DNA from: Candidatus Eisenbergiella merdipullorum
GTDB lineage: Bacteria > Bacillota > Clostridia > Lachnospirales > Lachnospiraceae
Assembly (NCBI GenBank): GCA_019118445.1
Contig: DWYY01000045.1
Coordinates: 1-64,000, forward strand
Length of the DNA: 64,000 nucleotides
Direction: 5' to 3'
Made by a program: the position numbers and the translations under genes
Notes under the pieces: generated by a model
Seen by the model: the letters and a program-made list of their open reading frames with translations, nothing else
What the model was told of the DNA's origin: nothing
The model's database searches: none
In this document: positions 1 to 64,000 of the stretch, one piece after another
Layout of the letters: every line of letters begins with the position of its first letter
How positions within the stretch are numbered: position 1 is the stretch's first letter

Positions 1-24
1 TCAACATTTTTACAGAGGTCGTAA

Positions 25-56
25 AAAATGCCTACCGCCCAAAACAACGGTAGGCA
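25..56 (-). terminator. Intrinsic terminator downstream of rlmD
   Basis: Hairpin TGCCTACCG-N9/10-CGGTAGGCA; followed by T6 on the minus strand. Confidence 0.75.
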
Positions 57-110
57 AAAGGTTGACAAAGACGACGTTTCCAACCATTCAATCCCCGGAA
101 AATAGCGCAT

Positions 111-1565
111 TTATCGGGACAAAAGGCACACAGTCTCCACATTCCCCGTCCAAGGGAACATGTCCACGCAGCAGGCCCGCTCCACCCTGTATCCGTTTGC
201 CAAAAGCACCTCCAGATCCCTTACCAGGCTCGTGGGCTTACAGGAGATATAGATCATTCGCTCCACGCCGTAACGGATGATCTTCTGGAGTGCTTTAGGA
301 TGGATGCCGTCCCGTGGAGGGTCCAGGATAATGAGATCAGGCTTTTCGCGGATCTCGTCCAGGACCTTCAGCACGTCTCCCGCGACGAATTCACAGTTGG
401 AAAGCCCGTTTTCTCTTGCATTTTCTCGCGCAGCCTCCACTGCTTCCTCCACGATCTCCACGCCGATCACTTTTCCTGCCGCAGACGCCATCAACTGCGC
501 GATGGTGCCGGTCCCGCTGTAAAGATCATACACCACACAGTCCTTTTTCCCAAGGTTCCCTATGTAATCCCGCGCCGTCTGATACAGCACCTGCGCGCCA
601 TAGCTGTTCGTCTGGAAAAAAGAAAAGACGGAAATCCGGAATTTCAGGCCCAATAGTTCTTCATAGAAATAATCCTGCCCTCGCAGGACTGTCGTTTCAT
701 CGCTTTTTACCACATCGGCGACAGAATCATTCCTGATATGAAGGATTCCGGCAATCCTTCCCTCCAGGCCCAGATTCTCCAGCATAATGGCAAAGCCTTC
801 CAGGAGCCGCTTTTCTTCCTGCGCGTCTATCTGGGATGTGGTGACGAGCGCGATCAGAAGCTCCCCGGTGATAGAAGCCTTCCTCACAAGCAGATGGCGC
901 AGATATCCCGCGTGGCTGAGCCTGTGAAAATAAGAGATGTTTCTTTCCCGGAAATAGGAAAGCGTTCCTTTCAGCACTCTGCGGTAATCCTCATCCACGA
1001 TACAGCAGTCCGTTACCGCCACGATGTCGTAAAACCCGCCCCGTTTATGCAGCCCCAGGGTAAGAGGTCCGTCCTTCACCTCATCTCCGAAGGAAAATTC
1101 CATTTTGTTGCGGTAGGCAAACGGCTTCGGGCTCGGCTTAATGGACTCAAATGTCCAGGGAGCCTTCTGCTGTGCCAAGGCATCCTCCAAAAGCTCCTTC
1201 ACCTGCTTTTCTTTCAGGGCGAGCTGCCTCTCATAGGGTAGGGACAGATAAAGGCAGCCGCCGCAGGTTCCGAAATGCGGGCACGGAGATTTGATCTCAT
1301 CCGGCGCAGGCTCTTCCACGCGCAGGATACGTCCCTCTCCTCTCCCCTTCCGAACCTTCGTGATCCTGATGGAAAGTTTCTGCCCGGGAATCACATTTTT
1401 TACGGTAACATATTCCGGACATTTATTTTCCGCCTTTTCAGCCCCGTCCTCTTCACTCGGCTGCGGCAGAAGCCTCACCTGCCCTTTATTGGGAAACTTC
1501 ACCTGCTCCACGATTCCTTCCCGAATCTCTCCCTTTTTCATCCGTACCTGGTTCCTTTCTTTCAT
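111..1565 (-). CDS. rlmD: 23S rRNA (uracil-C5)-methyltransferase, RlmD/RumA family
   Basis: TRAM-like N-terminus, CPHFGTCGGC Fe-S cysteine motif, FFQTNSYGAQ, DLYSGTGTIA, ILDPPRDGIHP, YISCKP motifs. Confidence 0.9.
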   Translation of the reverse strand: MKERNQVRMKKGEIREGIVEQVKFPNKGQVRLLPQPSEEDGAEKAENKCPEYVTVKNVIPGQKLSIRITKVRKGRGEGRILRVEEPAPDEIKSPCPHFGTCGGCLYLSLPYERQLALKEKQVKELLEDALAQQKAPWTFESIKPSPKPFAYRNKMEFSFGDEVKDGPLTLGLHKRGGFYDIVAVTDCCIVDEDYRRVLKGTLSYFRERNISYFHRLSHAGYLRHLLVRKASITGELLIALVTTSQIDAQEEKRLLEGFAIMLENLGLEGRIAGILHIRNDSVADVVKSDETTVLRGQDYFYEELLGLKFRISVFSFFQTNSYGAQVLYQTARDYIGNLGKKDCVVYDLYSGTGTIAQLMASAAGKVIGVEIVEEAVEAARENARENGLSNCEFVAGDVLKVLDEIREKPDLIILDPPRDGIHPKALQKIIRYGVERMIYISCKPTSLVRDLEVLLANGYRVERACCVDMFPWTGNVETVCLLSR

Positions 1566-1606
1566 TCATTCTGTGAAACTTATGCCAAGATGAACATGTC
1601 CAGAAT

Positions 1607-1673
1607 AGGCATGCACAATCTGGGCATGCACATTCTGGGCATGCACATTCTGGGCATGCACATTCTGGGCATG
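1607..1673. repeat. 15-bp tandem repeat, about 4 copies (gggcatgcacattct)
   Basis: Units at 1607, 1622, 1637, 1652; the last three identical. Confidence 0.9.
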
Positions 1674-1805
1674 TGCAGCCGGGCGCAATCCCGCAAAAAA
1701 CGGGATACCGGACGGCACCCCGTTTTCAAAACATATCCATCTGTAAAGCATTCTGCCTGCCAGAATCTTTCCTAACTCCCGGAAGCAGCGATTCATCCGG
1801 GCGGC

Positions 1806-2186
1806 TTATTTCTCAGCCTCTTCCTCCGGATCTTCCTTTTTGTCTTCATCTTCGTCTTTGCTTTCGTCTTCCTTTGTTCCGGCGTTCTCCTCATCCTCAA
1901 AGAATTCGTCGTCGAAATCATCATCAAAGTCGTCATCAAAATCTTCCAGATAATCCGGAGTCAGATAACGGTATACCGCATATGCAATACCGGCTATAGC
2001 CGCGATCGCGCCGATAATCGCAAGGACCCAGAGAAGCGTATTTCCTTTGTCCTTTCCGTCTTCTTTTTTGCCAAGCAGGTCATTCATCTTCATCATTTCC
2101 AATACCTCTTCCAGTTTTCCCATGCCAACCATCCTTTCTACCGTATAGTATGCACCACGGCGCATTCCTGAATACTGTTTTATCAT
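1806..2186 (-). CDS. Small membrane protein with acidic Asp/Glu-rich C-terminal tail (DUF4366-like)
   Basis: One TM helix (LLWVLAIIGAIAAIAGIAYAVY) then DFDDDFDDDFDDEF tail; true start may be the internal Met of MVGMGKLEE. Confidence 0.6.
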   Translation of the reverse strand: MIKQYSGMRRGAYYTVERMVGMGKLEEVLEMMKMNDLLGKKEDGKDKGNTLLWVLAIIGAIAAIAGIAYAVYRYLTPDYLEDFDDDFDDDFDDEFFEDEENAGTKEDESKDEDEDKKEDPEEEAEK

Positions 2187-2239
2187 ACCACTTTTTACAA
2201 ATCTTTACTATAAATTTTTCATGAAATTATTTCCATATT

Positions 2240-4624
2240 TCATATCCGTTTCAGTTTTGCGAACGCGGCATACATGATCTTTGTGCCCGCTTTGTCAAAA
2301 TCCACCGTCACCTGGTAATCCCGCGGTTTGTCCTCTATCCTGACGACCGTGCCGTCTCCGTATTTCATGTGATGCACCCGGTCTCCTTCCGCATATTCCA
2401 GCGTCGCCGTCTTTTCCTGGCCCCCTTTTTTCAGGCCGGTCACTCCGGACAGTCTGTCCAGCCCGCGGGCGATGAAGGGCTTGTTTTCCTCCGACGTCCG
2501 CTTAGGCTTCAAAACCGCCCTGGGGCGGAAATCTCCGGATGCGGCCCCCGTCCCATAATTTCCTCCATAGGGAGCGCTGCGAAAGCGTTCCTGAACTTCC
2601 TGATTTTCCTGAAATTGTTCAAGTTCAGGACTTTTACGGAATGTCGGGACCTTTTCATCCATCAGATCCTCCGGCACCTCCCTGACGAATCTGCTGACCG
2701 GATTGTACTGCGTCTCTCCGCGGACCATGCGCTGTCTGGCACAGGTCAGCGTAAGCTCCTCCTTCGCCCGTGTGATTCCCACATAGGCAAGCCTGCGCTC
2801 CTCCTCGATGGCAGAAGGATCATCTGAAGCGATCGTCATATAGCTCGGGAAAATGCCATCTTCCATTCCCGACAGATACACATATGGAAATTCCAGTCCC
2901 TTTGCAGCATGCAGCGTCATGAGGAGCACCCGGTTGTCCGCGCCGTCCACATCGTCCACATCCGCGACCAGCGCAACTTCTTCCAGGAATCCGGACAGAG
3001 TCGGCTCATCATGGCTGTTTTCATAGGCGACCACCTTGCTGATCAGTTCATCGATATTCTGTATCCTGTCCTGCGCGTCCTCTTCCCCGGAATCCTCCAG
3101 TTCCTTCACGTAGCCGGTCGTCTCCAGCACATTCTGAAGGAGTTCTTCCAGGCTGAGATACTCCAGCTTGCTGCGAAACGCCCGTATCATAGTGGTAAAC
3201 GGCTTCAGTTTGGCCGCACTTTTCCTCACTGCCATGATCTGGTCCGCTTCACAGAGTGCGTCAAAAAAACTGATCCCCCTGCCGTCCGCGTAATCCTGCA
3301 CACGGAGGATGGTAGTCGCCCCGATTCCCCTTCTGGGCACGTTGATGATGCGCTTTACCGCCAGATCGTCCCGCCCGTTATCAATGGTTTTCAGATAAGC
3401 GAGGACGTCCTTGATCTCCTTCCTCGCATAGAAATTCACACCGCCCACCACATCATATGGGATCCCTTCCAGGATAAAGCGTTCCTCCAGAAGGCGCGAC
3501 TGGGCATTGGTGCGGTAGAGGACTGCAAAATCCCGGTACTGGGCTCCATACCGTTTCTTCTTTCCCGCGATATCCGAGGCGATGAACTCCGCCTCCTCGT
3601 ATGCGCTGTCAAACCGTCTGAAATGGACCTTTTCCCCTTCGCCCTGATCGGTCCAGAGACGCTTGTCCTTCCTGGCCGTGTTGTTCCGGATCACTGCGTT
3701 TGCCGCATCCAGGATCGTCTGTGTGGAACGGTAATTCTGTTCCAGCTTGATGACCTTTGCCTCCGGGAAGACCTTCTCAAAATCCAGGATATTGCGGATA
3801 TTCGCTCCCCGAAACTTGTAGATGGACTGATCGTCGTCGCCTACCACGCACAGATTTCTGTATTTTTCCGACAGGAGCCTCACCAGTTCAAACTGGGCCG
3901 TATTGGTATCCTGGTATTCATCCACGCTGATATAACGGAAACGTTCCTGATAGCTGTCGAGCACATCCGGGTTCATCCGCAGCAGCTCTACCGTTTTCAC
4001 GATCAGATCGTCAAAATCCAGCGCATTGTTCTTTTTCAGCGTATCCTGATATTCCCTGTACGCCTCCGCCACCCTTCTTTTGGAAAAATCTCCCATGGTA
4101 TTCAGGCTGTACTCTTCCGGGGAAAGGAGTTCATCCTTCGCAGAGGATATCTCAGAAAGAAGCGCTCTTTCCTTATAGATCTTCGTATCGATGTTCAGCC
4201 GTTTGCAGACGTCCTTCATCACGCTTCTGGAATCGTCCGAATCATAGATGGTAAAATTCGTATCATATCCCAGTCTGTCTATGTATCTTCTCAGGATCCG
4301 AACACAGGCGGAGTGAAAGGTGGAGACCCAGATGCTCTCCGCCCCGAAACCCACGATGGAATCCACCCGTTCCCGCATCTCCCCTGCCGCTTTGTTCGTG
4401 AAGGTGATAGCCAGAATGTTCCACGGATTTACCTTTTTTTCTTCGATCAGATATGCAATCCTATGCGTCAGCACACGTGTCTTTCCGCTTCCCGCCCCGG
4501 CCAGGATCAGCACCGGTCCCTCTGTCTGAAGGACCGCCTCCCGTTGTCTGTCATTCAGCATATCCAAATTCACCATTCTTTTTCTCCATTTTCCATACAG
4601 GCTCTGCATTTCTTCTGCGGCCAT
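2240..4624 (-). CDS. pcrA: ATP-dependent DNA helicase PcrA/UvrD
   Basis: Superfamily 1 motifs: LNDRQREAVLQTEGPVLILAGAGSGKT, DEYQDTN, VVGDDDQSIYKFRGA, TLHAAKGLEF, RLAYVGITRAKEEL. Confidence 0.95.
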   Translation of the reverse strand: MAAEEMQSLYGKWRKRMVNLDMLNDRQREAVLQTEGPVLILAGAGSGKTRVLTHRIAYLIEEKKVNPWNILAITFTNKAAGEMRERVDSIVGFGAESIWVSTFHSACVRILRRYIDRLGYDTNFTIYDSDDSRSVMKDVCKRLNIDTKIYKERALLSEISSAKDELLSPEEYSLNTMGDFSKRRVAEAYREYQDTLKKNNALDFDDLIVKTVELLRMNPDVLDSYQERFRYISVDEYQDTNTAQFELVRLLSEKYRNLCVVGDDDQSIYKFRGANIRNILDFEKVFPEAKVIKLEQNYRSTQTILDAANAVIRNNTARKDKRLWTDQGEGEKVHFRRFDSAYEEAEFIASDIAGKKKRYGAQYRDFAVLYRTNAQSRLLEERFILEGIPYDVVGGVNFYARKEIKDVLAYLKTIDNGRDDLAVKRIINVPRRGIGATTILRVQDYADGRGISFFDALCEADQIMAVRKSAAKLKPFTTMIRAFRSKLEYLSLEELLQNVLETTGYVKELEDSGEEDAQDRIQNIDELISKVVAYENSHDEPTLSGFLEEVALVADVDDVDGADNRVLLMTLHAAKGLEFPYVYLSGMEDGIFPSYMTIASDDPSAIEEERRLAYVGITRAKEELTLTCARQRMVRGETQYNPVSRFVREVPEDLMDEKVPTFRKSPELEQFQENQEVQERFRSAPYGGNYGTGAASGDFRPRAVLKPKRTSEENKPFIARGLDRLSGVTGLKKGGQEKTATLEYAEGDRVHHMKYGDGTVVRIEDKPRDYQVTVDFDKAGTKIMYAAFAKLKRI

Positions 4625-4686
4625 GCCGCTTTTTACAGAAAACTATTTTCTATATCACACCATGTTTCTTACCGCATTTTGGCCTT

Positions 4687-5112
4687 TTAAATGGAGGCCT
4701 CCAGCAGATTCCGGTTTTCCGTACTCTTTCCCCAGGCCTCAAGGGCAAGATTATAGGCGTCTTCCACTCGAGCGGATACTCTTTTGAGTTCCTTGTGTAT
4801 CTCGAGCTGTCCAAGGCGAAGCGCGGAAACATCCGATTCCACCTTTTCCAGCCTGAGCTCCATCCTGTCCTGACGCTTTTCGATCGCATCGAACCGCGCA
4901 TCCATCTCGTCCAGGCGGCGGCCGATCGCATCAAACCGCGCATCCATCCCGTCCAGGCGGCGGCCGATCGCGTCAAGCCTTTTTCCGACCGTTTCAAACT
5001 TTGTGTCTATATCATCAAACCGCGTTCCCAGCCAGGCATCCAGCTTGGCATCCAGCTTCATATCGAACATATCCGATATCGCATTCAGTAATTCCTGATC
5101 AACCATAAGCAA
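4687..5112 (-). CDS. Hypothetical coiled-coil protein with 14-aa repeats
   Basis: Repeated MDARFDAIGRRLDE units encoded by 42-bp direct repeats. Confidence 0.6.
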   Translation of the reverse strand: MLMVDQELLNAISDMFDMKLDAKLDAWLGTRFDDIDTKFETVGKRLDAIGRRLDGMDARFDAIGRRLDEMDARFDAIEKRQDRMELRLEKVESDVSALRLGQLEIHKELKRVSARVEDAYNLALEAWGKSTENRNLLEASI

Positions 5113-5313
5113 TTCCTCCCCGCTAAGCGATCATACCACAAAAGAAATGGAAAGTCTATTCAATTTCCAAAGACCAGCAACCTGTATTCTGTTTTCCAAA
5201 TCAAATGGAAATAAGAGAATGAGAAAAGAAATTATTTCACCTGCAGTCCTGCAGCCGCAACAGAAAGCTGCGAGACAGATCATCTGCAGAACCGTCGATC
5301 AGGGAAATAAAAT

Positions 5314-5385
5314 GGACCCGAAGGGATTCGAACCCTCGGTCTCTGCGTTGCGAACGCAGCGCTTTCCCAGCTAAGCTACGAGCCC
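5314..5385 (-). tRNA. tRNA-Ala(CGC)
   Basis: Cloverleaf on minus strand; anticodon loop TTCGCAA; G3:U70 acceptor pair (Ala identity element); TTCGAAT loop. Confidence 0.92.
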
Positions 5386-5409
5386 ATTCAACAAAAATAT
5401 CTCAAAAAA

Positions 5410-5482
5410 TGGAGGCAACGGGGCTCGAACCCATGACCTTTCGCGTGTGAGGCGAACGCTCTCCCGGCTGAGCTATGTCTCC
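5410..5482 (-). tRNA. tRNA-Val(CAC)
   Basis: Cloverleaf on minus strand; anticodon loop CTCACAC; GGAGACA/TGCCTCC acceptor with one A-C mismatch; TTCGAGC loop. Confidence 0.88.
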
Positions 5483-5620
5483 ATGTCCATTATTCTACCA
5501 CATTTTTCAGATTTGGCAAGGGGGAAATTCTCGAAAATCAAAAAAACATTTCGAAAATCAAAAAAAGCACAATGACCGCACTTTTTCATATCTTATAGCA
5601 TGAAAGTTATGGAGGAAGAT

Positions 5621-6637
5621 ATGAAAAAGAAAATCTTTGCACTGACCCTGGCGTTTGTCCTGCTTGCCGCCTGTTTTGCGGGCTGCGGCAAAAAAGAGGC
5701 GCAGCAGCAGGAAGAAACGGGGGAAAAAATGACGGAAGTGACGCTCAACGAGGTGGCGCATTCCATTTTTTATGCGCCCATGTATGTGGCGATCGAAGAG
5801 GACTATTTTGCGGAAGAGGGGATCGATCTGACCCTTGTGACAGGTTTTGGCGCCGACAAGACGATGACGGCAGTGCTGACCGGGGAAGCGGATATCGGTT
5901 TTATGGGATCTGAAGCGTCAATCTACACCTATCTGGGCGGAACAGACGACTATGTGGTCAATTTTGCCCAGCTAACACAGCGCGCAGGCAACTTTCTGGT
6001 TTCCAGAGAGCCGATTGAAAACTTTTCCTGGGATATGCTGAAGGGGACCGAAGTGCTCGGCGGAAGGGCCGGCGGCATGCCAGAAATGGTTTTTGAATAC
6101 ATCCTGAAAAAGAACGGGATCGATCCGCAGTCAGATCTGTCCATCGACCAGAGCATCGAATTCGGCTCCACCGCGGCCGCCTTTTCCGGAGGCCAGGGAG
6201 ACTATACCGTGGAATTTGAACCCCATGCGACCCTGCTGGAGCAGAAGGGTGACGGGTATGTGGTAGCATCCCTTGGAGAGGATTCCGGCTATGTCCCCTA
6301 TACCGCTTTCTCCGCAAAAAGGAGCTATATTGACGCCAATCCGGAAGTGATCCGCGCCTTTACCGCCGCGCTCCAGAAAGGGATGGATTATGTAAAGGAT
6401 CATACCCCTGAAGAAATCGCTGCCGTGATCCAGCCCCAGTTCGAGGAGACAGATGTGGAAACCATCACCACCATCGTGACAAGATATTACGAGCAGGATT
6501 CCTGGAAAGAAAATCTGGTTTTTGAGGAAGATGCCTTCACGCTGCTCCAGAACATTCTGGAAGAGGCGGGAGAACTGGAGAAGCGCGTTCCCTATGCGGA
6601 TCTGGTCGATACCAGTTTTGCAGAGGAAGTAAAATGA
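5621..6637 (+). CDS. ABC transporter substrate-binding lipoprotein, NMT1/THI5-SsuA-like
   Basis: Signal peptide and lipobox (LLAACFAGCG); NEVAHSIFYAPMYVAIEEDYFAEEGIDLTLVTGFGADKTMTAVLTGEADIGFMG typical of NMT1-type SBPs. Confidence 0.85.
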   Translation: MKKKIFALTLAFVLLAACFAGCGKKEAQQQEETGEKMTEVTLNEVAHSIFYAPMYVAIEEDYFAEEGIDLTLVTGFGADKTMTAVLTGEADIGFMGSEASIYTYLGGTDDYVVNFAQLTQRAGNFLVSREPIENFSWDMLKGTEVLGGRAGGMPEMVFEYILKKNGIDPQSDLSIDQSIEFGSTAAAFSGGQGDYTVEFEPHATLLEQKGDGYVVASLGEDSGYVPYTAFSAKRSYIDANPEVIRAFTAALQKGMDYVKDHTPEEIAAVIQPQFEETDVETITTIVTRYYEQDSWKENLVFEEDAFTLLQNILEEAGELEKRVPYADLVDTSFAEEVK

Positions 6638-6755
6638 ATGTCTCCGCCCGCCATTTTCCCGGCGGGCGGAACAGATACTGCCAGGAAAAATGCCACATGC
6701 CGGCAGAAAAAAAGCTTGCCAAGAACAGGTTTATCTGTTATGATACTATGTGCAT

Positions 6756-6828
6756 GGGGCATTGGCGCAGTTGGGAGCGCGCCACACTGGCAGTGTGGAG
6801 GTCACGGGTTCGAATCCCGTATGCTCCA
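6756..6828 (+). tRNA. tRNA-Ala(GGC)
   Basis: Cloverleaf on plus strand; anticodon loop CTGGCAG; G3:U70 pair; TTCGAAT loop. Confidence 0.92.
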
Positions 6829-6929
6829 TTTTGGGCGAAGAAATCATGAGGGATTTCTTCGTTTTTTCTTTGAGAAGCCCCCTGCAAAGCCACAGACAGC
6901 CTGCGGGCCGCGGCATCCTCTGGTTTCCC

Positions 6930-7595
6930 TCAGTCTTCCTCTTTTTCCTGCGTTTTTGGCGGAGCGCTCTTCTTTCCCTTTCCGGCATGTTCGGGCAGAG
7001 TCTGCGTATAGCCATCCAGGAGCTTTTCGATCAGGAGTTTTTTCACATACACGTCGAAACTCAGCATGCAGATAAAGGCAAAAAATCGAAGAAAGCTCTG
7101 GTCCTCCTGCGCGTTTCCAGCGTCTTCAAAAGTCTTTTCCGCGCGGGTAAACTTGTCCATGACATCCTTTTTCAGGGCCTCCACCTGGTCCTTTTCCAGG
7201 CTGAAGACTTCTTCGTAGATATCCTCCAGGGTCATTCCGTCCGTCTTTTTAAAATACCGCTCTGTGATCGGCTGCAGGATCGTCTGGATGTCGCTGATGC
7301 TCATGATGCCCTTGTAATAGTAAATAAAGATCAGGATCATCACATGCTCTCTGGAATATTTCTTCTTCTGGGGCGGCGGGAGGAGGTTGTTCTTCGTGTA
7401 GTTGTTGATCATCGTTTTGGTAAGGATCTTATCCTCCTCCGGATGTCGCGTGGTATTTTTGAGCTTGCCCTCCATCAGGGTCGTCACCTGATCCATATAC
7501 AGATCGATATTGGGTATATCGGCCGCCTTGATATGATCGATCCTGTCAAAGCTTTCCATGATGCTGTTCAGCATATCTTCCATGTGAATTGTCAT
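6930..7595 (-). CDS. DUF1836 domain-containing protein
   Basis: Pattern LTKTMINNYTKNNLLPPPQKKKYSREHVMILIFIYYYKGIMSISDIQTIL recalled as DUF1836. Confidence 0.75.
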   Translation of the reverse strand: MTIHMEDMLNSIMESFDRIDHIKAADIPNIDLYMDQVTTLMEGKLKNTTRHPEEDKILTKTMINNYTKNNLLPPPQKKKYSREHVMILIFIYYYKGIMSISDIQTILQPITERYFKKTDGMTLEDIYEEVFSLEKDQVEALKKDVMDKFTRAEKTFEDAGNAQEDQSFLRFFAFICMLSFDVYVKKLLIEKLLDGYTQTLPEHAGKGKKSAPPKTQEKEED

Positions 7596-7832
7596 TTTCT
7601 GTCCTGTCTCCCCATTCCTTATTCAGACGGCGGCGCAGTATGCTGACGCCGCCGCAATATTGCTTTATATGCTGTTAAATGATTTGTTTAGTCTCTATTA
7701 TATAGTATCAAAAACTACATGACAAGCACTATCTGTCTCCCACGGACATTTTTCTTTACTTTAAAACTTTAGTATGTTAAACTAGGTAAAAAGCAGACTT
7801 TGCCGCTGATGCGGCGGATTGTGAGGTAATGA

Positions 7833-8126
7833 ATGAACAGAAAAATCAAAACGGAGGCCGTGGACAGTCTCTTTGAGGCGATTTTGAGTCTGAAAACAAA
7901 GGAGGAATGCTACAGCTTTTTTGAGGATCTGTGCACGGTAAACGAACTGCTTTCGCTTTCCCAGCGTTTTGAAGTGGCATCCATGCTGAAGGAGCATAAG
8001 ACCTATCTAGATATCGCGGAAAAAACGGGCGCGTCCACAGCCACGATCAGCCGTGTCAACCGTTCCCTGAATTATGGGAATGACGGATATGAACTGGTCT
8101 TTGAACGCATGGCAAAAAAAGAGTGA
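7833..8126 (+). CDS. TrpR-like protein, YerC/YecD family
   Basis: 97 aa; LTVNELLSLSQRFEVASML...YLDIAEKTGASTATISRVNRSLNYG helix-turn-helix pattern. Confidence 0.88.
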   Translation: MNRKIKTEAVDSLFEAILSLKTKEECYSFFEDLCTVNELLSLSQRFEVASMLKEHKTYLDIAEKTGASTATISRVNRSLNYGNDGYELVFERMAKKE

Positions 8127-8186
8127 CAAAAACGGACAGGCAGCCCCAAATGACAGGCAGCAAAGAACTGGGAGTCCGTATGTGAA

Positions 8187-8233
8187 GGCCGGAAGCCGTA
8201 TGCTCTCTGCGATACAGCTTCCGGCCATTTTTT
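8187..8233 (+). terminator. Intrinsic terminator downstream of yerC-like gene
   Basis: GGCCGGAAGC...GCTTCCGGCC stem followed by ATTTTTT. Confidence 0.8.
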
Positions 8234-8291
8234 GCCGGTTATGCTCTCCCGCGCCTTTCTTACAAAAAAATCCCGCCCTGGCGCATGCAGC

Positions 8292-9086
8292 CTACAATTC
8301 TTCCTGGGCGTAGTTCATGACGCTTTCAAAAGAAAGGCGGCCGCCGTAAAGATCCAACGCGCTTCCCACCGTGATATGGATCCGGTTTCTTCCCAGCTCC
8401 TTGATGCTCCTGATATCCTCCAGAGAACGGATGCCGCCCGCATAGGTGATGGGAATCCTGTTCCAGCGTCCGAGCATGGTCACCAGGTCCTTCTCTATTC
8501 CGCATACCTTTCCCTCCACGTCCACCGCGTGGATCAGAAATTCATCGCAGAAAGACGCCAGCATATCCAGCACATCCTCGTTCAGGATGACGCGGGTATA
8601 TTTCTGCCATCTGTCGGTCATGATATAATATGAGCCGTCTTTTTTTCTGCAGCTCAGATCCAGAACAAGCTTCTTCTTTCCCACGGCATCCAGAAGCCGA
8701 TTCAGATTTTCATAGGAGATCGTGCCGTCGCGGAAAACATAGGAGGTTACGATCACATGAGATGCTCCCGCGTCGAGATATTCCGCAGCATTTTCCGCCG
8801 TGATCCCGCCGCCCGCCTGAAGGCCGCCCGGATATGCCTTCAGCGCTTCCAATGCCTGTCTGCGCGACGCTTCATAAAAGGAGCTGTTTTTTGCATTTAA
8901 GATGATCACATGGCCGTTTTTCAGACCTTTTTCTTTAAAAAGGGAAGCATACCACACCGCAGATTTTTCGGAAACAAAATTTTCCTGCGCCTGATCGCTG
9001 AGGTCTGCCACGCTCCCTCCAACAAGCTGCTTCACCTTTCCGTTATGAATATCGATACAGGGCCTGAACTCCATTTTTACCTCCAT
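8292..9086 (-). CDS. hisA: Eukaryotic-type HisA (ProFAR isomerase)
   Basis: CIDIHNGKVKQLVGGS, NFVSEKSAVWYA, LDLSCRK, EFLIHAVDVEGK, YAGGIRSLEDI, VGSALDLYGG; closer to yeast HIS6 than to bacterial HisA as recalled. Confidence 0.82.
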   Translation of the reverse strand: MEVKMEFRPCIDIHNGKVKQLVGGSVADLSDQAQENFVSEKSAVWYASLFKEKGLKNGHVIILNAKNSSFYEASRRQALEALKAYPGGLQAGGGITAENAAEYLDAGASHVIVTSYVFRDGTISYENLNRLLDAVGKKKLVLDLSCRKKDGSYYIMTDRWQKYTRVILNEDVLDMLASFCDEFLIHAVDVEGKVCGIEKDLVTMLGRWNRIPITYAGGIRSLEDIRSIKELGRNRIHITVGSALDLYGGRLSFESVMNYAQEEL

Positions 9087-9329
9087 GTTGAAGCGTCTTA
9101 CGCTGAAATTTTTTCATAAAAATTACCTATATTTTACATGAAAATCTTTTCCCTGACAATTCTTTTTTCCTCCCAGTTTTTCCTTCCTCCTTCCACCGGA
9201 TAAAGGAATCATTATTGAACATACTAAATACCGGACAATGCTTTTGTTCACGGGCCGTCCAAAAGCCCGGATATAGAAAAAGAAGCGAAAGCTGAGGATC
9301 CTCTTTTCTTCAGCGGGAAACGCTTCGGA

Positions 9330-9830
9330 ATGGAGGTAAATATGAAAAGGCGGAACAAAATATTTCCCTTGGTCCTGGGCCTCATGATGCTTATCTGTAT
9401 GGCTGCCTGCGGAAGGAAAGAACAGAACGCAGACGATATGGCAAACAACATGACAGAAACTTCTCAGGCCGCTGATGAGACGCACAGCGATGCCGGTACT
9501 GCCGGAAATGAAACCGGAGAAACCAACGGGATCAACGGAAGTAATCTCGGGACCACCGGGGAACCTGCCACGGAGACCATGGATGAAACCGCCGGCGGAA
9601 ACAGCACTGCCAATGAAAGCTCCGGAATCATAGATGATACGGGCAATGTCATAGACGATGCGGGAAATGCCGTGGGCGACGCGGCGGATGATGCCGGAAA
9701 CGCCGTCAGGGATGCAGCGGACGACGCTGGAGATGTTGCCCGCGATGTGATCGATGGCGCAGGCGATGTGGTCAGAGACGCTGCGGAAGGCGTTTCTGAC
9801 GGAGTAAAAGATATGACCGGTACAAAATAA
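9330..9830 (+). CDS. Putative lipoprotein with 11-aa amphipathic repeats
   Basis: MLICMAACGRKE lipobox; C-terminal repeats DAGNAVGDAAD/DAGNAVRDAAD/DAGDVARDVID/GAGDVVRDAAE. Confidence 0.65.
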   Translation: MEVNMKRRNKIFPLVLGLMMLICMAACGRKEQNADDMANNMTETSQAADETHSDAGTAGNETGETNGINGSNLGTTGEPATETMDETAGGNSTANESSGIIDDTGNVIDDAGNAVGDAADDAGNAVRDAADDAGDVARDVIDGAGDVVRDAAEGVSDGVKDMTGTK

Positions 9831-9863
9831 CAAAAGAAATGTGCGTCTTCGGGCGCACACATG

Positions 9864-9902
9864 AAAAAGGGTGCGCCCGGCTTTCCCGGGTCACCCTTTT
9901 TT
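9864..9902 (+). terminator. Intrinsic terminator between the repeat lipoprotein and fbp (convergent)
   Basis: AAAAAGGGTG-CG-CCCGG...CCCGGGTCACCCTTTTTT hairpin. Confidence 0.75.
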
Positions 9903-9943
9903 CTGTCTTGCAGGAATCTGTACTTCTTTTCCTGCCTGCCGGG

Positions 9944-11908
9944 CTATACGCCCTTTTCGATCAGCGTTCCGTCCATATAGGCGGCCAGAAGCTCCTCCAG
10001 GTAGCGGATGCTTTCCTTCAGCTCCGCTCCGATATCCGTATCCGCGACCCGGATGCGGCGCGGTGCGGTTTCCACAATAATGGAATCGGAAATGATGTCC
10101 GACTCTTTGCGGATCGCTGCCTCTGCTGACTCAAAAGGTTCATGCGCCACCAGCGTCATGCCGTGGGAATTGGCCACCAGCGTGTAGCCGGCGATCCCCG
10201 TCTTGCCCTGATAGGCTTTGGAAAAGCCTCCGTCTATGATCAGAAGCTTCCCGCCGCATTTGATCGGCGTATCTCCTTTTTTCAGCTCCACAGGGACATG
10301 GCCGTTGATGATATGGGAAACGGACGGATCAAGTCCGAATTCCTCCAAGATGCGGTTGACCACCGTCTCGTCGTCCGTCAGGCTGTAATAGCTGTTTTTC
10401 TTTTCCGTATGGGTGCTTTTATCTTCCACAAAATAGCGTTCAAAGGTCGCCATTTTGTCCTTTCCAAACACAGGAGACTTGGGGCCGGACCAGATATACC
10501 AGATGATGTCCCGCCCTTTTCCGGCTTCTTCCTTATCCTTGGAATAATAACCCTTCCTCGCATAATGGTCCAGCACGTCATACAGCGCCTTCCCGCAGTA
10601 CTGCGTCCCGAACACGTTCACCTTCAGGAAATTCCCATTTTCGTCCACCGGGACGCAGCCGTGGTAAAGCAGATTGGAGTTATAAACCTTATAAAGGCTG
10701 CCCTTTGAGAACAGGAAACGCACATGACACTGCAGCTTTTCGCAGTGAAGGAAGGCATGGCGGAGCCGTTCCACCACCTGCTCCTCTCCTTCGGTCAGAC
10801 GGTACGGATCGGCGGGGTCCACCGTCGGGAAATCCGTGTCCCGCATAGGATAGCTGACGCCCCCGATGTTCACCGTTTTCTTTTCATAGTCGATCTTGTC
10901 CAGAAGGAGCCTGTCCTCCATGTGAAATTCCGGGCGTCTTTTGATGAGCTGGCCCTCCAGCTTGAACTGAATCATGGTGATGGCCTTATGCATCTTCATG
11001 TCCAGGTCCAGGTCCTTACAGTCGTAGTCGTCGTCATATTTGATGGAAAAAGCGCTGCAGTCCGTATCCGCATAGGTATCCAGGGCAAACGTCGCGAGCG
11101 GGATCAGATTGATCCCATACCCTTCCTCCAGGATATCCAGGTTCCCGTATCTGGCAGAAACGCGGATCACGTTGGCGATACAAGCCGCGTGGCCGCTGGC
11201 CGCCCCCATCCACACCACGTCATGGTTTCCCCACTGGATATCCACAGAATGATAGCTGCCAAGCGTATCCATGATGATATGGGGGCCCTTGCCCCGGTCA
11301 TAGATATCCCCAACGATATGCAGGTGGTCGATGACCAGCCGCTGGATCAGGTTGCAGAGCGCGACAATGAAATCCGGCGCACGCCCGATTCGGATGATGG
11401 TATGGATGATCTCGTTGTAATAGGCTTCCTTGTCCTGCACCTCTTCCTTTTCCGTGATCAGTTCTTCAATAACATAGGAAAAATCAGGCGGCAGGGCCTT
11501 CCTGACCTTGGAACGGGTATACTTGGAAGCCACCCGCTTGGTCATCTGGACCAGCCTGTGCAGGGTGATCTTAAACCAATCCTCCAGGCTTTCCTGATCT
11601 TCCTCCTCCTGCATTACAAGCTCCAGCTTTTCCTTAGGATAGTAGATCAGCGTGGCCAGGCTTCTCTTGTCCCTGCCGGTCAGGGTATTTCCGAATTCTT
11701 CGTCGATCTTACGCTTCACGCTTCCCGATCCATTTTTGAGGACATGGTTGAACTGTTCGCATTCCCCGTGAATATCCGTCAGAAAATGCTCCGTCCCCTT
11801 TGGCAGGCTCATGATGGCCTGCAGATTGATGATCTCCGTCGACGCGGCCGCGATCGTCGGAAACTGTTTAGACAGACTTCTCAGATAATTCAGCTCCAGT
11901 TCTTCCAT
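9944..11908 (-). CDS. fbp: Fructose-1,6-bisphosphatase, class III
   Basis: 654 aa; LPKGTEHFLTDIHGECEQFNHVLKNGSGSVKRKI, GDIYDRGKGPH, IQWGNHDVVWMGA, IINGHVPVELKKGD. Confidence 0.95.
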   Translation of the reverse strand: MEELELNYLRSLSKQFPTIAAASTEIINLQAIMSLPKGTEHFLTDIHGECEQFNHVLKNGSGSVKRKIDEEFGNTLTGRDKRSLATLIYYPKEKLELVMQEEEDQESLEDWFKITLHRLVQMTKRVASKYTRSKVRKALPPDFSYVIEELITEKEEVQDKEAYYNEIIHTIIRIGRAPDFIVALCNLIQRLVIDHLHIVGDIYDRGKGPHIIMDTLGSYHSVDIQWGNHDVVWMGAASGHAACIANVIRVSARYGNLDILEEGYGINLIPLATFALDTYADTDCSAFSIKYDDDYDCKDLDLDMKMHKAITMIQFKLEGQLIKRRPEFHMEDRLLLDKIDYEKKTVNIGGVSYPMRDTDFPTVDPADPYRLTEGEEQVVERLRHAFLHCEKLQCHVRFLFSKGSLYKVYNSNLLYHGCVPVDENGNFLKVNVFGTQYCGKALYDVLDHYARKGYYSKDKEEAGKGRDIIWYIWSGPKSPVFGKDKMATFERYFVEDKSTHTEKKNSYYSLTDDETVVNRILEEFGLDPSVSHIINGHVPVELKKGDTPIKCGGKLLIIDGGFSKAYQGKTGIAGYTLVANSHGMTLVAHEPFESAEAAIRKESDIISDSIIVETAPRRIRVADTDIGAELKESIRYLEELLAAYMDGTLIEKGV

Positions 11909-11969
11909 GGTTCCCTCCCTGCCGTCCGCCGCATCTGCGGCTTTTCTTTTAGCCGTCGGCCTGCGGCGC

Positions 11970-12746
11970 TCAGACTCCGATCACATCGCTCATATCATAC
12001 AGACCCGCAGGTCTGTCCTTTAAAAATTTCGCGCCCTGAAGCGCTCCCTTCGCAAATATGTTTCTGGAATAGGCCCTGTGGGAAAAAGTGATGACTTCAT
12101 CTTCCCCGGCGAAGATCACATCGTGATCGCCCACGATGGTGCCTCCGCGGACAGCGGAGATCCCGATCTCCTTTTCATCCCGCTTCTGCCTTCTCGTGCT
12201 CCTGTCGTACACATAATGATAGGCGCCGTCAAATTCCTCATTGATAGCGTCCGCAAGGGCAATGGCGGTCCCGCTGGGCGCGTCCAGCTTTCTGTTGTGA
12301 TGCTTTTCCACGATCTCAATATCAAAGCCTGCCCCCGCCAGGACGACGGCTGCCTTTTTCAGCAGATTCTCGAGCAGGTTGATACCAAGCGACATGTTCG
12401 CGGACTTGAGGATGGCGGCTTTTTCGGAAACCTCCTTCACCCTGGAAAGCTGTTCCTCGGAAAGGCCAGTGGTGCACAGCACACAGGCCGTTTTCGTCTC
12501 CTCACAGAAGGAAAGGAGTCCGTCCACCGCTTTCGCGGAAGAAAAATCAATGATGACGTCCGCCTCCTGCGTATCGCTTTCCTGATATTCCTTCAGGCTC
12601 TGATATACCGGAAAGGAATATTCTCCGCCCGCAAAAGGGTCCACCCCCGCAACGATCTCAAACTGCCCATCTTCCTCCGCCATGCGCTCTACCACCTGTC
12701 CCATATGTCCGCCGCAGCCGTGTATCAGTATTTTTACCGTATCCAT
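11970..12746 (-). CDS. dapB: 4-hydroxy-tetrahydrodipicolinate reductase
   Basis: ILIHGCGGHMGQ, VIIDFSSAKAV, LCTTGLSEEQL, VEKHHNRKLDAPSGTAIALADAI. Confidence 0.95.
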   Translation of the reverse strand: MDTVKILIHGCGGHMGQVVERMAEEDGQFEIVAGVDPFAGGEYSFPVYQSLKEYQESDTQEADVIIDFSSAKAVDGLLSFCEETKTACVLCTTGLSEEQLSRVKEVSEKAAILKSANMSLGINLLENLLKKAAVVLAGAGFDIEIVEKHHNRKLDAPSGTAIALADAINEEFDGAYHYVYDRSTRRQKRDEKEIGISAVRGGTIVGDHDVIFAGEDEVITFSHRAYSRNIFAKGALQGAKFLKDRPAGLYDMSDVIGV

Positions 12747-12770
12747 AGGTTCTTATGCTCCTTCTTTTGA

Positions 12771-13655
12771 TTATAACAGGCCGAAATCCTTCATTGCCGC
12801 TTCCAGCTTCGCCGCGTCGGCATCCTCCATTTCCGTCAGAGGCCTTCTTAACGGTCCCGCTTCCAGCCCCATCAGGTTCATTGCCTTCTTCACGGGAATA
12901 GGATTAACCTCGCAGAACAGGGCGTCCACAAGAGGGATCGCATCTAACTGAATCTTGCAGCTTCCGGCCACATCCCCTTCAAAGAACTTCGCGCACATGT
13001 CATGGGTCTGGCGGGGAGCGATATTGGAAAGGACGGAGATCACACCCTTTGCGCCGAGAGCGAGCATGGGAACCACTTCATTGTCATTTCCGGAATACAG
13101 ATCCACGCAGCCGTCCGCCAGGCTCATCATCTTCGCGATCATGCTGATGTTTGATGTGGCATCCTTGACTCCTACGATGTTGGGGACCTCCCTGCAGAGC
13201 TTCACAACAGTTTCCGGCTGGATCGTCACGCCGGTCCTTCCGGGGATGTTATACAGGAGTACCGGAACATGAATGGAATCCGCAATGATCTTAAAGTGCT
13301 CGTACAGCCCCTTCTGTGTTGCCTTGTTATAATAGGGAGATACCAGAAGAACGCCGTCCACTCCGGCTTTTTCCGCTTCCTGGGACAGATAGACCGCGGT
13401 TTCCGTGCAGTTGGAGCCAGTTCCCGCGATGACAGGGATCCTTCCCGCAGTCTTTTCCACGCAGAAACGGATCACATCCAGATGCTCCTCATGGGTGAGC
13501 GTGGATGCTTCGCCTGTGGTCCCGCAGACCACGATGGCATCCGTGCCTCCAGCGATCTGAGCCTCGATATGCTCCGCAAATTTTTCATAATTGACGCTTC
13601 CGTCCTCGTGAAAAGGCGTGATGATCGCAACGCCCGCTCCTGTAAAAATAGCCAT
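12771..13655 (-). CDS. dapA: 4-hydroxy-tetrahydrodipicolinate synthase
   Basis: Start taken at MAIFTGAGVAIITPF after an SD-like AGGAGG; VCGTTGEASTLTHEEH, LLVSPYYNKATQKGL, LYNIPGRTGV, GVKDATSN. Confidence 0.95.
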   Translation of the reverse strand: MAIFTGAGVAIITPFHEDGSVNYEKFAEHIEAQIAGGTDAIVVCGTTGEASTLTHEEHLDVIRFCVEKTAGRIPVIAGTGSNCTETAVYLSQEAEKAGVDGVLLVSPYYNKATQKGLYEHFKIIADSIHVPVLLYNIPGRTGVTIQPETVVKLCREVPNIVGVKDATSNISMIAKMMSLADGCVDLYSGNDNEVVPMLALGAKGVISVLSNIAPRQTHDMCAKFFEGDVAGSCKIQLDAIPLVDALFCEVNPIPVKKAMNLMGLEAGPLRRPLTEMEDADAAKLEAAMKDFGLL

Positions 13656-13793
13656 ATATTCCTCCTTATTCCGCACGGTTCTCCTGTCCGTGCCGCCGCA
13701 CCTGGCGGTGTTAAAATGGATTCCGGCAAACCCGCCGGAAGACGATAATGTTACCTCTGCGGCCATGTGATCCCGGTCTACCCGTAACAGACA

Positions 13794-13846
13794 AAATAAA
13801 ACCGGCCTCCTGGTCGTAAAGAGAAGGGGCCGGAAAGCATTCCGCT
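13794..13846 (-). terminator. Expression-platform terminator of the lysine riboswitch
   Basis: CCGGCC...GGCCGG stem followed by TTTTATTTT on minus strand, between aptamer and dapA. Confidence 0.7.
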
Positions 13847-13847
13847 G

Positions 13848-14016
13848 CAGATAGCGCCCCATCCTTTTAGAGATGACAGTCATGCGGCTCTTAACCGTAT
13901 GCCCAAGACTTGAGCCGCAGGCCTCTCTCCTCTTTCGGCGTTCTCCCCTTTCCCTTTTCTTCCTCTGTGCCTGCCACATCCGAAAAGCTACTGATGGATC
14001 ACGCAACCTCTATCTG
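13848..14016 (-). ncRNA. Lysine riboswitch (L-box) upstream of dapA
   Basis: Minus strand reads AGATAGAGGTTGCG...CAGTAG...GAAAGGGGAGAACGCCGAA...GACTGTCATCTC...GGGGCGCTATCT, matching the conserved L-box blocks. Confidence 0.88.
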
Positions 14017-14101
14017 AAAATTATGATAGCACGGGGACAAACTCATGTCAACGCAAACGGGAAGAAGAACAGCCTCGCCGTTCTCCTTCCCGTTTTTCGC
14101 T

Positions 14102-14587
14102 TTATTTTACCGTGCGGATCTCCGTCACATAATCTGCGAGAGCACAGATTTCATCAGTGAGAGGAATTCCTGTCATGATAATGTCCGTCTCGTCGTCCCT
14201 GACGCTCAGGACATTCTTCAGGTCCTCCACGGTGATGATGCCGTTGCCGATCAGTCCAAGGACCTCGTCCAGGATGAGCATGTCGCACTCCCCCGTGTTC
14301 AGGACCTTCTTGGCGTAATTCAGGCCGTTCCGGATATTTTTGACCTCATCCTCCTGCTTCTCTTTGGGAAGGGAGCCGAATTCCACATCCGACTTTTCAA
14401 ACCGGAACAGCTTGATCTCCGGCTCCAGCCTGCGCGCGTAGCTGTCCTCCGTCAAGCCCTTTCCCCTGAGGAACTGGATGATCACCACACTGGCTCCCTT
14501 TGCCGCAGCGATCAGGCCGCAGCCGATCGCTGCCGGGGACTTTCCGTGCCCGGTCCCGCCATAAATGTAAACTTTTCCCTCTGCCAT
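14102..14587 (-). CDS. CobO/BtuR-type corrinoid adenosyltransferase-like protein
   Basis: KVYIYGGTGHGKSPAAIGCGLIAAAKG...VVIIQFLRG, LILDEVLGLIGNGII, ITDEICALADYVTEI. Confidence 0.75.
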   Translation of the reverse strand: MAEGKVYIYGGTGHGKSPAAIGCGLIAAAKGASVVIIQFLRGKGLTEDSYARRLEPEIKLFRFEKSDVEFGSLPKEKQEDEVKNIRNGLNYAKKVLNTGECDMLILDEVLGLIGNGIITVEDLKNVLSVRDDETDIIMTGIPLTDEICALADYVTEIRTVK

Positions 14588-14740
14588 ATCCTTGCCTCTC
14601 TCACGTATTCTGCGGCTGCGCCGTCTTCCTTACGTATCCCCCGGCCGTACCCGCACAGCCTGCGAAGCGCGGCTTTTGCTGTTTTTTATCATACCATATG
14701 TGTCCATGATACGCAACGTTTATGTGCGGCATCCCATAAA

Positions 14741-15370
14741 CTATTCTTCAATGAGTTCCAGCTTGCTGACGGACACCTCGTAGGCGACTCTCTTTTCAAG
14801 CTGGTCCTCTCCGACCTTCTTCATATATTCGCGGCTCTGGATACGTCCCCATATCTCACAGCGGTCTCCCACGCTGAAACCTCCTGCGAACCTGGCGTTT
14901 CTGCCCCAGCAGATGCAGGGGATATAATCCGACTTTCCATACGGACGGTTTACCGCCAGAAGCACATCGGCGATCTCCCTTCCCAGCGGTGTTTTCCGGT
15001 AAACAGGCTCCTTGCAGATGTACCCATCCAGATAGATCTGATTGGTCTTGGAGCTTTCCTCCAGCTCATCGATGAACTCGATCTCCCTCACAAAAACGGA
15101 AAGGATGAGACGGTTTTTCTTTTCCTCATGACGGTTGTAGGAACGGAACTGGCCAGAAACGCACACATACGCGCCCTTATAGTCCTGTTCCACGTCGATG
15201 AGTCTCTCTGAGATCATCAGTGGGATGATGTCGCAGGACTCACTGAGCCTTGCTACTTCCACGTTCAGCATGTAGAAGCCTTCGCCGAAGATCTCATGGC
15301 TGAACGTAAAATCTCCGACCACCTTTCCCATGATGACTACCTGGTTGTTTTCAATTACCTTATCTGTCAT
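14741..15370 (-). CDS. Single-stranded DNA-binding-like protein with two OB folds
   Basis: Two consecutive SSB-like segments (VVIMGKVVGDF...VCVSGQF; IYLDGYICKEPVYRKTPLGREIADVLLAVNRPYGKSDYIPCICWGRNA). Confidence 0.75.
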   Translation of the reverse strand: MTDKVIENNQVVIMGKVVGDFTFSHEIFGEGFYMLNVEVARLSESCDIIPLMISERLIDVEQDYKGAYVCVSGQFRSYNRHEEKKNRLILSVFVREIEFIDELEESSKTNQIYLDGYICKEPVYRKTPLGREIADVLLAVNRPYGKSDYIPCICWGRNARFAGGFSVGDRCEIWGRIQSREYMKKVGEDQLEKRVAYEVSVSKLELIEE

Positions 15371-15665
15371 TTTCTGTTCTCCCTTCTTGGGCGCCGGAAT
15401 GCCGGGCCGCTTTTAAGAATTTTTTCCTGTATGTATTATCAGTTTATGGCCGTATTCTTTTTTTCAGAACAAACAAAGGTCGTCCGATTCCCGGTTTCTT
15501 CGACAAAATAGCGCGTTTTTTCTTCCTAGGTGTTGCAAGTTGCCTGCCGGAATGCTATACTTATTTAGTTTGAGCAGTTGTAAATCGGTAAAGAAATATT
15601 TTTTTTGGCGTCTGCGCATATACTGCCGCATGACGCCGGCTTTTCAGGAAGTGAGAGGAAATTCT

Positions 15666-17498
15666 ATGAAGCAGAAACGAGAAGATGTGAGAAACGTTGC
15701 GATCATCGCGCATGTTGACCACGGAAAGACCACGCTGGTGGACGAGCTCTTAAAGCAGACCGGTGTGTTCCGCGCCAATCAGGAGATGGTGGAGCGCGTC
15801 ATGGACTCCAACGCCATCGAGCGGGAGCGCGGCATCACCATTCTTTCCAAGAACACGGCGATCACCTATAAGGGCGTGAAGATCAACATCGTGGACACCC
15901 CCGGCCATGCGGATTTCGGCGGCGAGGTGGAGCGTGTGCTGAAGATGGTGAACGGCGTTATCCTGGTGGTAGATGCTTTTGAAGGTCCCATGCCGCAGAC
16001 CAAGTTCGTTCTGAGAAAAGCTCTGGAGCTGCAGCTTCCTGTCATCGTCTGCATCAACAAGATCGACCGTCCCGAGGCCCGTCCCAACGCGGTCGTAGAC
16101 GAGGTTCTTGAGCTGTTCATGGACCTGGATGCGAGCGACGAACAGCTTGACTGCCCCTTCGTCTTCGCTTCCGCCAAGAACGGCAGCGCCACACTGCAGC
16201 TTACCGTTAAAAATAAGGACATGAAACCCCTGCTTGATACCATCCTGGATTATATCCCCGCGCCGGAAGGCGACCCTGACGCCGGGACCCAGGTGCTCAT
16301 CAGCACCATCGATTATAATGAATATGTGGGCCGCATCGGCGTGGGAAAGGTGGACAACGGCACCATTTCAGAGGGTCAGGACGTGGTGATCGTCAACCAC
16401 CACGAACCGGACAAGCAGAAGCGCGTCCATATCAGCCGCCTCTACGAATTTGACGGGCTGAACAAAGTGGAGGTGAAGCAGGCCTCCATCGGTTCCATCG
16501 TGGCGATCTCCGGCATTTCGGATATCCATATCGGAGATACGCTCTGTTCCCCAGAAAACCCTGTCCCGATCCCGTTCCAGAAGATTTCCGAACCCACCAT
16601 CGCCATGGATTTCATCGTAAACGATTCCCCCTTTGCCGGACAGGAGGGCAAATATGTGACCAGCCGCCATCTCAGGGACCGGCTTTTCAGGGAGCTGAAC
16701 ACGGACGTATCCCTGCGCGTGGAGGAGACGGATTCCACCGATGCCTTCAAGGTATCCGGCCGCGGCGAGCTGCATCTGTCCGTCCTGATCGAAAACATGC
16801 GCCGGGAGGGCTATGAATTCGCCGTCAGCAAGGCGGAGGTCCTTTATAAAACGGATGAAAACGGCAAACGGCTGGAGCCCATGGAAACCGCCTACATCGA
16901 CGTACCCGAAGAATTTGCCGGGACCGTCATCGAAAAGCTGTCCCAGAGAAAAGGCGAGCTGACCAACATGAGCACCTCGAACGGCGGCTATACCCGTCTG
17001 GAGTTCAGCATCCCCTCCAGAGGCCTCATCGGCTACCGCGGGGACTTTCTGACGGATACCAGAGGAAATGGCATCATGAACACCGCCTTCGCGGGCTACG
17101 CCCCCTATAAGGGAGATATCCAATACCGCAAGCAAGGGTCTCTCATCGCCTATGAGACCGGCGAATCCGTTACCTACGGCCTGTTCAACGCCCAGGAGCG
17201 CGGCACCCTGTTCATCGGCCCCGGCGAACGTGTTTATGCGGGAATGGTCGTCGGCCAGAGCGGCAGGGGCGAGGACATCGAGGTAAACGTATGCAAGAAA
17301 AAACAGCTCACCAACACCCGTTCCTCCAGCGCGGACGAAGCGCTCCGTCTCACCCCGCCCCGGATCCTGAGCCTGGAGCAGGCGCTGGACTTCATCGAGA
17401 CGGACGAGCTGCTTGAGGTGACCCCCAAGTCCCTCAGGATCCGGAAAAAGATCCTGGATCCCACGAAGCGGAAGAGGGCGAACATGAACCGGAAATAG
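15666..17498 (+). CDS. typA: Translational GTPase TypA/BipA
   Basis: NVAIIAHVDHGKTTLVDELLKQ, ERERGITILSKN, VDTPGHADFGGEVERV, CINKIDRPEARP; full length to KRANMNRK. Confidence 0.96.
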   Translation: MKQKREDVRNVAIIAHVDHGKTTLVDELLKQTGVFRANQEMVERVMDSNAIERERGITILSKNTAITYKGVKINIVDTPGHADFGGEVERVLKMVNGVILVVDAFEGPMPQTKFVLRKALELQLPVIVCINKIDRPEARPNAVVDEVLELFMDLDASDEQLDCPFVFASAKNGSATLQLTVKNKDMKPLLDTILDYIPAPEGDPDAGTQVLISTIDYNEYVGRIGVGKVDNGTISEGQDVVIVNHHEPDKQKRVHISRLYEFDGLNKVEVKQASIGSIVAISGISDIHIGDTLCSPENPVPIPFQKISEPTIAMDFIVNDSPFAGQEGKYVTSRHLRDRLFRELNTDVSLRVEETDSTDAFKVSGRGELHLSVLIENMRREGYEFAVSKAEVLYKTDENGKRLEPMETAYIDVPEEFAGTVIEKLSQRKGELTNMSTSNGGYTRLEFSIPSRGLIGYRGDFLTDTRGNGIMNTAFAGYAPYKGDIQYRKQGSLIAYETGESVTYGLFNAQERGTLFIGPGERVYAGMVVGQSGRGEDIEVNVCKKKQLTNTRSSSADEALRLTPPRILSLEQALDFIETDELLEVTPKSLRIRKKILDPTKRKRANMNRK

Positions 17499-17537
17499 AG
17501 TGATCCTTTTAAATAAAGTAATCCTTTTCCACAGAAA

Positions 17538-17581
17538 ATGCCCTGAAGCGTTCATACAGGTCCGCTTCAGGGCATTTTTTT
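17538..17581. terminator. Bidirectional-looking terminator between typA and the AP2-like gene
   Basis: ATGCCCTGAAGCG...CGCTTCAGGGCAT TTTTTT. Confidence 0.8.
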
Positions 17582-18248
17582 AGTTTTGGTTTTCCTTTTT
17601 CTCAGGGGCTTTCTTCTCCGGGGAAGGAGCGGGCACATCTGGACTACTGATCACCTGATACGCGCCTCCCGGCTTTCTGATCACCTGAAAGATAAGGGGA
17701 TTCTTCTTTCCCCACTCCGGGTCCTTCGCCGTTCTTTCCTCCCATTTATGATACTTCTCCACAAAGGCGTCATGGATATCGCTTTCCGCCTCTCTGCGTA
17801 CTTTAACCGCCTCCTCCATGCTCCCGTAAGTGCCAAGATAATATCTTTCTCCCTTGAAACCGATGGTCACACGGTACCTGCCGTTTTTCATGCGGTATAC
17901 GCCGCGGAATCCGCTGGTGTTGTCCTTGCGGCTCTTCCTTTTTTCCAGCCATTCCACGCAGGTTCCATCCACGCGGTGGAGCTGTTCGGAGACACGTTTC
18001 TGGTTCTCTCTTTTCAGACAGCCGCAGCTCAAGTTGTTCCCGAATACCAGTCCGTCCTCCGTCGCTTCTGTCTCCCCTCCGCAGTCACAGCGGCAGTGCC
18101 AGTAGACGGAGCCTTTGTGATCCCTGCGTTCGGTGGGATATTCTGCGGTCAGACGGCCGAAGCGCCTTCCGGTGAGGTCGGTGACGGTGCGGCCGCCTCT
18201 GCCTTTTCTTTTTTTCCTGTCATTCTTTTCTGTGTCGTTCTTCTTCAT
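17580..18248 (-). CDS. AP2-domain DNA-binding-like protein with N-terminal cysteine motif
   Basis: TSGFRGVYRMKNGRYRVTIGFKGERYYLGTYGSMEEAVKVRREAE (AP2-like); LTGRRFGRLTAEYP...WHCRCDCGG...NNLSCGCLKRE. Confidence 0.75.
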   Translation of the reverse strand: MKKNDTEKNDRKKRKGRGGRTVTDLTGRRFGRLTAEYPTERRDHKGSVYWHCRCDCGGETEATEDGLVFGNNLSCGCLKRENQKRVSEQLHRVDGTCVEWLEKRKSRKDNTSGFRGVYRMKNGRYRVTIGFKGERYYLGTYGSMEEAVKVRREAESDIHDAFVEKYHKWEERTAKDPEWGKKNPLIFQVIRKPGGAYQVISSPDVPAPSPEKKAPEKKENQN

Positions 18249-18277
18249 CCGTCTGCATTTTCTCCTGTTTCATAAAA

Positions 18278-18314
18278 CCGCCGCAGACGCGGTCTCTCCC
18301 GTTTCCTGCGGCGG
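18278..18314 (-). terminator. Terminator at the end of the pilus operon
   Basis: Minus strand CCGCCGCA...TGCGGCGG followed by TTTTATG. Confidence 0.65.
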
Positions 18315-18330
18315 CTTTTCATGGTTTCCT

Positions 18331-19131
18331 TCAGGCTTTGTCAGCTTTATTATTTTTCTTTCCCAGGAAAGCGGAAATGATCAGCACAGCCGCTCCCAGC
18401 AGCGCTCCCGCAGCCCAGAGCATCACGTTCGACTCATCTCCCGTCTGCGGACCCGTTCCCGTCTGGGATGCGGGCGGAAGGACAACCTGAGCCGGCGGCG
18501 CAGGCACAGCAGGCGTCACCACAGTCTGAACCACGGTCGGGGTGGAGTCGCCGGAGCCGCCTCCGTTTCCTCCGTCGTCAGAAGGATTGGAAGGATTGGC
18601 GGGACGGGAGTAGTGGTTTTGGAAAAGGAACTGTTCCGCCTTCTCTGTACTGTCACTGCGATAGCCGAAGATCATTGCCTTCAGCCCGTCGTTTCCGTCA
18701 TTTACAATCCACACGCCGACATTATAAACTGTCGTATCATATGTAAAATTATTTCTGGGTTCTGCTTCCTGATGAATGGTATAATGGTACTCACCTGGAG
18801 CGTTGTAATAAATTCCCTGAAAATCAGCCGTTTCACCGGCTTTCACCGTGATTTCCTTTACCAGCTTTTCCGTTCCATCCTCATCTGTTACCATAACAGA
18901 GCCATCCGGCATTGGCATGCCTGCCTCTGCTGTCAGAATTACCCTGTATTCATTCCCTTCCGGAATTCCACTGCCGCTTTCCTTTACTGTTGCGCACAGC
19001 TCACCTTTTCCCAGAGTATAATTGTAATCCGCCGCCTGTGCTGTCACAGGCATAACCAATGTCACTCCAAGCAGCGTAAGGAGCAGCAGTTTCCGGATCT
19101 GCCCCAGCTTTTTTTTCATGCTTTTATGCAC
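18331..19131 (-). CDS. Spy0128/FctB-like minor pilin with sortase-signal-like C-terminus
   Basis: Signal peptide; GEYHYTIHQEAEP and FLFQNHY pilin-fold motifs; C-terminal GPQTGD, hydrophobic stretch and KKNNK tail. Confidence 0.75.
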   Translation of the reverse strand: MHKSMKKKLGQIRKLLLLTLLGVTLVMPVTAQAADYNYTLGKGELCATVKESGSGIPEGNEYRVILTAEAGMPMPDGSVMVTDEDGTEKLVKEITVKAGETADFQGIYYNAPGEYHYTIHQEAEPRNNFTYDTTVYNVGVWIVNDGNDGLKAMIFGYRSDSTEKAEQFLFQNHYSRPANPSNPSDDGGNGGGSGDSTPTVVQTVVTPAVPAPPAQVVLPPASQTGTGPQTGDESNVMLWAAGALLGAAVLIISAFLGKKNNKADKA

Positions 19132-19888
19132 CTCCTTCTTGTGCCGTTACCGGTTTCAGCCGCCCATATATCACGACACGGCCGTTCGTTTCCGCTTCGG
19201 CACAGGTTGACAGGCCGATGATCTGATCCTCCGGCTCCGCTCCGATCTCACGGTACTGGACTGCGTTTTCACGGATATATTCCAGAAGGCTTTCCACATT
19301 TCCTTCCTCCTGGGCCGTCGGATTGAACACCCTGCTGTCATAGGCATCGACTTTCAGACAGGCAAATAGCTCAATGCTCCATGTGCCGCCCGGCGCATAC
19401 AGCGTCCCAGTCGTATGCGCGTCAAAAAATGTTTTGTCTGTAAACTCCACAATATCCCCGAACATCCCGCCGTTTTCCATGTGATGGCCGTACAGCAGGA
19501 CATAACTGTCCGAAAAATCTGGACTGTTGGCGCTGTCCAGGAAAATGGAACCGGACAGGGCAAATTCACCATATACATCCTTATTGATGTATTCCATGTT
19601 CGTCTCACCCTGTACCACGGGATAATCGATATGAGTATCGTCTATGGTCACCCATCCCCGCACATCTTCGTTGAGGGCCTGCAACTCCGAAAGGGTCGGA
19701 TTATCCGTCTCCCCGGCTGAAGCAGGCTTGAACTGCAGAAGATCGTTCGAGACAAAAGCGCCCCGGTAAATCATAGCTGTATCCCAGAGGGAATAGCTGC
19801 CGTAAAGAAACATGATTACGATCAGAAGCACCACAATGCCGTTCAGTATTCTGTTTCCGATTCTGGCGCATCTGGCTGCCGTTTCCAT
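19124..19888 (-). CDS. Class B sortase
   Basis: N-terminal TM; DYPVVQGETNMEYI, LLYGHHM catalytic His, GLSTCAEAETNGRVVIYGRL catalytic Cys/Arg. Confidence 0.9.
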   Translation of the reverse strand: METAARCARIGNRILNGIVVLLIVIMFLYGSYSLWDTAMIYRGAFVSNDLLQFKPASAGETDNPTLSELQALNEDVRGWVTIDDTHIDYPVVQGETNMEYINKDVYGEFALSGSIFLDSANSPDFSDSYVLLYGHHMENGGMFGDIVEFTDKTFFDAHTTGTLYAPGGTWSIELFACLKVDAYDSRVFNPTAQEEGNVESLLEYIRENAVQYREIGAEPEDQIIGLSTCAEAETNGRVVIYGRLKPVTAQEGGA

Positions 19889-20014
19889 GTATGGGTGTCC
19901 TTTCTTCCTTGCCGCTGTAAATTTGCGCTTATGCTGCCCGACCCTTTGTGCAGCCGGACAGCAACGGCTGATAATTCGTTTATGGATTCAGGGATATAAT
20001 TTCCGTTTTACCCT

Positions 20015-21100
20015 TTAAAAGTTATTTTTTCTTCTACGCAGGAACAAGAATGCAAGACCACCTGCCAGAACTACCATCAGGATGTAGGGGGCAATGTTCA
20101 TAACAATACCTGTTTCAGGAACGCCATTTGTATTTGTATTTATGAAATTCACAACAGGTACCGTACTGGCTTTGGCATCTTCCAATTTCTTCTTTTCTTC
20201 GCCATTCACTGTCGTAGTATAATTGGAATCTTCTGTAGTTTCAGTAACTGTATACGTATCCTCTGCCGAAAGACCATAGACCACAGCGCTATCTCCATCG
20301 GCAAGTACAAATCCCTGAGATATTCCATCAGTAAGAGTATACGAAGTTGTATGCGTTCCACCCTTTTTATTGGTCACCACCATATAGTAATTTTCCGTAG
20401 CGTTTTCATCATTGTCTGAAACAGCTATTGTAAACTCAAATTCCCTGTTCAAGTCACCCATCTTACCTGTAACCTCTTTTGTTATCCTAAGTGACTCTTT
20501 TCCATCCTCAGATCCTTCGGTAATATACTTATTGGTAAATCCATCGCTCTTTGCGCTGCCATTCCACATCTCATATCCGGCAATCTGAAGATCTCCAGTA
20601 GGATTCCCATCCTCGTCCATAACGTTTTCCACATATACGTACAGATCTCTTGATACTCCGTCATAGGTCATTCCATCATAAGTTCCCGAGGCCTCTGCAA
20701 CTATATAATGATAAATACCTGCCTGATCAAATTTATCCGCATTAAAACTGAATCCCTCATTAGAAGTCATTACCACCTTGTTTTTTGCTAATATGTCCTC
20801 ATCAGTTGAAGGTTCAAAATCAATGGTAACTGTACCGCCATTTAAAATAGCATCGCTGATTCCTTTTTCTCCCTTTGCATCCTTATCCCCCTTTGTAACT
20901 GTAAAGGTAAAGGACGTATCTGGAGTAGGAACATTTATTCCCTTTTCAAGCGTTTTCTTAACAAGGACATTGTTTCCTTTTCCTGCACCAATATCTCCAT
21001 CTTCTGCAAATGCCGTCATTCCAAACATGGAGACCATCATTGTTCCTGCCATCAGTGCTGCCGCTATACGGCGGAAATATTTGTTGTGTTTCAGACTCAT
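20015..21100 (-). CDS. Spy0128/FctA-like major pilin
   Basis: Start taken at MSLKHNKYFRRI; signal peptide; YHYIVAEASG, FTNKY, VTGKMGDLNREFEFTI; C-terminal VPETG, TM and RRRKNNF. Confidence 0.88.
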   Translation of the reverse strand: MSLKHNKYFRRIAAALMAGTMMVSMFGMTAFAEDGDIGAGKGNNVLVKKTLEKGINVPTPDTSFTFTVTKGDKDAKGEKGISDAILNGGTVTIDFEPSTDEDILAKNKVVMTSNEGFSFNADKFDQAGIYHYIVAEASGTYDGMTYDGVSRDLYVYVENVMDEDGNPTGDLQIAGYEMWNGSAKSDGFTNKYITEGSEDGKESLRITKEVTGKMGDLNREFEFTIAVSDNDENATENYYMVVTNKKGGTHTTSYTLTDGISQGFVLADGDSAVVYGLSAEDTYTVTETTEDSNYTTTVNGEEKKKLEDAKASTVPVVNFINTNTNGVPETGIVMNIAPYILMVVLAGGLAFLFLRRRKNNF

Positions 21101-21253
21101 AACATTCTTCCTCTCTTTTTCCTGATTTTTTGTTTCTATGTTGGCGGCTTTTGCCGCCTCTATCACAAAGCAAGCCTTCAGGAGTTGCATGAAACGACTT
21201 TTCCCCCGCTGCTCTGTAATATACATGTTAATTGTTCCGGCTTATTTGCCTGT

Positions 21254-21850
21254 TCACAGTTCCGAACGTCGGATGACAGTGATCACCTTTCCTTTAATCT
21301 CCTTTTTCCCCACTGGACCAAAATACCGGCTGTCCCTTGCTCCTTCTCGGTAATCGCAAAGAACGAATACCTGTCCTTCTTCCAGCGTCAACGGATAAAT
21401 CACTTTGCTTTCATATCGGGGAGTACTGTAATAGATATCGCTTTCCGCCACATAACTGCCATTGATCATCAGTCTGGCATCTTCCGTTACCTCAACCGTA
21501 TCTCCGCCCACTGCTACGACACGCCCTGTGTATTGTCTGCCTTCTTTTTCAAATATAATGACATCATCTGCCCGGAGCGTATCTTCCAGCCGATAAAACA
21601 GCATCAGATCTCCTGCACTGATACGGGGTGACATATCGTCATTTCTCATAACGGCAAGACCAAATACCATGCCAAACAGGAGCCACAGCAAAACCACCAG
21701 AAACACAAGTCTCGTAAAAAAGGAGCTGACATCTTCCTGATTTGCGATGCTGCGCCGCCTTATCAGAATCACTTCTTCCGGCGTCTGGATGGCGGGCGGG
21801 CCTTTTCGGCCACCCTGCCTGTGTCCTTTTTTCTTACTCTTCTGTTTCAT
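21254..21850 (-). CDS. Signal peptidase I-like protein (SipA-like, predicted protease-dead)
   Basis: S26 family pattern NDDMSPRISAGDLMLF ... YTGRVVAVGGDTVEV ... YFGPVGKKEIKGKV; start taken at MKQKSKKKGHRQ. Confidence 0.82.
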   Translation of the reverse strand: MKQKSKKKGHRQGGRKGPPAIQTPEEVILIRRRSIANQEDVSSFFTRLVFLVVLLWLLFGMVFGLAVMRNDDMSPRISAGDLMLFYRLEDTLRADDVIIFEKEGRQYTGRVVAVGGDTVEVTEDARLMINGSYVAESDIYYSTPRYESKVIYPLTLEEGQVFVLCDYREGARDSRYFGPVGKKEIKGKVITVIRRSEL

Positions 21851-22085
21851 CACCGGCCTCCCCCGCTTCATCGAGCTGGCTTTCCAGCCGGTCAATCATG
21901 TCATCACGCTCATCGAGCAGTGCCTGAAAATATGTTTCCTGTGTCTCAAAAGCCGCTCTGTAATCTGCCTGCAGCAGTTCAATCTGTTTCCAGACATCGG
22001 CTTCATCCACACCGCCGATCAGTTTTTTTCGGAAATGCAGCTTTGTTAGCTGTCCCGCGATTTCTTCCATGCTCTTTGCTGCCAT
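21834..22085 (-). CDS. 83-aa hypothetical coiled-coil protein in the pilus operon
   Basis: ORF with FRKKLIGGVDEADVWKQIELLQADYRAAF; overlaps the next gene's start by 17 bp. Confidence 0.65.
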   Translation of the reverse strand: MAAKSMEEIAGQLTKLHFRKKLIGGVDEADVWKQIELLQADYRAAFETQETYFQALLDERDDMIDRLESQLDEAGEAGDETEE

Positions 22086-22139
22086 TGCTCATCCTTTTCT
22101 TTTATCTGAATTTTCAGCCATATGGTCAATCTTTTCAGA

Positions 22140-25100
22140 TCAGCGGAAACGGTTTCTGCGGGATGCTCTGTTTCTTACCATCAATGTAAATCCAAATGTC
22201 GCAGCAACAGAGAACAACATCATCATGAAGGTTGCTCCGGTATTGTCTGTGATGCCTGTATCAGGTACCTCATCCGTTTTGTCATTGCGGAAGGTAACGG
22301 TTATATCCTCCTCGCCTACTGTTATGTCGAAAGAATTTCCCTGCTTTTCACCTTCTCCATTGTCAACATAGGTGGTATATCCGTCTGCAGATTCTTCTGT
22401 AATGACCAGATACTGGCCTGCTTCCAGATTATCAATTTCATAACTTTCATCATCCGACAATGTAAAATGAACTGCTTCTCCTGTCGGGCTTCCATCTTTC
22501 CGGTCATAAATCTGGTAGCTGAAGCTGAAGACCTGATCCAGTTCACCCATATTTCCGGTTACCTGCTTTGTTACGGTAACCTTTACAGCCTTAACCCACT
22601 GCGCATAGAGAACATTATTTTTCGGATTTATCGTATCCACCTGGATGATATCTCTAGGCTGGAGAAGTTTTCCCTTACCGTCAGCATCTGTAGTCCAGCC
22701 AGCGAATGTATATCCTTCTCTATGGATATTTTGTGGTTTGATCTCATATTGCTCGTTTGGAGTTGCGATATCTTCCGTTATTGCCTCATTTCCATCTTCG
22801 TCAGTTCCACCGTTAAAATTATAGGTAAGTGACGTTTCGCGAACAGGAGCCCATTTTGCTGTCAGGGTCACATTTTCTGCAGGCATGGTATACCAGTCGC
22901 CCGGATAATACTCGTTTCCGTCTTCATCCACCCAGCAGACAAAACCATAGTATTCCGCTGGTGGAGTCCAGCTTTCAGGAACAGTCAAGAGCTTCGCGCT
23001 GGCACCTTCTGCATACCTTTCCAAATCAGATACTGATTCACCATTTCCATCTCCTGGAATATAAGTCAATGTGTATTGTGCATCACTGATCCATTGAGCG
23101 AAAAGTGTCATATTTTCCACAACCTGGGTGCTGAAATTGAAAGGTGTTCCATCCGATCTTCTCCATCCTGCAAAAGTATATCCCTCACGTTTCGGATCCT
23201 CAGGTTTCTGAACAGTTCCATTTTTCTCTATTACCTGAGCATCATATTGTGCAGAATCCTCCTGTTCTCCGAGGCTCGCTCCGTTCAGATCAAAAGTAAC
23301 TGTATAGGATACCGGCACCCATTTGGCATATAAAGGGAAATTTCCGGCCGGCATAGTTTTTCCGGCAAATTCATAGGCATCTCCCTCTAATAGCTCATTG
23401 GTATACCATCCTGCGAAGGTGTAATCTTCTTTTCCTGCAGGAGCAGTCGGTGTATATCCAGCCTTACTAATATCAGCTTCATAGAGGAATGTCTTTTCTT
23501 CGTCCACCTCTCCTTCGTTAATAAACTGAATGGTATATTCATTTCTGTCATAGTAGAATTTCCATCCATATGTATTCCGCATGCCCTGAAAGGCTTTTGC
23601 CTGTGAACCTACATCTGCACTGCTATCCCAATTAACAGTAAATCCTTTGATACTATAGTAGTCATTTTCAGTTGTAGTCCACCCTGTATTGTCACTCTTA
23701 AATTCATCCGTATGATCTAGATTGTATCTTCCATCCAATCCTTCCAGATAAAATTCTGTCCGGATTGTATATTTACCCTGTTGATCTACATAGTAAAACT
23801 CATCTCCGTTTATGGGCATTTCTCCTATGCCAGACTGATATATTCTATTCCCCCCATTGGATTCACCTGTCCACCATTGGCTGGAATAGCTGGTACTCAA
23901 ATCAGTTCTTCGGCTGGGCCATAGATTGCTGATATCCTGTCCATATTTTGCAGTAATTGCCAGCTCTGTGATCTCATCGCGCCCTCCTGCTTCTACATAA
24001 ATATAGGAACCATTTCCCTGACCAACATATTCATAACGTCCCCAAATGATGCCTACATAGTTATAATCACCATTTCCCAAACCGACATACTGATATCCGG
24101 CTTCTGCATATTCTTGATAGAATTTTACTTCATAGATGTTACGATCATAATAAACATGTACAACTGTTGTTCCATCATTTTTTATCCGTTGTTGCACAAT
24201 CTGTCTACCTTCATCAGTACTTAATGAAAAGCCTGCATATTTGTCACTTTCAGCAGTGACATTGGTCATGGTTCCCACTGTTCCCTGTCTGATTTCACTA
24301 TCCGCTAGGGAATATCCTTCATCATCCGCATTTTCCTGCCAATAGATAATCCGGTAATTTACTTCTCCCGGAATCCACTTAGCATACAGAGTTATACTTT
24401 CCTGCAGCGTACTTCCAAATTCAAATCTATTCTCACAGGAGCTGTCCGTAAACCAACCGGAAAATTCATATCCTGTATATGTCGGTGCGTCAGGTTCTAC
24501 TGTTTTTTCTCCGGTCCGTACATAAACCGGATCTACAACCGAACCTCCCTGAGAGTCAAAAGTCATCCAATGTACATCAACAATTACCGGATATAAAACA
24601 AGATCACTTCCATCCTGCGGAATTGTTATTTCTTCATCCGGCTTTTCTGCATTTCGTTCCACAGACCAGCCTAAAAAGGCCTTGTTATCTTCTGTCGCAA
24701 GCTGTATCTTTTCCGTTTCAACCACTGCGCCAATCTGATCATATCTCTGTGTGGCAAGAATTTTACTTGTCTCATCATTTCCTGCCTTATAAAAAACGTA
24801 ATATACCTTTTCCGTATATCTGGCATACAGATTGGTCGTCCTATTCCCTTCTAACGCTCCTTCTTCTTGGCCGAAGTTCGTAAACTCAGAATCATCTTCA
24901 CCAAACCATCCTTCAAAGATATACCCGTTTCTTTCCGGTGTTTCAGGTACATTCAAAGTCTCCCCGGCAGAAAGGATCTGCTTATTCCATTCTTCCTGTT
25001 CCCCATCTCCATTTGCGTCTGCATAGAACACATATGTATGCGTAAAGTGCTCATCCTCGTCGCCTGGCGTAGTTACCACATAAACGGAAAAACTGTTCGC

Positions 25101-26012
25101 ATCAAATACCACCGCGTTATTTTCGGTCTGTACGGAAGATACCTCTTCCGGTGATGCGCTTTCGTTTTCCATGTGATAAACAGATACTTCTTCGCTTTGC
25201 TGCAGAGCTTCGCGCACTGCTGTGTTCTCAATCTTTACCTGAATCGCGCCATCCCGCGGCTGATATACCTCACCTTCCGGATCAAAGATCGTAATATCAT
25301 ATGCTGCCAGCACGACTTCATCATCAATCTGGACGTTCACCGGATAGGCTTTTACTTTTGCCCCCTCCGGCATAACTCCTTTCAACGTAATCGTAGTCCC
25401 TGAGGCATTTCTTGAATAAGAAGAATTCTCAAAGACCTCTGCAGCCAGAGTCTGTTTCTTCAGAACCATCTCTGCTTTGGTTTCTCCCAAAGTAGTCTCT
25501 TCCGTCAAAGTCTCCGTCTCCATTTCGGTAGTCTCCTCCGTCAGAGTTTCGGTCTCCTCCTCCGTCGTTTCTTCCGTTGCATCCTCAGTTGTTTCCTCGC
25601 TCTCAGAAGCAGTCTCGGTCGTACCTTCTGTCGTGCTTTCGGTCTCCGTACTGCTTTCTGTCGGTGCAGAACTGCTTTCCAGCACAGAACTTTCCGCAGT
25701 ACTGCTCTCTGTGGATGAAGGCTCCTGCTTGTCCGTCTCACCAGATCCACCGTTCTCTCCGCTGCCGCCGTTTCCGGTCTGCCCTTCCGGCTCGGCAGGC
25801 TGTTCTTCGCTGACCGGTTCACTTGGCGCTTCATTGTTCTGGTCCGAAACTGCCGATCCCGCGCTCTGCGTTGCAGGCTGAGACTGTGTTTCCACAGCAG
25901 TCTCCTGCGCAGTACTCTCCGCCAGCACGGTCAGCCTTCCGGTTCCTGCTGCCGACATCACCAGAGCAAACGCCAATAGGAACGCCATGATTTTTCTTAC
26001 TCTTCTCCGCAT
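22140..26012 (-). CDS. Large sortase-anchored surface adhesin with InlB_B (Listeria-Bacteroides) repeats
   Basis: Signal peptide; Ser/Thr/Glu-rich stalk; multiple Y.FAGW...LYAKW repeats; C-terminal VTGNMGELDQVFSFSY pilin-like domain and VPDTG anchor. Confidence 0.9.
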   Translation of the reverse strand: MRRRVRKIMAFLLAFALVMSAAGTGRLTVLAESTAQETAVETQSQPATQSAGSAVSDQNNEAPSEPVSEEQPAEPEGQTGNGGSGENGGSGETDKQEPSSTESSTAESSVLESSSAPTESSTETESTTEGTTETASESEETTEDATEETTEEETETLTEETTEMETETLTEETTLGETKAEMVLKKQTLAAEVFENSSYSRNASGTTITLKGVMPEGAKVKAYPVNVQIDDEVVLAAYDITIFDPEGEVYQPRDGAIQVKIENTAVREALQQSEEVSVYHMENESASPEEVSSVQTENNAVVFDANSFSVYVVTTPGDEDEHFTHTYVFYADANGDGEQEEWNKQILSAGETLNVPETPERNGYIFEGWFGEDDSEFTNFGQEEGALEGNRTTNLYARYTEKVYYVFYKAGNDETSKILATQRYDQIGAVVETEKIQLATEDNKAFLGWSVERNAEKPDEEITIPQDGSDLVLYPVIVDVHWMTFDSQGGSVVDPVYVRTGEKTVEPDAPTYTGYEFSGWFTDSSCENRFEFGSTLQESITLYAKWIPGEVNYRIIYWQENADDEGYSLADSEIRQGTVGTMTNVTAESDKYAGFSLSTDEGRQIVQQRIKNDGTTVVHVYYDRNIYEVKFYQEYAEAGYQYVGLGNGDYNYVGIIWGRYEYVGQGNGSYIYVEAGGRDEITELAITAKYGQDISNLWPSRRTDLSTSYSSQWWTGESNGGNRIYQSGIGEMPINGDEFYYVDQQGKYTIRTEFYLEGLDGRYNLDHTDEFKSDNTGWTTTENDYYSIKGFTVNWDSSADVGSQAKAFQGMRNTYGWKFYYDRNEYTIQFINEGEVDEEKTFLYEADISKAGYTPTAPAGKEDYTFAGWYTNELLEGDAYEFAGKTMPAGNFPLYAKWVPVSYTVTFDLNGASLGEQEDSAQYDAQVIEKNGTVQKPEDPKREGYTFAGWRRSDGTPFNFSTQVVENMTLFAQWISDAQYTLTYIPGDGNGESVSDLERYAEGASAKLLTVPESWTPPAEYYGFVCWVDEDGNEYYPGDWYTMPAENVTLTAKWAPVRETSLTYNFNGGTDEDGNEAITEDIATPNEQYEIKPQNIHREGYTFAGWTTDADGKGKLLQPRDIIQVDTINPKNNVLYAQWVKAVKVTVTKQVTGNMGELDQVFSFSYQIYDRKDGSPTGEAVHFTLSDDESYEIDNLEAGQYLVITEESADGYTTYVDNGEGEKQGNSFDITVGEEDITVTFRNDKTDEVPDTGITDNTGATFMMMLFSVAATFGFTLMVRNRASRRNRFR

Positions 26013-26076
26013 TTTCCCTACTCCATTCCTCTCTGTTTACGTTTCCTTTTCCGTCCGTTCCCTGCACAGGCCGTCT

Positions 26077-26100
26077 ACCTCATAATGTTTATTATGCGGT
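26077..26100. repeat. Left inverted repeat of putative invertible promoter (IRL)
   Basis: ACCTCATAATGTTTATTATGCGGT; 23/24 identical to the reverse complement of 26442-26465. Confidence 0.95.
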
Positions 26101-26187
26101 CCGGCCGCTCCCTGAAAGCTATCAGACAGAGAGGCTGCAGGCACTTTTCTTTTCGTCAGACGCTCCTATGGAAGCATTCTGACGTAA

Positions 26188-26269
26188 AACCGAAAATTCT
26201 GCGCATAATAAAAAAGACCACGGGCGGCCATTCCCGATGGTCTTGTTGTCATGCGCAGAATTTTCGGTT
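26188..26269. repeat. 19-bp perfect inverted repeat inside the invertible segment
   Basis: AACCGAAAATTCTGCGCAT (26188-26206) and ATGCGCAGAATTTTCGGTT (26251-26269). Confidence 0.95.
26205..26244 (-). terminator. Intrinsic terminator reading toward the pilus operon in current orientation
   Basis: Minus strand AAGACCATCGGGAATGGCCGCCCGTGGTCTTTTTTATTA. Confidence 0.8.
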
Positions 26270-26379
26270 GTTTTCCATCGCTTCCCTTTTCAGAATACTT
26301 TTTTCTGCTTTTTGAGCTGTTTTTTCATTTTCCCGTATAATTTCTGCGGATCTGGAGCCATTTTTGGCCCGGAGAGAGA

Positions 26380-26408
26380 TTGACATTTGCCTGCAGTGCG
26401 AGTATAAT
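26380..26408 (+). promoter_or_regulatory. Perfect consensus sigma-A promoter
   Basis: TTGACA (26380-26385), 17-bp spacer, TATAAT (26403-26408). Confidence 0.9.
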
Positions 26409-26441
26409 TTTTTCAAGTTCAGCGATATGTACTTTCCGGTT

Positions 26442-26465
26442 ACCGCATAATAAACATTATGCGGT
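26442..26465. repeat. Right inverted repeat of putative invertible promoter (IRR)
   Basis: ACCGCATAATAAACATTATGCGGT; itself a perfect 10-bp palindrome around AAAC. Confidence 0.95.
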
Positions 26466-27317
26466 CTTTTTTTCATCCAGAAGAAGGCCGAGCCTCTCAA
26501 TCTGCCGTGCCTGCTCCTTTCCGCTCGACATCGTATAGATCCTCGTCGTGTTGATGCTCGAATGTCCCAGCAGATCGGCCAGGTGCGTGATATCTTTCTC
26601 CATCTCGTAGTAGGTGCACGCAAACAGATGCCTCAGGTTATGCGGGAAGATCTTCCCCTTCTCCACTCCCGCTTCCGCGCTGAGCTTCTTCATCTCATGC
26701 AGGATGTTGCTCCGGTCCATGGGGCGGCCGCTTCTGGTCACAAAGATGCTTCCTGTTCTGATCCCCTTCTGCACTGCGTAGCCAAGAAGGCTCTCACACA
26801 GCGCTGGCGGCAGCAACACCGTCCGTGTCTTTCCCTTCAGGCGCACCACCGCACTCCCGCGTTTTGCCGCCTCCACCGTGATGAACGGCAGCTCACTGAT
26901 CCGGATTCCTGTAGCGCAGAGGGTCTGCATCAGATAGCTCAGCCTCTTTTTTCCCAATCTTTCGGCCGCATCCACAAGGTGAAAATATTCTTCCCTGGAA
27001 AGCTCCTTCTCCTGACTGCGGAATGCCTCCCTCTGCACCCGCACCAGCTTTACCAGGCAGTCGTACCAGCCCTGTTCTTTAAAAAAACGGTTCAGGGCGG
27101 CAAGCATGGAATTCACGCTGCTGACTGCATAGCGCTCCAGAAGCCTTTCCTTATAGCCGATCACGATCGTCTTGTTCACTGCGCCCGACTTTCCCAGCCA
27201 GTGAAGAAAGGCGCGCAGGTCACGCCCGTATTTGTCTATCGTTCTTTTGCTTTTTTCTTCCTCCGCCAGCTTCTGCCGGAACTGCTCCAGCTGTGTCTCA
27301 TTCATGAAATGGTCCAT
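26457..27317 (-). CDS. Tyrosine recombinase, putative invertase of the adjacent promoter
   Basis: R-K-HxxR-H-Y set: ATGIRISEL, RLKGKTRT, HNLRHLF, LLGHSSINTTRIYT; start taken at MDHFMNETQ after GGAAGGAAGGAGAG; stop lies inside IRR. Confidence 0.9.
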   Translation of the reverse strand: MDHFMNETQLEQFRQKLAEEEKSKRTIDKYGRDLRAFLHWLGKSGAVNKTIVIGYKERLLERYAVSSVNSMLAALNRFFKEQGWYDCLVKLVRVQREAFRSQEKELSREEYFHLVDAAERLGKKRLSYLMQTLCATGIRISELPFITVEAAKRGSAVVRLKGKTRTVLLPPALCESLLGYAVQKGIRTGSIFVTRSGRPMDRSNILHEMKKLSAEAGVEKGKIFPHNLRHLFACTYYEMEKDITHLADLLGHSSINTTRIYTMSSGKEQARQIERLGLLLDEKKTA

Positions 27318-27503
27318 TCTTCCCTCTCTCCTTCCTTCCGGGTTATTGTTATTGGAATGCCCGGCTCCGCATTTTTTATACATGATCATAAAAAGTATAC
27401 AACTTTTTCCTTTCCGGACATATCAGGCATGTGAAAAAATTCATTGCCCTTTCCGCACACATGGGCTATCATGAAAGAGAAAACTTATGAAAGGGGATTT
27501 TTT

Positions 27504-28802
27504 ATGAAACTGAATTCCAGACGGACCATTTTGGTCGGACTTGCCTTTCTGTCCATCAGCGCCTTCTGGCAGCTCTATGACAGTCTGATCCCGCTGATCC
27601 TGAAAAACACCTTCCAGGTCAGCGATACCATTTCCGGCGGGATCATGGCCATTGACAACGTGCTCGCCGTCTTCATGCTTCCTGTATTCGGCAGCCTTTC
27701 CGACCGGGTGCATACCAGGATCGGACGGCGGATGCCTTTCATCCTGTGTGGGACAGCAGCAGCCGTCATTGCCATGCTTTTTCTGCCTTTCGCAGACAAC
27801 ATCGGGTCGCTCGCCTTGTTCATAACTGCGCTGCTCGTGACGCTCGTCTCCATGGGAAGCTACCGTTCCCCGGCGGTGTCACTGATGCCTGACGTGACGC
27901 CGAAACCGCTCCGTTCCAAAGCCAACGCCATCATCAACCTGATGGGAGCGGTAGGCGGCGTGGTCTCCCTGCTCCTGATCTCTGCCCTCGTTCCCAAAGA
28001 AGGAAAGCCGGATTATTTTCCCATCTTCCTCATCGTGGCGGCGGTCATGGTGGGATCCGTCCTTCTTTTATTATGGAAGATCCGGGAAAATCCCCTGCGC
28101 GCGGAGAGGGAAAAGATTGATGCCGCTCTGCAGGAGGAAGGGATAGAAGAAAAGGAAGAAGAAAAAACGGACGGCCCCAAAACCGCCCTCGATCCTGATG
28201 TGCGAAAGAGCCTGATCCTCATCCTGATCTCCGTATCCTGCTGGTTCATGGGCTATAATGCGGTGACCACCGCATTTTCCCGGTACGCGCAGATTCACTG
28301 GGGCATCCAGGGCGGAGGCTTCGCCAACTGCCTTCTGATCGCCACTGCGGCCGCCATCCTCTCCTATATCCCGGTGGGCTCCATCGCCTCCAGGGTGGGG
28401 AGAAAAAAGACGATCCTGGGCGGCGTGATCCTTCTGGCCTCCATGTTCGCGCTGGGCGCGACGGTAAAGGAATATCACGTATGGATCAACGGCCTTTTCG
28501 CCCTGGTCGGCGTGGCATGGGCTGCCATCAACGTCAATTCCTATCCCATGGTGGTTGAAATGAGCAAGGGCAGCGATATCGGGAAATTCACCGGCTTCTA
28601 CTACACCTTTTCCATGGCGGCGCAGATCGTCACCCCGATCCTGTCCGGCTTCCTTCTGGAGCATGTGGGGTATTTCATCCTGTTCCCCTATGCCGCGCTT
28701 TTCGTCATCATCGCCTTCTTCACCATGCTGTTCGTCCGGCATGGAGACAGTAAGCCCCTACCGAAAAAGAGCAGGCTGGAAGCCTTCGACGTGGAGGACT
28801 GA
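27504..28802 (+). CDS. MFS transporter (SLC45/GPH-like)
   Basis: About 12 TM helices; DNVLAVFMLPVFGSLSDRVHTRIGRRMPFI motif. Confidence 0.85.
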   Translation: MKLNSRRTILVGLAFLSISAFWQLYDSLIPLILKNTFQVSDTISGGIMAIDNVLAVFMLPVFGSLSDRVHTRIGRRMPFILCGTAAAVIAMLFLPFADNIGSLALFITALLVTLVSMGSYRSPAVSLMPDVTPKPLRSKANAIINLMGAVGGVVSLLLISALVPKEGKPDYFPIFLIVAAVMVGSVLLLLWKIRENPLRAEREKIDAALQEEGIEEKEEEKTDGPKTALDPDVRKSLILILISVSCWFMGYNAVTTAFSRYAQIHWGIQGGGFANCLLIATAAAILSYIPVGSIASRVGRKKTILGGVILLASMFALGATVKEYHVWINGLFALVGVAWAAINVNSYPMVVEMSKGSDIGKFTGFYYTFSMAAQIVTPILSGFLLEHVGYFILFPYAALFVIIAFFTMLFVRHGDSKPLPKKSRLEAFDVED

Positions 28803-28871
28803 TCGTTCCGAAAAAAAGCCGCCTGCAGACAATAGAACGGAGCTTTTCAACGCTCCGAAATGGAGATTATC

Positions 28872-29105
28872 ATGAAAGAAAAGAAAGACAAAAAAATATC
28901 CCCAAAGCAGGTCGCCGCGATGGTCTGCATCGTACTTCTTGTGGGGATGTATGTCGCCACCCTGATCGTGGCGCTCCTGGATTTTCCCGGATCGGACAGG
29001 CTCTTTCAAGCATGCCTGGTCGCCACCATCGGCCTGCCGATCCTTCTGTGGATCTATATCTGGCTTTACCAGAAGGTGAAAGAAAAAAAGGACGGACAGC
29101 AGTGA
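28872..29105 (+). CDS. Small two-TM hypothetical membrane protein
   Basis: MKEKKDKKISPKQVAAMVCIVLLVGMYVATLIVALLDFPG; ORF after an SD-like sequence. Confidence 0.6.
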   Translation: MKEKKDKKISPKQVAAMVCIVLLVGMYVATLIVALLDFPGSDRLFQACLVATIGLPILLWIYIWLYQKVKEKKDGQQ

Positions 29106-29145
29106 AGTTCCCTCCTGCCGTCCGCCTTCTGTCTGTTTTCCGCTT

Positions 29146-29748
29146 CTACTCCACCCCCAGCGCCCGCAGTTCCTCCTTCGCCTGTTCCACGTTCCGGAAC
29201 AGGATGGTATGGATCCCAAACTGCGCCGCGGCGTCCAGGTTCTTCTGAATATCGTCAAGAAAGACACATTCCTCCGGCTTCAGGCCGTATCTGTCGATCA
29301 GCAGCCGGTAGATCGCCGGGTCGGGTTTGATCACTCCGTCCCGGTAGGACAGGATGCCGCCATCCACATATTCCAGGAAATCAAGCGCGTCCGGATTGTC
29401 CTTCGCCACCTTATCGGAGAAGTTGGACAGTACCAGCACCTGATAGCCCTTTGCCTTCAGCTCCCTGATCCAGGGGATCGCGTAGTCCGCCTTCGTCAGG
29501 ATGCCGTGCAGGTTTGCAAAAATCTGCCGGATCTCCTTTTCCACGGACGGATCGTTGCGGATGAAGCCGGCGAGCATCTCCTCATCGGTGAGCTGCCCTC
29601 TGTCAAATTCATTCCAGAAGGGGCTGTCCATGGTGGCTTTTCCCACTTTTTCTTCCGTTTGGGCGTCAAATCCAAAGCTTTTCAGAAAATTTTTCCAGCC
29701 GAACACCGTCAGCACATTTCCAATATCAAAAATAATCGTATGAATCAT
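29146..29748 (-). CDS. HAD-family hydrolase (HAD-IA)
   Basis: IIFDIGNVLTVF, VLSNFSDKV, KPDPAIYRLLIDRYGLKPEECVFLDDIQKNLDAA. Confidence 0.88.
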   Translation of the reverse strand: MIHTIIFDIGNVLTVFGWKNFLKSFGFDAQTEEKVGKATMDSPFWNEFDRGQLTDEEMLAGFIRNDPSVEKEIRQIFANLHGILTKADYAIPWIRELKAKGYQVLVLSNFSDKVAKDNPDALDFLEYVDGGILSYRDGVIKPDPAIYRLLIDRYGLKPEECVFLDDIQKNLDAAAQFGIHTILFRNVEQAKEELRALGVE

Positions 29749-30652
29749 TTTCGTTCCTTTCCGGCAGATCCTTTTTCCGGATCAGCTCCAGCATCCTTTC
29801 CGCCGCTGCGGAGGGCTGCTCTCCGTCCGCAGTCACCACGCAGAAATGGCGTTTGGGGATCATCTTGTTGAAACGCAGCTCAAACAGTGTCCCTTCCTCC
29901 AGCTCTTTTCCGGCAAAATCCCGCACCACGTTCCCGACGCCCAGGGAGCGGAGCGCGAACTGGACGATCATGTCGCTGGTGGCGAGCTCAAATTCCGGCG
30001 TCACCTGTACCCTGTTTTCTTCCAGGAAGCGGTCCATGCAGCTCCGGGTGCTGGTGTTTTTCTCCAGCAGGATGAGCGGCAGCTTCTCCAGTTCCTTCAG
30101 GTCCAGCATTCTGTTTTTATACTGGATGAAACGCCTTCCCGCCACAAAAATATCCTCGATCTGCCGCACTTCTTCCGCCTGCAGCCCTTCACCGTCAAAG
30201 GGCGTGCTCACCACGCCGAAGTCGATCTTTCCGCTTCTGAGGGAGGCGAGGGTTTCCGGTGTGGGCGCGTTGCTCACCACGATGCGGATCCGGGGGCAAA
30301 GCTCATGGAAGCGTTCCAGATAGGGCAGAAGGAAAAAGCGGAGCGTCATGTCAGACGCTCCGATGTGGATCTCTCCCAGTTCCAGATTCATCATCTGCTT
30401 CAGTTTTCTCTCTCCCAGCTCGATCTGTTCGTAGCCCTTTTCCACATAGGCATATAAAAGCTCCCCTTCCTTCGTGAGCTTCACGCCCCTGGCGCTGCGC
30501 ACGAACAGCTTCGCGCCCACAGCCGTCTCCAGAAGCCGGATGGACTGGCTCACCGCAGGCTGGCTGATGGAAAGCTCCTTTGCCGCAAGGGTGAGGGAGC
30601 CGCAGCGCGCCACGTGGCAGAACACCTTGTAATATTCCAGATTCTGAACCAT
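29726..30652 (-). CDS. LysR-family transcriptional regulator
   Basis: N-terminal HTH LEYYKVFCHVARCGSLTLAAKELSISQPAVSQSIRLLE. Confidence 0.92.
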   Translation of the reverse strand: MVQNLEYYKVFCHVARCGSLTLAAKELSISQPAVSQSIRLLETAVGAKLFVRSARGVKLTKEGELLYAYVEKGYEQIELGERKLKQMMNLELGEIHIGASDMTLRFFLLPYLERFHELCPRIRIVVSNAPTPETLASLRSGKIDFGVVSTPFDGEGLQAEEVRQIEDIFVAGRRFIQYKNRMLDLKELEKLPLILLEKNTSTRSCMDRFLEENRVQVTPEFELATSDMIVQFALRSLGVGNVVRDFAGKELEEGTLFELRFNKMIPKRHFCVVTADGEQPSAAAERMLELIRKKDLPERNENDSYDYF

Positions 30653-30697
30653 GTTTTCCTCCCTGCCGGAGCGCCGCAGAGCGGCTCCGGGATATCC

Positions 30698-31990
30698 TTA
30701 CTTCTTCAGCGGGCTTTCCCGGTAGATGATATCGTTCCTGCCGGGGCCGTTGCTGATCATGGTGATGGGATAGCCGATGTGCTGCTCCACGAACTCCACG
30801 TACTTCCGGCAGTTCTCCGGGAGGTCTTCATAGTTTTTTATCCCGCGGATCTCGCATTTCCAGCCGGGCAGCTTTTCCAGGACGGGTTTTGCCTTCTCCA
30901 GCTTCCAGGTGACCGGGAACTGATCCGTCACCTCCCCGTCAATCTCATATCCCACGCAGACCGGGATCTCATCCAGATAGCCAAGCACATCCAGCACCGT
31001 AAAGGCGACGTCCGTGGTCCCCTGCAGGCGGCAGCCGTATTTGGAGGCCACACAGTCAAACCAGCCCATCCGGCGCGGGCGTCCCGTGGTCGCACCGTAC
31101 TCTCCGCCGTCTCCGCCGCGATGTCTCAGCTCATCCGCTTCTTCACCGAAGATCTCGGACACGAACGCCCCTGCTCCCACTGCGGAGGAATATGCCTTGC
31201 AGACGGTCACCACCTGTCTGATCTCATAGGGCGGGATCCCCGCTCCCACCGCGCCGTAAGCCGCCAGCGTGGAAGAAGAAGTCACCATGGGATAAATGCC
31301 GTGGTCCGGATCCTTCAGGGTGCCGAGCTGGCCCTCCAGCAGGATGTTCTTTCCTTCCTTCAGCGCCTCATCCAGGAAACGGGAGGTATCACACACATAG
31401 GGAGCGATCATTTCCTTATATTCCATCATCGTTTTGTACAGCTCATCCACATCAAGCAGCGGCTTGTGGTACAGATGCTCCAGCAGCACGTTTTTGGTCA
31501 CGCATACGCTTTTCAGCTTATCCATGAGCCCTTCCTCGTCGAACAGCTCGCAGACCTGAAAACCGATCTTGGCATATTTATCCGAATAAAACGGCGCGAT
31601 CCCGGATTTCGTGGAACCGAAGGATTTTCCGCCCAGCCGCTCCTCCTCGTACTGGTCGAACAGGATGTGATAGGGCATCACCACCTGTGCCCGGTCGGAC
31701 ACCAGGATCTTAGGCATGGGAACGCCCCGGTCCGTAAGAGATTTGATCTCATTGATCAGGATCGGGATATTGAGCGCGACGCCGTTTCCGATGATGCTGG
31801 TGGTATGTCCGTAAAAAACGCCGGACGGAAGGGTATGCAGCGCGAACTTTCCGTAATCGTTCACGATCGTGTGTCCCGCGTTCGCTCCGCCCTGAAAACG
31901 GATGACGATATCGGCTTCCCGGGCAAGCATATCCGTGATCTTGCCTTTTCCCTCATCTCCCCAGTTTGCTCCAACAACCGCTTTAACCAT
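30698..31990 (-). CDS. purA: Adenylosuccinate synthetase
   Basis: VVGANWGDEGKGKITDMLA, FQGGANAGHT, TTGRPRRMGWFD. Confidence 0.96.
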   Translation of the reverse strand: MVKAVVGANWGDEGKGKITDMLAREADIVIRFQGGANAGHTIVNDYGKFALHTLPSGVFYGHTTSIIGNGVALNIPILINEIKSLTDRGVPMPKILVSDRAQVVMPYHILFDQYEEERLGGKSFGSTKSGIAPFYSDKYAKIGFQVCELFDEEGLMDKLKSVCVTKNVLLEHLYHKPLLDVDELYKTMMEYKEMIAPYVCDTSRFLDEALKEGKNILLEGQLGTLKDPDHGIYPMVTSSSTLAAYGAVGAGIPPYEIRQVVTVCKAYSSAVGAGAFVSEIFGEEADELRHRGGDGGEYGATTGRPRRMGWFDCVASKYGCRLQGTTDVAFTVLDVLGYLDEIPVCVGYEIDGEVTDQFPVTWKLEKAKPVLEKLPGWKCEIRGIKNYEDLPENCRKYVEFVEQHIGYPITMISNGPGRNDIIYRESPLKK

Positions 31991-32028
31991 TTCTTCCTCT
32001 TTTCCTGCCGCGCCAGCGGCATTTCAAA

Positions 32029-32064
32029 ACCTTAAAAAAGCGGGTTTCTTATGTAAAAAACCCG
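32029..32064 (-). terminator. Terminator-like hairpin upstream of purA
   Basis: Minus strand AAAGCGGGTTT...AAACCCGCTTTTTTAAGG. Confidence 0.75.
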
Positions 32065-32170
32065 CTTTCCCTGTCTTTTACTTTATGATTATACACTATA
32101 TCATATCATAAGTAAAATCAATATTTATTATGTTAAAAATAAGCAAAAGTTATAGTGCTGGACTCTCACG

Positions 32171-32488
32171 TCAACATATCAGCCATTCATATCCCTTCCT
32201 GCAGTCGAGAATGTAATCCACATAAACTGTGTCGTCGCGGATCTGATAAAGAATCAGATACCATTTTTCCACAAACATTTTGTGATATTTATTTGGAGGC
32301 ATACAGGGTTCATTGAAAAAAGGGTAACGCAGGGGCGTCTGCGAAAGAGAACGCAGGGCAGACATGATCTGCTTCTTTTTGGCCGCCGCTGCCTCTCTGT
32401 TCACCTGGGCCATAAACCGGATATGCGTCCCCAGCCTCCTTTTGGCTCTGTCTGAGACGATCACCTGGTATCTTTGTTCTTCTTCCAT
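32171..32488 (-). CDS. RelE/ParE-family toxin
   Basis: YQVIVSDRAKRRLGTHIRFMAQVNREAA...WYLILYQIRDDTVYVDYILDCRKGYEWL. Confidence 0.85.
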   Translation of the reverse strand: MEEEQRYQVIVSDRAKRRLGTHIRFMAQVNREAAAAKKKQIMSALRSLSQTPLRYPFFNEPCMPPNKYHKMFVEKWYLILYQIRDDTVYVDYILDCRKGYEWLIC

Positions 32489-32491
32489 ATT

Positions 32492-32758
32492 TTATCCCTC
32501 TGTGATCATCTCATCCAGATACCGGTCCAGTTCATCCAGGGTACAGCCCTTTCTTCCTGCAAGCCTTTCTTCTTCCACTGCCAAAAGTTCCTCACGGAGT
32601 CTGAGCATCTGCTCCCTGCGGTTATAGGTTTCAATATCCATCACCACAAGATCGCCTTCTCCGTTTTTGGTAAGAAATACAGGTTCTGCAGTTTTCCGGC
32701 ACATTTCGGCAATCTCATTGTAGTTCTGGCGGATTGCCGCTGACGGACGGATATTCAT
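32492..32758 (-). CDS. Phd/YefM (RelB-like) antitoxin
   Basis: IRPSAAIRQNYNEIAEMCRKTAEPVFLTKNGEGDLVVMDIETYNRRE; immediately upstream of toxin. Confidence 0.88.
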   Translation of the reverse strand: MNIRPSAAIRQNYNEIAEMCRKTAEPVFLTKNGEGDLVVMDIETYNRREQMLRLREELLAVEEERLAGRKGCTLDELDRYLDEMITEG

Positions 32759-32831
32759 AACGCGTCAGCTCCTTTCTTATAGACATATTCTAATCTTATT
32801 ATAGATAAATTATGCCATAAAATCAATCTTT

Positions 32832-34268
32832 TTAAACATTGATCTCCGCCTTCACGCCGAGAAGCTCTTTATTTTCCTCCAGCACCGGTCCGATCACGTC
32901 CTTCAGGAAGCGTTCCACCTGCCGGGGGGCGCAGCCCACATAACGGGCAGGGTCCATGGTCGCCTCAAGTTCCTCCTCCGAGGTCATGAACATGGGCTCC
33001 TGTGCGATCAGGGAGAGCAGGTTGTTGTCCAGGCCCTCTTCCTTGACGCGTTTTCCGGCTTCCATGGAAAGCTCGCGGATCCGCTCATGCAGCTCCTGGC
33101 GGTCTCCGCCCTTTTTCACCGCATCCATCATGATGTTCTCCGTCGCCATGAATGGCAGCTCGCTCATCAGATGTTTTCTGATCACCTTGGGGTAGACCAC
33201 CAGGCCGTCCACCACGTTCAGGCACAGATCCAGGATGCCGTCTATCGCGAGGAAGCCCTCCGGGATGCTCAGACGCTTGTTGGCGGAATCGTCCAGCGTG
33301 CGTTCAAACCACTGGGTCGCGGAGGTGATCGCCGGATTGAGGGCGTCCGTGATCACATAGCGGGACAGAGATGCGATCCGCTCACTGCGCATGGGATTTC
33401 TCTTATATGCCATGGCGGAGGAACCGATCTGGCTCTTTTCAAAAGGCTCCTCCACCTCCTTCAGATGCTGCAGCAGGCGGATATCATTTGACATCTTAGT
33501 AGCGCTGGCCGCGATGCCTGCAAGCACGTTCAATACTCTGGTGTCCACCTTGCGGGAATAGGTCTGGCCGGATACCGGGTAGCAGGAAGAAAAGCCCATC
33601 TTCTCCGCGATCATGGGGTCCAGCGCGTTCACCTTATCCATGTCCCCGTCAAACAGCTCGAGAAAAGAAGCCTGGGTGCCGGTGGTCCCCTTGGAGCCGA
33701 GCAGCTTCATGGTGGAGATCACATAGTCCAGATCCTCCAGATCCATATAAAACTCCTGCATCCACAGCGTGGCACGCTTTCCCACTGTAGTGGGCTGGGC
33801 GGGCTGGAAGTGGGTGAAGGCAAGCGTGGGGAGGTCCTTATAGCGGTCCGCGAAGGAGGAAAGCTCGGAAAGCACGTTCACCAGCTTCTTTTTCACCAGC
33901 TTCAGCGCCTCCGTCATGATGATGAGATCTGTATTGTCGCCCACGTAACAGGAGGTGGCTCCCAGATGAATGATGCCCTTCGCTTTGGGGCACTGCACGC
34001 CATAGGCGTAGACATGGCTCATCACATCGTGGCGCACTTCCTTTTCCCGGGCTTTCGCCACATCATAGTTGATGTCATCCGCATGGGCCTTCATTTCTTC
34101 GATCTGCTCGTCCGTGATGGGAAGCCCCAGCTCCTTCTCCGTCTCCGCCAGCGCGATCCACAGCCTTCTCCAGGTGCGGAATTTCTTGTCAGGTGAAAAA
34201 AGATACTGCATTTCCTTACTCGCATACCGCTCCGAAAGCGGGCTCACATATCTGTCTGTATTGCTCAT
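32832..34268 (-). CDS. purB: Adenylosuccinate lyase
   Basis: GSSAMAYKRNPMRSERI signature; 478 aa. Confidence 0.95.
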   Translation of the reverse strand: MSNTDRYVSPLSERYASKEMQYLFSPDKKFRTWRRLWIALAETEKELGLPITDEQIEEMKAHADDINYDVAKAREKEVRHDVMSHVYAYGVQCPKAKGIIHLGATSCYVGDNTDLIIMTEALKLVKKKLVNVLSELSSFADRYKDLPTLAFTHFQPAQPTTVGKRATLWMQEFYMDLEDLDYVISTMKLLGSKGTTGTQASFLELFDGDMDKVNALDPMIAEKMGFSSCYPVSGQTYSRKVDTRVLNVLAGIAASATKMSNDIRLLQHLKEVEEPFEKSQIGSSAMAYKRNPMRSERIASLSRYVITDALNPAITSATQWFERTLDDSANKRLSIPEGFLAIDGILDLCLNVVDGLVVYPKVIRKHLMSELPFMATENIMMDAVKKGGDRQELHERIRELSMEAGKRVKEEGLDNNLLSLIAQEPMFMTSEEELEATMDPARYVGCAPRQVERFLKDVIGPVLEENKELLGVKAEINV

Positions 34269-34314
34269 GATCTTTCCTTTCCCATATCATGGCGCCGCCA
34301 TCGGCGCGGTCTTT

Positions 34315-35763
34315 TTATTGGTCAAATTCTCCGCGGATATCCTCCTTAGGCGGATCGACGGGATATTTCCCAGTGAAGCACCCCTTACAGATTCCCAGGC
34401 CTCCAGCCATCTCCTCAAGCCGTTCGGTACGCAGATAAGCCAGGGAATCCGCCCCGATGACCGCACGGATTTCCTCAATGCTCCGGTTGTAAGCAATGAG
34501 CTGCTCTCTGGCGGGCACATCCGTGCCGAAATAGCAGGGCCACAGAAACGGAGGAGAGCTGACGCGCATGTGGACCTCTTTGGCTCCTGCATCCCGCAGC
34601 ATGCGCACGATCCGGTCCGATGTAGTTCCCCGCACGATAGAATCGTCGATCATGATGACCCGCTTGCCGCAGACCGCTTCCCGCAGCACATTTAGTTTGA
34701 CCTGGACGCTGTTTTCCCGGTTCTTCTGTCCGGGCTTGATGAAAGTCCTTCCGATATAGGCGTTCTTGACAAAGGCGGTCCCGTATGGGATTCCCGACTG
34801 CATGGCATAACCCATCGCCGCACAGTTCCCGGATTCCGGCACGCCCACCACCAGGTCCGCGTCCACCGGAGAATCCATAGCAAGGAACCGGCCTGCCTGG
34901 ATCCGGGCCTGATAAACGCTCACGCCGTCAAAATAACTGTCCGGACGCGCAAAATAGATGTATTCAAACACGCATCTGGCATGATCCTTTTCCGGAAGGC
35001 ACAGGCTGGTATCGGATACGATCCCCTTCTCCGGCGTGATCGTCACCACCTCTCCCGGCAGCACGTCCCGCACATACTGCGCGCCCACCGTGTCCAGGGC
35101 GCAGGTTTCCGACGCCAGGATATACGCGTTGTCCCTCTTTCCGATGCAGAGAGGGCGGAAGCCGTAAGGGTCCCTCGCCCCGATCAGCTTTCTGGGAGAC
35201 ATGATGACCAGGGAATAGGCGCCCTGAATCTTCTTCATGGCGCGGCTGACCGCCGCCTCCACGGAACCGCAGTTCAGCCGCTCCCTGGCGATATGGTAGG
35301 CGATCACCTCGGAGTCGATGGTGGTCTGGAAGATCGCTCCCGTATACTCCAGCTCCCTGCGAAGCTCCGGCGCGTTCACCAGGTTTCCGTTGTGCGCCAG
35401 CGCCAGCGTCCCCTTCACATAGTTTAAGACGAGCGGCTGGGCGTTTTCCCTGGTGCTGCTGCCCGCTGTGGAATACCGCACATGGCCGACGCCGATATCC
35501 CCTTTCAGCTTTTCCAGATTTTCCTTATGAAAAGCCTCGTTGACAAGTCCCATCTCCCGCAAGGAGGCTACCTTTCCCTTAGGCCCCGCGGTGTCGCTCA
35601 CCGCGATGCCGCAGCTTTCCTGCCCTCTGTGCTGCAGGGCGAGCAGGCCGTAATAGATCGTCCCTGCCACATCCGCGCCGCCGAAATCATATATTCCAAA
35701 GACGCCGCATTCTTCCCTCAGTCTGTCTTCGTCCCTCTCCAGATAAATATTATTTTCCGTCAT
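34315..35763 (-). CDS. purF: Amidophosphoribosyltransferase
   Basis: ECGVFGIYDFGG, GHVRYSTAGSS, VIMIDDSIVRGTTSDRIVRMLRDAGAKEVHMRVSSPP. Confidence 0.95.
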   Translation of the reverse strand: MTENNIYLERDEDRLREECGVFGIYDFGGADVAGTIYYGLLALQHRGQESCGIAVSDTAGPKGKVASLREMGLVNEAFHKENLEKLKGDIGVGHVRYSTAGSSTRENAQPLVLNYVKGTLALAHNGNLVNAPELRRELEYTGAIFQTTIDSEVIAYHIARERLNCGSVEAAVSRAMKKIQGAYSLVIMSPRKLIGARDPYGFRPLCIGKRDNAYILASETCALDTVGAQYVRDVLPGEVVTITPEKGIVSDTSLCLPEKDHARCVFEYIYFARPDSYFDGVSVYQARIQAGRFLAMDSPVDADLVVGVPESGNCAAMGYAMQSGIPYGTAFVKNAYIGRTFIKPGQKNRENSVQVKLNVLREAVCGKRVIMIDDSIVRGTTSDRIVRMLRDAGAKEVHMRVSSPPFLWPCYFGTDVPAREQLIAYNRSIEEIRAVIGADSLAYLRTERLEEMAGGLGICKGCFTGKYPVDPPKEDIRGEFDQ

Positions 35764-35840
35764 CGCTTTTCTCTTTCTATTGCCGCATGCCGCCCGCTGT
35801 TTTGCGTCGTCTTCTTCTGCCGTCTTCTTCCACGTACAAA

Positions 35841-35863
35841 CCGCCGCGGGATTCCCGCGGCGG
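35841..35863. repeat. Perfect 10-bp inverted repeat/hairpin between purC and purF
   Basis: CCGCCGCGGG-ATT-CCCGCGGCGG. Confidence 0.9.
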
Positions 35864-35972
35864 TCATTTCTATCATGAACCGAAAAGGCCCCTTTTCATA
35901 CGGCATCCGTCATCATGCCGGGCAGCCACGCAGGCTGGATATACAGTTTGATCGGGCTGCTTTGCCTTTTTC

Positions 35973-36677
35973 TTACAGGCCGAGTCTGTGAAACACTTCA
36001 TTATAGGCCTCTTCCACATTGCCGAGATCACGGCGGAAGCGGTCTTTGTCCAGCTTCTCATTGGTATGCACATCCCACAGACGGCAGGTATCCGGGCTGA
36101 TCTCATCTGCCAGGATGATCTGTCCATGGTAGCGGCCAAACTCGATCTTGAAGTCAATGAGTTTGATATCTGCCTGAAGGAAATATGCCTTCAGCACATC
36201 GTTCACCTTGAACGCATACTTTTTGATCGTATCGATCTCATCCCAGGTGGCAAGCTTCATGGCAACCGCAAAATAGGAATTGATCAGCGGATCGCCCAAC
36301 TCGTCGTTTTTATAGCTGAACTCGATCGTAGGCTCGTCGAAGGGCGTTCCCTCCGGCACTCCCAGTCTCTTGGAAAAGCTTCCCGCAGCTACGTTCCGGA
36401 TGATGACCTCGAGCGGCACGATGTCCACCTTCTTCACGGCCGTCTCCCGGTCTGAAAGCTCTTTGATGAAATGGGTAGGAACCCCTTCTTTTTCCAGAAG
36501 CTGATCCACACGGTTGCTCATCTTATTGTTGATGACGCCCTTCCCGACGATGGTTCCCCTTTTCTCTCCGTTGAACGCCGTCGCATCGTCCTTATAATCC
36601 ACGATCAGCACGTCGGGATCATCCGTCTTGAATACCTTCTTTGCCTTGCCTTCGTAGAGCTGTTCCAGTTTTTCCAT
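35973..36677 (-). CDS. purC: Phosphoribosylaminoimidazole-succinocarboxamide synthase
   Basis: [61 protein letters not shown]. Confidence 0.95.
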
Positions 36678-36795
36678 TCGATACCTGTCCTTTCTCTTCA
36701 TCTGTGAAAGCTGTCTGATGCCGTCCATTCCTGTGGAAAGGACGCATTTGCAAAATCAGTATAACGCACCGTTAAATAGAAATCAAGAATTTTCC

Positions 36796-37632
36796 CTACT
36801 CCTCCGCCGCATAATCCTGATAGGCTTCCATGAGCCGTCCCGTCTCCTGCTGCATCAGGCGGCCGCACTGTTCTTCCTCTCCGGCGAAAAAGGCGCTCCG
36901 GATGGAGGCGATGCGGGAGCTGTTGCGGGCGTCCGTCCAGGCTTCCTTTCTCGCCGTCACCTGCTCTTCCAGCTTCAGGGATGCCTCATAATATTCCCCG
37001 TGCTCCGTCAGGAATGCCAGATACTCCTGTTCGGAAAGCCGCATCCTTTTGGCTGCGAGGAAGACAAGAAGGCTTTCCTGCGCCCCGGCAAGGCGGTATG
37101 CCTTTTCAAAAGAATCCGCCGCCTTCCGGAACAGAAAGAGGCCGGCCTGCGCCACTCCCAGGTTATGCCAGATCTTTCCTTCAAAGGAAGGGATCAGGTT
37201 CTCCTTCTGTGCCAGCATGCTGCGGTATTCCCGGATCGCCATGGCAAAGCGGCGGTTCTCAAGGAAATAGTCCGCCCTCGCCTTCTGCTTTTCCGGCAGC
37301 GACACATCGGCGCTCAGCCGGATGAGCTGCTGCGTGTCCCGAATCTCCTTTTCACTGCAGATACCCACGTATTCCAGGATCTGAGGCACTATCGTTTCCG
37401 GCTTTTCCTTTCCCTTGATGAGCGCGCGCAGCCTAGCGGCGAGCTCCGGCAGGGCGCACTGCTCCCCGATCCAGTCGGCGAGCGCTTTGGTAAAAAAGGA
37501 CGCGTCCACCAGTCCGGCGTTTTCCCTAAAGAAAAAACACAGCTCCTCAATGCAGAAAACACGAGTCCTCGTCTTTTCAAATGTATATGGAATTTTCGCA
37601 TATTGCCCGAGGCATAATACCGCTTTTCCCAT
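36796..37632 (-). CDS. TPR-like hypothetical protein downstream of DUF5716 homologue
   Basis: Helical repeats (IWHNLGVAQAGLFLFRKAADSFEKAYRL); apparent operon with next two genes. Confidence 0.7.
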   Translation of the reverse strand: MGKAVLCLGQYAKIPYTFEKTRTRVFCIEELCFFFRENAGLVDASFFTKALADWIGEQCALPELAARLRALIKGKEKPETIVPQILEYVGICSEKEIRDTQQLIRLSADVSLPEKQKARADYFLENRRFAMAIREYRSMLAQKENLIPSFEGKIWHNLGVAQAGLFLFRKAADSFEKAYRLAGAQESLLVFLAAKRMRLSEQEYLAFLTEHGEYYEASLKLEEQVTARKEAWTDARNSSRIASIRSAFFAGEEEQCGRLMQQETGRLMEAYQDYAAEE

Positions 37633-37645
37633 CGTTTCCTTCCTT

Positions 37646-39013
37646 TCAGTCCTCCAGCATGTGCACCAGCGGAAAGCTCTCTTCCCAGGCCAGCCCGGAA
37701 GAAGGATAAAAGTCCCCGAAGCCTTTATCCTCCATCCTAAGCTTCACCGTCTCCTCATCCGGGCAGGAGGCTGTCAGATGTATCCGGGTGGTGTGCGGCG
37801 GCCTGTCCGGTATTCCGTCCAGAGTCACGATGACCTCTCTGGCTTTCCGGCCGCTCACCGGGGTCAGGCGCAGAGAAAAGGTGCGGTCCGCATCCAGCAG
37901 GAAATCACATTCCCCTCTCGCGTCAAACCAGTTCATTCCCGCGTCCAGAAGGGCGAAATAGGCTTCTTCTCCCCGCCGCATGGCCTCCAGCCCGAGATTC
38001 ACCTTCAGCATATCGCCGCCCAGATAGACGTATTCCCTGGCAGCGGTTCCCTGACTGGGACTTTTTGCCTTTCCGCCATAGCAGGCTCCCTTGCTGTAGA
38101 GGTTGTTGCCCTGAAATACGCGGCGGTTCCGGCAAAGCAGGGAAAGGGACTTTCTGTACCAGTCTCCCCCAAATCCGTCCCCGATCAGATAAATGGTATC
38201 GATGATCTTTCCCGCCGAAAGCTGCTGGAACGAGGACGCAAACGCTTCATCCAGTTTCTCTTTTCTCTCCTCCGACAGCTCCGCTTCCTGCCCGCCGTCC
38301 CCTGGAATGCTCTGTTCCATCGCGGGAAGCCTCCGCTCCACCGCAGGGTGTTCTTCCTCACGGACCGTCACAGTCACGGGCCTGGTGTGAGGATCGGCTT
38401 CGAACATCAAGGTCTTCAGCGTCCGTCCGCTGAAATCGCAGACCAGGCACAGATGTCTCCACAGTTCTTCCGGCTGATTGATATTATAGTAAAAAAAGCT
38501 TTCAGCCCTGCTCTGGCAGGACACCCTTTCCGGCGGAAGGGAGAGCAGGAACGCGATCCTTTCCACCATTTCCAGCGCCTGCCTGTCCACTTTTTCAAGG
38601 GTGAACATAAAAAATTCCGCCTTTTCCGGCCGCAGGAGCCCGCCCAGCAGGGAAAGGCTCCGTTTGATGAAAAGCGCGAGAAGCGCCGTCGCCTCAAAGA
38701 TCTCTCCGCCCGCCTCCACCTTTTCCTGGGACAGCGCGCGCGAAAGGAGCCGGTCAACCAGCACGCCTTCCTGACTTCCTGCCGTCTCCAGCGCCTCTTT
38801 TCCGTAGGTCCATACATCCCGGTCCGTCCTGCGGCACAAAACAGCGGGGATCATGGAGTCCTCCCCGCCGTTTTGTGCGGGAAGGGTCTCCGGTTTCTTT
38901 TCTCCGGGGAGCCAGTAACTGATCTGCGCGAACCTGTCGTCCAGGTCCATTCCCAGGATGCCGCCCTGTATTCCCTTTTTTTCCGAATTTCCCAGAAACA
39001 TTTTTCCCTCCAT
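37646..39013 (-). CDS. DUF5716-like protein with Hsp70/actin-type ATPase fold features
   Basis: GILGMDLDDRFAQISYW, LCLVCDFSGRTLKTLMFEA, IYLIGDGFGGDWY, VFQGNNLYSKGACYGG resemble Hsp70 phosphate/adenosine motifs. Confidence 0.72.
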   Translation of the reverse strand: MEGKMFLGNSEKKGIQGGILGMDLDDRFAQISYWLPGEKKPETLPAQNGGEDSMIPAVLCRRTDRDVWTYGKEALETAGSQEGVLVDRLLSRALSQEKVEAGGEIFEATALLALFIKRSLSLLGGLLRPEKAEFFMFTLEKVDRQALEMVERIAFLLSLPPERVSCQSRAESFFYYNINQPEELWRHLCLVCDFSGRTLKTLMFEADPHTRPVTVTVREEEHPAVERRLPAMEQSIPGDGGQEAELSEERKEKLDEAFASSFQQLSAGKIIDTIYLIGDGFGGDWYRKSLSLLCRNRRVFQGNNLYSKGACYGGKAKSPSQGTAAREYVYLGGDMLKVNLGLEAMRRGEEAYFALLDAGMNWFDARGECDFLLDADRTFSLRLTPVSGRKAREVIVTLDGIPDRPPHTTRIHLTASCPDEETVKLRMEDKGFGDFYPSSGLAWEESFPLVHMLED

Positions 39014-42000
39014 TATCTGGACGGATCCGTTTTTATGGGTTCAAACAGCCCATCCGTCATCCACTCCGTCATCAGATACTGCTCCAGAAGCTCCTGCGAT
39101 TCTCCTTTTTCCCCGATCAGCCAGTGGGAGATCACGTCGTTTAAAAGACCGTAACGGGTCCCCTTCACCAGCAGGTTTTCTTCCGCCTTCAGTTCTCCCT
39201 CATCCAGCCGCGCATCTCCCATTTCCGAAAAGGTTTCCGTAATATAATACTGCAGGCTCTCGCCCGCAAACAGGACGAACTGCGCGGAATAGATGCCCGC
39301 GTAGACATGCTGCATCTGCATGACGCGCATCGGCCCATGGCCTGCCTCCGGCGCTGACGGCCGCTCGATCCGGTAATGGATGGAAACCGGGTGTTCCCCG
39401 CTTCCCTTATAGACTACCATGGTCTTATCGAGCATCATCTCCGCGCCGTCCAGGATATCCGCGTACTCCTGGAACAGCGGGAGCTTCATCCCGGCGTTTA
39501 TCAGCCTTTCCCCGAGCCTGCGGATCATGCCGTCCGTCTCCTCGTTCCTTTCTTCCCGGTGCCTGGAATAATACTCCAGATAGGCGAGGGCGCACATGTC
39601 CGTGAGCGCTTCTCCGCCGGCTTCCACCCTGGCGATATCCCTCAGCACGTAAGGAGCCATTTCTTCCCCTTCCATTAAGAAGAGGCCGCTTGCGCGGTGC
39701 AGAAAGGCTTCCTCCAGGTCCGTCCTCCCTCCTTCGCCCACATAACGCCGCAGGAGCCCGGTGCGCTTCATCACATCATCCCCGGTGAAAAGGAGCTGGA
39801 TCAGCAGCCTTTCCGTCAGCCGGTAGGTATCCACCGCGAAATCATCCGCCGCTTTTCTGATCTGAAGCAGTTCCCCGCTGCTGCCCTCATAATGCTCCGC
39901 CAGCCAGGACAGGATGTAGCTGTCATATTTCCCCCGGAAAAAGGCGCTGCAGGCGATTGCCATCAGACGTTCCTCCCCCTCATGCTGCCCGCTTTCCAGC
40001 AGCCTGCTGGAAAGACGCAGGAGGATTTCCGCGGGTTCCTTCTCCAGATCCAGCCCTGCCAGCCATTCATATGCTTTTTCATAGAAGGAACGCAGCACCA
40101 GAAATCCCACCGTCTCATAAACCTCCGGGGTTTCCGTCTGCGGCCGCTCCATTTCCTGCAGGAGCAGGTCCAACTCCTCCATATTGTCATGCTCATAATA
40201 ATACCGGAGCAGGGCCATGCGGACCGCCCGGGCTAAGGCGGGCAGGATTTCCTGCCGCCCGGCAAGATACCGCAGCCTGGAAGCGTTGTTTTTCGTAACG
40301 TTGATCTTTCCTTTCCGTATCTCGCAGAAATACAGGTCGCAGCCAAGCACCCCTTCTGAAAAGGGGGCGATCTGCTTCATGCACAGGGCGGGATTCATCA
40401 GACGGGTCAGCGTATGCGCCCTCCCGGCCGAATAGCGGTTATGCTCTTCATCCTCCAGGAAGATCTCATAGTCCCGGTCGTAGATCTCCACATAGGCACG
40501 GCCGTTTTCCACCGGCCAGGTCTGTTCGCCCCGCAGCTTTGCGTGGACCACTACCGCCTGCCGGATATCCTCCCCTTCGCAGTCGAGCTGCTGGAGAAAA
40601 AGCACCTGCGCCAGCGCCCGGCAGTTATCCTTCGTCAGCATCCCATCTTCCAGCACACTCTGATACAGACAGGCAAGGTCGCGGCTCATCCTGCCGCGGT
40701 AGAGCTGCTGCAGGAGGAACCGCTCCATCTGCCCTCTGTAAGTCTGATAAAGCTCCGGAAATTCATCCCTGTGCTTCTGCACATAGGCATACAGATAGGC
40801 GCAGCGGTCCTGATCCAGGTTGCTCTGATAGGCAAAATACATCAGCGCGGCGCGTGGGATCTCCGTTTCCTGCTCCAGATCCACAGAAAGCATGAAATAC
40901 TCATACAGCCTGGTCACGCGCAGATCCTGTTCCACGCCCAGCCGATACCATTCCAGCCACTCCGGCCCGGCCTTGTTTCCCTTGATCAGAAGGGAGCAGA
41001 TGGCCTGCAGCAGGGAGGCGTCCGGCCTCTTTTCATAACAGAGGCGGAGCGTGTCGAACAGGGACCTGCTGAAATATTTTTCCTTTTCCGCCAGATATGC
41101 CAGATGTCCGGCCAAGTCCGGCGAAATGATGCCGCAGCGCGCCCCGTAGTGCAGCACCTGCCGTTCAAACGCGCCAAGCTTCATGATGAGCGTGGGGCTG
41201 AAATTCAGAAGCTGCACCGCCTCCAGATAGAGCACAGGACTGATGGCGCCATGCTCAAACTGATCCTCCAGAAACAGCCACTTGCGCGATGCGCTTCTCT
41301 GAAGCGCCGGGGAAAGATAAAGCTGAAGCCATGCGATCCGCCAGCTTTCCCGGTTCGCCCTGTGCGCTTCTTCCACATTCATGGCGACCTTAGCCGTGTA
41401 TCTCTCGTCCCGCTGATACAGGCTGGACAGATACAGATAATAACAGTACAGCTCCGCTCCGTCTGCCCGTGCCGTCACCGCGGTCTGCTTCAGGATCCTT
41501 CCCGCCTCTTCAAAGCGTTCCTCCGTGATCAGAAGATGGGCCTGATACAGCTTCACCTCCGGCGCTCTGTCGTTAAGGCGGTGCAGCCGTTCCACCACCT
41601 CAGCCGTCCGCGCCTGCCACTGCACCGTGTTCAGCCGCTTCATCTTCAGCTCCTGATACAGCTTTATAAGCTCTGCCGTCATCCGCTTCCATTCCCTGCG
41701 CCTTCCGTCGTTTCGGGATGGGGATGGCCTTTCCGTGATCACGGCCACCGTGATCTCCAGGCAGTCCGTCTCCTGCCCGTCCTGCGCTCTAAGAGTTCCA
41801 CAGGAGGTCCGCAGGCGCAGTCTGCCGAAATTTTTCCCTCCATGCAGTCTGGAAGGGCTTACAAAGACCGGAAGACTGCACTGATTTCCCAGAAAATCCT
41901 CTTCCGAAAGCACACTTTTCTCCAAGGAAAGGAACTCTCCCTCCGCCTCCACGCGCAGCCTGGTATAGCCCCAGCCGCTCTGCTTAATTACGAACATTTC

Positions 42001-42693
42001 GCACAGCTGCTCTTCGTTCTGCCTGGAGCCGGAAGCGTTTACCACCAGTTCCTTCGCCGGAATAAAATATTCCACGGGCGGCTTCTTTCCAGCGGATACC
42101 AGAAATTCCTCCAGATTCTGCCCGTTTCCCGGGCTGCGGGACAGTCCCTTGTACAGGTTTCGGTACTTTCTGTCGTTTCCGGAAAGCAGCTTCACAAAAG
42201 AAGACGAATAAAACAGCTTCTCCGCCTCCTGCCAGTTCTCCCTGGCAAGCCGCACGAAGTGGAACAGACCGGAGGACTCCCCTTCCCGGTCATTCTCTGC
42301 GGCCTGTGTTTCCCGGCCGTCCGGGGATGCCAAAGGCCCTCCGCCCTGTATTTTTACATGGAAGGGAAGCTCATATTCTCCGCAGTCGGAAAGGATCACA
42401 AATCTGCCCGAACGCTCGTCCCCTTCCCGCATACCAGCGGAATCAAAACGCCAGGAGATGCTCTCCGACATTCCTGAAAAGGAAGGGGTCAAACACTCCA
42501 TCCGCTCTTCCATGCACAGGACATATCCCGCCGCAGGCTTTTCGTCGCCGGAGGAAACCTCAAAAAAGCCCTCCCGGACCTCCTCCCGGTTCAGCTCCAG
42601 TTCGAGCCTCTGACCGGAAAGGGACAGAGGGCCCCTTTTTTCTTCCCAGCCATCCTGTGAAATACGCTTCATCATGTCCATCATGGCCCTCAC
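39013..42693 (-). CDS. DUF5717-like large TPR-rich protein
   Basis: 1226 aa, no obvious signal peptide or TM; N-terminal beta-rich segment then helical repeats; TAATG overlap with DUF5716 homologue. Confidence 0.72.
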   Translation of the reverse strand: MRAMMDMMKRISQDGWEEKRGPLSLSGQRLELELNREEVREGFFEVSSGDEKPAAGYVLCMEERMECLTPSFSGMSESISWRFDSAGMREGDERSGRFVILSDCGEYELPFHVKIQGGGPLASPDGRETQAAENDREGESSGLFHFVRLARENWQEAEKLFYSSSFVKLLSGNDRKYRNLYKGLSRSPGNGQNLEEFLVSAGKKPPVEYFIPAKELVVNASGSRQNEEQLCEMFVIKQSGWGYTRLRVEAEGEFLSLEKSVLSEEDFLGNQCSLPVFVSPSRLHGGKNFGRLRLRTSCGTLRAQDGQETDCLEITVAVITERPSPSRNDGRRREWKRMTAELIKLYQELKMKRLNTVQWQARTAEVVERLHRLNDRAPEVKLYQAHLLITEERFEEAGRILKQTAVTARADGAELYCYYLYLSSLYQRDERYTAKVAMNVEEAHRANRESWRIAWLQLYLSPALQRSASRKWLFLEDQFEHGAISPVLYLEAVQLLNFSPTLIMKLGAFERQVLHYGARCGIISPDLAGHLAYLAEKEKYFSRSLFDTLRLCYEKRPDASLLQAICSLLIKGNKAGPEWLEWYRLGVEQDLRVTRLYEYFMLSVDLEQETEIPRAALMYFAYQSNLDQDRCAYLYAYVQKHRDEFPELYQTYRGQMERFLLQQLYRGRMSRDLACLYQSVLEDGMLTKDNCRALAQVLFLQQLDCEGEDIRQAVVVHAKLRGEQTWPVENGRAYVEIYDRDYEIFLEDEEHNRYSAGRAHTLTRLMNPALCMKQIAPFSEGVLGCDLYFCEIRKGKINVTKNNASRLRYLAGRQEILPALARAVRMALLRYYYEHDNMEELDLLLQEMERPQTETPEVYETVGFLVLRSFYEKAYEWLAGLDLEKEPAEILLRLSSRLLESGQHEGEERLMAIACSAFFRGKYDSYILSWLAEHYEGSSGELLQIRKAADDFAVDTYRLTERLLIQLLFTGDDVMKRTGLLRRYVGEGGRTDLEEAFLHRASGLFLMEGEEMAPYVLRDIARVEAGGEALTDMCALAYLEYYSRHREERNEETDGMIRRLGERLINAGMKLPLFQEYADILDGAEMMLDKTMVVYKGSGEHPVSIHYRIERPSAPEAGHGPMRVMQMQHVYAGIYSAQFVLFAGESLQYYITETFSEMGDARLDEGELKAEENLLVKGTRYGLLNDVISHWLIGEKGESQELLEQYLMTEWMTDGLFEPIKTDPSR

Positions 42694-42705
42694 CTCCCCT
42701 GCAAT

Positions 42706-42731
42706 ACTTTCCGGTCACAGGATGACCGGAA
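42706..42731 (-). promoter_or_regulatory. Hairpin in leader of DUF5717-like gene
   Basis: TTCCGGTCA-cagga-TGACCGGAA just upstream of the SD region. Confidence 0.5.
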
Positions 42732-42884
42732 GCCTTGCATTTCCATCTCAAAAGCATTAATATCAGTATACAGTATAACATCACCGGCCGGGATTTCGCA
42801 ACACGTTGTGAGCCTCCGGCCTACTGAAAGGGAGCGCCTGTTCATGAGCATAGGTAGCTGCGAAGCAGCGGAAAGGAGCCTTCT

Positions 42885-43982
42885 ATGGCAGCAAATACCC
42901 CGTTTCACGGAAGTGATCTTGAAAAGATCGAACAGCTTTACGGCATTCCAAAGGAAAAGATCATAGGCTTCGGCTCCAATGTCAACCCTCTCGGGCTTTC
43001 TCCCCGGCTGAAGGAGTATCTGGCCCCCCGACTGGATGTACTCTCCTCCTACCCGGACCGGGAATATACGGGACTGAGAAAAGCGATTGCAGCCTACACG
43101 AAGGCAGATGCGGCGCACGTGCTGTGCGGCAACGGATCCACGGAACTGATCTCCGCCTGCATCCGGGCGCTTTCTCCCGAACGGGCGCTGCTGGTTTCTC
43201 CCTCCTATTCCGAATACGAAAGAGAGCTTAGGCTTGTGGGCTGTGTTCCGGACTATTTCGCCCTTTCAGAGGAAAGGGATTTCCAGCCGGATACCACAGA
43301 GCTTATCCGGCGTCTGGAAGAGACTCCATCCGTCCGGATGCTCATTCTGTGCAATCCCAATAATCCTACCTCCGGAGCTTTCAATGTTTCCGGGCTTCGG
43401 GAGCTCCTTTCCTTCTGTCAGGATGCGGGCATCCATGTGATGGTGGATGAAACCTACGCGGAATTTGCCCCGGATGTGGACTCCATTTCCGCCATCCCGC
43501 TTGCGAAGGAATTTTCCTGCCTCGTCGTTCTGCGGGGAATTTCCAAATTCTGGGCCGCTCCGGGACTGCGGCTCGGCTACGCCGTCACCTCAGACGCAGC
43601 GCTCCGGGAAACGGTCCTTTCCCGTAAGGATCCCTGGACCGTCAGCTCTCTGGCTGACCTGGCAGGACAGTTCCTGTTCTCGGATACAACATATATAGAA
43701 GAGACACGTTCGCTGATTTCTTCCGAGAGGCGGCGCATCCAGCAGGCGCTCTCCGGCCTTGCCGTCAAAACCTATCCCTGCTATGCCAATTTCATTCTCT
43801 GCCGCAACCTGAAAAAGGGCGTAAACGCCCATGTTCTGTTTGAAGCCGCAATAAGGCAGGGAATGATGATCCGGGACTGTTCCGATTTTCCGGGGCTGAA
43901 CAGGGATTTCTTCCGCTTCTGCTTCCTTCTGCCCAAACAGAATGACCGTCTGCTTTCCTGTCTCTCAGAGCTTCTCGGCTGA
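42885..43982 (+). CDS. PLP-dependent aminotransferase, HisC/CobD-like
   Basis: GFGSNVNPLGLSP, CNPNNPTSGAF, VDETYAEFAP, LRGISKFWAAPGLRLGYAV. Confidence 0.88.
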   Translation: MAANTPFHGSDLEKIEQLYGIPKEKIIGFGSNVNPLGLSPRLKEYLAPRLDVLSSYPDREYTGLRKAIAAYTKADAAHVLCGNGSTELISACIRALSPERALLVSPSYSEYERELRLVGCVPDYFALSEERDFQPDTTELIRRLEETPSVRMLILCNPNNPTSGAFNVSGLRELLSFCQDAGIHVMVDETYAEFAPDVDSISAIPLAKEFSCLVVLRGISKFWAAPGLRLGYAVTSDAALRETVLSRKDPWTVSSLADLAGQFLFSDTTYIEETRSLISSERRRIQQALSGLAVKTYPCYANFILCRNLKKGVNAHVLFEAAIRQGMMIRDCSDFPGLNRDFFRFCFLLPKQNDRLLSCLSELLG

Positions 43983-44043
43983 ACCGGCCGGGGAGCTTTT
44001 TTCACATTGCCGTCTGTTCTCCTGCCTTTTTATCATTCCCCTA

Positions 44044-44088
44044 TTGACAAACAACAGATTTTGAACTATTGTATTATTGTAATAATAC
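44044..44088 (+). promoter_or_regulatory. Promoter of gntR-ABC operon with overlapping palindromic operator
   Basis: TTGACA-N17-TATTGT; palindrome GTATTAT-TGTA-ATAATAC at 44071-44088. Confidence 0.7.
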
Positions 44089-44162
44089 GTTCAGTCAGAC
44101 GCAGACTGACTGCGGGTCCCGCTTAACTGCGGATCCATATTTTTAAAGAAAGGACTGATAGA

Positions 44163-44552
44163 ATGGCATGGAACCTTGATTCTGACCGCCCCATTTACGC
44201 GCAGCTGCTGGAACGCATCCAGCGGCAGATCGTGTCAGGCTTCTACGGCCCCGGAGATAAGCTTCCAAGCGTGAGGGAGCTTGCCGCCGAGGCGAGCGTG
44301 AACCCGAACACCATGCAGAAGGCCTTTGCGGAGCTGGAACGCAGCGGCCTGATCATCACCAAACGGACCAGCGGAAGATTTGTGACGGAGGATACCCATA
44401 TGATCGCACAGATTCGGACCAGTCTCGCGAAAGAAGAGATCCACAGCTTTCTGGGAAGGATGAAGGGACTGGGTTATGAAACACAGGACATCATCCATCT
44501 TCTGCAGGATGAAGAACAGACAGAGAGAGAAGAAAGGAGCGCGCAGGCATGA
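44163..44552 (+). CDS. GntR-family (YtrA-like) regulator
   Basis: PIYAQLLERIQRQIVSGFYGPGDKLPSVRELAAEASVNPNTMQKAFAELERSGLI. Confidence 0.93.
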   Translation: MAWNLDSDRPIYAQLLERIQRQIVSGFYGPGDKLPSVRELAAEASVNPNTMQKAFAELERSGLIITKRTSGRFVTEDTHMIAQIRTSLAKEEIHSFLGRMKGLGYETQDIIHLLQDEEQTEREERSAQA

Positions 44553-45256
44553 ATGACAGAAATGAACTGGCCGTCATCACCGGTCTCACAAAAAATTACG
44601 GCCGCCATACGGCGCTTTTTCCTCTGGATCTCACCATCCCCAGAGGGCGCATCATTGGCCTGCTCGGCCCCAACGGCAGCGGCAAGACCACGCTGATCAA
44701 GCTCCTGTGCGGCCTGCTCACCCCCACCTCAGGGAAAATTTTGATCGACGGCTTCGCTCCCGGCGTGGAGACCAAAAAGCACGTTTCCTATCTGCCGGAG
44801 CGCAGCTACATGACCAGCAGCAGGAAGGTTTCCGATCTGATGGGTTATTTCAGCGATTTTTATGAGGATTTTGACCCCAAAAAGGCGTTGTCCATGCTGG
44901 ACGCCCTGCACATTGACGAAGACGCCGCGATGAAATCCCTTTCCAAGGGCACGAAGGAAAAGGTCCAGCTCCTCTTCGTCATGAGCCGGAACGCGGACCT
45001 GTACATCCTGGATGAACCCATCGCCGGCGTGGACCCTGCGGCCAGGGACTATATCCTAAAGACCATCATTTCCAATTACAATGAAAACGCCAGCATACTT
45101 CTGTCCACCCATCTGATCTCAGATATCGAGACTGTGCTGGACGACGTGATCTTTTTGAAAAACGGGCAGCTCATGCTGCAGTCCTCTGTGGAGGATATCC
45201 GTTCCCGCTACGGGAAATCCGTAGACGGCTATTTCAGGGAGGTGTTTGCATGTTAA
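44549..45256 (+). CDS. ABC transporter ATP-binding protein
   Basis: Walker A LLGPNGSGKTTLIK; SKGTKEKVQL; Walker B DLYILDEPIAGVDP. Confidence 0.95.
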   Translation: MNDRNELAVITGLTKNYGRHTALFPLDLTIPRGRIIGLLGPNGSGKTTLIKLLCGLLTPTSGKILIDGFAPGVETKKHVSYLPERSYMTSSRKVSDLMGYFSDFYEDFDPKKALSMLDALHIDEDAAMKSLSKGTKEKVQLLFVMSRNADLYILDEPIAGVDPAARDYILKTIISNYNENASILLSTHLISDIETVLDDVIFLKNGQLMLQSSVEDIRSRYGKSVDGYFREVFAC

Positions 45257-46083
45257 GCCGTTTGATTCGTCATGAATGGAAGGAAACCTGGCGCATTCCC
45301 GCCATTTCCTGTATCGTCATCCTCGCCCTTACGCTGGTATGCTTTATCTGCTTCAGGCGGATGCAGCCGCCTGCGGACGCATCCGCGATCAATGCGGGAG
45401 CGTTTGTGATCATGATGCTTTACTGTCTGCTGGTCAGTTGTATCGGCATCGTGATGACCATCTTTATCGCAATCCGCTTTTACAGAAACCTGTATACGGA
45501 GGAAGGCTATCTGATGCACACGCTCCCGGTCACTCCCAGGCAGCTCGTTGTCTCCAAGATGCTGGTCGCCGTCCTGTGGATGTTTGTTCTGTCCCTGCTG
45601 ACACTCTGGGCGATCTGCTGCATCCTTCTGTTCGGAGTCCCGGCCATGGTAAATGTTGACATGACCATTGTAGGCCAGTTTTTGCGGCAGTATTTTCCGC
45701 AGATCTTCGGCATGGGGCCTGTGGCATTCCTCCTTTTTTATGTGGTGCTTTCCCTGGTTTCCTCTTTCAGCGGCGTACTGCTCGTCTACGCGGCGATCTC
45801 TCTGGGACAGCTCTTTTCCAGGCATAAGGTGATGGCCTCGATCCTTTGCTACATTGGCTTTTCCATGCTGATCCAGACCGTGACCACCCTCCTGATGACG
45901 CCTTCCCTGACCAGGCTGGTCCTCACCGAAGACCTGGTGGAGACAACTACCGGGATTCCCGCCTACTTCGGCTCTTATATGAGGGAAATCCTGCTGCTGT
46001 CGATGGCAGGCTCTGCCATCTGCGCTGTGATCTCCTACATCCTGACGGAATATATCATGAGCAGGCAGCTGAATCTGGATTAA
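45250..46083 (+). CDS. ABC transporter permease
   Basis: Multi-TM protein overlapping the ATPase gene. Confidence 0.85.
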   Translation: MLSRLIRHEWKETWRIPAISCIVILALTLVCFICFRRMQPPADASAINAGAFVIMMLYCLLVSCIGIVMTIFIAIRFYRNLYTEEGYLMHTLPVTPRQLVVSKMLVAVLWMFVLSLLTLWAICCILLFGVPAMVNVDMTIVGQFLRQYFPQIFGMGPVAFLLFYVVLSLVSSFSGVLLVYAAISLGQLFSRHKVMASILCYIGFSMLIQTVTTLLMTPSLTRLVLTEDLVETTTGIPAYFGSYMREILLLSMAGSAICAVISYILTEYIMSRQLNLD

Positions 46084-46154
46084 GGCAGTCCTTCCGGAAC
46101 CTTTTCCTGTGCGGCGTCATACCATATTCGTAAGCAAATCTGCGAGGTTCCCAT

Positions 46155-47417
46155 ATGGCAAAAAGATTACATGCCGCACAGAACATCGACAGCCCCTATG
46201 CGGGAGGGCTGAAGATCAGCCTCACCTCCAGCCTGGGCCAGATTCCCATAGCAGGCGCGAACGTTACGATATCCATCACGGGGGAGCCGGGTTCGGTCGT
46301 GGAAACGCTGACCACGGACGACTCCGGCCAGACCCCTCTGGTGGAGCTCCCTGCGCCGTCGCTGGAATACAGCATGGAGCCGTCCGAGGTAAGACCCTAT
46401 TCCGAATACGACATCTCGGTGGAAGCTCCGGGGTATGAACCCGTGATCGTTGAGGCTTCCGAAATCCTGCCGGACGTCACCTCCCTTCAGCCCATCTCCA
46501 TGATCCCGGAGCTCGAGCCCGGACGGGAGGAAGACATTTTCATTCCGGACCATACGCTCTACGGAGACTATCCGCCCAAGATCCCGGAAGCCGAGATCAA
46601 GCCCATGGATGAGACCGGAGAGATCGTATTAAGCCGCGTGGTCATCCCGGAGTACGTGGTCGTCCATGATGGCGTTCCTTCCGATCCCACGGCGCAGGAC
46701 TACTACGTCCGTTATACGGACTACATCAAAAATGTGGTCTCATCCGAAATCTACGCCACCTGGCCGGAAAACACGATCTATGCCAACATTCTCGCCATCA
46801 TGTCCTTCACCCTGAACCGGGTGTATACGGAATGGTACCGCAGCCAGGGATACAATTTCACCATCACTTCTTCCACGGCATACGACCAGAAATGGATCTA
46901 CGGGCGGAATATCTATGAAAATATCAATCTGCTGGTGGACACTATCTTCGCCAACTTCCTGTCCCGCCCCGGCGTGCGCCAGCCCATCCTCACCAGCTAC
47001 TGCGACGGAAAACGGGTGAGCTGTTCGGGACTCAGTCAGTGGGGCTCCAAATTCCTGGGAGATGAAGGCTATAGCGCCATCGATATCATTCACTATTACT
47101 ATGGAAGCGATATGTACATCAATACGGCAGAAGCCATCAGCGGCATTCCTTCTTCCTGGCCCGGTTATGACCTCACCATCGGTTCCACCGGACAGAAAGT
47201 CTATCAGCTCCAGGAACAGCTTAACCGCATCCGCCAGAACTATCCCGCGCTGCCCTACGTCAATCCGGACGGCATCTACGGCCAACGGACCGCCAATGCG
47301 GTACGCGCTTTTCAGCAGGTTTTCGACCTGCCCGCAACCGGGGTGACGGATTATCCCACCTGGTATCAGATTTCCAGGATATACGTGGGAGTTTCCCGGA
47401 TCGCGGAGCCGGACTGA
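46155..47417 (+). CDS. SpoIID-like/peptidoglycan-binding domain protein
   Basis: YTDYIKNVVSSEIYATWPENTIYANILAIMSFTLNR ... CSGLSQWGSKFLGDEGYSAIDIIHYYYG ... QEQLNRIRQNYPALP..PDGIYGQRTANAVRAFQQ (PG_binding_1). Confidence 0.8.
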   Translation: MAKRLHAAQNIDSPYAGGLKISLTSSLGQIPIAGANVTISITGEPGSVVETLTTDDSGQTPLVELPAPSLEYSMEPSEVRPYSEYDISVEAPGYEPVIVEASEILPDVTSLQPISMIPELEPGREEDIFIPDHTLYGDYPPKIPEAEIKPMDETGEIVLSRVVIPEYVVVHDGVPSDPTAQDYYVRYTDYIKNVVSSEIYATWPENTIYANILAIMSFTLNRVYTEWYRSQGYNFTITSSTAYDQKWIYGRNIYENINLLVDTIFANFLSRPGVRQPILTSYCDGKRVSCSGLSQWGSKFLGDEGYSAIDIIHYYYGSDMYINTAEAISGIPSSWPGYDLTIGSTGQKVYQLQEQLNRIRQNYPALPYVNPDGIYGQRTANAVRAFQQVFDLPATGVTDYPTWYQISRIYVGVSRIAEPD

Positions 47418-47444
47418 AACCGGCAGCCGGACAGAGCCGCTGGA

Positions 47445-47508
47445 CTCCGTGCGCCTGCGGCTCCGTGCGCCTGCGGCTCTGTGCGCCTGCGGCTCTGTGC
47501 GCCTGCGG
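47445..47508. repeat. 16-bp tandem repeat x4 (ctcYgtgcgcctgcgg)
   Basis: Units start at 47445, 47461, 47477, 47493. Confidence 0.95.
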
Positions 47509-47521
47509 CGCACTGCAAAGC

Positions 47522-47562
47522 AGCCCGGAAAGCGGACTTTTGTTCCACTTTCCGGGCTGTTT
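47522..47562. terminator. Terminator-like hairpin after the repeat
   Basis: AGCCCGGAAAG...CTTTCCGGGCT followed by GTTT. Confidence 0.65.
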
Positions 47563-47587
47563 CATGCACTCCGGCTCTCCACTTATT

Positions 47588-48148
47588 TTATTTTTCGCAG
47601 CTTCTCATCGCCAGGATGGTTTCCGAGATCAGGTCGTCCAGGCTCCAGCCCAGCATTTCCGCGCCCTTCTCGATCACATCCCGGGAGCAGCCGGCCGCGA
47701 ACCGTTTATCCTTGAACTTCTTCTTCACGGACTTCAGCTCCAGGTCCTGCACGCTCTTGGAAGGACGGATCAGAGCTGCCGCCCAGATCAGGCCGCTCAG
47801 CTCATCCACGGCAAAGAGCACCTTTTCCATTTCCTTTTCCGGCTTCACATCCGCCTTCGTCATTCCATAACCGTGGCTTGCCACCGCATGGATCAGGGAT
47901 TCGTCCAGTCCTTCCTGCCGCATGATTTCCTGGGCCTTCACACAGTGCTCCTCCGGATACTTTTCAAAATCCAGATCGTGCAGAAGCCCTGCGACGCCCC
48001 AGAAATCCTCTTCATCCGCATAGCCCAGCTTCCTGGCGAAGTATCTCATGATCCCTTCCACCGTCTCAGCATGCTGCAGATGGAACGCATCCTGATTGTA
48101 TCTGGTCAGAAGCTCCCAGGCTTCCTCTCTGGTCGGTATTTTTCCCAT
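47588..48148 (-). CDS. HD-domain hydrolase
   Basis: LQHAETVEGIMRYFARKLG...GVAGLLHDLDFEKYPEEH. Confidence 0.85.
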   Translation of the reverse strand: MGKIPTREEAWELLTRYNQDAFHLQHAETVEGIMRYFARKLGYADEEDFWGVAGLLHDLDFEKYPEEHCVKAQEIMRQEGLDESLIHAVASHGYGMTKADVKPEKEMEKVLFAVDELSGLIWAAALIRPSKSVQDLELKSVKKKFKDKRFAAGCSRDVIEKGAEMLGWSLDDLISETILAMRSCEK

Positions 48149-48159
48149 AAATCTCTCCC

Positions 48160-50316
48160 TTACTTCGTCAGCACTTCCATGATCTCATTGGATCTGGTCA
48201 CGAACCGGGTCATTGCCTCCGCGTCCAGCGGGCCGTTCTGCAGCTTTGCAAGATCGTAAAGCTGTTCGCAGATCAGCTTCTCGTTCGCGTTGTCCTTATC
48301 CTCCTTATGCTCAAGCACATATTTCACAAGAGGATGGTTCGCGTTCAGCACCAGGGTCTCGCCCTCTCCGCCGAACATTCCCATATCCATGCCGTTCGCG
48401 GCGTACATCCGCATCATATCCTGCATCCTTCTGCTTTCCTCGGCGATGGTCAGGACAGAGGATACCTTATCATTTTTCAGCTTCTCCACCTTTACGGTGA
48501 GCTTGTCGTTTCCAAGTGCCTTGCGCACCAGCTTCTGCAGGGCTTCAGACTGGGCGTCAAGCTCCTTCTGATCCTCTTCGGAGGTTTCCGTCTTGAAGGA
48601 ATCGGTGATGTCCGCATCGATCCTGCGGAAGCGGATCCCCTCATTCTTCATTTCGAGCTGGTTGATGAAAGGCTGATCGATCTGGTCAGGCAGCACCACC
48701 GCATCCATGCCTTCCTGTTTGAACATGTTCACGTACTGGCTCTGCTGTTTCAGATCCGTCACATAGTAAATGACCTTTTCCTTCTTCTCTTCCTTGTCCT
48801 TGGCCTCGGCCTTCTCGTCCGTCTTTGCGGCGTCTGCGGCATCCTCCGTCTTCGAAGCGTCCGAGGTTTCTTCCGACTTTTCGCCGTCTTTCCCGGAAGC
48901 GTCCTCTTTCTTTTCATCCGGATCGGACTTGCTCACCTCCAGGCAGTCAGGCAGGGTCTTATACTTGCCGTCCAGGTCCTTGAACAGGATGTAATCCGTC
49001 ATCTTCTGGCAGAACTTGTCATCCTTCAGGCAGCCGTATTTCACGAACGGGCTGATATCATCCCAGTATTTCTCATATTCTTCCCTGTCGGTCTTGCACA
49101 TGCCGGAAAGCTTGTCCGCCACCTTCTTGGTGATATAATCGGAGATCTTCTTCACAAAGCCGTCATTCTGCAGCGCGCTTCTGGAAACGTTCAGCGGCAG
49201 GTCCGGGCAGTCGATCACGCCCTTCAGGAGCATGAGGAACTCCGGAATGACTTCCTTGATGTTGTCCGCGATGAAGACCTGATTGTTGTACAGCTTGATG
49301 GTCCCTTCGATGGACTCATACTCCATGTTGATCTTAGGGAAATACAGGATGCCCTTCAGGTTAAACGGATAATCCATGTTCAGATGGATCCAGAACAGCG
49401 GCTCCTTGTAATCATGGAAAACCTTCCTGTAAAATTCAATATAGTCATCCCGCGTGCATTCGCTGGGATTCTTCGTCCACAGCGGATGGATATCGTTCAT
49501 CAGCACAGGGCGCTTTTTGATCTTCAGCCTGACAGGTTCGGGCTTCTCCTCCGCCTTTTCGCCCTCTCCTGCTTCCTCGTCCTTCTTCTCTTTCTTGTCT
49601 TCCTTCTTCTCCGGCTGGATGGTCTCCAGGACCACATCCGTGTCCAGCTTCTCATCCTCGCTGATGATCTGCGTCTCAGGTGTGTTTTCCCTGGAAAGCC
49701 AGATCTCTACAGGCATAAAGGAGCAATATTTCTTAATTACCTCTTCCGCCTTGTATTCGTTGCAGAACTGCAGGCAGTCGTCATTCAGGAACAGAGTGAT
49801 CTGCGTCCCCACCTGATCCCAAGTGCCGTCCGTCATGGAAAATTCCGTTCCTCCGTCGCACTCCCAGTGGACAGGCACCGCTCCTTCCTTATAGGAAAGA
49901 GTGTCGATGTACACCTCATCCGCCACCATGAATGCGGAATAGAATCCTAGTCCGAAATGACCGATGATCTGGTTGTCATCTGACTTATCCTTATACTTTT
50001 CAATGAAATCAGCCGCGCCGGAAAAAGCGATCTGGTTGATATACTCCTCCACCTCATCCGCCGTCATGCCAAGGCCGTTATCAATAAACTTTAAGGTCTT
50101 CTCCTCCGGGTTCACGATCACCTGGATCTTTCCTTTATATCCTTCCGGAAGCGTATACTCTCCCATCACATCCAGCTTCTTCAGCTTGGTGATGGCATCG
50201 CAGCCATTGGAGATCAGCTCCCTGAAAAAAATATCGTGGTCCGAATACAGCCACTTCTTAATGATCGGAAAAATATTTTCGCTGTTAATGGACAGGCTTC
50301 CATGTCTCTCTGCCAT
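48160..50316 (-). CDS. htpG: Molecular chaperone HtpG (Hsp90)
   Basis: SENIFPIIKKWLYSDHDIFFRELISNGCDAI, DNGLGMTADEV, IGHFGLGFYSAFMVA. Confidence 0.96.
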   Translation of the reverse strand: MAERHGSLSINSENIFPIIKKWLYSDHDIFFRELISNGCDAITKLKKLDVMGEYTLPEGYKGKIQVIVNPEEKTLKFIDNGLGMTADEVEEYINQIAFSGAADFIEKYKDKSDDNQIIGHFGLGFYSAFMVADEVYIDTLSYKEGAVPVHWECDGGTEFSMTDGTWDQVGTQITLFLNDDCLQFCNEYKAEEVIKKYCSFMPVEIWLSRENTPETQIISEDEKLDTDVVLETIQPEKKEDKKEKKDEEAGEGEKAEEKPEPVRLKIKKRPVLMNDIHPLWTKNPSECTRDDYIEFYRKVFHDYKEPLFWIHLNMDYPFNLKGILYFPKINMEYESIEGTIKLYNNQVFIADNIKEVIPEFLMLLKGVIDCPDLPLNVSRSALQNDGFVKKISDYITKKVADKLSGMCKTDREEYEKYWDDISPFVKYGCLKDDKFCQKMTDYILFKDLDGKYKTLPDCLEVSKSDPDEKKEDASGKDGEKSEETSDASKTEDAADAAKTDEKAEAKDKEEKKEKVIYYVTDLKQQSQYVNMFKQEGMDAVVLPDQIDQPFINQLEMKNEGIRFRRIDADITDSFKTETSEEDQKELDAQSEALQKLVRKALGNDKLTVKVEKLKNDKVSSVLTIAEESRRMQDMMRMYAANGMDMGMFGGEGETLVLNANHPLVKYVLEHKEDKDNANEKLICEQLYDLAKLQNGPLDAEAMTRFVTRSNEIMEVLTK

Positions 50317-50377
50317 ATCAATCACATTCCTTTCTCTCTTTATAAAAACAGCGTATACCCATTACGCTCTGATATTA

Positions 50378-50406
50378 AGTTTACTTCTGACGACAGGAAA
50401 TGTCAA
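50378..50406 (-). promoter_or_regulatory. Putative htpG promoter
   Basis: Minus strand TTGACA-N17-TAAACT. Confidence 0.65.
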
Positions 50407-50413
50407 TAGAAAA

Positions 50414-50440
50414 TTAGCACTCATTTTAAATGAGTGCTAA
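50414..50440. promoter_or_regulatory. CIRCE element (HrcA operator)
   Basis: Perfect TTAGCACTC-N9-GAGTGCTAA. Confidence 0.97.
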
Positions 50441-50444
50441 TAAC

Positions 50445-52250
50445 TCATCTGTCTCTTTTCATCAGATACAATCCGCCAAACGCGGGAAGGTCCAGAAAGA
50501 GCGCTCCATCCCTGCTTGAGAGCAGCTTTCCCTTCTCCCCGGCAGCGGGCTGCGTCCCGCCGTAGATGTCCCAGTCGCTGGACAGACACAATTCAAAACA
50601 GCCCTCCTGTCCGTCCAGGATCAGCCGGAAATCCTTCTCCTCTTTTCCCGAAAAATGGAATACCGCCAGAAGCTCTTGTTTTCCGTCCGTGCGCAGGAAG
50701 GCGTAGGTACATGTTTTTTCCTCATGGCAGTCAACCCAGCGAAATCCCTTCCTGTCGTAATCCAGCAGCCAGAGGGCAGGCGTATCCAGATAGAGCCGGT
50801 TCAGCTCTTTGATAAACGCATGGAATCCGGCGTGCAGCGGAAATTCGAGCAGCTCCCAGTCCAGCTCCCTCTTTTCATCCCACTCCCGGAAATGTGCCAG
50901 CTCATTTCCCATGAAATTCAGCTTTTTCCCCGGATGAGCGTACATATACATGTACAGCGCCCTTGCCTGCGGGAACTTCTTTTCATATTCCCCGTTCATC
51001 TTCTGGATGATAGTCGCTTTTCCATGCACCACTTCGTCGTGAGAAAGGGGAAGAAGATAATTCTCCTCATAAAAATACATCATGGAAAAGGTCAGCTTAT
51101 GATACTCTCCCGTCCGGTATTCGGGGTCTGTGCGGAAATAATCCAGCGTGTCATTCATCCAGCCCATATCCCATTTGTAATCAAATCCCAGTCCGCCCGC
51201 ATCAGCCCCCTTCGTCACGCCCGGAAAGCTGGTGGAGTCCTCCGCCGCCAGCAGGATGCCGGGATGGCGCTCCTTCAGGCCGCGGTTCATATATTGCAAA
51301 AATTCCACCGCATTCCGGTTCACGCCCCGCTCCGGCTGACCCTGCCAATAGATCATGTTGCTGATCGCATCCATGCGCAGCCCGTCAAAATGATATTCCT
51401 TCAGCCAGTAATCCGCGCAGGATTGCAGAAAACTTCTCACCTCCCCTCGGGAATGCATGAAATTCCTGCTCCCCCACTCGCTGTTTCCCACATCCGGGCT
51501 GGGGTATTCATACAGCGCCGTGCCGTCATAATCAGCCAGTGCGTAATCATCCACCGCAAAATGTACAGGGACGAAATCCAGGATCAGCCCGATCCCGTTC
51601 TGATGGAACAGGTCCACCATCCGCTTCAGCTCATCCGCCGTCCCATAGCGCGAAGTGGGGCTGAAAAATCCGGTCTGCTGATATCCCCAGGATGCATCGC
51701 TGGGATGCTCCCCCAGAGGCATCAGTTCCACATAATTATAACCGCATTCCTTCAGATAGGGGATCAGAAGGTCCGCCAGCTCATCATAGCGGTACCAGTC
51801 CGTTTCCTCCTTTCCCTTCTTTTTCCAGGAGCCCGCATGTATCTCGTAAATGTTTAAGGGTTCTTTCCTACAGTCACTGCGCCTTTTCATCCATCCCGCG
51901 TCGCGGAACCGATAAGCCGTCATATCCCGGATAAAGCTCGCGGTCTGCGGGCGCAGCTCCATACCTAAGCCGTATGGATCGCAGTGGTCCCGAAAGGTCC
52001 CGTCTTTTCTCCAGATCCGATATTTGTACATATCCCCCGTTCTCGCTTCCGGGATCACGCACTCCCAGAAATTCCCGTCATAGATCTTATTCATCGGTGT
52101 TTCCATCCAGCCGTTAAACGACCCGATGACGGAGATCCTGTCCGCCGCCGGAGCGAACGTGCGGAACACCGCTCCCGCCCTGCCCGGTCTGCATCCCAAA
52201 TATTCATATGCGTCAAAAATTTTCCCGGTATAAAATCCGTACATATCCAT
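50445..52250 (-). CDS. glgB: 1,4-alpha-glucan branching enzyme
   Basis: GH13: YNYVELMPLGEHPSDASWGYQQTGFFSPTSRYGT, FDGLRMDAISNM, LSHDEVVHGK; start taken at MDMYGFYTGKIF. Confidence 0.93.
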   Translation of the reverse strand: MDMYGFYTGKIFDAYEYLGCRPGRAGAVFRTFAPAADRISVIGSFNGWMETPMNKIYDGNFWECVIPEARTGDMYKYRIWRKDGTFRDHCDPYGLGMELRPQTASFIRDMTAYRFRDAGWMKRRSDCRKEPLNIYEIHAGSWKKKGKEETDWYRYDELADLLIPYLKECGYNYVELMPLGEHPSDASWGYQQTGFFSPTSRYGTADELKRMVDLFHQNGIGLILDFVPVHFAVDDYALADYDGTALYEYPSPDVGNSEWGSRNFMHSRGEVRSFLQSCADYWLKEYHFDGLRMDAISNMIYWQGQPERGVNRNAVEFLQYMNRGLKERHPGILLAAEDSTSFPGVTKGADAGGLGFDYKWDMGWMNDTLDYFRTDPEYRTGEYHKLTFSMMYFYEENYLLPLSHDEVVHGKATIIQKMNGEYEKKFPQARALYMYMYAHPGKKLNFMGNELAHFREWDEKRELDWELLEFPLHAGFHAFIKELNRLYLDTPALWLLDYDRKGFRWVDCHEEKTCTYAFLRTDGKQELLAVFHFSGKEEKDFRLILDGQEGCFELCLSSDWDIYGGTQPAAGEKGKLLSSRDGALFLDLPAFGGLYLMKRDR

Positions 52251-52438
52251 TGCCGTTTCCTCCCTGGCATATGCCGTTTTCTTTCTTGCATCGTTTATTT
52301 GACTGCCGTCGTTTAGCCTGTTAAAATGATTGTAGCCGTTCCATACCGGACCTTCCACCGTCACTTTCCGGAAAAAGTTGTTTATTCAACGGCTTCCCAA
52401 AAATGTCGAAAAACGCCTGCGCGCGGGAAAGGAAAACC

Positions 52439-52993
52439 ATGGACCTTCGTGTACAGAGAACCAGAATGAATATCAGAAATGCCTTCATTGAGCTCCGCGC
52501 CCGCAAGCCCATTGAAAAGATCACAGTAAAAGAGCTGGCGGAAGCCGCCTTCATCAACAAGGCAACCTTCTACCAGCACTATGAAGATATTTATGATCTG
52601 TCGGAATCCATGGAAGACGAGCTGATCGACAACATCATCGGCTCCATCCCCCATCCCGATACGCTCCTCGACGATCCGGAGCAGGCTACGCTCGAGATAT
52701 TCGCCGCATTTTCCAGCCAGACCAGACTGCTGGAAATCCTTTTTTCCGGCAGCCGCAGAAGCGTTCTGATCGAAAAGCTGGAAAACCGCATCCGGGAGCT
52801 GATCCTGCAACGATACCCCGATCATGAAGGAAATCCGGAAAAAGAGGTGCTGATCACCTTTCTCATCCAGGGTTCCTTTCATGCCTATCTGAAGCACGCC
52901 CGTACAGACAGCACCGGAAAAAGTCCGGCAGGCGGGCAGACGACGATCCGGCTCATCGCGGCCATGGTCAAACGCTTCCGGCCTTTTCCCTGA
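52439..52993 (+). CDS. TetR-family regulator
   Basis: NIRNAFIELRARKPIEKITVKELAEAAFINKATFYQHYEDIYDL. Confidence 0.9.
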   Translation: MDLRVQRTRMNIRNAFIELRARKPIEKITVKELAEAAFINKATFYQHYEDIYDLSESMEDELIDNIIGSIPHPDTLLDDPEQATLEIFAAFSSQTRLLEILFSGSRRSVLIEKLENRIRELILQRYPDHEGNPEKEVLITFLIQGSFHAYLKHARTDSTGKSPAGGQTTIRLIAAMVKRFRPFP

Positions 52994-53002
52994 CGTGCCG
53001 TG

Positions 53003-54091
53003 TCAGTCTGCAGACCGTTCTTCCGGATGAAAAAACTCCTGATAGACCAGGAAGAAATTATCCGTGTCCACATCTTCCTCCCGGTTCAGAGAAACGGTTT
53101 CCCACAGCGGCTCGTTCAGGTTCCGCGGCAGGGAGTCCACAAACGCATCATACTCCTGGCCAAACACTTCATCTCTACGCTGTTCCGCGATCTTTTCCTT
53201 ATTTCGGTCCGTCTCCTCCCGGTTAAAGGCGCTGATGCACTTGATGATCTCATAACCCTCAGAGGTCTCCACCACATCGCTGATCTCATCCGTCCCCAGA
53301 TTAAACGCAGCCTCTTCAAAAGCCGGCTCCATTTCCCCTTTTCCGAAGGAAAGCGTGCTCTCCGTAGAGTCGCTGTATTTCTCGATCAGCGACTCAAAAG
53401 CTTCTCCCGAAACAGCTTCTTCGCGCACCCTGAGCGCCTTCTCATACAGGCGTTCCCTCTCCGCGTCGGAAAAAGGAGTCGTGGTCCCGTCCGCGTTATT
53501 CGTCACGGTACGGATCAGGATATGCTGTACCGTGATGGTGCGGGCCTCATCGTCGCTGATCTCCGGATTGATATCTCCGATGATCTCCCGGTATACTTTG
53601 TCTGCAAGCGCATAATCCCGGTACATTCCCACGATCAGGTCGCAGGATGCATCCATACTTTCTTTTTCCGCATCGTTTAAGGATCCATAATAGGCGTCCG
53701 CCGCTTCCTGCACGAGCGCTTCTTCTTTTTCCTCCAGCGTCACGCCTCTCCTGTCCGCGAGCAGCGTCATCGCCTTGATCTGGGACAGCTTCACCAGCAC
53801 GTTTTCCTTCAACTGTCTTTCGAGCGCTTCCCCATCCCCCGCGGCATTCCAGATATCTGCCCCGTATACGGATTCATACAGGTTCTGCTCCGTGGTCAGA
53901 TATACCTTCACCTCCGCCAGGCTGCAGGAGCTGTCCCCCAACCGGAACACTTCATTCCGGTGAAAGCCCGTGGTCAGGACGACGTCCATTGTCCCGTCCG
54001 CCGCGCAGCCCGTCAGGGACGAAAACAGCAGGGCCGCCAGCAAAAGAGCCGCCGCCCTCAGGCTTTTCGTTTTTCCCTTTCGTCTCTCCAT
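53003..54091 (-). CDS. Parvulin-type peptidyl-prolyl isomerase lipoprotein (PrsA/SurA-like)
   Basis: Lipobox SSLTGCAAD; ITVQHILIRTV...LSFGKGEMEPAFEEAAFNLGTDEISDVVETSEGYEIIKC. Confidence 0.85.
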   Translation of the reverse strand: MERRKGKTKSLRAAALLLAALLFSSLTGCAADGTMDVVLTTGFHRNEVFRLGDSSCSLAEVKVYLTTEQNLYESVYGADIWNAAGDGEALERQLKENVLVKLSQIKAMTLLADRRGVTLEEKEEALVQEAADAYYGSLNDAEKESMDASCDLIVGMYRDYALADKVYREIIGDINPEISDDEARTITVQHILIRTVTNNADGTTTPFSDAERERLYEKALRVREEAVSGEAFESLIEKYSDSTESTLSFGKGEMEPAFEEAAFNLGTDEISDVVETSEGYEIIKCISAFNREETDRNKEKIAEQRRDEVFGQEYDAFVDSLPRNLNEPLWETVSLNREEDVDTDNFFLVYQEFFHPEERSAD

Positions 54092-54156
54092 GTTTTTTGT
54101 TCTTCCTTAACCTCGCGTTTTTCTTATCGTATTTTCTTTCGTCCCGCTCTCGTCCG

Positions 54157-55578
54157 TCACGCCGTTTCGGTTCCGCCCGGGCAGAGCCTTGCCAGAATGC
54201 TCTCCGCGACACTCAGCCCGTTTGCCGACGCCTGCTGCAGCCCTCTGGTCACACCTGCGCCGTCCCCGATGGCACGAAGCCCTCTGACGCTGGTCTCAAA
54301 ATCCCTATCCACGACCACGCGGTTGGAATAGAACTTCACCTCCACGCCGTACAGGAGCGTCTCATCGCTGGCGATGCCGGGCGTCACCTTGTCAAGCGCC
54401 CGGATCATTTCCTCGATATCCACCATGATGCGGTGCGGAAATACCAGCGAAAGATCGCCCGGCACCGCGTCCTTTAATGTGGGGATCAGGTTGTTGCGGC
54501 ACAGACGTTCTTCCGTCGTTCTTCTTCCGCGCTTGAAATCACCATAGGTCTGCACCAGGATCTTTCCGCCGCAGAGCATGTTGGACAGCTCCGCGATCTT
54601 TCTCCCGTATTCGATGGGCGTGCTGAAGGGCCTGGTAAAATTCTTGGAGACCAGCAGGGCGAAATTGGTGTTGTCGGTCTTATATTCCTGCGCCTTATAG
54701 GCGTGACCGTTCACCACGGCAAGCCCGCCGTCGTAGTATTCCGACGCCACCTCTCCGGAAGGATTGGTGCAAAATGTGCGCACCTTGTCGTCAAACGTGG
54801 GAGTATAGAAGATCAGCTTTGCTTCATAAAGATTTTCATTCAGGAACTGCATCACTTCATCCCGCACTTCCACACGGACGCCGATATCCACCGTCCCCGG
54901 TACGGTTTCGATCCCGATCTCATGGCACTTATCCTTGAACCAATCCGCGCCTTCACGTCCCACCGCGCAGACCACTTCGTCCGCGAGGAAGGTCTCTCCC
55001 GCGTCCGTCACCACGCCTTCGGCGCGGCCGTCCTTTACCAGGATCTGAGTCACCATGGTATTGAAGAGCATGGAAGCGCCTTCCCTTTCCAGATGTTTTT
55101 GAAGGCGGGCATATATCTTATAGCCTTCCTCCGTTCCCAGATGCCGGATCGGGCATTCCACCAGCTTCAGGTTCGCATTGATGGCCTTACGCCGTATTTT
55201 CCTGATCTCCTTTTCCTTATCGACGCCGTATACCTTCGTGTCCGCGCCGAATTTCAGATAAATGGCGTCAGACTCCCCGATCAGCTCCTTCGTCCGCTCA
55301 TAGCCCAGGATCTGCGGCAGATTACCGCCCACGTCCGGAGAAAGCGAAAGCTTCCCGTCAGAAAAAGCGCCCGCTCCCGCAAATCCTGTGGTAATGGCGC
55401 AGGGCTTGCAGCCCACGCACACGCCCGTCTTCCTCTTGGGGCAGACCCGCTTCTCGATGGGTTTCCCCTTTTCTATGATCAGGACCTTCAGGTCCTTCTT
55501 CTTCTCCAGCAGCCTGCAGGCGCAGAAAATGCCTCCCGGCCCTGCCCCGATAATGATCACATCATACTTCTCAGCCAT
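54157..55578 (-). CDS. NAD(P)/FAD-dependent oxidoreductase
   Basis: DVIIIGAGPGGIFCACRLLEKKKDLKVLIIEKG; GLRAIGDGAGVTRGLQQASANG. Confidence 0.9.
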   Translation of the reverse strand: MAEKYDVIIIGAGPGGIFCACRLLEKKKDLKVLIIEKGKPIEKRVCPKRKTGVCVGCKPCAITTGFAGAGAFSDGKLSLSPDVGGNLPQILGYERTKELIGESDAIYLKFGADTKVYGVDKEKEIRKIRRKAINANLKLVECPIRHLGTEEGYKIYARLQKHLEREGASMLFNTMVTQILVKDGRAEGVVTDAGETFLADEVVCAVGREGADWFKDKCHEIGIETVPGTVDIGVRVEVRDEVMQFLNENLYEAKLIFYTPTFDDKVRTFCTNPSGEVASEYYDGGLAVVNGHAYKAQEYKTDNTNFALLVSKNFTRPFSTPIEYGRKIAELSNMLCGGKILVQTYGDFKRGRRTTEERLCRNNLIPTLKDAVPGDLSLVFPHRIMVDIEEMIRALDKVTPGIASDETLLYGVEVKFYSNRVVVDRDFETSVRGLRAIGDGAGVTRGLQQASANGLSVAESILARLCPGGTETA

Positions 55579-55692
55579 ATTTCCTCATTTTCCGCCGCTT
55601 TCGCGGCATTGAAACACAATGACAGCCTGCCGGTGCGTTCCGGCATCCACAACCTCCGCCATTATATCATACTTCCCGCGTCCCCGCCAGTG

Positions 55693-55767
55693 CAGCGTCT
55701 GTCGACGGACTTTTCTCGGTGTCTGACGATGGACTTTTCTCGGCGTCTGACGATGGACTTTTCTCAA
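55693..55767. repeat. 24-bp tandem repeat, about 3 copies (ggacttttctcggtgtctgacgat)
   Basis: ggacttttctc starts at 55707, 55731, 55755. Confidence 0.9.
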
Positions 55768-55916
55768 TGGAAAGAAAACGGAAAGAAAAGAAAAACAGAC
55801 AGAAGAACGCCCTTCTTTTTGGGCTTCCCCCTGTCTGTTCCATATCGATTTCTCTTTTTCTTCGCTTTTCGTGATCCACCGGTTTTCCTGCCCTTACGGA
55901 ATGGGCTGAAAATCTT

Positions 55917-56951
55917 TTAGAGGATCTTTCTCACCCATCCTTCCGGCCCTTCGATCCTGCCCATCTGAATGCCGGTCAGCGTATCATACAGCTTCTTGAC
56001 CACAGGTCCCATTTCCTCCATTCCGCTGGGGAGACAGATTTCCTTTCCGTGATCCACGATCTTGCCTACCGGGCAGATCACCGCAGCAGTTCCGCACAGT
56101 CCGCATTCCGCGAAATCCTTCACCTCTTCCAGCTTCACGGGACGTTCTTCCACTTCCATTCCAAGGATGTCTCTTGCGACCACCACCAGGGAACGTCTTG
56201 TGATGGAAGGAAGGATGCTTGCAGACTTAGGGATCACGATCTTTCCGTCTTTATCCACAAACAGGAAATTCGCCCCTCCGGTCTCCTCCACGTAGGTCCT
56301 CGTCGCGGGATCCAGGAACATGTTCTCATCGAATCCGTTCGCATGCGCGGTCACGCCTGCATGCAGGCTCATCGCGTAATTCAGTCCGGCCTTGATATGG
56401 CCCGTCCCGTGCGGGGCAGCCCTGTCAAAGTCGCTGACGCAGATGGTGATGGGCTTTGCGCCGCCCTTGAAATAAGGTCCCACAGGAGTGACAAACACGC
56501 GGAACTGATATTCCTCCGCCGGCTTCACGCCGATCACCGGAGAGCTTGCAAACATATAGGGACGGATGTAAAGCGTCGCCCCGCTTCCATAAGGAGGAAC
56601 CCATGCAGCATTCGCCTTCACCACCTGGTCAATCGCATCCAGGAATCTCTCTTTAGGGAAAGGCGGCATCTCCAGCCTCTTTGCGCTGTCGATCATACGC
56701 TCCGCGTTCAGGTCAGGGCGGAAGGTAACGATGTGGCCTTCCTCCGTCGTATACGCCTTCAGGCCCTCGAATACCTCCTGGCAGTACTGCAGGATTCCCG
56801 CGCATTCATTCAGCACCACATTTGCATCATCCGTCAGTTCGCCATCATCCCAGGCTCCGTTTTTATAATTGGAAACATAACGCTTATCCGTTACCATATA
56901 GGCGAATCCAAGATTGGCCCACTCGATGTTCTTCTTCTCCATCGTTCTCAC
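55917..56951 (-). CDS. ilvE: Branched-chain amino acid aminotransferase
   Basis: YCQEVFEGLKAY, RPYMFASSPVIGV, HIKAGLNYAMSLHAG, VEETGGANFLFV. Confidence 0.95.
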   Translation of the reverse strand: MRTMEKKNIEWANLGFAYMVTDKRYVSNYKNGAWDDGELTDDANVVLNECAGILQYCQEVFEGLKAYTTEEGHIVTFRPDLNAERMIDSAKRLEMPPFPKERFLDAIDQVVKANAAWVPPYGSGATLYIRPYMFASSPVIGVKPAEEYQFRVFVTPVGPYFKGGAKPITICVSDFDRAAPHGTGHIKAGLNYAMSLHAGVTAHANGFDENMFLDPATRTYVEETGGANFLFVDKDGKIVIPKSASILPSITRRSLVVVARDILGMEVEERPVKLEEVKDFAECGLCGTAAVICPVGKIVDHGKEICLPSGMEEMGPVVKKLYDTLTGIQMGRIEGPEGWVRKIL

Positions 56952-57074
56952 TCCTCACTTTCCGTACTTTATTCTGATACTCTGTTAAACTTATTGATAT
57001 CGAGTGTTATTATAGCACCATTTCTATCAGCGTCAAAGTTTTTTTTGAAAAGAATAACATGATATAAATCCTGG

Positions 57075-58016
57075 TCACAGCATTTTTCTCTTCCGCAGGA
57101 TGCGGATCGCAATGACGCATATCAGAAGGATCACGATACAGATGATAGCAAATCCGAAGGGAGTATTGGCAAAAGGCATCCACCGTTCATCCACATTCAT
57201 TCCGTAGATCCCGGAAATGATCGTCGGGATTGCCATAACGATCGTGATGGCAGCCAGGTATTTCATGGCCGTATTCAGGCGGTTGTCGCTGACGGAGCTG
57301 AGCAGCTCCCTGGTTCCCTTGATGATATCCCGGTAGATCTGCGTCATCTCGATCGCCTGCTGGTTTTCCACCACTACGTCCTCCAGAAGGTCCTGATCCT
57401 CCGGATACTTCTTGATCCGGTTGTAGCGCACAAGCCGTTCGAATACCACCTTGTTCGCCCGCAGGGAGGTGTCGAAATACACCAGGTTGGATTCCAGTTC
57501 GTGCAGGTCGATCAGATCCACATCCTCCGTGTCGTTTCCGATATGCTCTTCGATCGCCTTCCTCCTGCGGTCCACGATGCGCAGATAGGACTGATACAGA
57601 AGACAGGTACGCCAGAATATCTGGTAAATAAAACGCACCTGCTTTTTGGTGCTGAATTCCTTCACCAGATTTTCCGTAAAAGCCTTCAAAACCGGCGTTT
57701 CCTCCGCGCAGACCGTGATCAGTGTCTCATTTACCAGGATCAGGCCCAGCGGGATGGTGGTATAAGCCTCTCTTTTATGTCTGTATTCAATGGTGGGAAT
57801 ATCGAATAAGATCAGCGAATACTCGTTGCTCACATCCACACGCGAACTTTCCTCATCATCCAGCGCGGCCCTTACGTCCGCCGGATCGACCTCATATGTC
57901 TCCGCTACCAGACTGCACTCCTCCGCCGTAGGATCAGTGAGCGCCACCCAGATTCCCGGCTGAAATTCATCCACCTCATGGATGATGTTATGATCTGTCA
58001 TATACCTCTTAATCAT
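57075..58016 (-). CDS. corA: CorA-family Mg2+/divalent cation transporter
   Basis: Two C-terminal TM helices with YGMN motif (ISGIYGMNVDERWMPF). Confidence 0.94.
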   Translation of the reverse strand: MIKRYMTDHNIIHEVDEFQPGIWVALTDPTAEECSLVAETYEVDPADVRAALDDEESSRVDVSNEYSLILFDIPTIEYRHKREAYTTIPLGLILVNETLITVCAEETPVLKAFTENLVKEFSTKKQVRFIYQIFWRTCLLYQSYLRIVDRRRKAIEEHIGNDTEDVDLIDLHELESNLVYFDTSLRANKVVFERLVRYNRIKKYPEDQDLLEDVVVENQQAIEMTQIYRDIIKGTRELLSSVSDNRLNTAMKYLAAITIVMAIPTIISGIYGMNVDERWMPFANTPFGFAIICIVILLICVIAIRILRKRKML

Positions 58017-58080
58017 TGCGTTGTCCCCGCTTCATGCCTGCCTGCTGTGCTGTTTATAACTTTTCCGGACTTCCTGCCCT

Positions 58081-58572
58081 TTATGCTTTTCTCACGTATT
58101 TCAGAAAATGATAAGTGGTGTCAAAATAACTCATCTCGTCGCTGTCCGCGGCGATCTCCCAATCGCCGTCCGCATCCAGATCAGGGAAATAAGCGTCCGC
58201 GTCATAAGCCCTGTCGATCTTCGTCACATGGACAGTATCGCAGTACGGAAGGAGCTGCCGGTACACGCTCTCCCCGCCGATGACGTAAATATCCTCATCC
58301 GCGTATTTTTTCAGCTCGTCAAGAAGCTCTTCCACCGAATGGACCACAACCGCTCCCTTCACCTGATAATCCGTATTTCTGGTCAGGACAATGTTTGTCC
58401 GACCCGACAGCGGCATGCCGCCCGGAAAGGTATCCATGGTCTTTCGTCCCAGCACCACGACCTTTCCGAGCGTTTCCCTGCGGAACATCTTGTGGTCCGC
58501 GGGAATGCGCACAAGAAGGTCTCCCTTACTGCCGATCGCCCAGTTTTCATCCACAGCTACTATCATGTTCAT
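58081..58572 (-). CDS. folA: Dihydrofolate reductase
   Basis: MIVAVDENWAIGSKGDLLVRIPADHKMFR, VVLGRKTMDTFPGGMPL, IYVIGGESVYRQLLP. Confidence 0.95.
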   Translation of the reverse strand: MNMIVAVDENWAIGSKGDLLVRIPADHKMFRRETLGKVVVLGRKTMDTFPGGMPLSGRTNIVLTRNTDYQVKGAVVVHSVEELLDELKKYADEDIYVIGGESVYRQLLPYCDTVHVTKIDRAYDADAYFPDLDADGDWEIAADSDEMSYFDTTYHFLKYVRKA

Positions 58573-58593
58573 TTTCTTATCTTTCCTTCCTCG

Positions 58594-59442
58594 TCAGATC
58601 GCGATCGGGATATCCCTGATCTGCTCTCCCGTCACATAATCGTCCACCCGCACGTCGTTCCTGGTGAACCGGTAAAAATCCTTCACCTCCGGATTCAGCC
58701 AGAATTTCGGAGCCGGATAAGGCGTTCTTTTGATCAGTTCCTTTATGATCGGGATATGCCTGTCGTAGATATGCGCGTCAGCGATCACATGCACCAGCTC
58801 TCCCACATTCATATCGCACACCTGCGCGAGCATATGCACCAGCACCGCATACTGCACCACATTCCAGTTGTTCGCCGCGAGCACGTCCTGAGAACGCTGG
58901 TTTAAGATCGCGTTCAGCGTAAGCCTCCCTTCCCCTTTCTTCTGCGTCACGTTAAAGGTCATGCTGTAGGCACAGGGATAGAGGTTCATCTCATGCAGGT
59001 CCTGATGCACATAAATATTGGTCAGGATGCGGCGGCTGAAAGGATTGTGCTTCAGATCATAGATCACCCGGTCCACCTGGTCCATCATCCCTTCTTTATA
59101 CTGATGCTTCACACCAAGCTGATAGCCGTAGGCTTTTCCGATGGAACCGTCCGCATCCGCCCATTCGTCCCAGATATGGCTGTGCAGATCATGGATATTA
59201 TTGGATTTTTTCTGCCAGATCCACAGCATCTCGTCGGTCGCGCTCTTTAATGCCGTCCGCCTCAGCGTCAGGATGGGGAACTCTTTTGAAAGGTCATAGC
59301 GGTTCACCACTCCGAATTTCTTGATCGTATAAGCGGGCGTCCCGTCCGGCCACCTGGGCCTCACCTTCTCACCCTCCGTGCTCGTTCCGTTTTCCAGGAT
59401 ATCCTTACACATATTGATAAATATGATATCTGCCTGACTCAT
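58594..59442 (-). CDS. thyA: Thymidylate synthase
   Basis: SKEFPILTLRRTALKSATDEMLWIWQKKSNNI, LYPCAYSMTFNV, NQRSQDVLAANNWNVVQYA; start inferred from GGAGG spacing. Confidence 0.93.
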   Translation of the reverse strand: MSQADIIFINMCKDILENGTSTEGEKVRPRWPDGTPAYTIKKFGVVNRYDLSKEFPILTLRRTALKSATDEMLWIWQKKSNNIHDLHSHIWDEWADADGSIGKAYGYQLGVKHQYKEGMMDQVDRVIYDLKHNPFSRRILTNIYVHQDLHEMNLYPCAYSMTFNVTQKKGEGRLTLNAILNQRSQDVLAANNWNVVQYAVLVHMLAQVCDMNVGELVHVIADAHIYDRHIPIIKELIKRTPYPAPKFWLNPEVKDFYRFTRNDVRVDDYVTGEQIRDIPIAI

Positions 59443-59470
59443 CATTACCTCCAGTTCATCGTGTACGGCA

Positions 59471-61078
59471 TCACACCTTCCATTTATCGCAGAGCGCATT
59501 GATCTGATCCGCGAATCTTGCCAGATCTTTGTTCGCCATTCCCTTCGCGCCGCGGATGACCGCGATGAGGCGCGCTCCCGCCGCCTCCAGCCTCGCGTAA
59601 ACGCTGTTTTTCACTGCGGGCGCCTTCGCCGCCTTCTCCTTCAGCACAGGCCCCGCTTCATATTCATAGGCATCACTGATCAGATCGAACCTGGAACCGC
59701 TGTAGGGCGCGCAGGTCCGGTATCCATGCTCTCTGCTCAGCTCTTCCGCGAACGCGGTGCAGACGGAATCTTCCCCGTGCACGATAAAGACCCGGCGCGG
59801 CTTCTGCACAAAGCCGGACAGCCAGTCGATGAGGCCGTTCTTGTCGGCGTGTCCGCTCATTCCCTTAAATGCCACTATGGCTGCTTTCACATCCACCGTC
59901 TCCCCGAAAAGCTTCACTTCCTGTGCGCCCTCCAGGATCTTGCGCCCCAGGGTTCCCACGGACTGATAGCCCACAAAAAGGATGGTGCATTCCGGCCGCC
60001 AGATGTTGTGTTTCAGATGATGCCTGATCCTTCCCGCTTCACACATGCCGGAAGCGGAAATGATCACCTTGGGCGTATCGTCAAAATTGATGGCCTTCGA
60101 CTCGTCGCTGGTAATGGAAAGCTTCAGTCCGGGAAAGGAAAGCGGATTGATCCCCTGATTCACCAGTTCCATCGCTTCCTCGTCAAAACATTCGTACACA
60201 TTGCGTTCAAAAACCTCTGTGGCGTCCACCGCCAGCGGGCTGTCCACATAAACCGGGAAATTCCCATGCCCCGTCACCAGATTTTCTTCTTTGATCTTCC
60301 GGATGATATACAGGACCTCCTGCGTCCTCCCCACCGCGAAAGAAGGGATCACCACGTTTCCGCCCCGGTCAAAGGTTTCCTGGATCAGCCCGGCCAGGTC
60401 CTTCACATAGTCCGGCCGGCCGGTTTCGTGCAGCCGGTCTCCATAAGTGGACTCCATGATGACATAGTCCGCCTGCGCCGTTTTCTGGGGATTACGGATC
60501 AGGGGCTGGTCGTGATTTCCTACATCCCCGGAAAAACACAGCTTTCTCTCGATCCCGTTTTCCTTCAGCCATACCTCGATGCTGGAAGAGCCGAGCAGAT
60601 GTCCGATATCCGTGAAACGGATCCGGACCCCGTCACACACCTCGATCTCTTTTTGGTAATCACAGGGGACCAGCAGGGAAATGGTCCCTTCCGCATCCTC
60701 CATCGTATAGGGCGGCTCATAGACCTCCGAGCCCGCGTGCCGCTTCGCCTTCCTGCTTTTCCATTCCGCTTCCTGCTGCTGGATATGCGCGCAGTCGCGC
60801 AGCATGATATCACAGAGCTGGGCCGTCGCCCGCGTGGCGAAGATCTTTCCCCGAAAGCCCCTTGCATACAACTGCGGCAGCATGCCCGAATGGTCCACAT
60901 GAGCATGCGTCAGGAACACATAGTCTATCTGCGCCTCCGGCACAGGAAGCGGGGCGTTTTCAAATGGATTGGCCCCCTGTTCCATGCCTTTATCCACCAG
61001 CATATGCACGCCTGCCGCTTCCAGATAATGACAGCTCCCCGTCACCTCATGATCTGCTCCGATAAAAACAAGCTTCAT
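59471..61078 (-). CDS. MBL-fold, beta-CASP RNA metallohydrolase
   Basis: FLTHAHVDHSGMLPQL, MESTYGDRLH, VIPSFAVGRTQEVLYII, SASGMCEAGRIRHHLKHNI, GHADKNGLIDWL. Confidence 0.93.
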   Translation of the reverse strand: MKLVFIGADHEVTGSCHYLEAAGVHMLVDKGMEQGANPFENAPLPVPEAQIDYVFLTHAHVDHSGMLPQLYARGFRGKIFATRATAQLCDIMLRDCAHIQQQEAEWKSRKAKRHAGSEVYEPPYTMEDAEGTISLLVPCDYQKEIEVCDGVRIRFTDIGHLLGSSSIEVWLKENGIERKLCFSGDVGNHDQPLIRNPQKTAQADYVIMESTYGDRLHETGRPDYVKDLAGLIQETFDRGGNVVIPSFAVGRTQEVLYIIRKIKEENLVTGHGNFPVYVDSPLAVDATEVFERNVYECFDEEAMELVNQGINPLSFPGLKLSITSDESKAINFDDTPKVIISASGMCEAGRIRHHLKHNIWRPECTILFVGYQSVGTLGRKILEGAQEVKLFGETVDVKAAIVAFKGMSGHADKNGLIDWLSGFVQKPRRVFIVHGEDSVCTAFAEELSREHGYRTCAPYSGSRFDLISDAYEYEAGPVLKEKAAKAPAVKNSVYARLEAAGARLIAVIRGAKGMANKDLARFADQINALCDKWKV

Positions 61079-61180
61079 AATTCCCCTCCATTCCGGCTTA
61101 CCTCCGCCCAACAAACCGCCGCTGCTCCACACCCAGTATAACATGGTATGACCGCAGCGGCAAATTTATTTCTCTCCTCT

Positions 61181-62380
61181 TTATTCTTCCCCGTAGATCT
61201 CCTTTCTGATATAGGCGCGGTTCTGATCAAAATCCACCTGCAGCACGGCCATTCCCCTTATGTTCGCGTTGGAATACGTGCCGTCTAACGGCAGGCTGTC
61301 CTGCACGAACTCATAGCTCAGCAGCTTTCCAGCCGACAGGGCGAGCCTCATGCATTCCCCCTGCGTCAGATTGGTGGTCAGGTTCGGGAACAGGCCTTCT
61401 ATCACCTCTCCCGGATTGGTCAGCACCGCGGCCGGAAGCTTGCGGAACACGGCGGAAAGAACGTTCCTCTGTCTCTGGGTCCGTTCAAAGTCCGTGCCGA
61501 TATACCGGTTCCTGCAGTACGCCAGCGCCTGCGCGCCGTTCAGATGAATGTTTCCCGAAAGCGACGTGTCCAGATAATCCGTATCGATCGGCATTCCCCT
61601 CAGCTCATTATATTCATTCAGATAAGCGTTCACCCACTGCACTTCTTCATTGGACAGCTCCAGTTCCACGCCGCCCACCGCATCCACCAGATTGGCGAAA
61701 GCCTCAAAGTTCACCACTGCATAATGGGAAACCTCCGTACCGAAATTCTGGTTCACCGTCTCCATCAGAAGCTCCGGGCCGCCATAAGCAAAAGCCGCAT
61801 TCAGCCGGTTCCCATCATGGCCCGGGATATCCACATACATATCCCTTAGAAGCGAAGTCATATGCACCGTTTTCGTTCGGTCGCTGATGGTGAGCAGGAT
61901 CATCGCATCCGAACGACCTTCCGTCCCGGACGTCCTGGAATCGCTGCCGATCAGCAGCAGAGATGTAACGCCGTCCTCCTTCAGCGGCCCGTCCGTCCCT
62001 TCAGCCGTCTCCTCCACGTTCATCTCGTTGTACACCACCCCGACGAGCAGATACAGCCCGCCGAAAAAAATGACCAGAAGGATGAGAACGGCCGCTGCAA
62101 ACTTCTTCAGCCCGGAACGTTTTTTCTTTCTTCCATTCCTGCCCGAAGGCTCTTTTTTCTTCCGGGATTCTCCTTCCGCCTCTTTCCAGGCTCTGCCTTC
62201 CGCTTTGTTCTCCGCATCCTCACAGGAGTCTTCTGTGTCCTCCCAGGCTGCGCCTTCCAGGGAGTCCTCGTCCTCCAAAGCCTCTTCGCCGCCTTTTCCG
62301 ATCCCGTCTACCTCACGTTCCAGAAACTGCTCCAGTCCTTTCTGGATCTGTTCCATCTCATTTTCTGTCTTTTTTTCCAT
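61181..62380 (-). CDS. LytR-CpsA-Psr (LCP) family protein
   Basis: Acidic cytoplasmic N-terminus, TM, LLLIGSDSRTSGTEGRSDAMILLTI...SLLRDMYVDIPGHDGNRLNAAFAYGG; start uncertain. Confidence 0.9.
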   Translation of the reverse strand: MEKKTENEMEQIQKGLEQFLEREVDGIGKGGEEALEDEDSLEGAAWEDTEDSCEDAENKAEGRAWKEAEGESRKKKEPSGRNGRKKKRSGLKKFAAAVLILLVIFFGGLYLLVGVVYNEMNVEETAEGTDGPLKEDGVTSLLLIGSDSRTSGTEGRSDAMILLTISDRTKTVHMTSLLRDMYVDIPGHDGNRLNAAFAYGGPELLMETVNQNFGTEVSHYAVVNFEAFANLVDAVGGVELELSNEEVQWVNAYLNEYNELRGMPIDTDYLDTSLSGNIHLNGAQALAYCRNRYIGTDFERTQRQRNVLSAVFRKLPAAVLTNPGEVIEGLFPNLTTNLTQGECMRLALSAGKLLSYEFVQDSLPLDGTYSNANIRGMAVLQVDFDQNRAYIRKEIYGEE

Positions 62381-62801
62381 ATCCTCATGCTCCTTTCCGG
62401 GAGCCGCTGTCCTCTTCCGGCTTCTGCCCCATTTTCTCCTGTCAAATGCCGTCCGGCCGTCCGCCTCAGGCCTTTGCGCTGCGCACATTGACTCAGGTTC
62501 CACCGCATCCGGTGCAGATTTCAATATGCCTCAGTATACCACAAATGGATCAAAAAAAGGAATGCTTCAGAAATATTTAAGAAAGGATGTGACGGAAAAC
62601 TGGGTAGAGCCGGATATCAGTGCGATATGTGACAAAAACAAAATCTCAGAGCGTGGGTGTACCGGCGCTTTCGACTGGATGATCGAGGATCCGGCAGAGC
62701 CCCGTTGATTTCTGTCTGACTTTTTTTGCATAACTTTTTTCGGACAAGAAACAGCGGCTTTCAAGAATCACGAAAGCCGCTGTTTTACTGGATTCTATAA
62801 G

Positions 62802-62874
62802 AGCGATAGACGGGGCTCGAACCCGCGGTCTCGACCTTGGCAAGGTCGCGCGTTACCAACTACGCCACTATCGC
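62802..62874 (-). tRNA. tRNA-Gly(GCC)
   Basis: Cloverleaf on minus strand; anticodon loop TTGCCAA; GCGATAG/CTATCGC acceptor; TTCGAGC loop. Confidence 0.93.
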
Positions 62875-62972
62875 ATTCATGTCTGCCCGCCGTCTTCCCG
62901 ACGGGCAAGTATTACTATACATGAACTTTACATGATTGTCAACAGTTTTTTTCTCACGGCATGTTTTTCTGC

Positions 62973-64000
62973 TTACATGGACTGTCCGCACTTCACCCGA
63001 TAGATCCGTGTCAGAGAATCGTTGATCCTGTCTTCATCGATCGTTCCGTTCTGGACGGCAGCGATCACTCCTTCATAAGCGGTAACAAAATCCTCCGGCA
63101 TCAGGATCATGTCCGCACCGGCCTTCAGCGCCCTAATTGCCGCTTCATCCGCCGTATAATACTGAGAAATGGCCGACATGTTCATGGCATCTGTGATCAC
63201 GATCCCGTTATATCCAAGCTGCCCTCTCAGGATTTCCGTGATGATCTTTTCATTCATGGAAGCCGGGACCTTGTCGCCATCCGTCAGGCCCGGGGCAGAA
63301 ATATGCCCCACCATCACCATATCTGCCCCTGCTTCTATTCCCGCTGAAAAAGGGAGGAATTCCACCGTCTGCATCTGTTCCAGGGTCCTGTCCGTTTCCA
63401 CCTGTCCATCATGAGAATCCCCTGCCGTATCCCCATGTCCCGGAAAATGCTTGAGACACGCGCTCACGCCGTTTTCCTCAAGGCCCTGCACCTCGGAAGC
63501 GACCATCTGCGAAACGACAGCGGGATCGTTTCCAAATGATCTGTCTCCGATCACGGTATTATCGGGATTGGTCAGCACATCCGCCACCGGGGCAAAATCC
63601 AGATTGAACCCATATTCCTTCAGATACGCCCCGATTGCCGCGCCGGCCGCATATGCCTCAGAAGCGTCCTGCGATGCGCCGATATCCGCCATGGGACCCA
63701 CGTTTTCAAGTCCCAGGCCGTCTGCCACACGCGCGACACGCCCGCCTTCCTCATCCACGCCGAGGAACAGCGGATATTTGCTGTAAGAGACCGTATTTGC
63801 AAGCATTTCCTTCAATTGGGAAGCGGACTGGATATTTTGGGCAAAATAGACCAGTCCTCCCACCGGATAACGCTCCAGCGCCTCTTTGGTGCTCTCCCCT
63901 GCCTGCACCGCCGTGCCGACTCCGGTAAGCTGTTCCGGTGTGATGATGAACAATCCTGCTACCTTTTCTTCCAGGGTCATGGATCCCACGTAACTGCTGA
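62973..64000 (-). CDS. Glycoside hydrolase family 3 (NagZ-like), 5' end truncated by window
   Basis: GVDEEGGRVARV, KHFPGHGDTAGDSHDGQVETDRT, IVITDAMNMSAI; frame remains open to the window edge (SSYVGSMTLEEKV). Confidence 0.92.
   Translation of the reverse strand, partial: SSYVGSMTLEEKVAGLFIITPEQLTGVGTAVQAGESTKEALERYPVGGLVYFAQNIQSASQLKEMLANTVSYSKYPLFLGVDEEGGRVARVADGLGLENVGPMADIGASQDASEAYAAGAAIGAYLKEYGFNLDFAPVADVLTNPDNTVIGDRSFGNDPAVVSQMVASEVQGLEENGVSACLKHFPGHGDTAGDSHDGQVETDRTLEQMQTVEFLPFSAGIEAGADMVMVGHISAPGLTDGDKVPASMNEKIITEILRGQLGYNGIVITDAMNMSAISQYYTADEAAIRALKAGADMILMPEDFVTAYEGVIAAVQNGTIDEDRINDSLTRIYRVKCGQSM

What the first reader, a model, noticed from the sequence alone, without database searches (positions are those of the whole stretch)
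18331..26012. Pilus operon with gene order like S. pyogenes FCT-3/4 islands
Sequence: transcription order is large anchored adhesin, 83-aa coil, signal-peptidase-like protein, Spy0128-like major pilin (VPETG), class B sortase, minor pilin (8-bp overlap with sortase). Knowledge: GAS FCT-3/4 islands run cpa-sipA-fctA-srtC(class B)-fctB. Inference: a homologous or convergent pilus system in a gut-type Firmicute, with DNA inversion in place of an obvious adjacent RofA/Nra-type regulator.
Basis: partly seen in the sequence, partly recalled or inferred. Interest (0 to 1): 0.85.

Follow-up and report, generated by a model that had tools for sequence, protein, structure and literature searches.

The report
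DNA-switched streptococcal-type pilus in gut bacterium
A gut Lachnospiraceae bacterium carries the same kind of covalent pilus operon as group A Streptococcus, but its promoter sits on a 389-bp DNA segment that a neighbouring recombinase very probably flips to turn the pilus on or off; here it was assembled in the off position.

Summary
All six genes lie at the stated places and order, with the 8-bp sortase/minor-pilin overlap. Profile searches place SipA, major pilin, class B sortase and minor pilin next to solved GAS/pneumococcal PI-2 proteins (E 1e-18 to 1e-64). The SipA homologue carries the same Asp/Gly replacement of the catalytic Ser/Lys. Both isopeptide triads of the major pilin are conserved, and AlphaFold/Foldseek return Spy0128 and FctB first. 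The tip adhesin differs: internalin-type repeats, no thioester domain found. The same order recurs in dozens of gut Clostridia genomes. Upstream lies a 389-bp element bounded by 24-bp near-perfect inverted repeats directly behind a tyrosine recombinase gene. It holds the window's only perfect sigma-70 promoter, pointing away from the operon (OFF). Eight of eight related pilus loci with this recombinase have such repeats; Frisingicoccus caecimuris is assembled ON. The recombinase-side repeat plus an outside T-run is a predicted terminator for the OFF transcript. In a sister species the same switch at the same locus drives a very different pilus cassette. Inversion itself is inferred, not shown: no reads or experiments were available.

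The parts
26457..27389 (-). Tyrosine recombinase (310 aa), proposed inverter of the adjacent switch
   Evidence: Phage_integrase PF00589 1.4e-24; catalytic R163, K185/K187, H250, R253, H276, Y285 lie in columns invariant across 7 relatives; relatives have an inverted repeat directly after their stop codon
26442..26465 (.). Recombinase-side inverted repeat ACCGCATAAT-AAAC-ATTATGCGGT; with outside T7 also a predicted intrinsic terminator for the OFF-state transcript
26077..26100 (.). Operon-side inverted repeat, 23 of 24 matching, no T-run outside
26380..26408 (+). Perfect sigma-70 promoter TTGACA-17-TATAAT, pointing away from the operon as assembled (OFF)
26214..26242 (-). Terminator-like hairpin with T6 inside the invertible segment, facing the operon in the OFF state
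22140..26012 (-). Tip adhesin, 1290 aa: signal peptide, Ser/Thr/Glu-rich stretch, unknown N-terminal domain, 6 Listeria-Bacteroides (internalin B) repeats, DUF7601 isopeptide-type domain, VPDTG sorting signal
21834..22085 (-). 83-aa coiled-coil protein, conserved in about 26 related operons, weak DivIVA-like motif
21254..21895 (-). SipA homologue: signal-peptidase fold, catalytic Ser->Asp and Lys->Gly
20015..21100 (-). Major pilin (FctA/Spy0128 type), two isopeptide domains, VPETG sorting signal (ORF as listed starts at 21226)
19124..19888 (-). Class B pilin sortase
18331..19131 (-). Minor (basal) pilin, FctB type, GPQTGD sorting signal
18270..18314 (-). Hairpin CCGCCGCAG/CTGCGGCGG + TTTT after the minor pilin: likely operon terminator
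   Evidence: sequence

Best explanation
This is a class-B-sortase, SipA-dependent covalent pilus operon, homologous to GAS FCT-2/3/4 and pneumococcal PI-2 pili, whose single main promoter lies in a 389-bp invertible segment. SHOWN by sequence and comparison: gene content and order, homology of four components, isopeptide triads, dead SipA, paired recombination sites, promoter direction, and the association of recombinase and repeats across species. INFERRED: the recombinase binds the two palindromic arms of each repeat and exchanges strands in the 4-bp asymmetric centre (AAAC/GTTT), flipping the segment. OFF (as assembled): the promoter fires toward the recombinase gene but is stopped at once by the hairpin of the recombinase-side repeat plus T7, while a terminator in the segment blocks read-through toward the pilus genes. 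ON: the promoter drives a transcript with a leader of about 114 nt into adhesin-coil-sipA-pilin-sortase-minor pilin. The class B sortase then joins adhesin and major pilin through their shared xPxTG signals, the minor pilin with its distinct PQTGD signal ends the fibre and is anchored by a housekeeping sortase, and SipA acts as a non-enzymatic assembly factor.
For: SipA profile finds GAS SipA 4n31 at 1.4e-38, ahead of true signal peptidases; Asp and Gly at the catalytic places, as in GAS SipA (PMC4049620). FctA profile finds T-antigens and Spy0128 at 2.8e-64 to 1.3e-30 and PitB; predicted structure's top fold match is Spy0128 3b2m, 4.2e-19. K208/E287/N321 in 32 of 32 homologues, N-domain triad in most. 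Sortase: 4y4q 5e-51 and GAS Spy0129 3psq 2.4e-50. Minor pilin: FctB 3klq by sequence and FctB by fold. Sorting signals of adhesin and major pilin are alike (mostly xPTG[IVL]) and the minor pilin's differs (P[QK]TGD) across about 20 loci. Same order in many gut Clostridia. Switch: 8 of 8 pilus loci with a family recombinase have repeats right after its stop, against 5 of 65 loci without it having any repeat pair at all and none of this type. The repeat motif occurs in 10 of 299 family genomes and its reversed control in none. Frisingicoccus caecimuris L062 is assembled with the promoter toward the operon; the window, G004, G008 and L075 away from it. The T-run lies outside the recombinase-side repeat in 9 of 11 switches and outside the operon-side repeat in none.
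Against: No reads, no second strain: inversion within one clone was not seen. Orientation of promoters in L061, L064, L131, L072 and L074 rests on weak promoter matches or is unclear. In one sister species (G004 C36, L043) the adjacent recombinase is split into two frames, so there the switch would be frozen or worked in trans. In L062 the segment's terminator-like hairpin is placed differently, so the read-through block is not general. The lysine for inter-subunit linkage is not clear: the candidate K184 is present in about 20 of 32 homologues. The genome is a 78%-complete metagenome assembly.
Confidence: 0.86

Rival explanations
1. The operon makes a real FCT-type pilus, but the switch is frozen: the repeats are relics and expression depends on another promoter or regulator.
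For: Almost all assembled copies are OFF; the recombinase is broken in one sister species. An extra promoter could lie in the intergenic gaps.
Against: Recombinase catalytic residues intact, repeats 23/24 after long divergence, perfect promoter kept while the middle of the segment is not alignable between species, one ON assembly. No better promoter toward the operon: the best minus-strand matches in the region are 9 of 12.
Confidence: 0.1
2. The proteins are not a pilus but singly anchored surface proteins displayed by a class B sortase, as with haem-uptake proteins.
For: Many class B sortases anchor iron-acquisition proteins (PMC7900414); no polymer has been seen here.
Against: No NEAT or haem domains; FctA, FctB, SipA and a pilin-type sortase together, each nearest to pilus proteins; two kinds of sorting signal as in GAS.
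Confidence: 0.04
3. The recombinase is an ordinary integrase remnant and the repeats a chance or unrelated hairpin (terminator pair).
For: The recombinase-side repeat does look like a terminator.
Against: Repeats track this recombinase family across targets as different as flagella, capsule and pili; motif specific against its reversed control; no phage or conjugative genes next to it.
Confidence: 0.03

Closest known systems
GAS FCT-3/FCT-4 pilus (Cpa-SipA-FctA-SrtC2-FctB; also FCT-2), PMC7900414, PMC4049620
   Same: Same order of tip-SipA-major pilin-class B sortase-minor pilin; Asp/Gly dead SipA; two-domain isopeptide major pilin; VP-TG-type signals on tip and shaft, another on the base
   Different: Tip protein has internalin-type repeats and no thioester domain was found; extra 83-aa coil gene; no RofA/Nra or MsmR beside it; promoter on an invertible segment with its own recombinase
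S. pneumoniae / S. oralis pilus islet 2 (PitA, SipA, PitB, SrtG)
   Same: PitB among the best pilin matches; SipA present in the cluster (PMC4049620)
   Different: PI-2 tip PitA is a VWA protein; no DNA switch known to me
S. zooepidemicus SZO08560/SZO08550 (PMC2654543)
   Same: Recombinase next to an inverted-repeat promoter upstream of a surface protein with Listeria-Bacteroides repeats; reads in both orientations and 44-fold directional transcription reported
   Different: Single LPXTG protein, not a pilus operon; 10-bp repeats of other sequence and a segment of about 115 bp
C. difficile cwpV and flagellar switches (RecV); E. coli fimS
   Same: Phase variation by a tyrosine recombinase inverting a short segment upstream of a surface structure
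   Different: RecV acts on several sites; fimS controls chaperone-usher fimbriae; switch sequences were not compared here
Bifidobacterium breve sortase-dependent pili (PMC9187656)
   Same: Phase-variable sortase pili in a gut commensal
   Different: Switching by replication slippage, not inversion

Membership tests
Class B sortase / SipA pilus (GAS FCT-2/3/4, PI-2) | Pilus-type class B sortase with catalytic His, Cys, Arg | tested here: met
   TIGR03064 over cut-off; H135/H136, C229, R237 invariant; 3psq, 4y4q top hits
Class B sortase / SipA pilus (GAS FCT-2/3/4, PI-2) | SipA-like protein lacking the Ser-Lys dyad | tested here: met
   Asp and Gly at the two places; 4n31 best hit
Class B sortase / SipA pilus (GAS FCT-2/3/4, PI-2) | Major pilin with two intramolecular isopeptide domains | tested here: met
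   Lys/Glu/Asn in both domains, fold match to 3b2m; the bonds themselves need mass spectrometry
Class B sortase / SipA pilus (GAS FCT-2/3/4, PI-2) | FctB-type basal pilin with a different sorting signal | tested here: met
   3klq/8k6t by sequence and fold; GPQTGD against VPETG/VPDTG
Class B sortase / SipA pilus (GAS FCT-2/3/4, PI-2) | Gene order tip-sipA-fctA-srtC-fctB | tested here: met
Class B sortase / SipA pilus (GAS FCT-2/3/4, PI-2) | Covalent polymer on the cell surface | not testable with these tools
   needs immunoblot or electron microscopy
GAS FCT region proper | Cpa-type tip adhesin with thioester domain | tested here: not met
   No thioester domain in Pfam, NCBIfam or PDB sequence searches; only the C-terminal DUF7601 domain is shared
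GAS FCT region proper | RofA/Nra and MsmR regulators in the region | tested here: not met
   Neighbours are a recombinase, an MFS transporter, an HNH/AP2-like protein and a TypA-like GTPase
Tyrosine-recombinase phase-variation switch (inverton) | Promoter between inverted repeats next to a recombinase gene | tested here: met
Tyrosine-recombinase phase-variation switch (inverton) | Both orientations seen within one clone | not testable with these tools
   no reads; only a between-species difference was seen (L062 ON, others OFF)
DivIVA/GpsB (the 83-aa coil) | N-terminal DivIVA domain at family cut-off | tested here: inconclusive
   13 of 26 members match PF05103 at E<0.05, best 6e-4; hhalign E 0.005, probability 7%, reversed control 0.09

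The most novel reading that the evidence does not exclude
The recombinase and its switch form a fixed regulatory dock at one chromosomal site (between typA/HNH and an MFS gene) beneath which whole, diverged pilus cassettes are exchanged, so that a bacterial lineage keeps the same on/off control while swapping the pilus, as GAS swaps FCT cassettes; and the recombinase-side repeat doubles as the terminator that silences the OFF promoter.
Probability: 0.45. Interest if true: 0.68.

Novelty: new variant of a known kind. Interest (0 to 1): 0.56.

Why it matters
SipA/class B sortase pili are known mainly from streptococci, and why they need an inactive signal peptidase is an open question (PMC7900414). 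Dozens of commensal gut Clostridia operons with the same set of parts give a comparative test set for that question. The switch means that pilus-bearing and bald cells of one commensal would coexist, which would make cultures look non-piliated and would bear on colonisation and immune exposure. Finding one recombinase family that appears to flip promoters of pili, flagella, capsule and signalling genes in one bacterial family suggests a general way in which these commensals vary their surface.

Tried and rejected
Convergence instead of homology: rejected. Active signal peptidase: rejected, both catalytic residues are replaced. Isopeptide bond in the minor pilin: not supported, Gln at the Glu place as in GAS FctB. 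One origin of the recombinase-pilus pairing: the label needs 7 changes on a sortase tree of 41 loci against 9.1 in shuffles (28 of 500 as low), so it is only weakly clustered and was probably gained or lost several times; but eight recombinases, most of them pilus-linked (two, G000 C161 and G004 C285, lie at contig ends with unknown targets), form one supported group. A search for the repeat elsewhere in the same genome found only this pair. The coil protein as a DivIVA homologue stays undecided. Literature searches for a phase-variable class-B-sortase pilus in Clostridia found none in the held library; subscription papers, including the 2019 survey of invertible promoters in gut bacteria that I recall, were not available.

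Full report
What is there. Domain searches agree. The major pilin probably starts at 21100, not 21226. Downstream lies a hairpin with T4 (18314-18270, sequence), then a co-directional HNH/AP2-like gene.

Homology, not convergence. A profile of the SipA-like proteins finds GAS SipA (4n31, 1.4e-38) before any true signal peptidase. The window protein has Asp and Gly where signal peptidases have Ser and Lys, exactly the replacement described for GAS SipA (PMC4049620). The pilin profile finds GAS T-antigens, PitB and Spy0128; the sortase finds GAS Spy0129 at 2.4e-50; the minor pilin finds FctB. AlphaFold models give, as first Foldseek matches in the PDB, FctB for the minor and Spy0128 for the major pilin. 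TM-scores for the whole major pilin are moderate (0.43-0.61 for the GAS pilins), since two domains on a hinge are compared together with signal peptide and membrane helix. In 32 homologues the C-domain triad K208/E287/N321 is invariant; in the N-domain K49, E136 and N190 are kept in most. The minor pilin lacks the Glu, as GAS FctB does (PDB 5ttd is an FctB with an engineered bond).

What differs from GAS. The tip protein has six Listeria-Bacteroides repeats and only its C-terminal DUF7601 domain resembles pilus proteins; no search found a thioester domain. An extra 83-aa coil gene is found in some 26 related operons, with only a weak hint of a DivIVA-like N-terminus. No RofA/Nra-like gene is adjacent.

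Distribution. One scan of species genomes with the SipA profile gave 80 loci. Many repeat the order adhesin-(coil)-sipA-fctA-srtB-fctB in Lachnospiraceae, Oscillospiraceae and others. Adhesin and major pilin mostly share an xPTG[IVL] signal and the minor pilin mostly has P[QK]TGD, which mirrors GAS, where tip and shaft signals are read by the pilin sortase and the base by SrtA (PMC7900414). Two other sortase candidates are in the genome, one over the Pfam cut-off.

The switch. Repeats 26077-26100 and 26442-26465 (23 of 24 bases) bound a 389-bp segment that begins at the 3' end of a tyrosine recombinase gene. Each repeat is itself a near-palindrome with a 4-bp asymmetric centre. Inside is TTGACA-17-TATAAT, the only perfect match in the window, pointing away from the operon. 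Flipped, it would start a leader of about 114 nt before the adhesin ATG. A hairpin with T6 within the segment faces the operon in the OFF state, and the recombinase-side repeat followed by T7 scores as a terminator for the OFF transcript. That T-run is present outside the recombinase-side repeat in 9 of 11 switches and outside the operon-side repeat in none.

Is it a real module? Among 73 pilus loci with an identifiable upstream gene, eight carry a recombinase of this family and all eight have repeats directly after it; of 65 without it, five have some repeat pair and none of this type (counts made by me from that table). Recombinases of this family in other genomes show the same: of the 14 above 300 bits, 12 have a repeat pair beginning within about 25 bases of their stop, and the two without one lie at contig ends where nothing follows, while more distant recombinases (below 165 bits) have none. 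Their targets include flagellar fliF operons, a GGDEF protein, a capsule-type protein, an ABC exporter and a VWA surface protein. The exact motif occurs in 10 of 299 family genomes, its reversed control in none. In Frisingicoccus caecimuris (L062) the promoter points at the operon; in the window, G004 C36, G004 C33, G008 and L075 it points away.

Same switch, different pilus. In sister species G008 the flanks (typA side and MFS side) are 84-87% identical to the window and the recombinase is 83% identical in protein; promoter, repeat and recombinase align, but between the HNH gene and the switch only one stretch of about 268 bp (within the sortase gene) aligns as DNA, and sortase (43%), SipA (37%) and major pilin (34%) are far apart. 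On the sortase tree the G008 copy groups with G003 and Blautia massiliensis, not with the window. The simplest reading is replacement of the pilus cassette under a kept switch.

What is not shown. No reads or cultures were available, so inversion, transcription, polymer formation and ligand are inferred. The only orientation evidence is between species. One sister species has a split recombinase gene.

Verdict. The finding is real and correctly read. The parts are of known kinds; the combination, its breadth in gut Clostridia, the terminator role of the repeat and the cassette exchange under one switch are the new points.

Noticed in passing
L054:7042-8226 (G012) and L031 (G001), same genus: The same recombinase family with inverted repeats sits upstream of a flagellar operon (FliF recognised by Pfam; a FliE-like ORF precedes it in L054): a likely phase-variable flagellum, echoing C. 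difficile.
   Followed up: partly
G041 genome: About twenty recombinase matches in one genome, many of this family, which suggests many invertible promoters in one bacterium.
   Followed up: no
L044 (G008) against window 14742-30572: Same flanks and switch with a different pilus cassette between them: cassette replacement at a fixed site.
   Followed up: partly
L043:3929-4901: Recombinase of the sister species is split in two frames, although that genome has two further family copies that could act in trans.
   Followed up: no
L046:1-1173 (G000:C161): A second, 81% identical recombinase in the same genome, with a promoter -10 and one repeat, cut by the contig end: probably a second switch whose target is not assembled.
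   Followed up: no
window 21101-21253: The 153-nt gap between sipA and the major pilin gene folds into a strong hairpin (-38.8 kcal/mol); gaps of similar size recur in relatives. Perhaps an mRNA processing or stability element that raises pilin output.
   Followed up: no
window 17580-18248: HNH/AP2-like gene directly downstream of the pilus operon; homologues lie beside pilus operons in L043, L044, L061 and L130. Possibly a linked mobile or regulatory gene.
   Followed up: partly
L072:5058-5319, L074:4528-4841: Oscillospiraceae pilus operons with a recombinase of this family but repeats of quite different sequence.
   Followed up: no

What the first reader, a model, noticed from the sequence alone, without database searches (positions are those of the whole stretch)
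21254..21850. Signal peptidase homologue with catalytic Ser to Asp and Lys to Gly (SipA-like pseudoprotease)
Sequence: the usual SMxP box reads DMSP (Asp at the Ser position), and the usual Y-x-K-R-I-I-G-x-P-G-D box reads YTGRVVAVGGD (Gly at the Lys position). Knowledge: S. pyogenes SipA, needed for pilus polymerisation, carries the same kind of Asp/Gly substitutions and is thought not to cleave. Inference: this is a pilus-assembly factor, not a protease.
Basis: partly seen in the sequence, partly recalled or inferred. Interest (0 to 1): 0.78.

Follow-up and report, generated by a model that had tools for sequence, protein, structure and literature searches.

The report
Dead signal peptidase for pilus assembly
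This gut-bacterium gene is the local version of SipA, a signal peptidase that has lost its cutting residues and is needed (in streptococci) to build hair-like pili; here it travels with, and in two relatives is fused to, a small cytosolic protein resembling the cell-position markers DivIVA/GpsB, which suggests how SipA might place the pilus machine.

Summary
The ORF at 21254-21850 (-) is an S26 signal peptidase homologue with Asp72 at the Ser position and Gly109 at the Lys position. The SipA reading is also supported. Its best solved relative is S. pyogenes SipA (E 2.8e-27; true peptidases 5e-7 or worse). The operon repeats the streptococcal order tip pilin - sipA - backbone pilin - class B sortase - basal pilin.

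A survey of Lachnospiraceae gave 52 dyad-lacking homologues. All lost the Lys; 50 of 52 lie within 3 kb of a sortase (22 of 22 tested are class B), against 0 of 19 dyad-intact relatives. Together with S. pyogenes SipA they form one branch (100/95).

The part I did not find in the literature searched: an 83-aa ORF overlapping the start of sipA encodes a DivIVA/GpsB-like small protein. Relatives sit next to S26 genes in 25 of 29 hits and are fused in frame to SipA in two genomes. Active S26 sister genes carry it too. I infer a cytosolic adaptor that positions SipA and the sortase. The operon also has a putative invertible promoter, OFF here.

The parts
21254..21850 (-). SipA-type signal peptidase homologue lacking the Ser-Lys dyad (Asp72, Gly109); basic cytosolic tail with TPEEVILIRRR, one TM helix, S26 domain, C-terminal Arg194-Arg195
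21834..22085 (-). 83-aa DivIVA/GpsB-like small protein; overlaps the start of sipA by 17 nt; relatives next to S26 genes, two in-frame fusions to SipA
20015..21226 (-). Backbone pilin, FctA-type (Spy0128-like isopeptide domain, DUF7601), sorting motif VPETG
19124..19888 (-). Class B sortase; nearest solved relatives 4y4q (SrtB family) and S. pyogenes Spy0129 (3psq)
18331..19131 (-). Basal/anchor pilin, FctB-like, sorting motif GPQTG
22140..26012 (-). Large tip pilin/adhesin with List_Bact repeats and DUF7601, sorting motif VPDTG
26077..26465 (.). Putative invertible promoter: inverted repeats 26077-26100 / 26442-26465 around TTGACA-17-TATAAT at 26380-26408 (+), which points away from the operon (OFF)
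26457..27389 (-). Tyrosine recombinase, probable invertase for the promoter; its homologue is found in all nine loci with the repeats next to the tip-pilin start

Best explanation
The gene encodes a catalytically dead signal peptidase homologue of the SipA family. It is a membrane-anchored non-enzymatic helper of a class B sortase that polymerises an FctA-type pilus. Pilin signal peptides are most likely cut by the genome's two dyad-intact signal peptidases; SipA uses the inherited peptidase fold and cleft to hold pilin precursors, or their sorting signals, in place for the sortase. The new inferred step: its basic cytosolic tail (motif around VIxxRR next to the membrane) is held by the 83-aa DivIVA/GpsB-like protein encoded just upstream, which gathers SipA, and with it sortase and pilins, at a particular membrane site. 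Shown here: family membership, dyad loss, single origin with S. pyogenes SipA, operon, adjacency and fusion of the small protein. Inferred: non-enzymatic role, tail binding, positioning.
For: SipA identity: best PDB matches 4n31/4k8w at 99/91 bits against 33 for real peptidases; the Foldseek top three hits are SipA even from a weak model. With dyad and box-E columns removed, 53 dyad-lacking sequences including 4n31 form one side of a branch (100/95, all 200 bootstrap trees). Operon: sortase within 3 kb in 50 of 52 dyad-lacking loci and 0 of 19 intact ones, Fisher 2e-15; 22 of 22 tested sortases match class B TIGR03064; the two pilins are nearest S. pyogenes T-antigens and FctB. Decay of Lys, Gly165, Asn167 and Ser171, while Asp166, Arg168, Asp173-Ser174-Arg175 and Gly178 stay, fits a kept fold with lost catalysis. 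Partner: the small-protein profile, searched without regard to neighbours, gives 29 hits in 27 of 397 genomes, 25 of them within about 430 nt of an S26 gene. Two natural in-frame fusions have their own ribosome-binding sites; L089 has no internal start codon between residues 1 and 101. Tail motif and partner occur together in 20 dyad-lacking loci, partner alone in 2 (one of them a fusion), motif alone in 0. GpsB binds membrane-proximal SRxxR(R/K) tails of membrane enzymes (PMC6335420).
Against: About 30 of 52 dyad-lacking SipA loci, and S. pyogenes as published, have no such partner, so positioning by it cannot be the general SipA function. The tail motif was defined after looking; corrected for the tree, its link with the partner is not significant (5.2 pairs for, 1.0 against, p about 0.2). 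DivIVA kinship of the window's own 83-aa protein is weak: no DivIVA match in Pfam at E up to 10, profile comparison E 0.0045-0.07, Foldseek not significant; only one of the adjacent relatives checked passes the Pfam cut-off (L119, 36.6 bits). Published pull-downs found no SipA-pilin or SipA-sortase contact (PMC4049620). No function is demonstrated in this organism.
Confidence: 0.7

Rival explanations
1. SipA as in streptococci and nothing more: a dyad-less chaperone/scaffold for the class B sortase; the small upstream protein is an unrelated passenger in the operon.
For: S. pyogenes SipA works without a known cytosolic partner (PMC4049620); 30 of 52 dyad-lacking loci lack the small protein.
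Against: Small-protein homologues found without regard to neighbours sit beside S26 genes in 25 of 29 cases and are fused to SipA twice; they also accompany dyad-intact S26 genes outside pilus operons.
Confidence: 0.22
2. An active peptidase with an unorthodox catalytic site (Asp-based, or using another Ser/Lys), processing pilins.
For: The cleft and fold are kept; Asp sits at the nucleophile position in about half of the family.
Against: The Ser position is freely variable (9 residue types) and no replacement Lys or Ser is conserved; the supporting residues Gly165, Asn167 and Ser171 decayed too. In S. pyogenes SipA, D61A and D61S had no effect and no peptidase activity was detected (PMC4049620). 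The genome keeps two intact peptidases.
Confidence: 0.04
3. A decaying pseudogene of a pilus-associated signal peptidase.
For: Loss of catalytic residues.
Against: Open frame; the same loss across 52 loci with one origin; invariant Arg194 (53 of 53, against 7 of 37 in intact relatives) and kept fold residues; conserved operon order.
Confidence: 0.01

Closest known systems
SipA/LepA of Streptococcus pyogenes FCT-2/3/4 pilus regions (PDB 4n31, 4k8w; PMC4049620)
   Same: S26 fold, Asp/Gly at the dyad, same gene order with FctA-type pilins and a class B sortase, same branch in the tree
   Different: Window protein has a basic cytosolic tail with a VIxxRR-type motif and an overlapping DivIVA/GpsB-like gene; Tyr107 replaces SipA Lys83; the promoter looks invertible
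Clostridium perfringens VR-10B pilus operon (CnaA, FimA, FimB, 'signal peptidase', class B sortase; PMC8088525)
   Same: Same set of genes in a clostridial host with a class B sortase
   Different: Its peptidase-like protein was only named there; I did not examine its dyad or neighbours
GpsB/DivIVA cytosolic adaptors (PMC6335420)
   Same: F-(R/K)-K..GG-V-x-E-x-D-V motif, short helix - hairpin - long helix in the model, arginine-rich membrane-proximal tail in the putative client
   Different: Below family cut-offs for the window protein; the best known clients of GpsB are peptidoglycan synthases, not signal peptidase homologues
Type I signal peptidases (LepB/SipS/SpsB)
   Same: Fold, single TM anchor, boxes B-E recognisable
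   Different: Ser-Lys dyad and box E Gly/Asn/Ser lost

Membership tests
SipA pilus assembly factors | S26 signal peptidase fold | tested here: met
   Pfam 75.1 bits, TIGR02227 95.6 bits; Foldseek top hits 4n31/4k8w, from a low-confidence model
SipA pilus assembly factors | No Ser-Lys dyad | tested here: met
   Asp72/Gly109 aligned to SipA Asp48/Gly85; all 53 lack Lys
SipA pilus assembly factors | Same lineage as S. pyogenes SipA rather than true signal peptidases | tested here: met
   One side of a branch, 100/95, dyad and box-E columns removed
SipA pilus assembly factors | Operon with FctA-type pilins and class B sortase in the order tip-sipA-backbone-sortase-base | tested here: met
SipA pilus assembly factors | Required for pilus polymerisation; no peptidase activity | not testable with these tools
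   Known for S. pyogenes (PMC4049620); no experiment here
Type I signal peptidase (active) | Catalytic Ser and Lys | tested here: not met
DivIVA/GpsB family (83-aa neighbour) | Sequence match over family cut-off | tested here: inconclusive
   Window member: no DivIVA match. Same-family members: L119 36.6 bits over cut-off 28; fusion L073 E 0.0025 in the right region; hhalign E 0.0045 and 0.067
DivIVA/GpsB family (83-aa neighbour) | N-terminal domain fold (short helix, hairpin loop, long coiled-coil helix) | tested here: inconclusive
   Model topology H6-14, bridge 20/26, H28-79, pLDDT 78; Foldseek not significant, GpsB second at E 8.5
Invertible promoter (inverton) | Promoter between inverted repeats beside a site-specific recombinase | tested here: met
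Invertible promoter (inverton) | Inversion between ON and OFF observed within one strain | not tested
   Only between species: OFF in window, L004, L032, L033, L097; ON in L071

The most novel reading that the evidence does not exclude
A two-protein module, a DivIVA/GpsB-like cytosolic adaptor plus a membrane protein of signal peptidase fold, existed before catalysis was lost (dyad-intact sister genes carry the adaptor too) and was recruited to class B sortase pili, where the dead peptidase became the membrane client that lets a cell-position marker choose where pili are built.
Probability: 0.4. Interest if true: 0.72.

Novelty: new variant of a known kind. Interest (0 to 1): 0.55.

Why it matters
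What SipA does has been open since 2008 (Zahner and Scott, cited in PMC3019223), and a review still calls its partners unclear and the spatial organisation of pilus assembly poorly understood (PMC7900414). A natural partner gene, two natural fusions and a tail motif that goes with the partner give a specific, directly testable hypothesis. The survey also moves attention from the Asp/Gly pair, which is freely variable, to features conserved in SipA but not in its active relatives (C-terminal Arg194), and shows that SipA is common in gut Lachnospiraceae and not a streptococcal oddity.

Tried and rejected
Looked for a relocated dyad: none. Considered a pseudogene: rejected by family-wide conservation. 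Tested whether dyad loss happened many times: no, one branch. Checked the neighbour sortases for another class: 22 of 22 are class B. Tried to prove DivIVA homology of the 83-aa protein by Pfam, NCBIfam, PDB profile, hhalign and Foldseek: suggestive, not conclusive. Tested the partner/tail-motif association with tree correction: direction right, not significant. AlphaFold of SipA from three sequences was poor (pLDDT 58), so no active-site overlay is claimed. The plasmid collection gave only ordinary signal peptidases. The genome-contig scan found just two close relatives, so the survey relied on the genome search. One call failed on a mistyped locus id.

Full report
Observation. The ORF at 21254-21850 on the minus strand encodes 198 aa and is a clear S26 signal peptidase homologue. 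DMSP and YTGRVVAVGGD are present as described. In the PDB comparison the protein is closest to S. pyogenes SipA: 4n31, E 2.8e-27, and 4k8w, E 7e-25, against 5e-7 for the best true signal peptidase. Asp72 and Gly109 align to SipA Asp48 and Gly85.

Surroundings. All genes lie on the minus strand in the order: large repeat adhesin with VPDTG (22140-26012), an 83-aa ORF (21834-22085), the SipA homologue, an FctA-type backbone pilin with VPETG (20015-21226), a class B sortase (19124-19888; TIGR03064 200.9 bits, cut-off 153.75) and a small FctA-domain pilin with GPQTG (18331-19131). The sortase's two best solved relatives are 4y4q and S. pyogenes Spy0129 (3psq), 177 and 174 bits against 111 or less for other sortase B chains. 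The backbone pilin is nearest S. pyogenes T-antigens and the small pilin nearest FctB. This is the published S. [quoted passage not shown]

Family survey. With a profile of five relatives, 78 of 397 Lachnospiraceae genomes gave a strong match and 5 of 399 genomes drawn across the phylum; these counts include dyad-intact relatives. I read about 65 neighbourhoods. Of 71 distinct S26 proteins, 52 lack the dyad and 19 keep it. Dyad-lacking ones have a sortase on the same strand within 3 kb in 50 of 52 cases; the exceptions are L033, cut by a contig end, and L082, an orphan. None of the 19 intact ones does (Fisher 2e-15). Of 22 of these sortases checked, all match the class B model. Relatedness inflates such p values, but the contrast is nearly complete.

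What is conserved. Counting S. pyogenes SipA in, the Ser position is Asp in 27 of 53, otherwise Ser, Ala, Gly, Thr, Glu, Arg, Gln or Asn; the Lys position is Gly in 40, otherwise Arg, Ser, Asp or Gln, and never Lys. Further active-site positions decayed (Gly165, Asn167, Ser171) while fold positions stayed (Asp166, Arg168, Asp173-Ser174-Arg175, Gly178). Arg194 near the C-terminus is present in 53 of 53 but in 7 of 37 intact relatives. The literature agrees: D61A and D61S in M1/T1 SipA did not affect pili, and the residue is not conserved in SipA of other species (PMC4049620).

Origin. A first tree with the two dyad columns removed grouped all 53. A careful tree with dyad and box-E columns removed put the 53, S. 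pyogenes SipA included, on one side of a branch with 100/95 support and in all 200 bootstrap trees. In the first tree the sister group was a set of dyad-intact S26 genes (L105, L109, L119 twice, L122 twice, L125, L127), though that placement is only moderately supported.

The small neighbour. The 83-aa ORF overlaps the start of sipA by 17 nt. Relatives lie directly upstream of SipA in many loci and upstream of intact sister S26 genes. They share F-(R/K)-K..GG-V-x-E-x-D-V-W..I..L...Y, which resembles the DivIVA/GpsB N-terminal motif. A profile search with no neighbour requirement found 29 hits in 27 of 397 genomes, 25 of them within about 430 nt of an S26 gene; the profile was built from S26 neighbours, so it leans towards that subfamily. 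In L073 and L089 the small protein and SipA are one open reading frame with a ribosome-binding site before the fused start; in L089 no start codon occurs between residues 1 and 101. Kinship to DivIVA is suggestive only. One adjacent relative passes the Pfam cut-off (L119, 36.6 bits) and the L073 fusion matches at E 0.0025. The window protein itself has no DivIVA match, profile comparison gives E 0.0045 to 0.067, and the predicted topology fits but Foldseek is not significant.

The tail. Dyad-lacking SipA proteins with the partner carry a basic cytosolic tail with a motif like (E/S/T)xx(V/I)(I/L)xx(R/K)(R/K) just before the membrane helix; those without the partner do not: 20 with both, 2 with partner only (L082, a variant of the motif, and the fused L089), 0 with motif only, 30 with neither. 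The motif was chosen after inspection, and the tree-corrected test is not significant. GpsB binds membrane-proximal arginine motifs in the cytosolic tails of cell wall enzymes (PMC6335420), the obvious model.

Mechanism. I consider it about 90% likely that this is a SipA-type non-enzymatic pilus assembly factor, and about 45% likely that the small protein binds its tail to choose the assembly site. Signal peptide removal is probably done by the two dyad-intact peptidases of the genome. No literature linking DivIVA-like proteins with SipA or class B sortase pili was found, within an open-access library only.

Regulation, in passing. Upstream of the operon, inverted repeats flank a perfect TTGACA-17-TATAAT that points away from it, next to a tyrosine recombinase. 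Eight other loci have repeats of this kind upstream of the tip-pilin start, and homologues of the recombinase occur in all nine and in no other dyad-lacking locus (L004 and L034 are the same locus). The promoter-like sequence inside points away in window, L004, L032, L033 and L097 and towards the operon in L071. This looks like phase variation by promoter inversion, a known kind.

Noticed in passing
window 26077-26465 and 26457-27389: Putative invertible promoter (perfect TTGACA-17-TATAAT between 24-nt inverted repeats) beside a tyrosine recombinase, OFF for the pilus operon in this assembly; nine related loci share repeats plus recombinase, and L071 shows the ON orientation.
   Followed up: partly
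L073:8073-8780 (-) and L089:8064-8780 (-): In-frame fusions of the DivIVA/GpsB-like small protein to the N-terminus of dyad-less SipA.
   Followed up: yes
L127:4578-11628 (-): A pilus locus with both a dyad-intact S26 gene preceded by a DivIVA-like coiled-coil gene and a dyad-less SipA without tail motif; looks like a duplication with divided roles.
   Followed up: partly
L082:7776-8643 (+): Orphan pair of the DivIVA-like gene and dyad-less (Asp/Gly) SipA with no sortase or pilin within 8 kb, upstream of genes resembling the ATP synthase operon.
   Followed up: no
L035, L105, L109, L119: Dyad-intact S26 genes outside pilus operons directly preceded by DivIVA-like genes; in L105, L109 and L119 one is followed by a gene for an apparently secreted protein. 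Function of these pairs unknown.
   Followed up: partly
L117 and L120: Dyad-intact S26 genes beside clusters that look like type IV pilus genes.
   Followed up: no
G184 (L122, L125): One genome with eight strong S26 matches; the three examined keep the dyad and have long basic N-terminal tails.
   Followed up: no
L012:1459-2226 (-) and L013:1483-2022 (+): Two S26 proteins outside the SipA branch with Ser at the Lys position, so other Lys-less signal peptidase homologues exist.
   Followed up: no

Follow-up and report, generated by a model that had tools for sequence, protein, structure and literature searches.

Architecture of the locus

The stretch of DNA analysed here (the window, 64,000 nt of a contig of Candidatus Eisenbergiella merdipullorum) contains a sortase-pilus operon, a pair of inverted repeats upstream of its first gene and, abutting the distal repeat, a gene for a Xer-like tyrosine recombinase (Table 1). 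The pilus genes form a complete FCT-like set within one operon, comprising an adhesin, a SipA-like signal peptidase, an FctA pilin, a class B sortase and a minor pilin, arranged in the order of FCT-type sortase pili. The adhesin ATG lies at 26012, and 64 bp separate it from the pilus-side repeat (IRL), both as given in a preliminary description of this DNA. When the window adhesin (22140-26012) is compared with that of another species (L018:7245-10769), signal peptide, ribosome-binding site and leader are nearly identical, whereas the adhesin bodies differ, with Listeria-Bacteroides repeats in the window versus a VWA domain in L018; this suggests that adhesins may have been swapped behind a fixed switch.

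Table 1. Features of the pilus locus and of the segment in front of it (positions in the window)
Feature	Position	Strand	Remarks
Minor or basal pilin candidate	18331..19131	-	FctA-like; GPQTG sorting signal
Class B sortase	19124..19888	-	TIGR03064
Major pilin candidate	20015..21226	-	FctA/Spy0128-like isopeptide domain; VPETG sorting signal
Type I signal peptidase	21254..21895	-	SipA-like position
Small gene	21834..22085	-	Lies between the genes for adhesin and signal peptidase; L012 and L045 have a small gene at a similar place
Surface protein/adhesin	22140..26012	-	1290 aa; Listeria-Bacteroides repeats, DUF7601, VPDTG sorting signal; heads the putatively switched operon
Pilus-side site (IRL)	26077..26100	.	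ACCTCATAA-TGTTTA-TTATGCGGT; one arm mismatch
Invertible interior (predicted)	26101..26441	.	341 bp
Interior stem-loop	26188..26269	-	GACCA...TGGTC-TTTTTT; predicted intrinsic terminator, reading from recombinase to pilus genes in OFF
Sigma-70-type promoter	26380..26408	+	TTGACA-N17-TATAAT, perfect; 33 bp from IRR; faces recombinase (OFF)
Leader element	26415..26434	+	AAGTTCAGCGATATGTACTT; predicted transcript start; would begin the pilus leader in ON
Predicted OFF transcript	26415..26473	+	About 59 nt; antisense to recombinase 3' end; would stop at IRR hairpin and T-tract
Recombinase-side site (IRR)	26442..26465	.	ACCGCATAA-TAAACA-TTATGCGGT; also hairpin of the predicted terminator
Xer-like tyrosine recombinase	26457..27389	-	Up to 310 aa; PF00589/PF02899
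T-tract outside IRR	26466..26473	+	CTTTTTTT; with the site, a terminator-like element

The two repeats (26077-26100 and 26442-26465; 24 bp, 23 of 24 positions identical) stand alone in the 64-kb window: an exhaustive scan for 24-mer pairs that differ at no more than one position, with arms about 1 kb apart or less, finds no other, and no such pair occurred in eight Markov shuffles of 64 kb. Their coordinates and the 341-bp interior agree exactly with the preliminary description, which had also proposed palindromic arms around an asymmetric core. That layout stands, but its four-base core, GTTT, gives way to the six-base core TGTTTA, because in relatives the 9-bp arms (ACCGCATAA and TTATGCGGT) are constant while the core varies by locus and is matched within pairs. 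In the window, the core is identical at IRL and IRR. IRL carries the single mismatch in its outer arm, a part that inversion leaves unexchanged, and the identical mismatch occurs in the identical place in a second species, 'Candidatus Eisenbergiella stercoravium' (genome G008, locus L012), whose recombinase frame is open.

Between the repeats lies the sole perfect consensus promoter of the 64-kb window, TTGACA-N17-TATAAT at 26380-26408, which points rightward, away from the sortase-pilus operon. Its earlier placement was borne out by our scan, and its score, taken against shuffled interiors, is among the strongest in the set of 34 loci described below. Reflected by inversion, the -10 element would fall at 26134-26139 and give a leader of about 115 nt, as had been calculated correctly before. 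This leader would begin with a 20-mer, AAGTTCAGCGATATGTACTT, that is perfectly conserved in four Eisenbergiella modules from three species (the window, contig C161 of the same genome, L012 and L018), all of them OFF-facing. Outside those modules, the 20-mer was not found among 13 genomes of the genus, and there is therefore no sign of a wider regulon.

The recombinase gene (26457-27389) is the strongest local evidence for an invertible segment and was missing from the preliminary description. It abuts the right repeat so closely that its last codons and stop lie inside IRR, the stop TAA being the end of arm ACCGCATAA; homologues suggest that the true start may be about 24 codons in. The catalytic residues R163, K187, H250, R253, H276 and Y285 are all present and do not vary among 12 aligned relatives, and the nearest solved structures are those of XerA, XerC-like and XerD proteins.

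The 205 contigs of the window genome were searched by pattern and by protein. Contig C161 (G000:C161, L005:1-318) holds a second recombinase and site, with 82% DNA identity to the window and the same core; the identity runs through the site up to the -10 region and then ends. Behind the -10, this second segment has unrelated DNA instead, probably an insertion sequence, at the contig end. Each of the two enzymes may also act on the sites of the other. In a relative (L046:6928-7900, G004:C36), the recombinase frame is broken, either as a pseudogene or through an assembly error, and the OFF pilus switch that follows it is otherwise intact; that copy is possibly locked OFF.

The module in related genomes

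Recombinase homologues from genomes of the genus, of the order and of GTDB were picked by protein similarity, with the repeats playing no part as a filter, and one further locus (L044) was added by site-pattern searches; the strict site pattern matched few of 396 family genomes. At 34 of 42 loci, or 34 of the 36 with enough flank, a repeat pair was detected that starts where the recombinase gene ends. Among the eight loci without a pair, five meet a contig end within about 500 bp and one meets a gap, and the other two (L059 and L067), which have enough flank, showed no standard pair within the limits used, L059 carrying a 26/26 pair 700 bp apart. The modules, several of which lie in fragmented MAGs, share a single order, namely recombinase, site, 150–340 bp with one outward promoter, site and surface operon. 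Downstream genes include those for pili, S-layer-type proteins, flagellar fliE-fliF, polysaccharide and a sensor kinase, which are typical phase-variable kinds. In two congeners (L047:7304-8011 in G001:C17 and L051:7402-8073 in G012:C1), the module stands 32–33 bp before fliE-fliF-fliG, with the promoter OFF in both.

Promoter direction was scored from outward promoters located 15–75 bp from each end, with shuffled interiors as the control. An outward promoter was distinguished from the shuffles (p≤0.02) in 26 of the 34 loci, and across modules the -10 mostly ends 33–50 bp from the site. By these calls, which rest on consensus promoters, 27 loci face OFF, four face ON (L016, L017, L021 and L061) and three are unclear. 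The excess of OFF among the called loci (27 of 31) departs from 50:50 with p of about 3e-5, a value to be read with the proviso that loci sharing a genome or a genus are not entirely independent of each other. No orthologous segment in opposite orientation was found when all downstream regions were compared, every one having the same orientation.

At the shared-arm loci, which carry ACCGCATAA/TTATGCGGT with at most small changes, the cores were matched within the pair in all eight cases, with seven distinct cores (TGTTTA, GGTTTA, TATTTG, TAGACA, TATCTA, TGCTCA and CATTCA), none of them self-complementary. Constant arms combined with a matched, locus-specific core are what a tyrosine recombinase requires for inversion by active strand exchange. 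In two relatives, the assembly breaks exactly at a site: the contig of L014 stops at the last base of the site, and both flanks of G593:C137 stop at the site, an N gap following one of them; in G600, the orthologue has a 233-bp segment in place. Such breaks, which occur in relatives rather than in the window's species, may reflect populations of mixed orientation. The earlier reading of an invertible promoter, captured OFF, in front of a pilus operon is supported in all three parts by these comparative loci.

Variant forms of the sites were also seen. Near the recombinase 3' end of L055, there are 86-bp perfect inverted repeat arms, each with two site copies around a tRNA T-arm-like stretch, and four IMG/VR viral contigs (L027–L030) contain a palindrome in which the 9-bp site arms flank a longer core.

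Terminators, predicted switching and other readings

The interior stem-loop at 26188-26269 is much stabler than its shuffles (z about -9), and its U-tract lies in the recombinase-to-pilus direction. An operon-facing interior terminator was present in 10 of the 13 OFF loci checked; at the ON locus L021 it is turned the other way, whereas L016, also ON, departs from the pattern in having a weak terminator toward the operon. At the right end of the segment, IRR and the adjacent CTTTTTTT fold as a predicted terminator, and therefore the OFF promoter should yield only an RNA of about 59 nt, antisense to the recombinase 3' end. Over the 34 loci, the stretch just outside the recombinase-side site is richer in T (4.7/10) than that outside the operon-side site (2.9/10; p=0.003), mainly because of Lachnospiraceae-type loci; the recombinase-side T-tract is not universal, being clear in those loci and absent from most family-f17 loci. 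In some Lachnospiraceae-type loci the tract also codes for a lysine-rich recombinase tail, and coding constraint may contribute to it.

With this anatomy, the intact catalytic residues, the conservation of the module, the co-variation of cores and the occurrence of both promoter directions among family members, the segment is very probably an inverton, an invertible promoter whose Xer-type tyrosine recombinase is encoded in cis and dedicated to it. This enzyme would bind the 9-bp arms of both sites, and strand exchange at the 6-bp core TGTTTA would flip the 341-bp segment. In the OFF orientation, the sole strong promoter would fire toward the recombinase and stop after about 59 nt at the IRR and T-tract terminator, while the interior terminator would keep transcripts of the recombinase gene from running on into the pilus operon. 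In the ON orientation, the promoter would lie 33 bp inside the left site and read through that site, which has no T-tract, into the operon, so that the adhesin, signal peptidase, pilin, sortase and second pilin genes would be transcribed behind a leader of about 115 nt, with the interior terminator facing away from them. Inversion in this strain, the transcription start and pilus phase variation are what we infer from the DNA, and it is probable that the cell switches its pili on and off by flipping this segment.

It is unlikely that the switch, formerly invertible, has decayed or become locked and is now fixed OFF, leaving the pilus operon silent or under another signal. Every Eisenbergiella copy that keeps the leader element is OFF-facing, comparison between species gave no orthologous segment in inverted orientation, the recombinase frame is broken in the relative G004:C36 and one window site has an arm mismatch, all of which such a fixed state would accommodate. 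The first two of these observations would also fit a switch that flips only rarely in these species. However, the window recombinase is full length and keeps every catalytic residue, the cores match perfectly, different species have retained the promoter and leader element, and the arm mismatch is common to another species with an open recombinase frame.

A 24-bp mirror-image pair with matched non-palindromic cores, a recombinase abutting it in 34 loci and ON-facing members of the family would all go unexplained if nothing inverted and the repeats were back-to-back hairpins, serving as terminators or attenuators, around a promoter that makes a small RNA. We regard this as very improbable, even though the IRR hairpin and its T-tract score well as a terminator prediction and conservation of the predicted RNA is perfect over its first 20 nt. 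Tyrosine recombinases also serve as integrases, and the sites might on that ground be taken for the termini or attachment sites of a mobile element that encodes the recombinase, but the geometry already contradicts this: the sites are inverted rather than direct, the recombinase lies outside the segment, which holds only a promoter and a terminator, and the module precedes surface operons in many genomes. To this last account we give next to no credence.

Relation to known switches

The closest precedents for the inverton read here are the SZO08560 promoter of Streptococcus zooepidemicus and, by function only, fimS of Escherichia coli. With fimS the locus shares a tyrosine recombinase, a promoter segment of about 300 bp, a pilus operon and the OFF/ON logic. 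FimB and FimE are proteins of about 200 aa that act on 9-bp repeats, whereas the present locus has one Xer-like enzyme of about 300 aa, 24-bp palindromic sites and an unrelated pilus type. Identity as a FimB/FimE-type invertase was rejected, the window recombinase scoring far under the cut-offs of both models (PRK09871, 31.8 bits against 222; PRK09870, 29 against 221), and so was a chaperone-usher fimbrial operon, the pilus genes here being of the sortase-assembled, Gram-positive type. The earlier label of 'fimS-type' is therefore apt for the working principle but not for membership, with an Xer-like enzyme under the invertase cut-offs and a sortase pilus.

In S. zooepidemicus, SZO08560 has an invertible promoter and an adjacent recombinase, SZO08550, and reads in reverse orientation were reported (PMC2654543). 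The likeness lies in an LPXTG-type surface protein of Gram-positive kind that bears Listeria-Bacteroides repeats (PF09479), a promoter between inverted repeats and a recombinase next door, SZO08550 being likened to the window recombinase by gene position. The difference is that the repeats there are quoted as 10 bp, the segment is about 115 bp and a single surface protein is concerned, whereas a whole sortase-pilus operon follows here. In Clostridioides difficile, RecV switches cwpV and flgB, with repeats of about 20 bp lying 150–230 bp apart (PMC2784873, PMC7446863). By description, this system resembles ours in its gut Clostridia setting, an Xer-family tyrosine recombinase, surface and flagellar targets and the involvement of terminators; it differs in that RecV serves several switches in trans, whereas the window recombinase adjoins its own sites, and in that the cwpV promoter is outside the invertible segment.

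PhaseFinder-type surveys of invertons (Jiang et al. 2019, cited in PMC11868660; PMC11892184) describe gut-bacterial promoters between short inverted repeats, and the text of PMC11892184 makes no mention of pili, flagella or sortases. Although the kind of switch is known, this widespread, mostly OFF-facing, terminator-insulated module family appears to be undescribed in the open-access literature searched. We found no paper on it there, though it may be listed in an inverton survey; nor did that literature yield reports of inversion control of sortase pili in Lachnospiraceae, or of Eisenbergiella pili together with inversion. The sortase-assembled pili of common gut Lachnospiraceae join the surface structures that are likely under DNA-inversion control, and throughout an order of gut bacteria one recombinase-plus-inverton module precedes genes of diverse function: pili, S-layer-type proteins, a flagellar operon, polysaccharide genes and a sensor kinase. 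The whole module, from recombinase and sites to promoter and terminators, spans about 1.4 kb or less, and this compactness makes recombinase specificity (arms), crossover identity (core) and the OFF bias directly testable in a reporter.

The most interesting leads are the OFF bias, the layout of the terminators and a dead-twin variant of the module. For E. coli, PMC2784873 describes that transcripts terminate downstream of fimE in OFF and that FimE is higher in ON, which biases the switch to OFF; by analogy, a fimE-like arrangement of termination could account for the excess of OFF loci seen in this family. An inversion would reverse terminator and promoter together, and where the recombinase mRNA ends would depend on orientation. 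We tentatively suggest a double switch with feedback on its own recombinase, a possible but doubtful arrangement in which the OFF terminator and the short antisense RNA would cap the recombinase mRNA, whereas in ON the terminator would turn away and the mRNA would run on, so that output would vary with orientation and populations would be mostly OFF. The dead twin of family f17 would be a candidate for its protein arm.

The family-f17 paralogues of the recombinase (L084:5142-5954, L085:4422-5240, L087:4299-5150 (+) and L088:6352-7170 (-)) are 270–283 aa long. Each is the first gene past the distal site, with its start 6–25 bp after it, and lies upstream of SLH-domain surface proteins. They lack most of the catalytic residues, at least R163, H250 and H276 being missing from each in the alignment, and the paralogue may be a catalytically dead twin of the recombinase that would be made only in ON. 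Further copies of this twin were found in three genera, with eight in G647.
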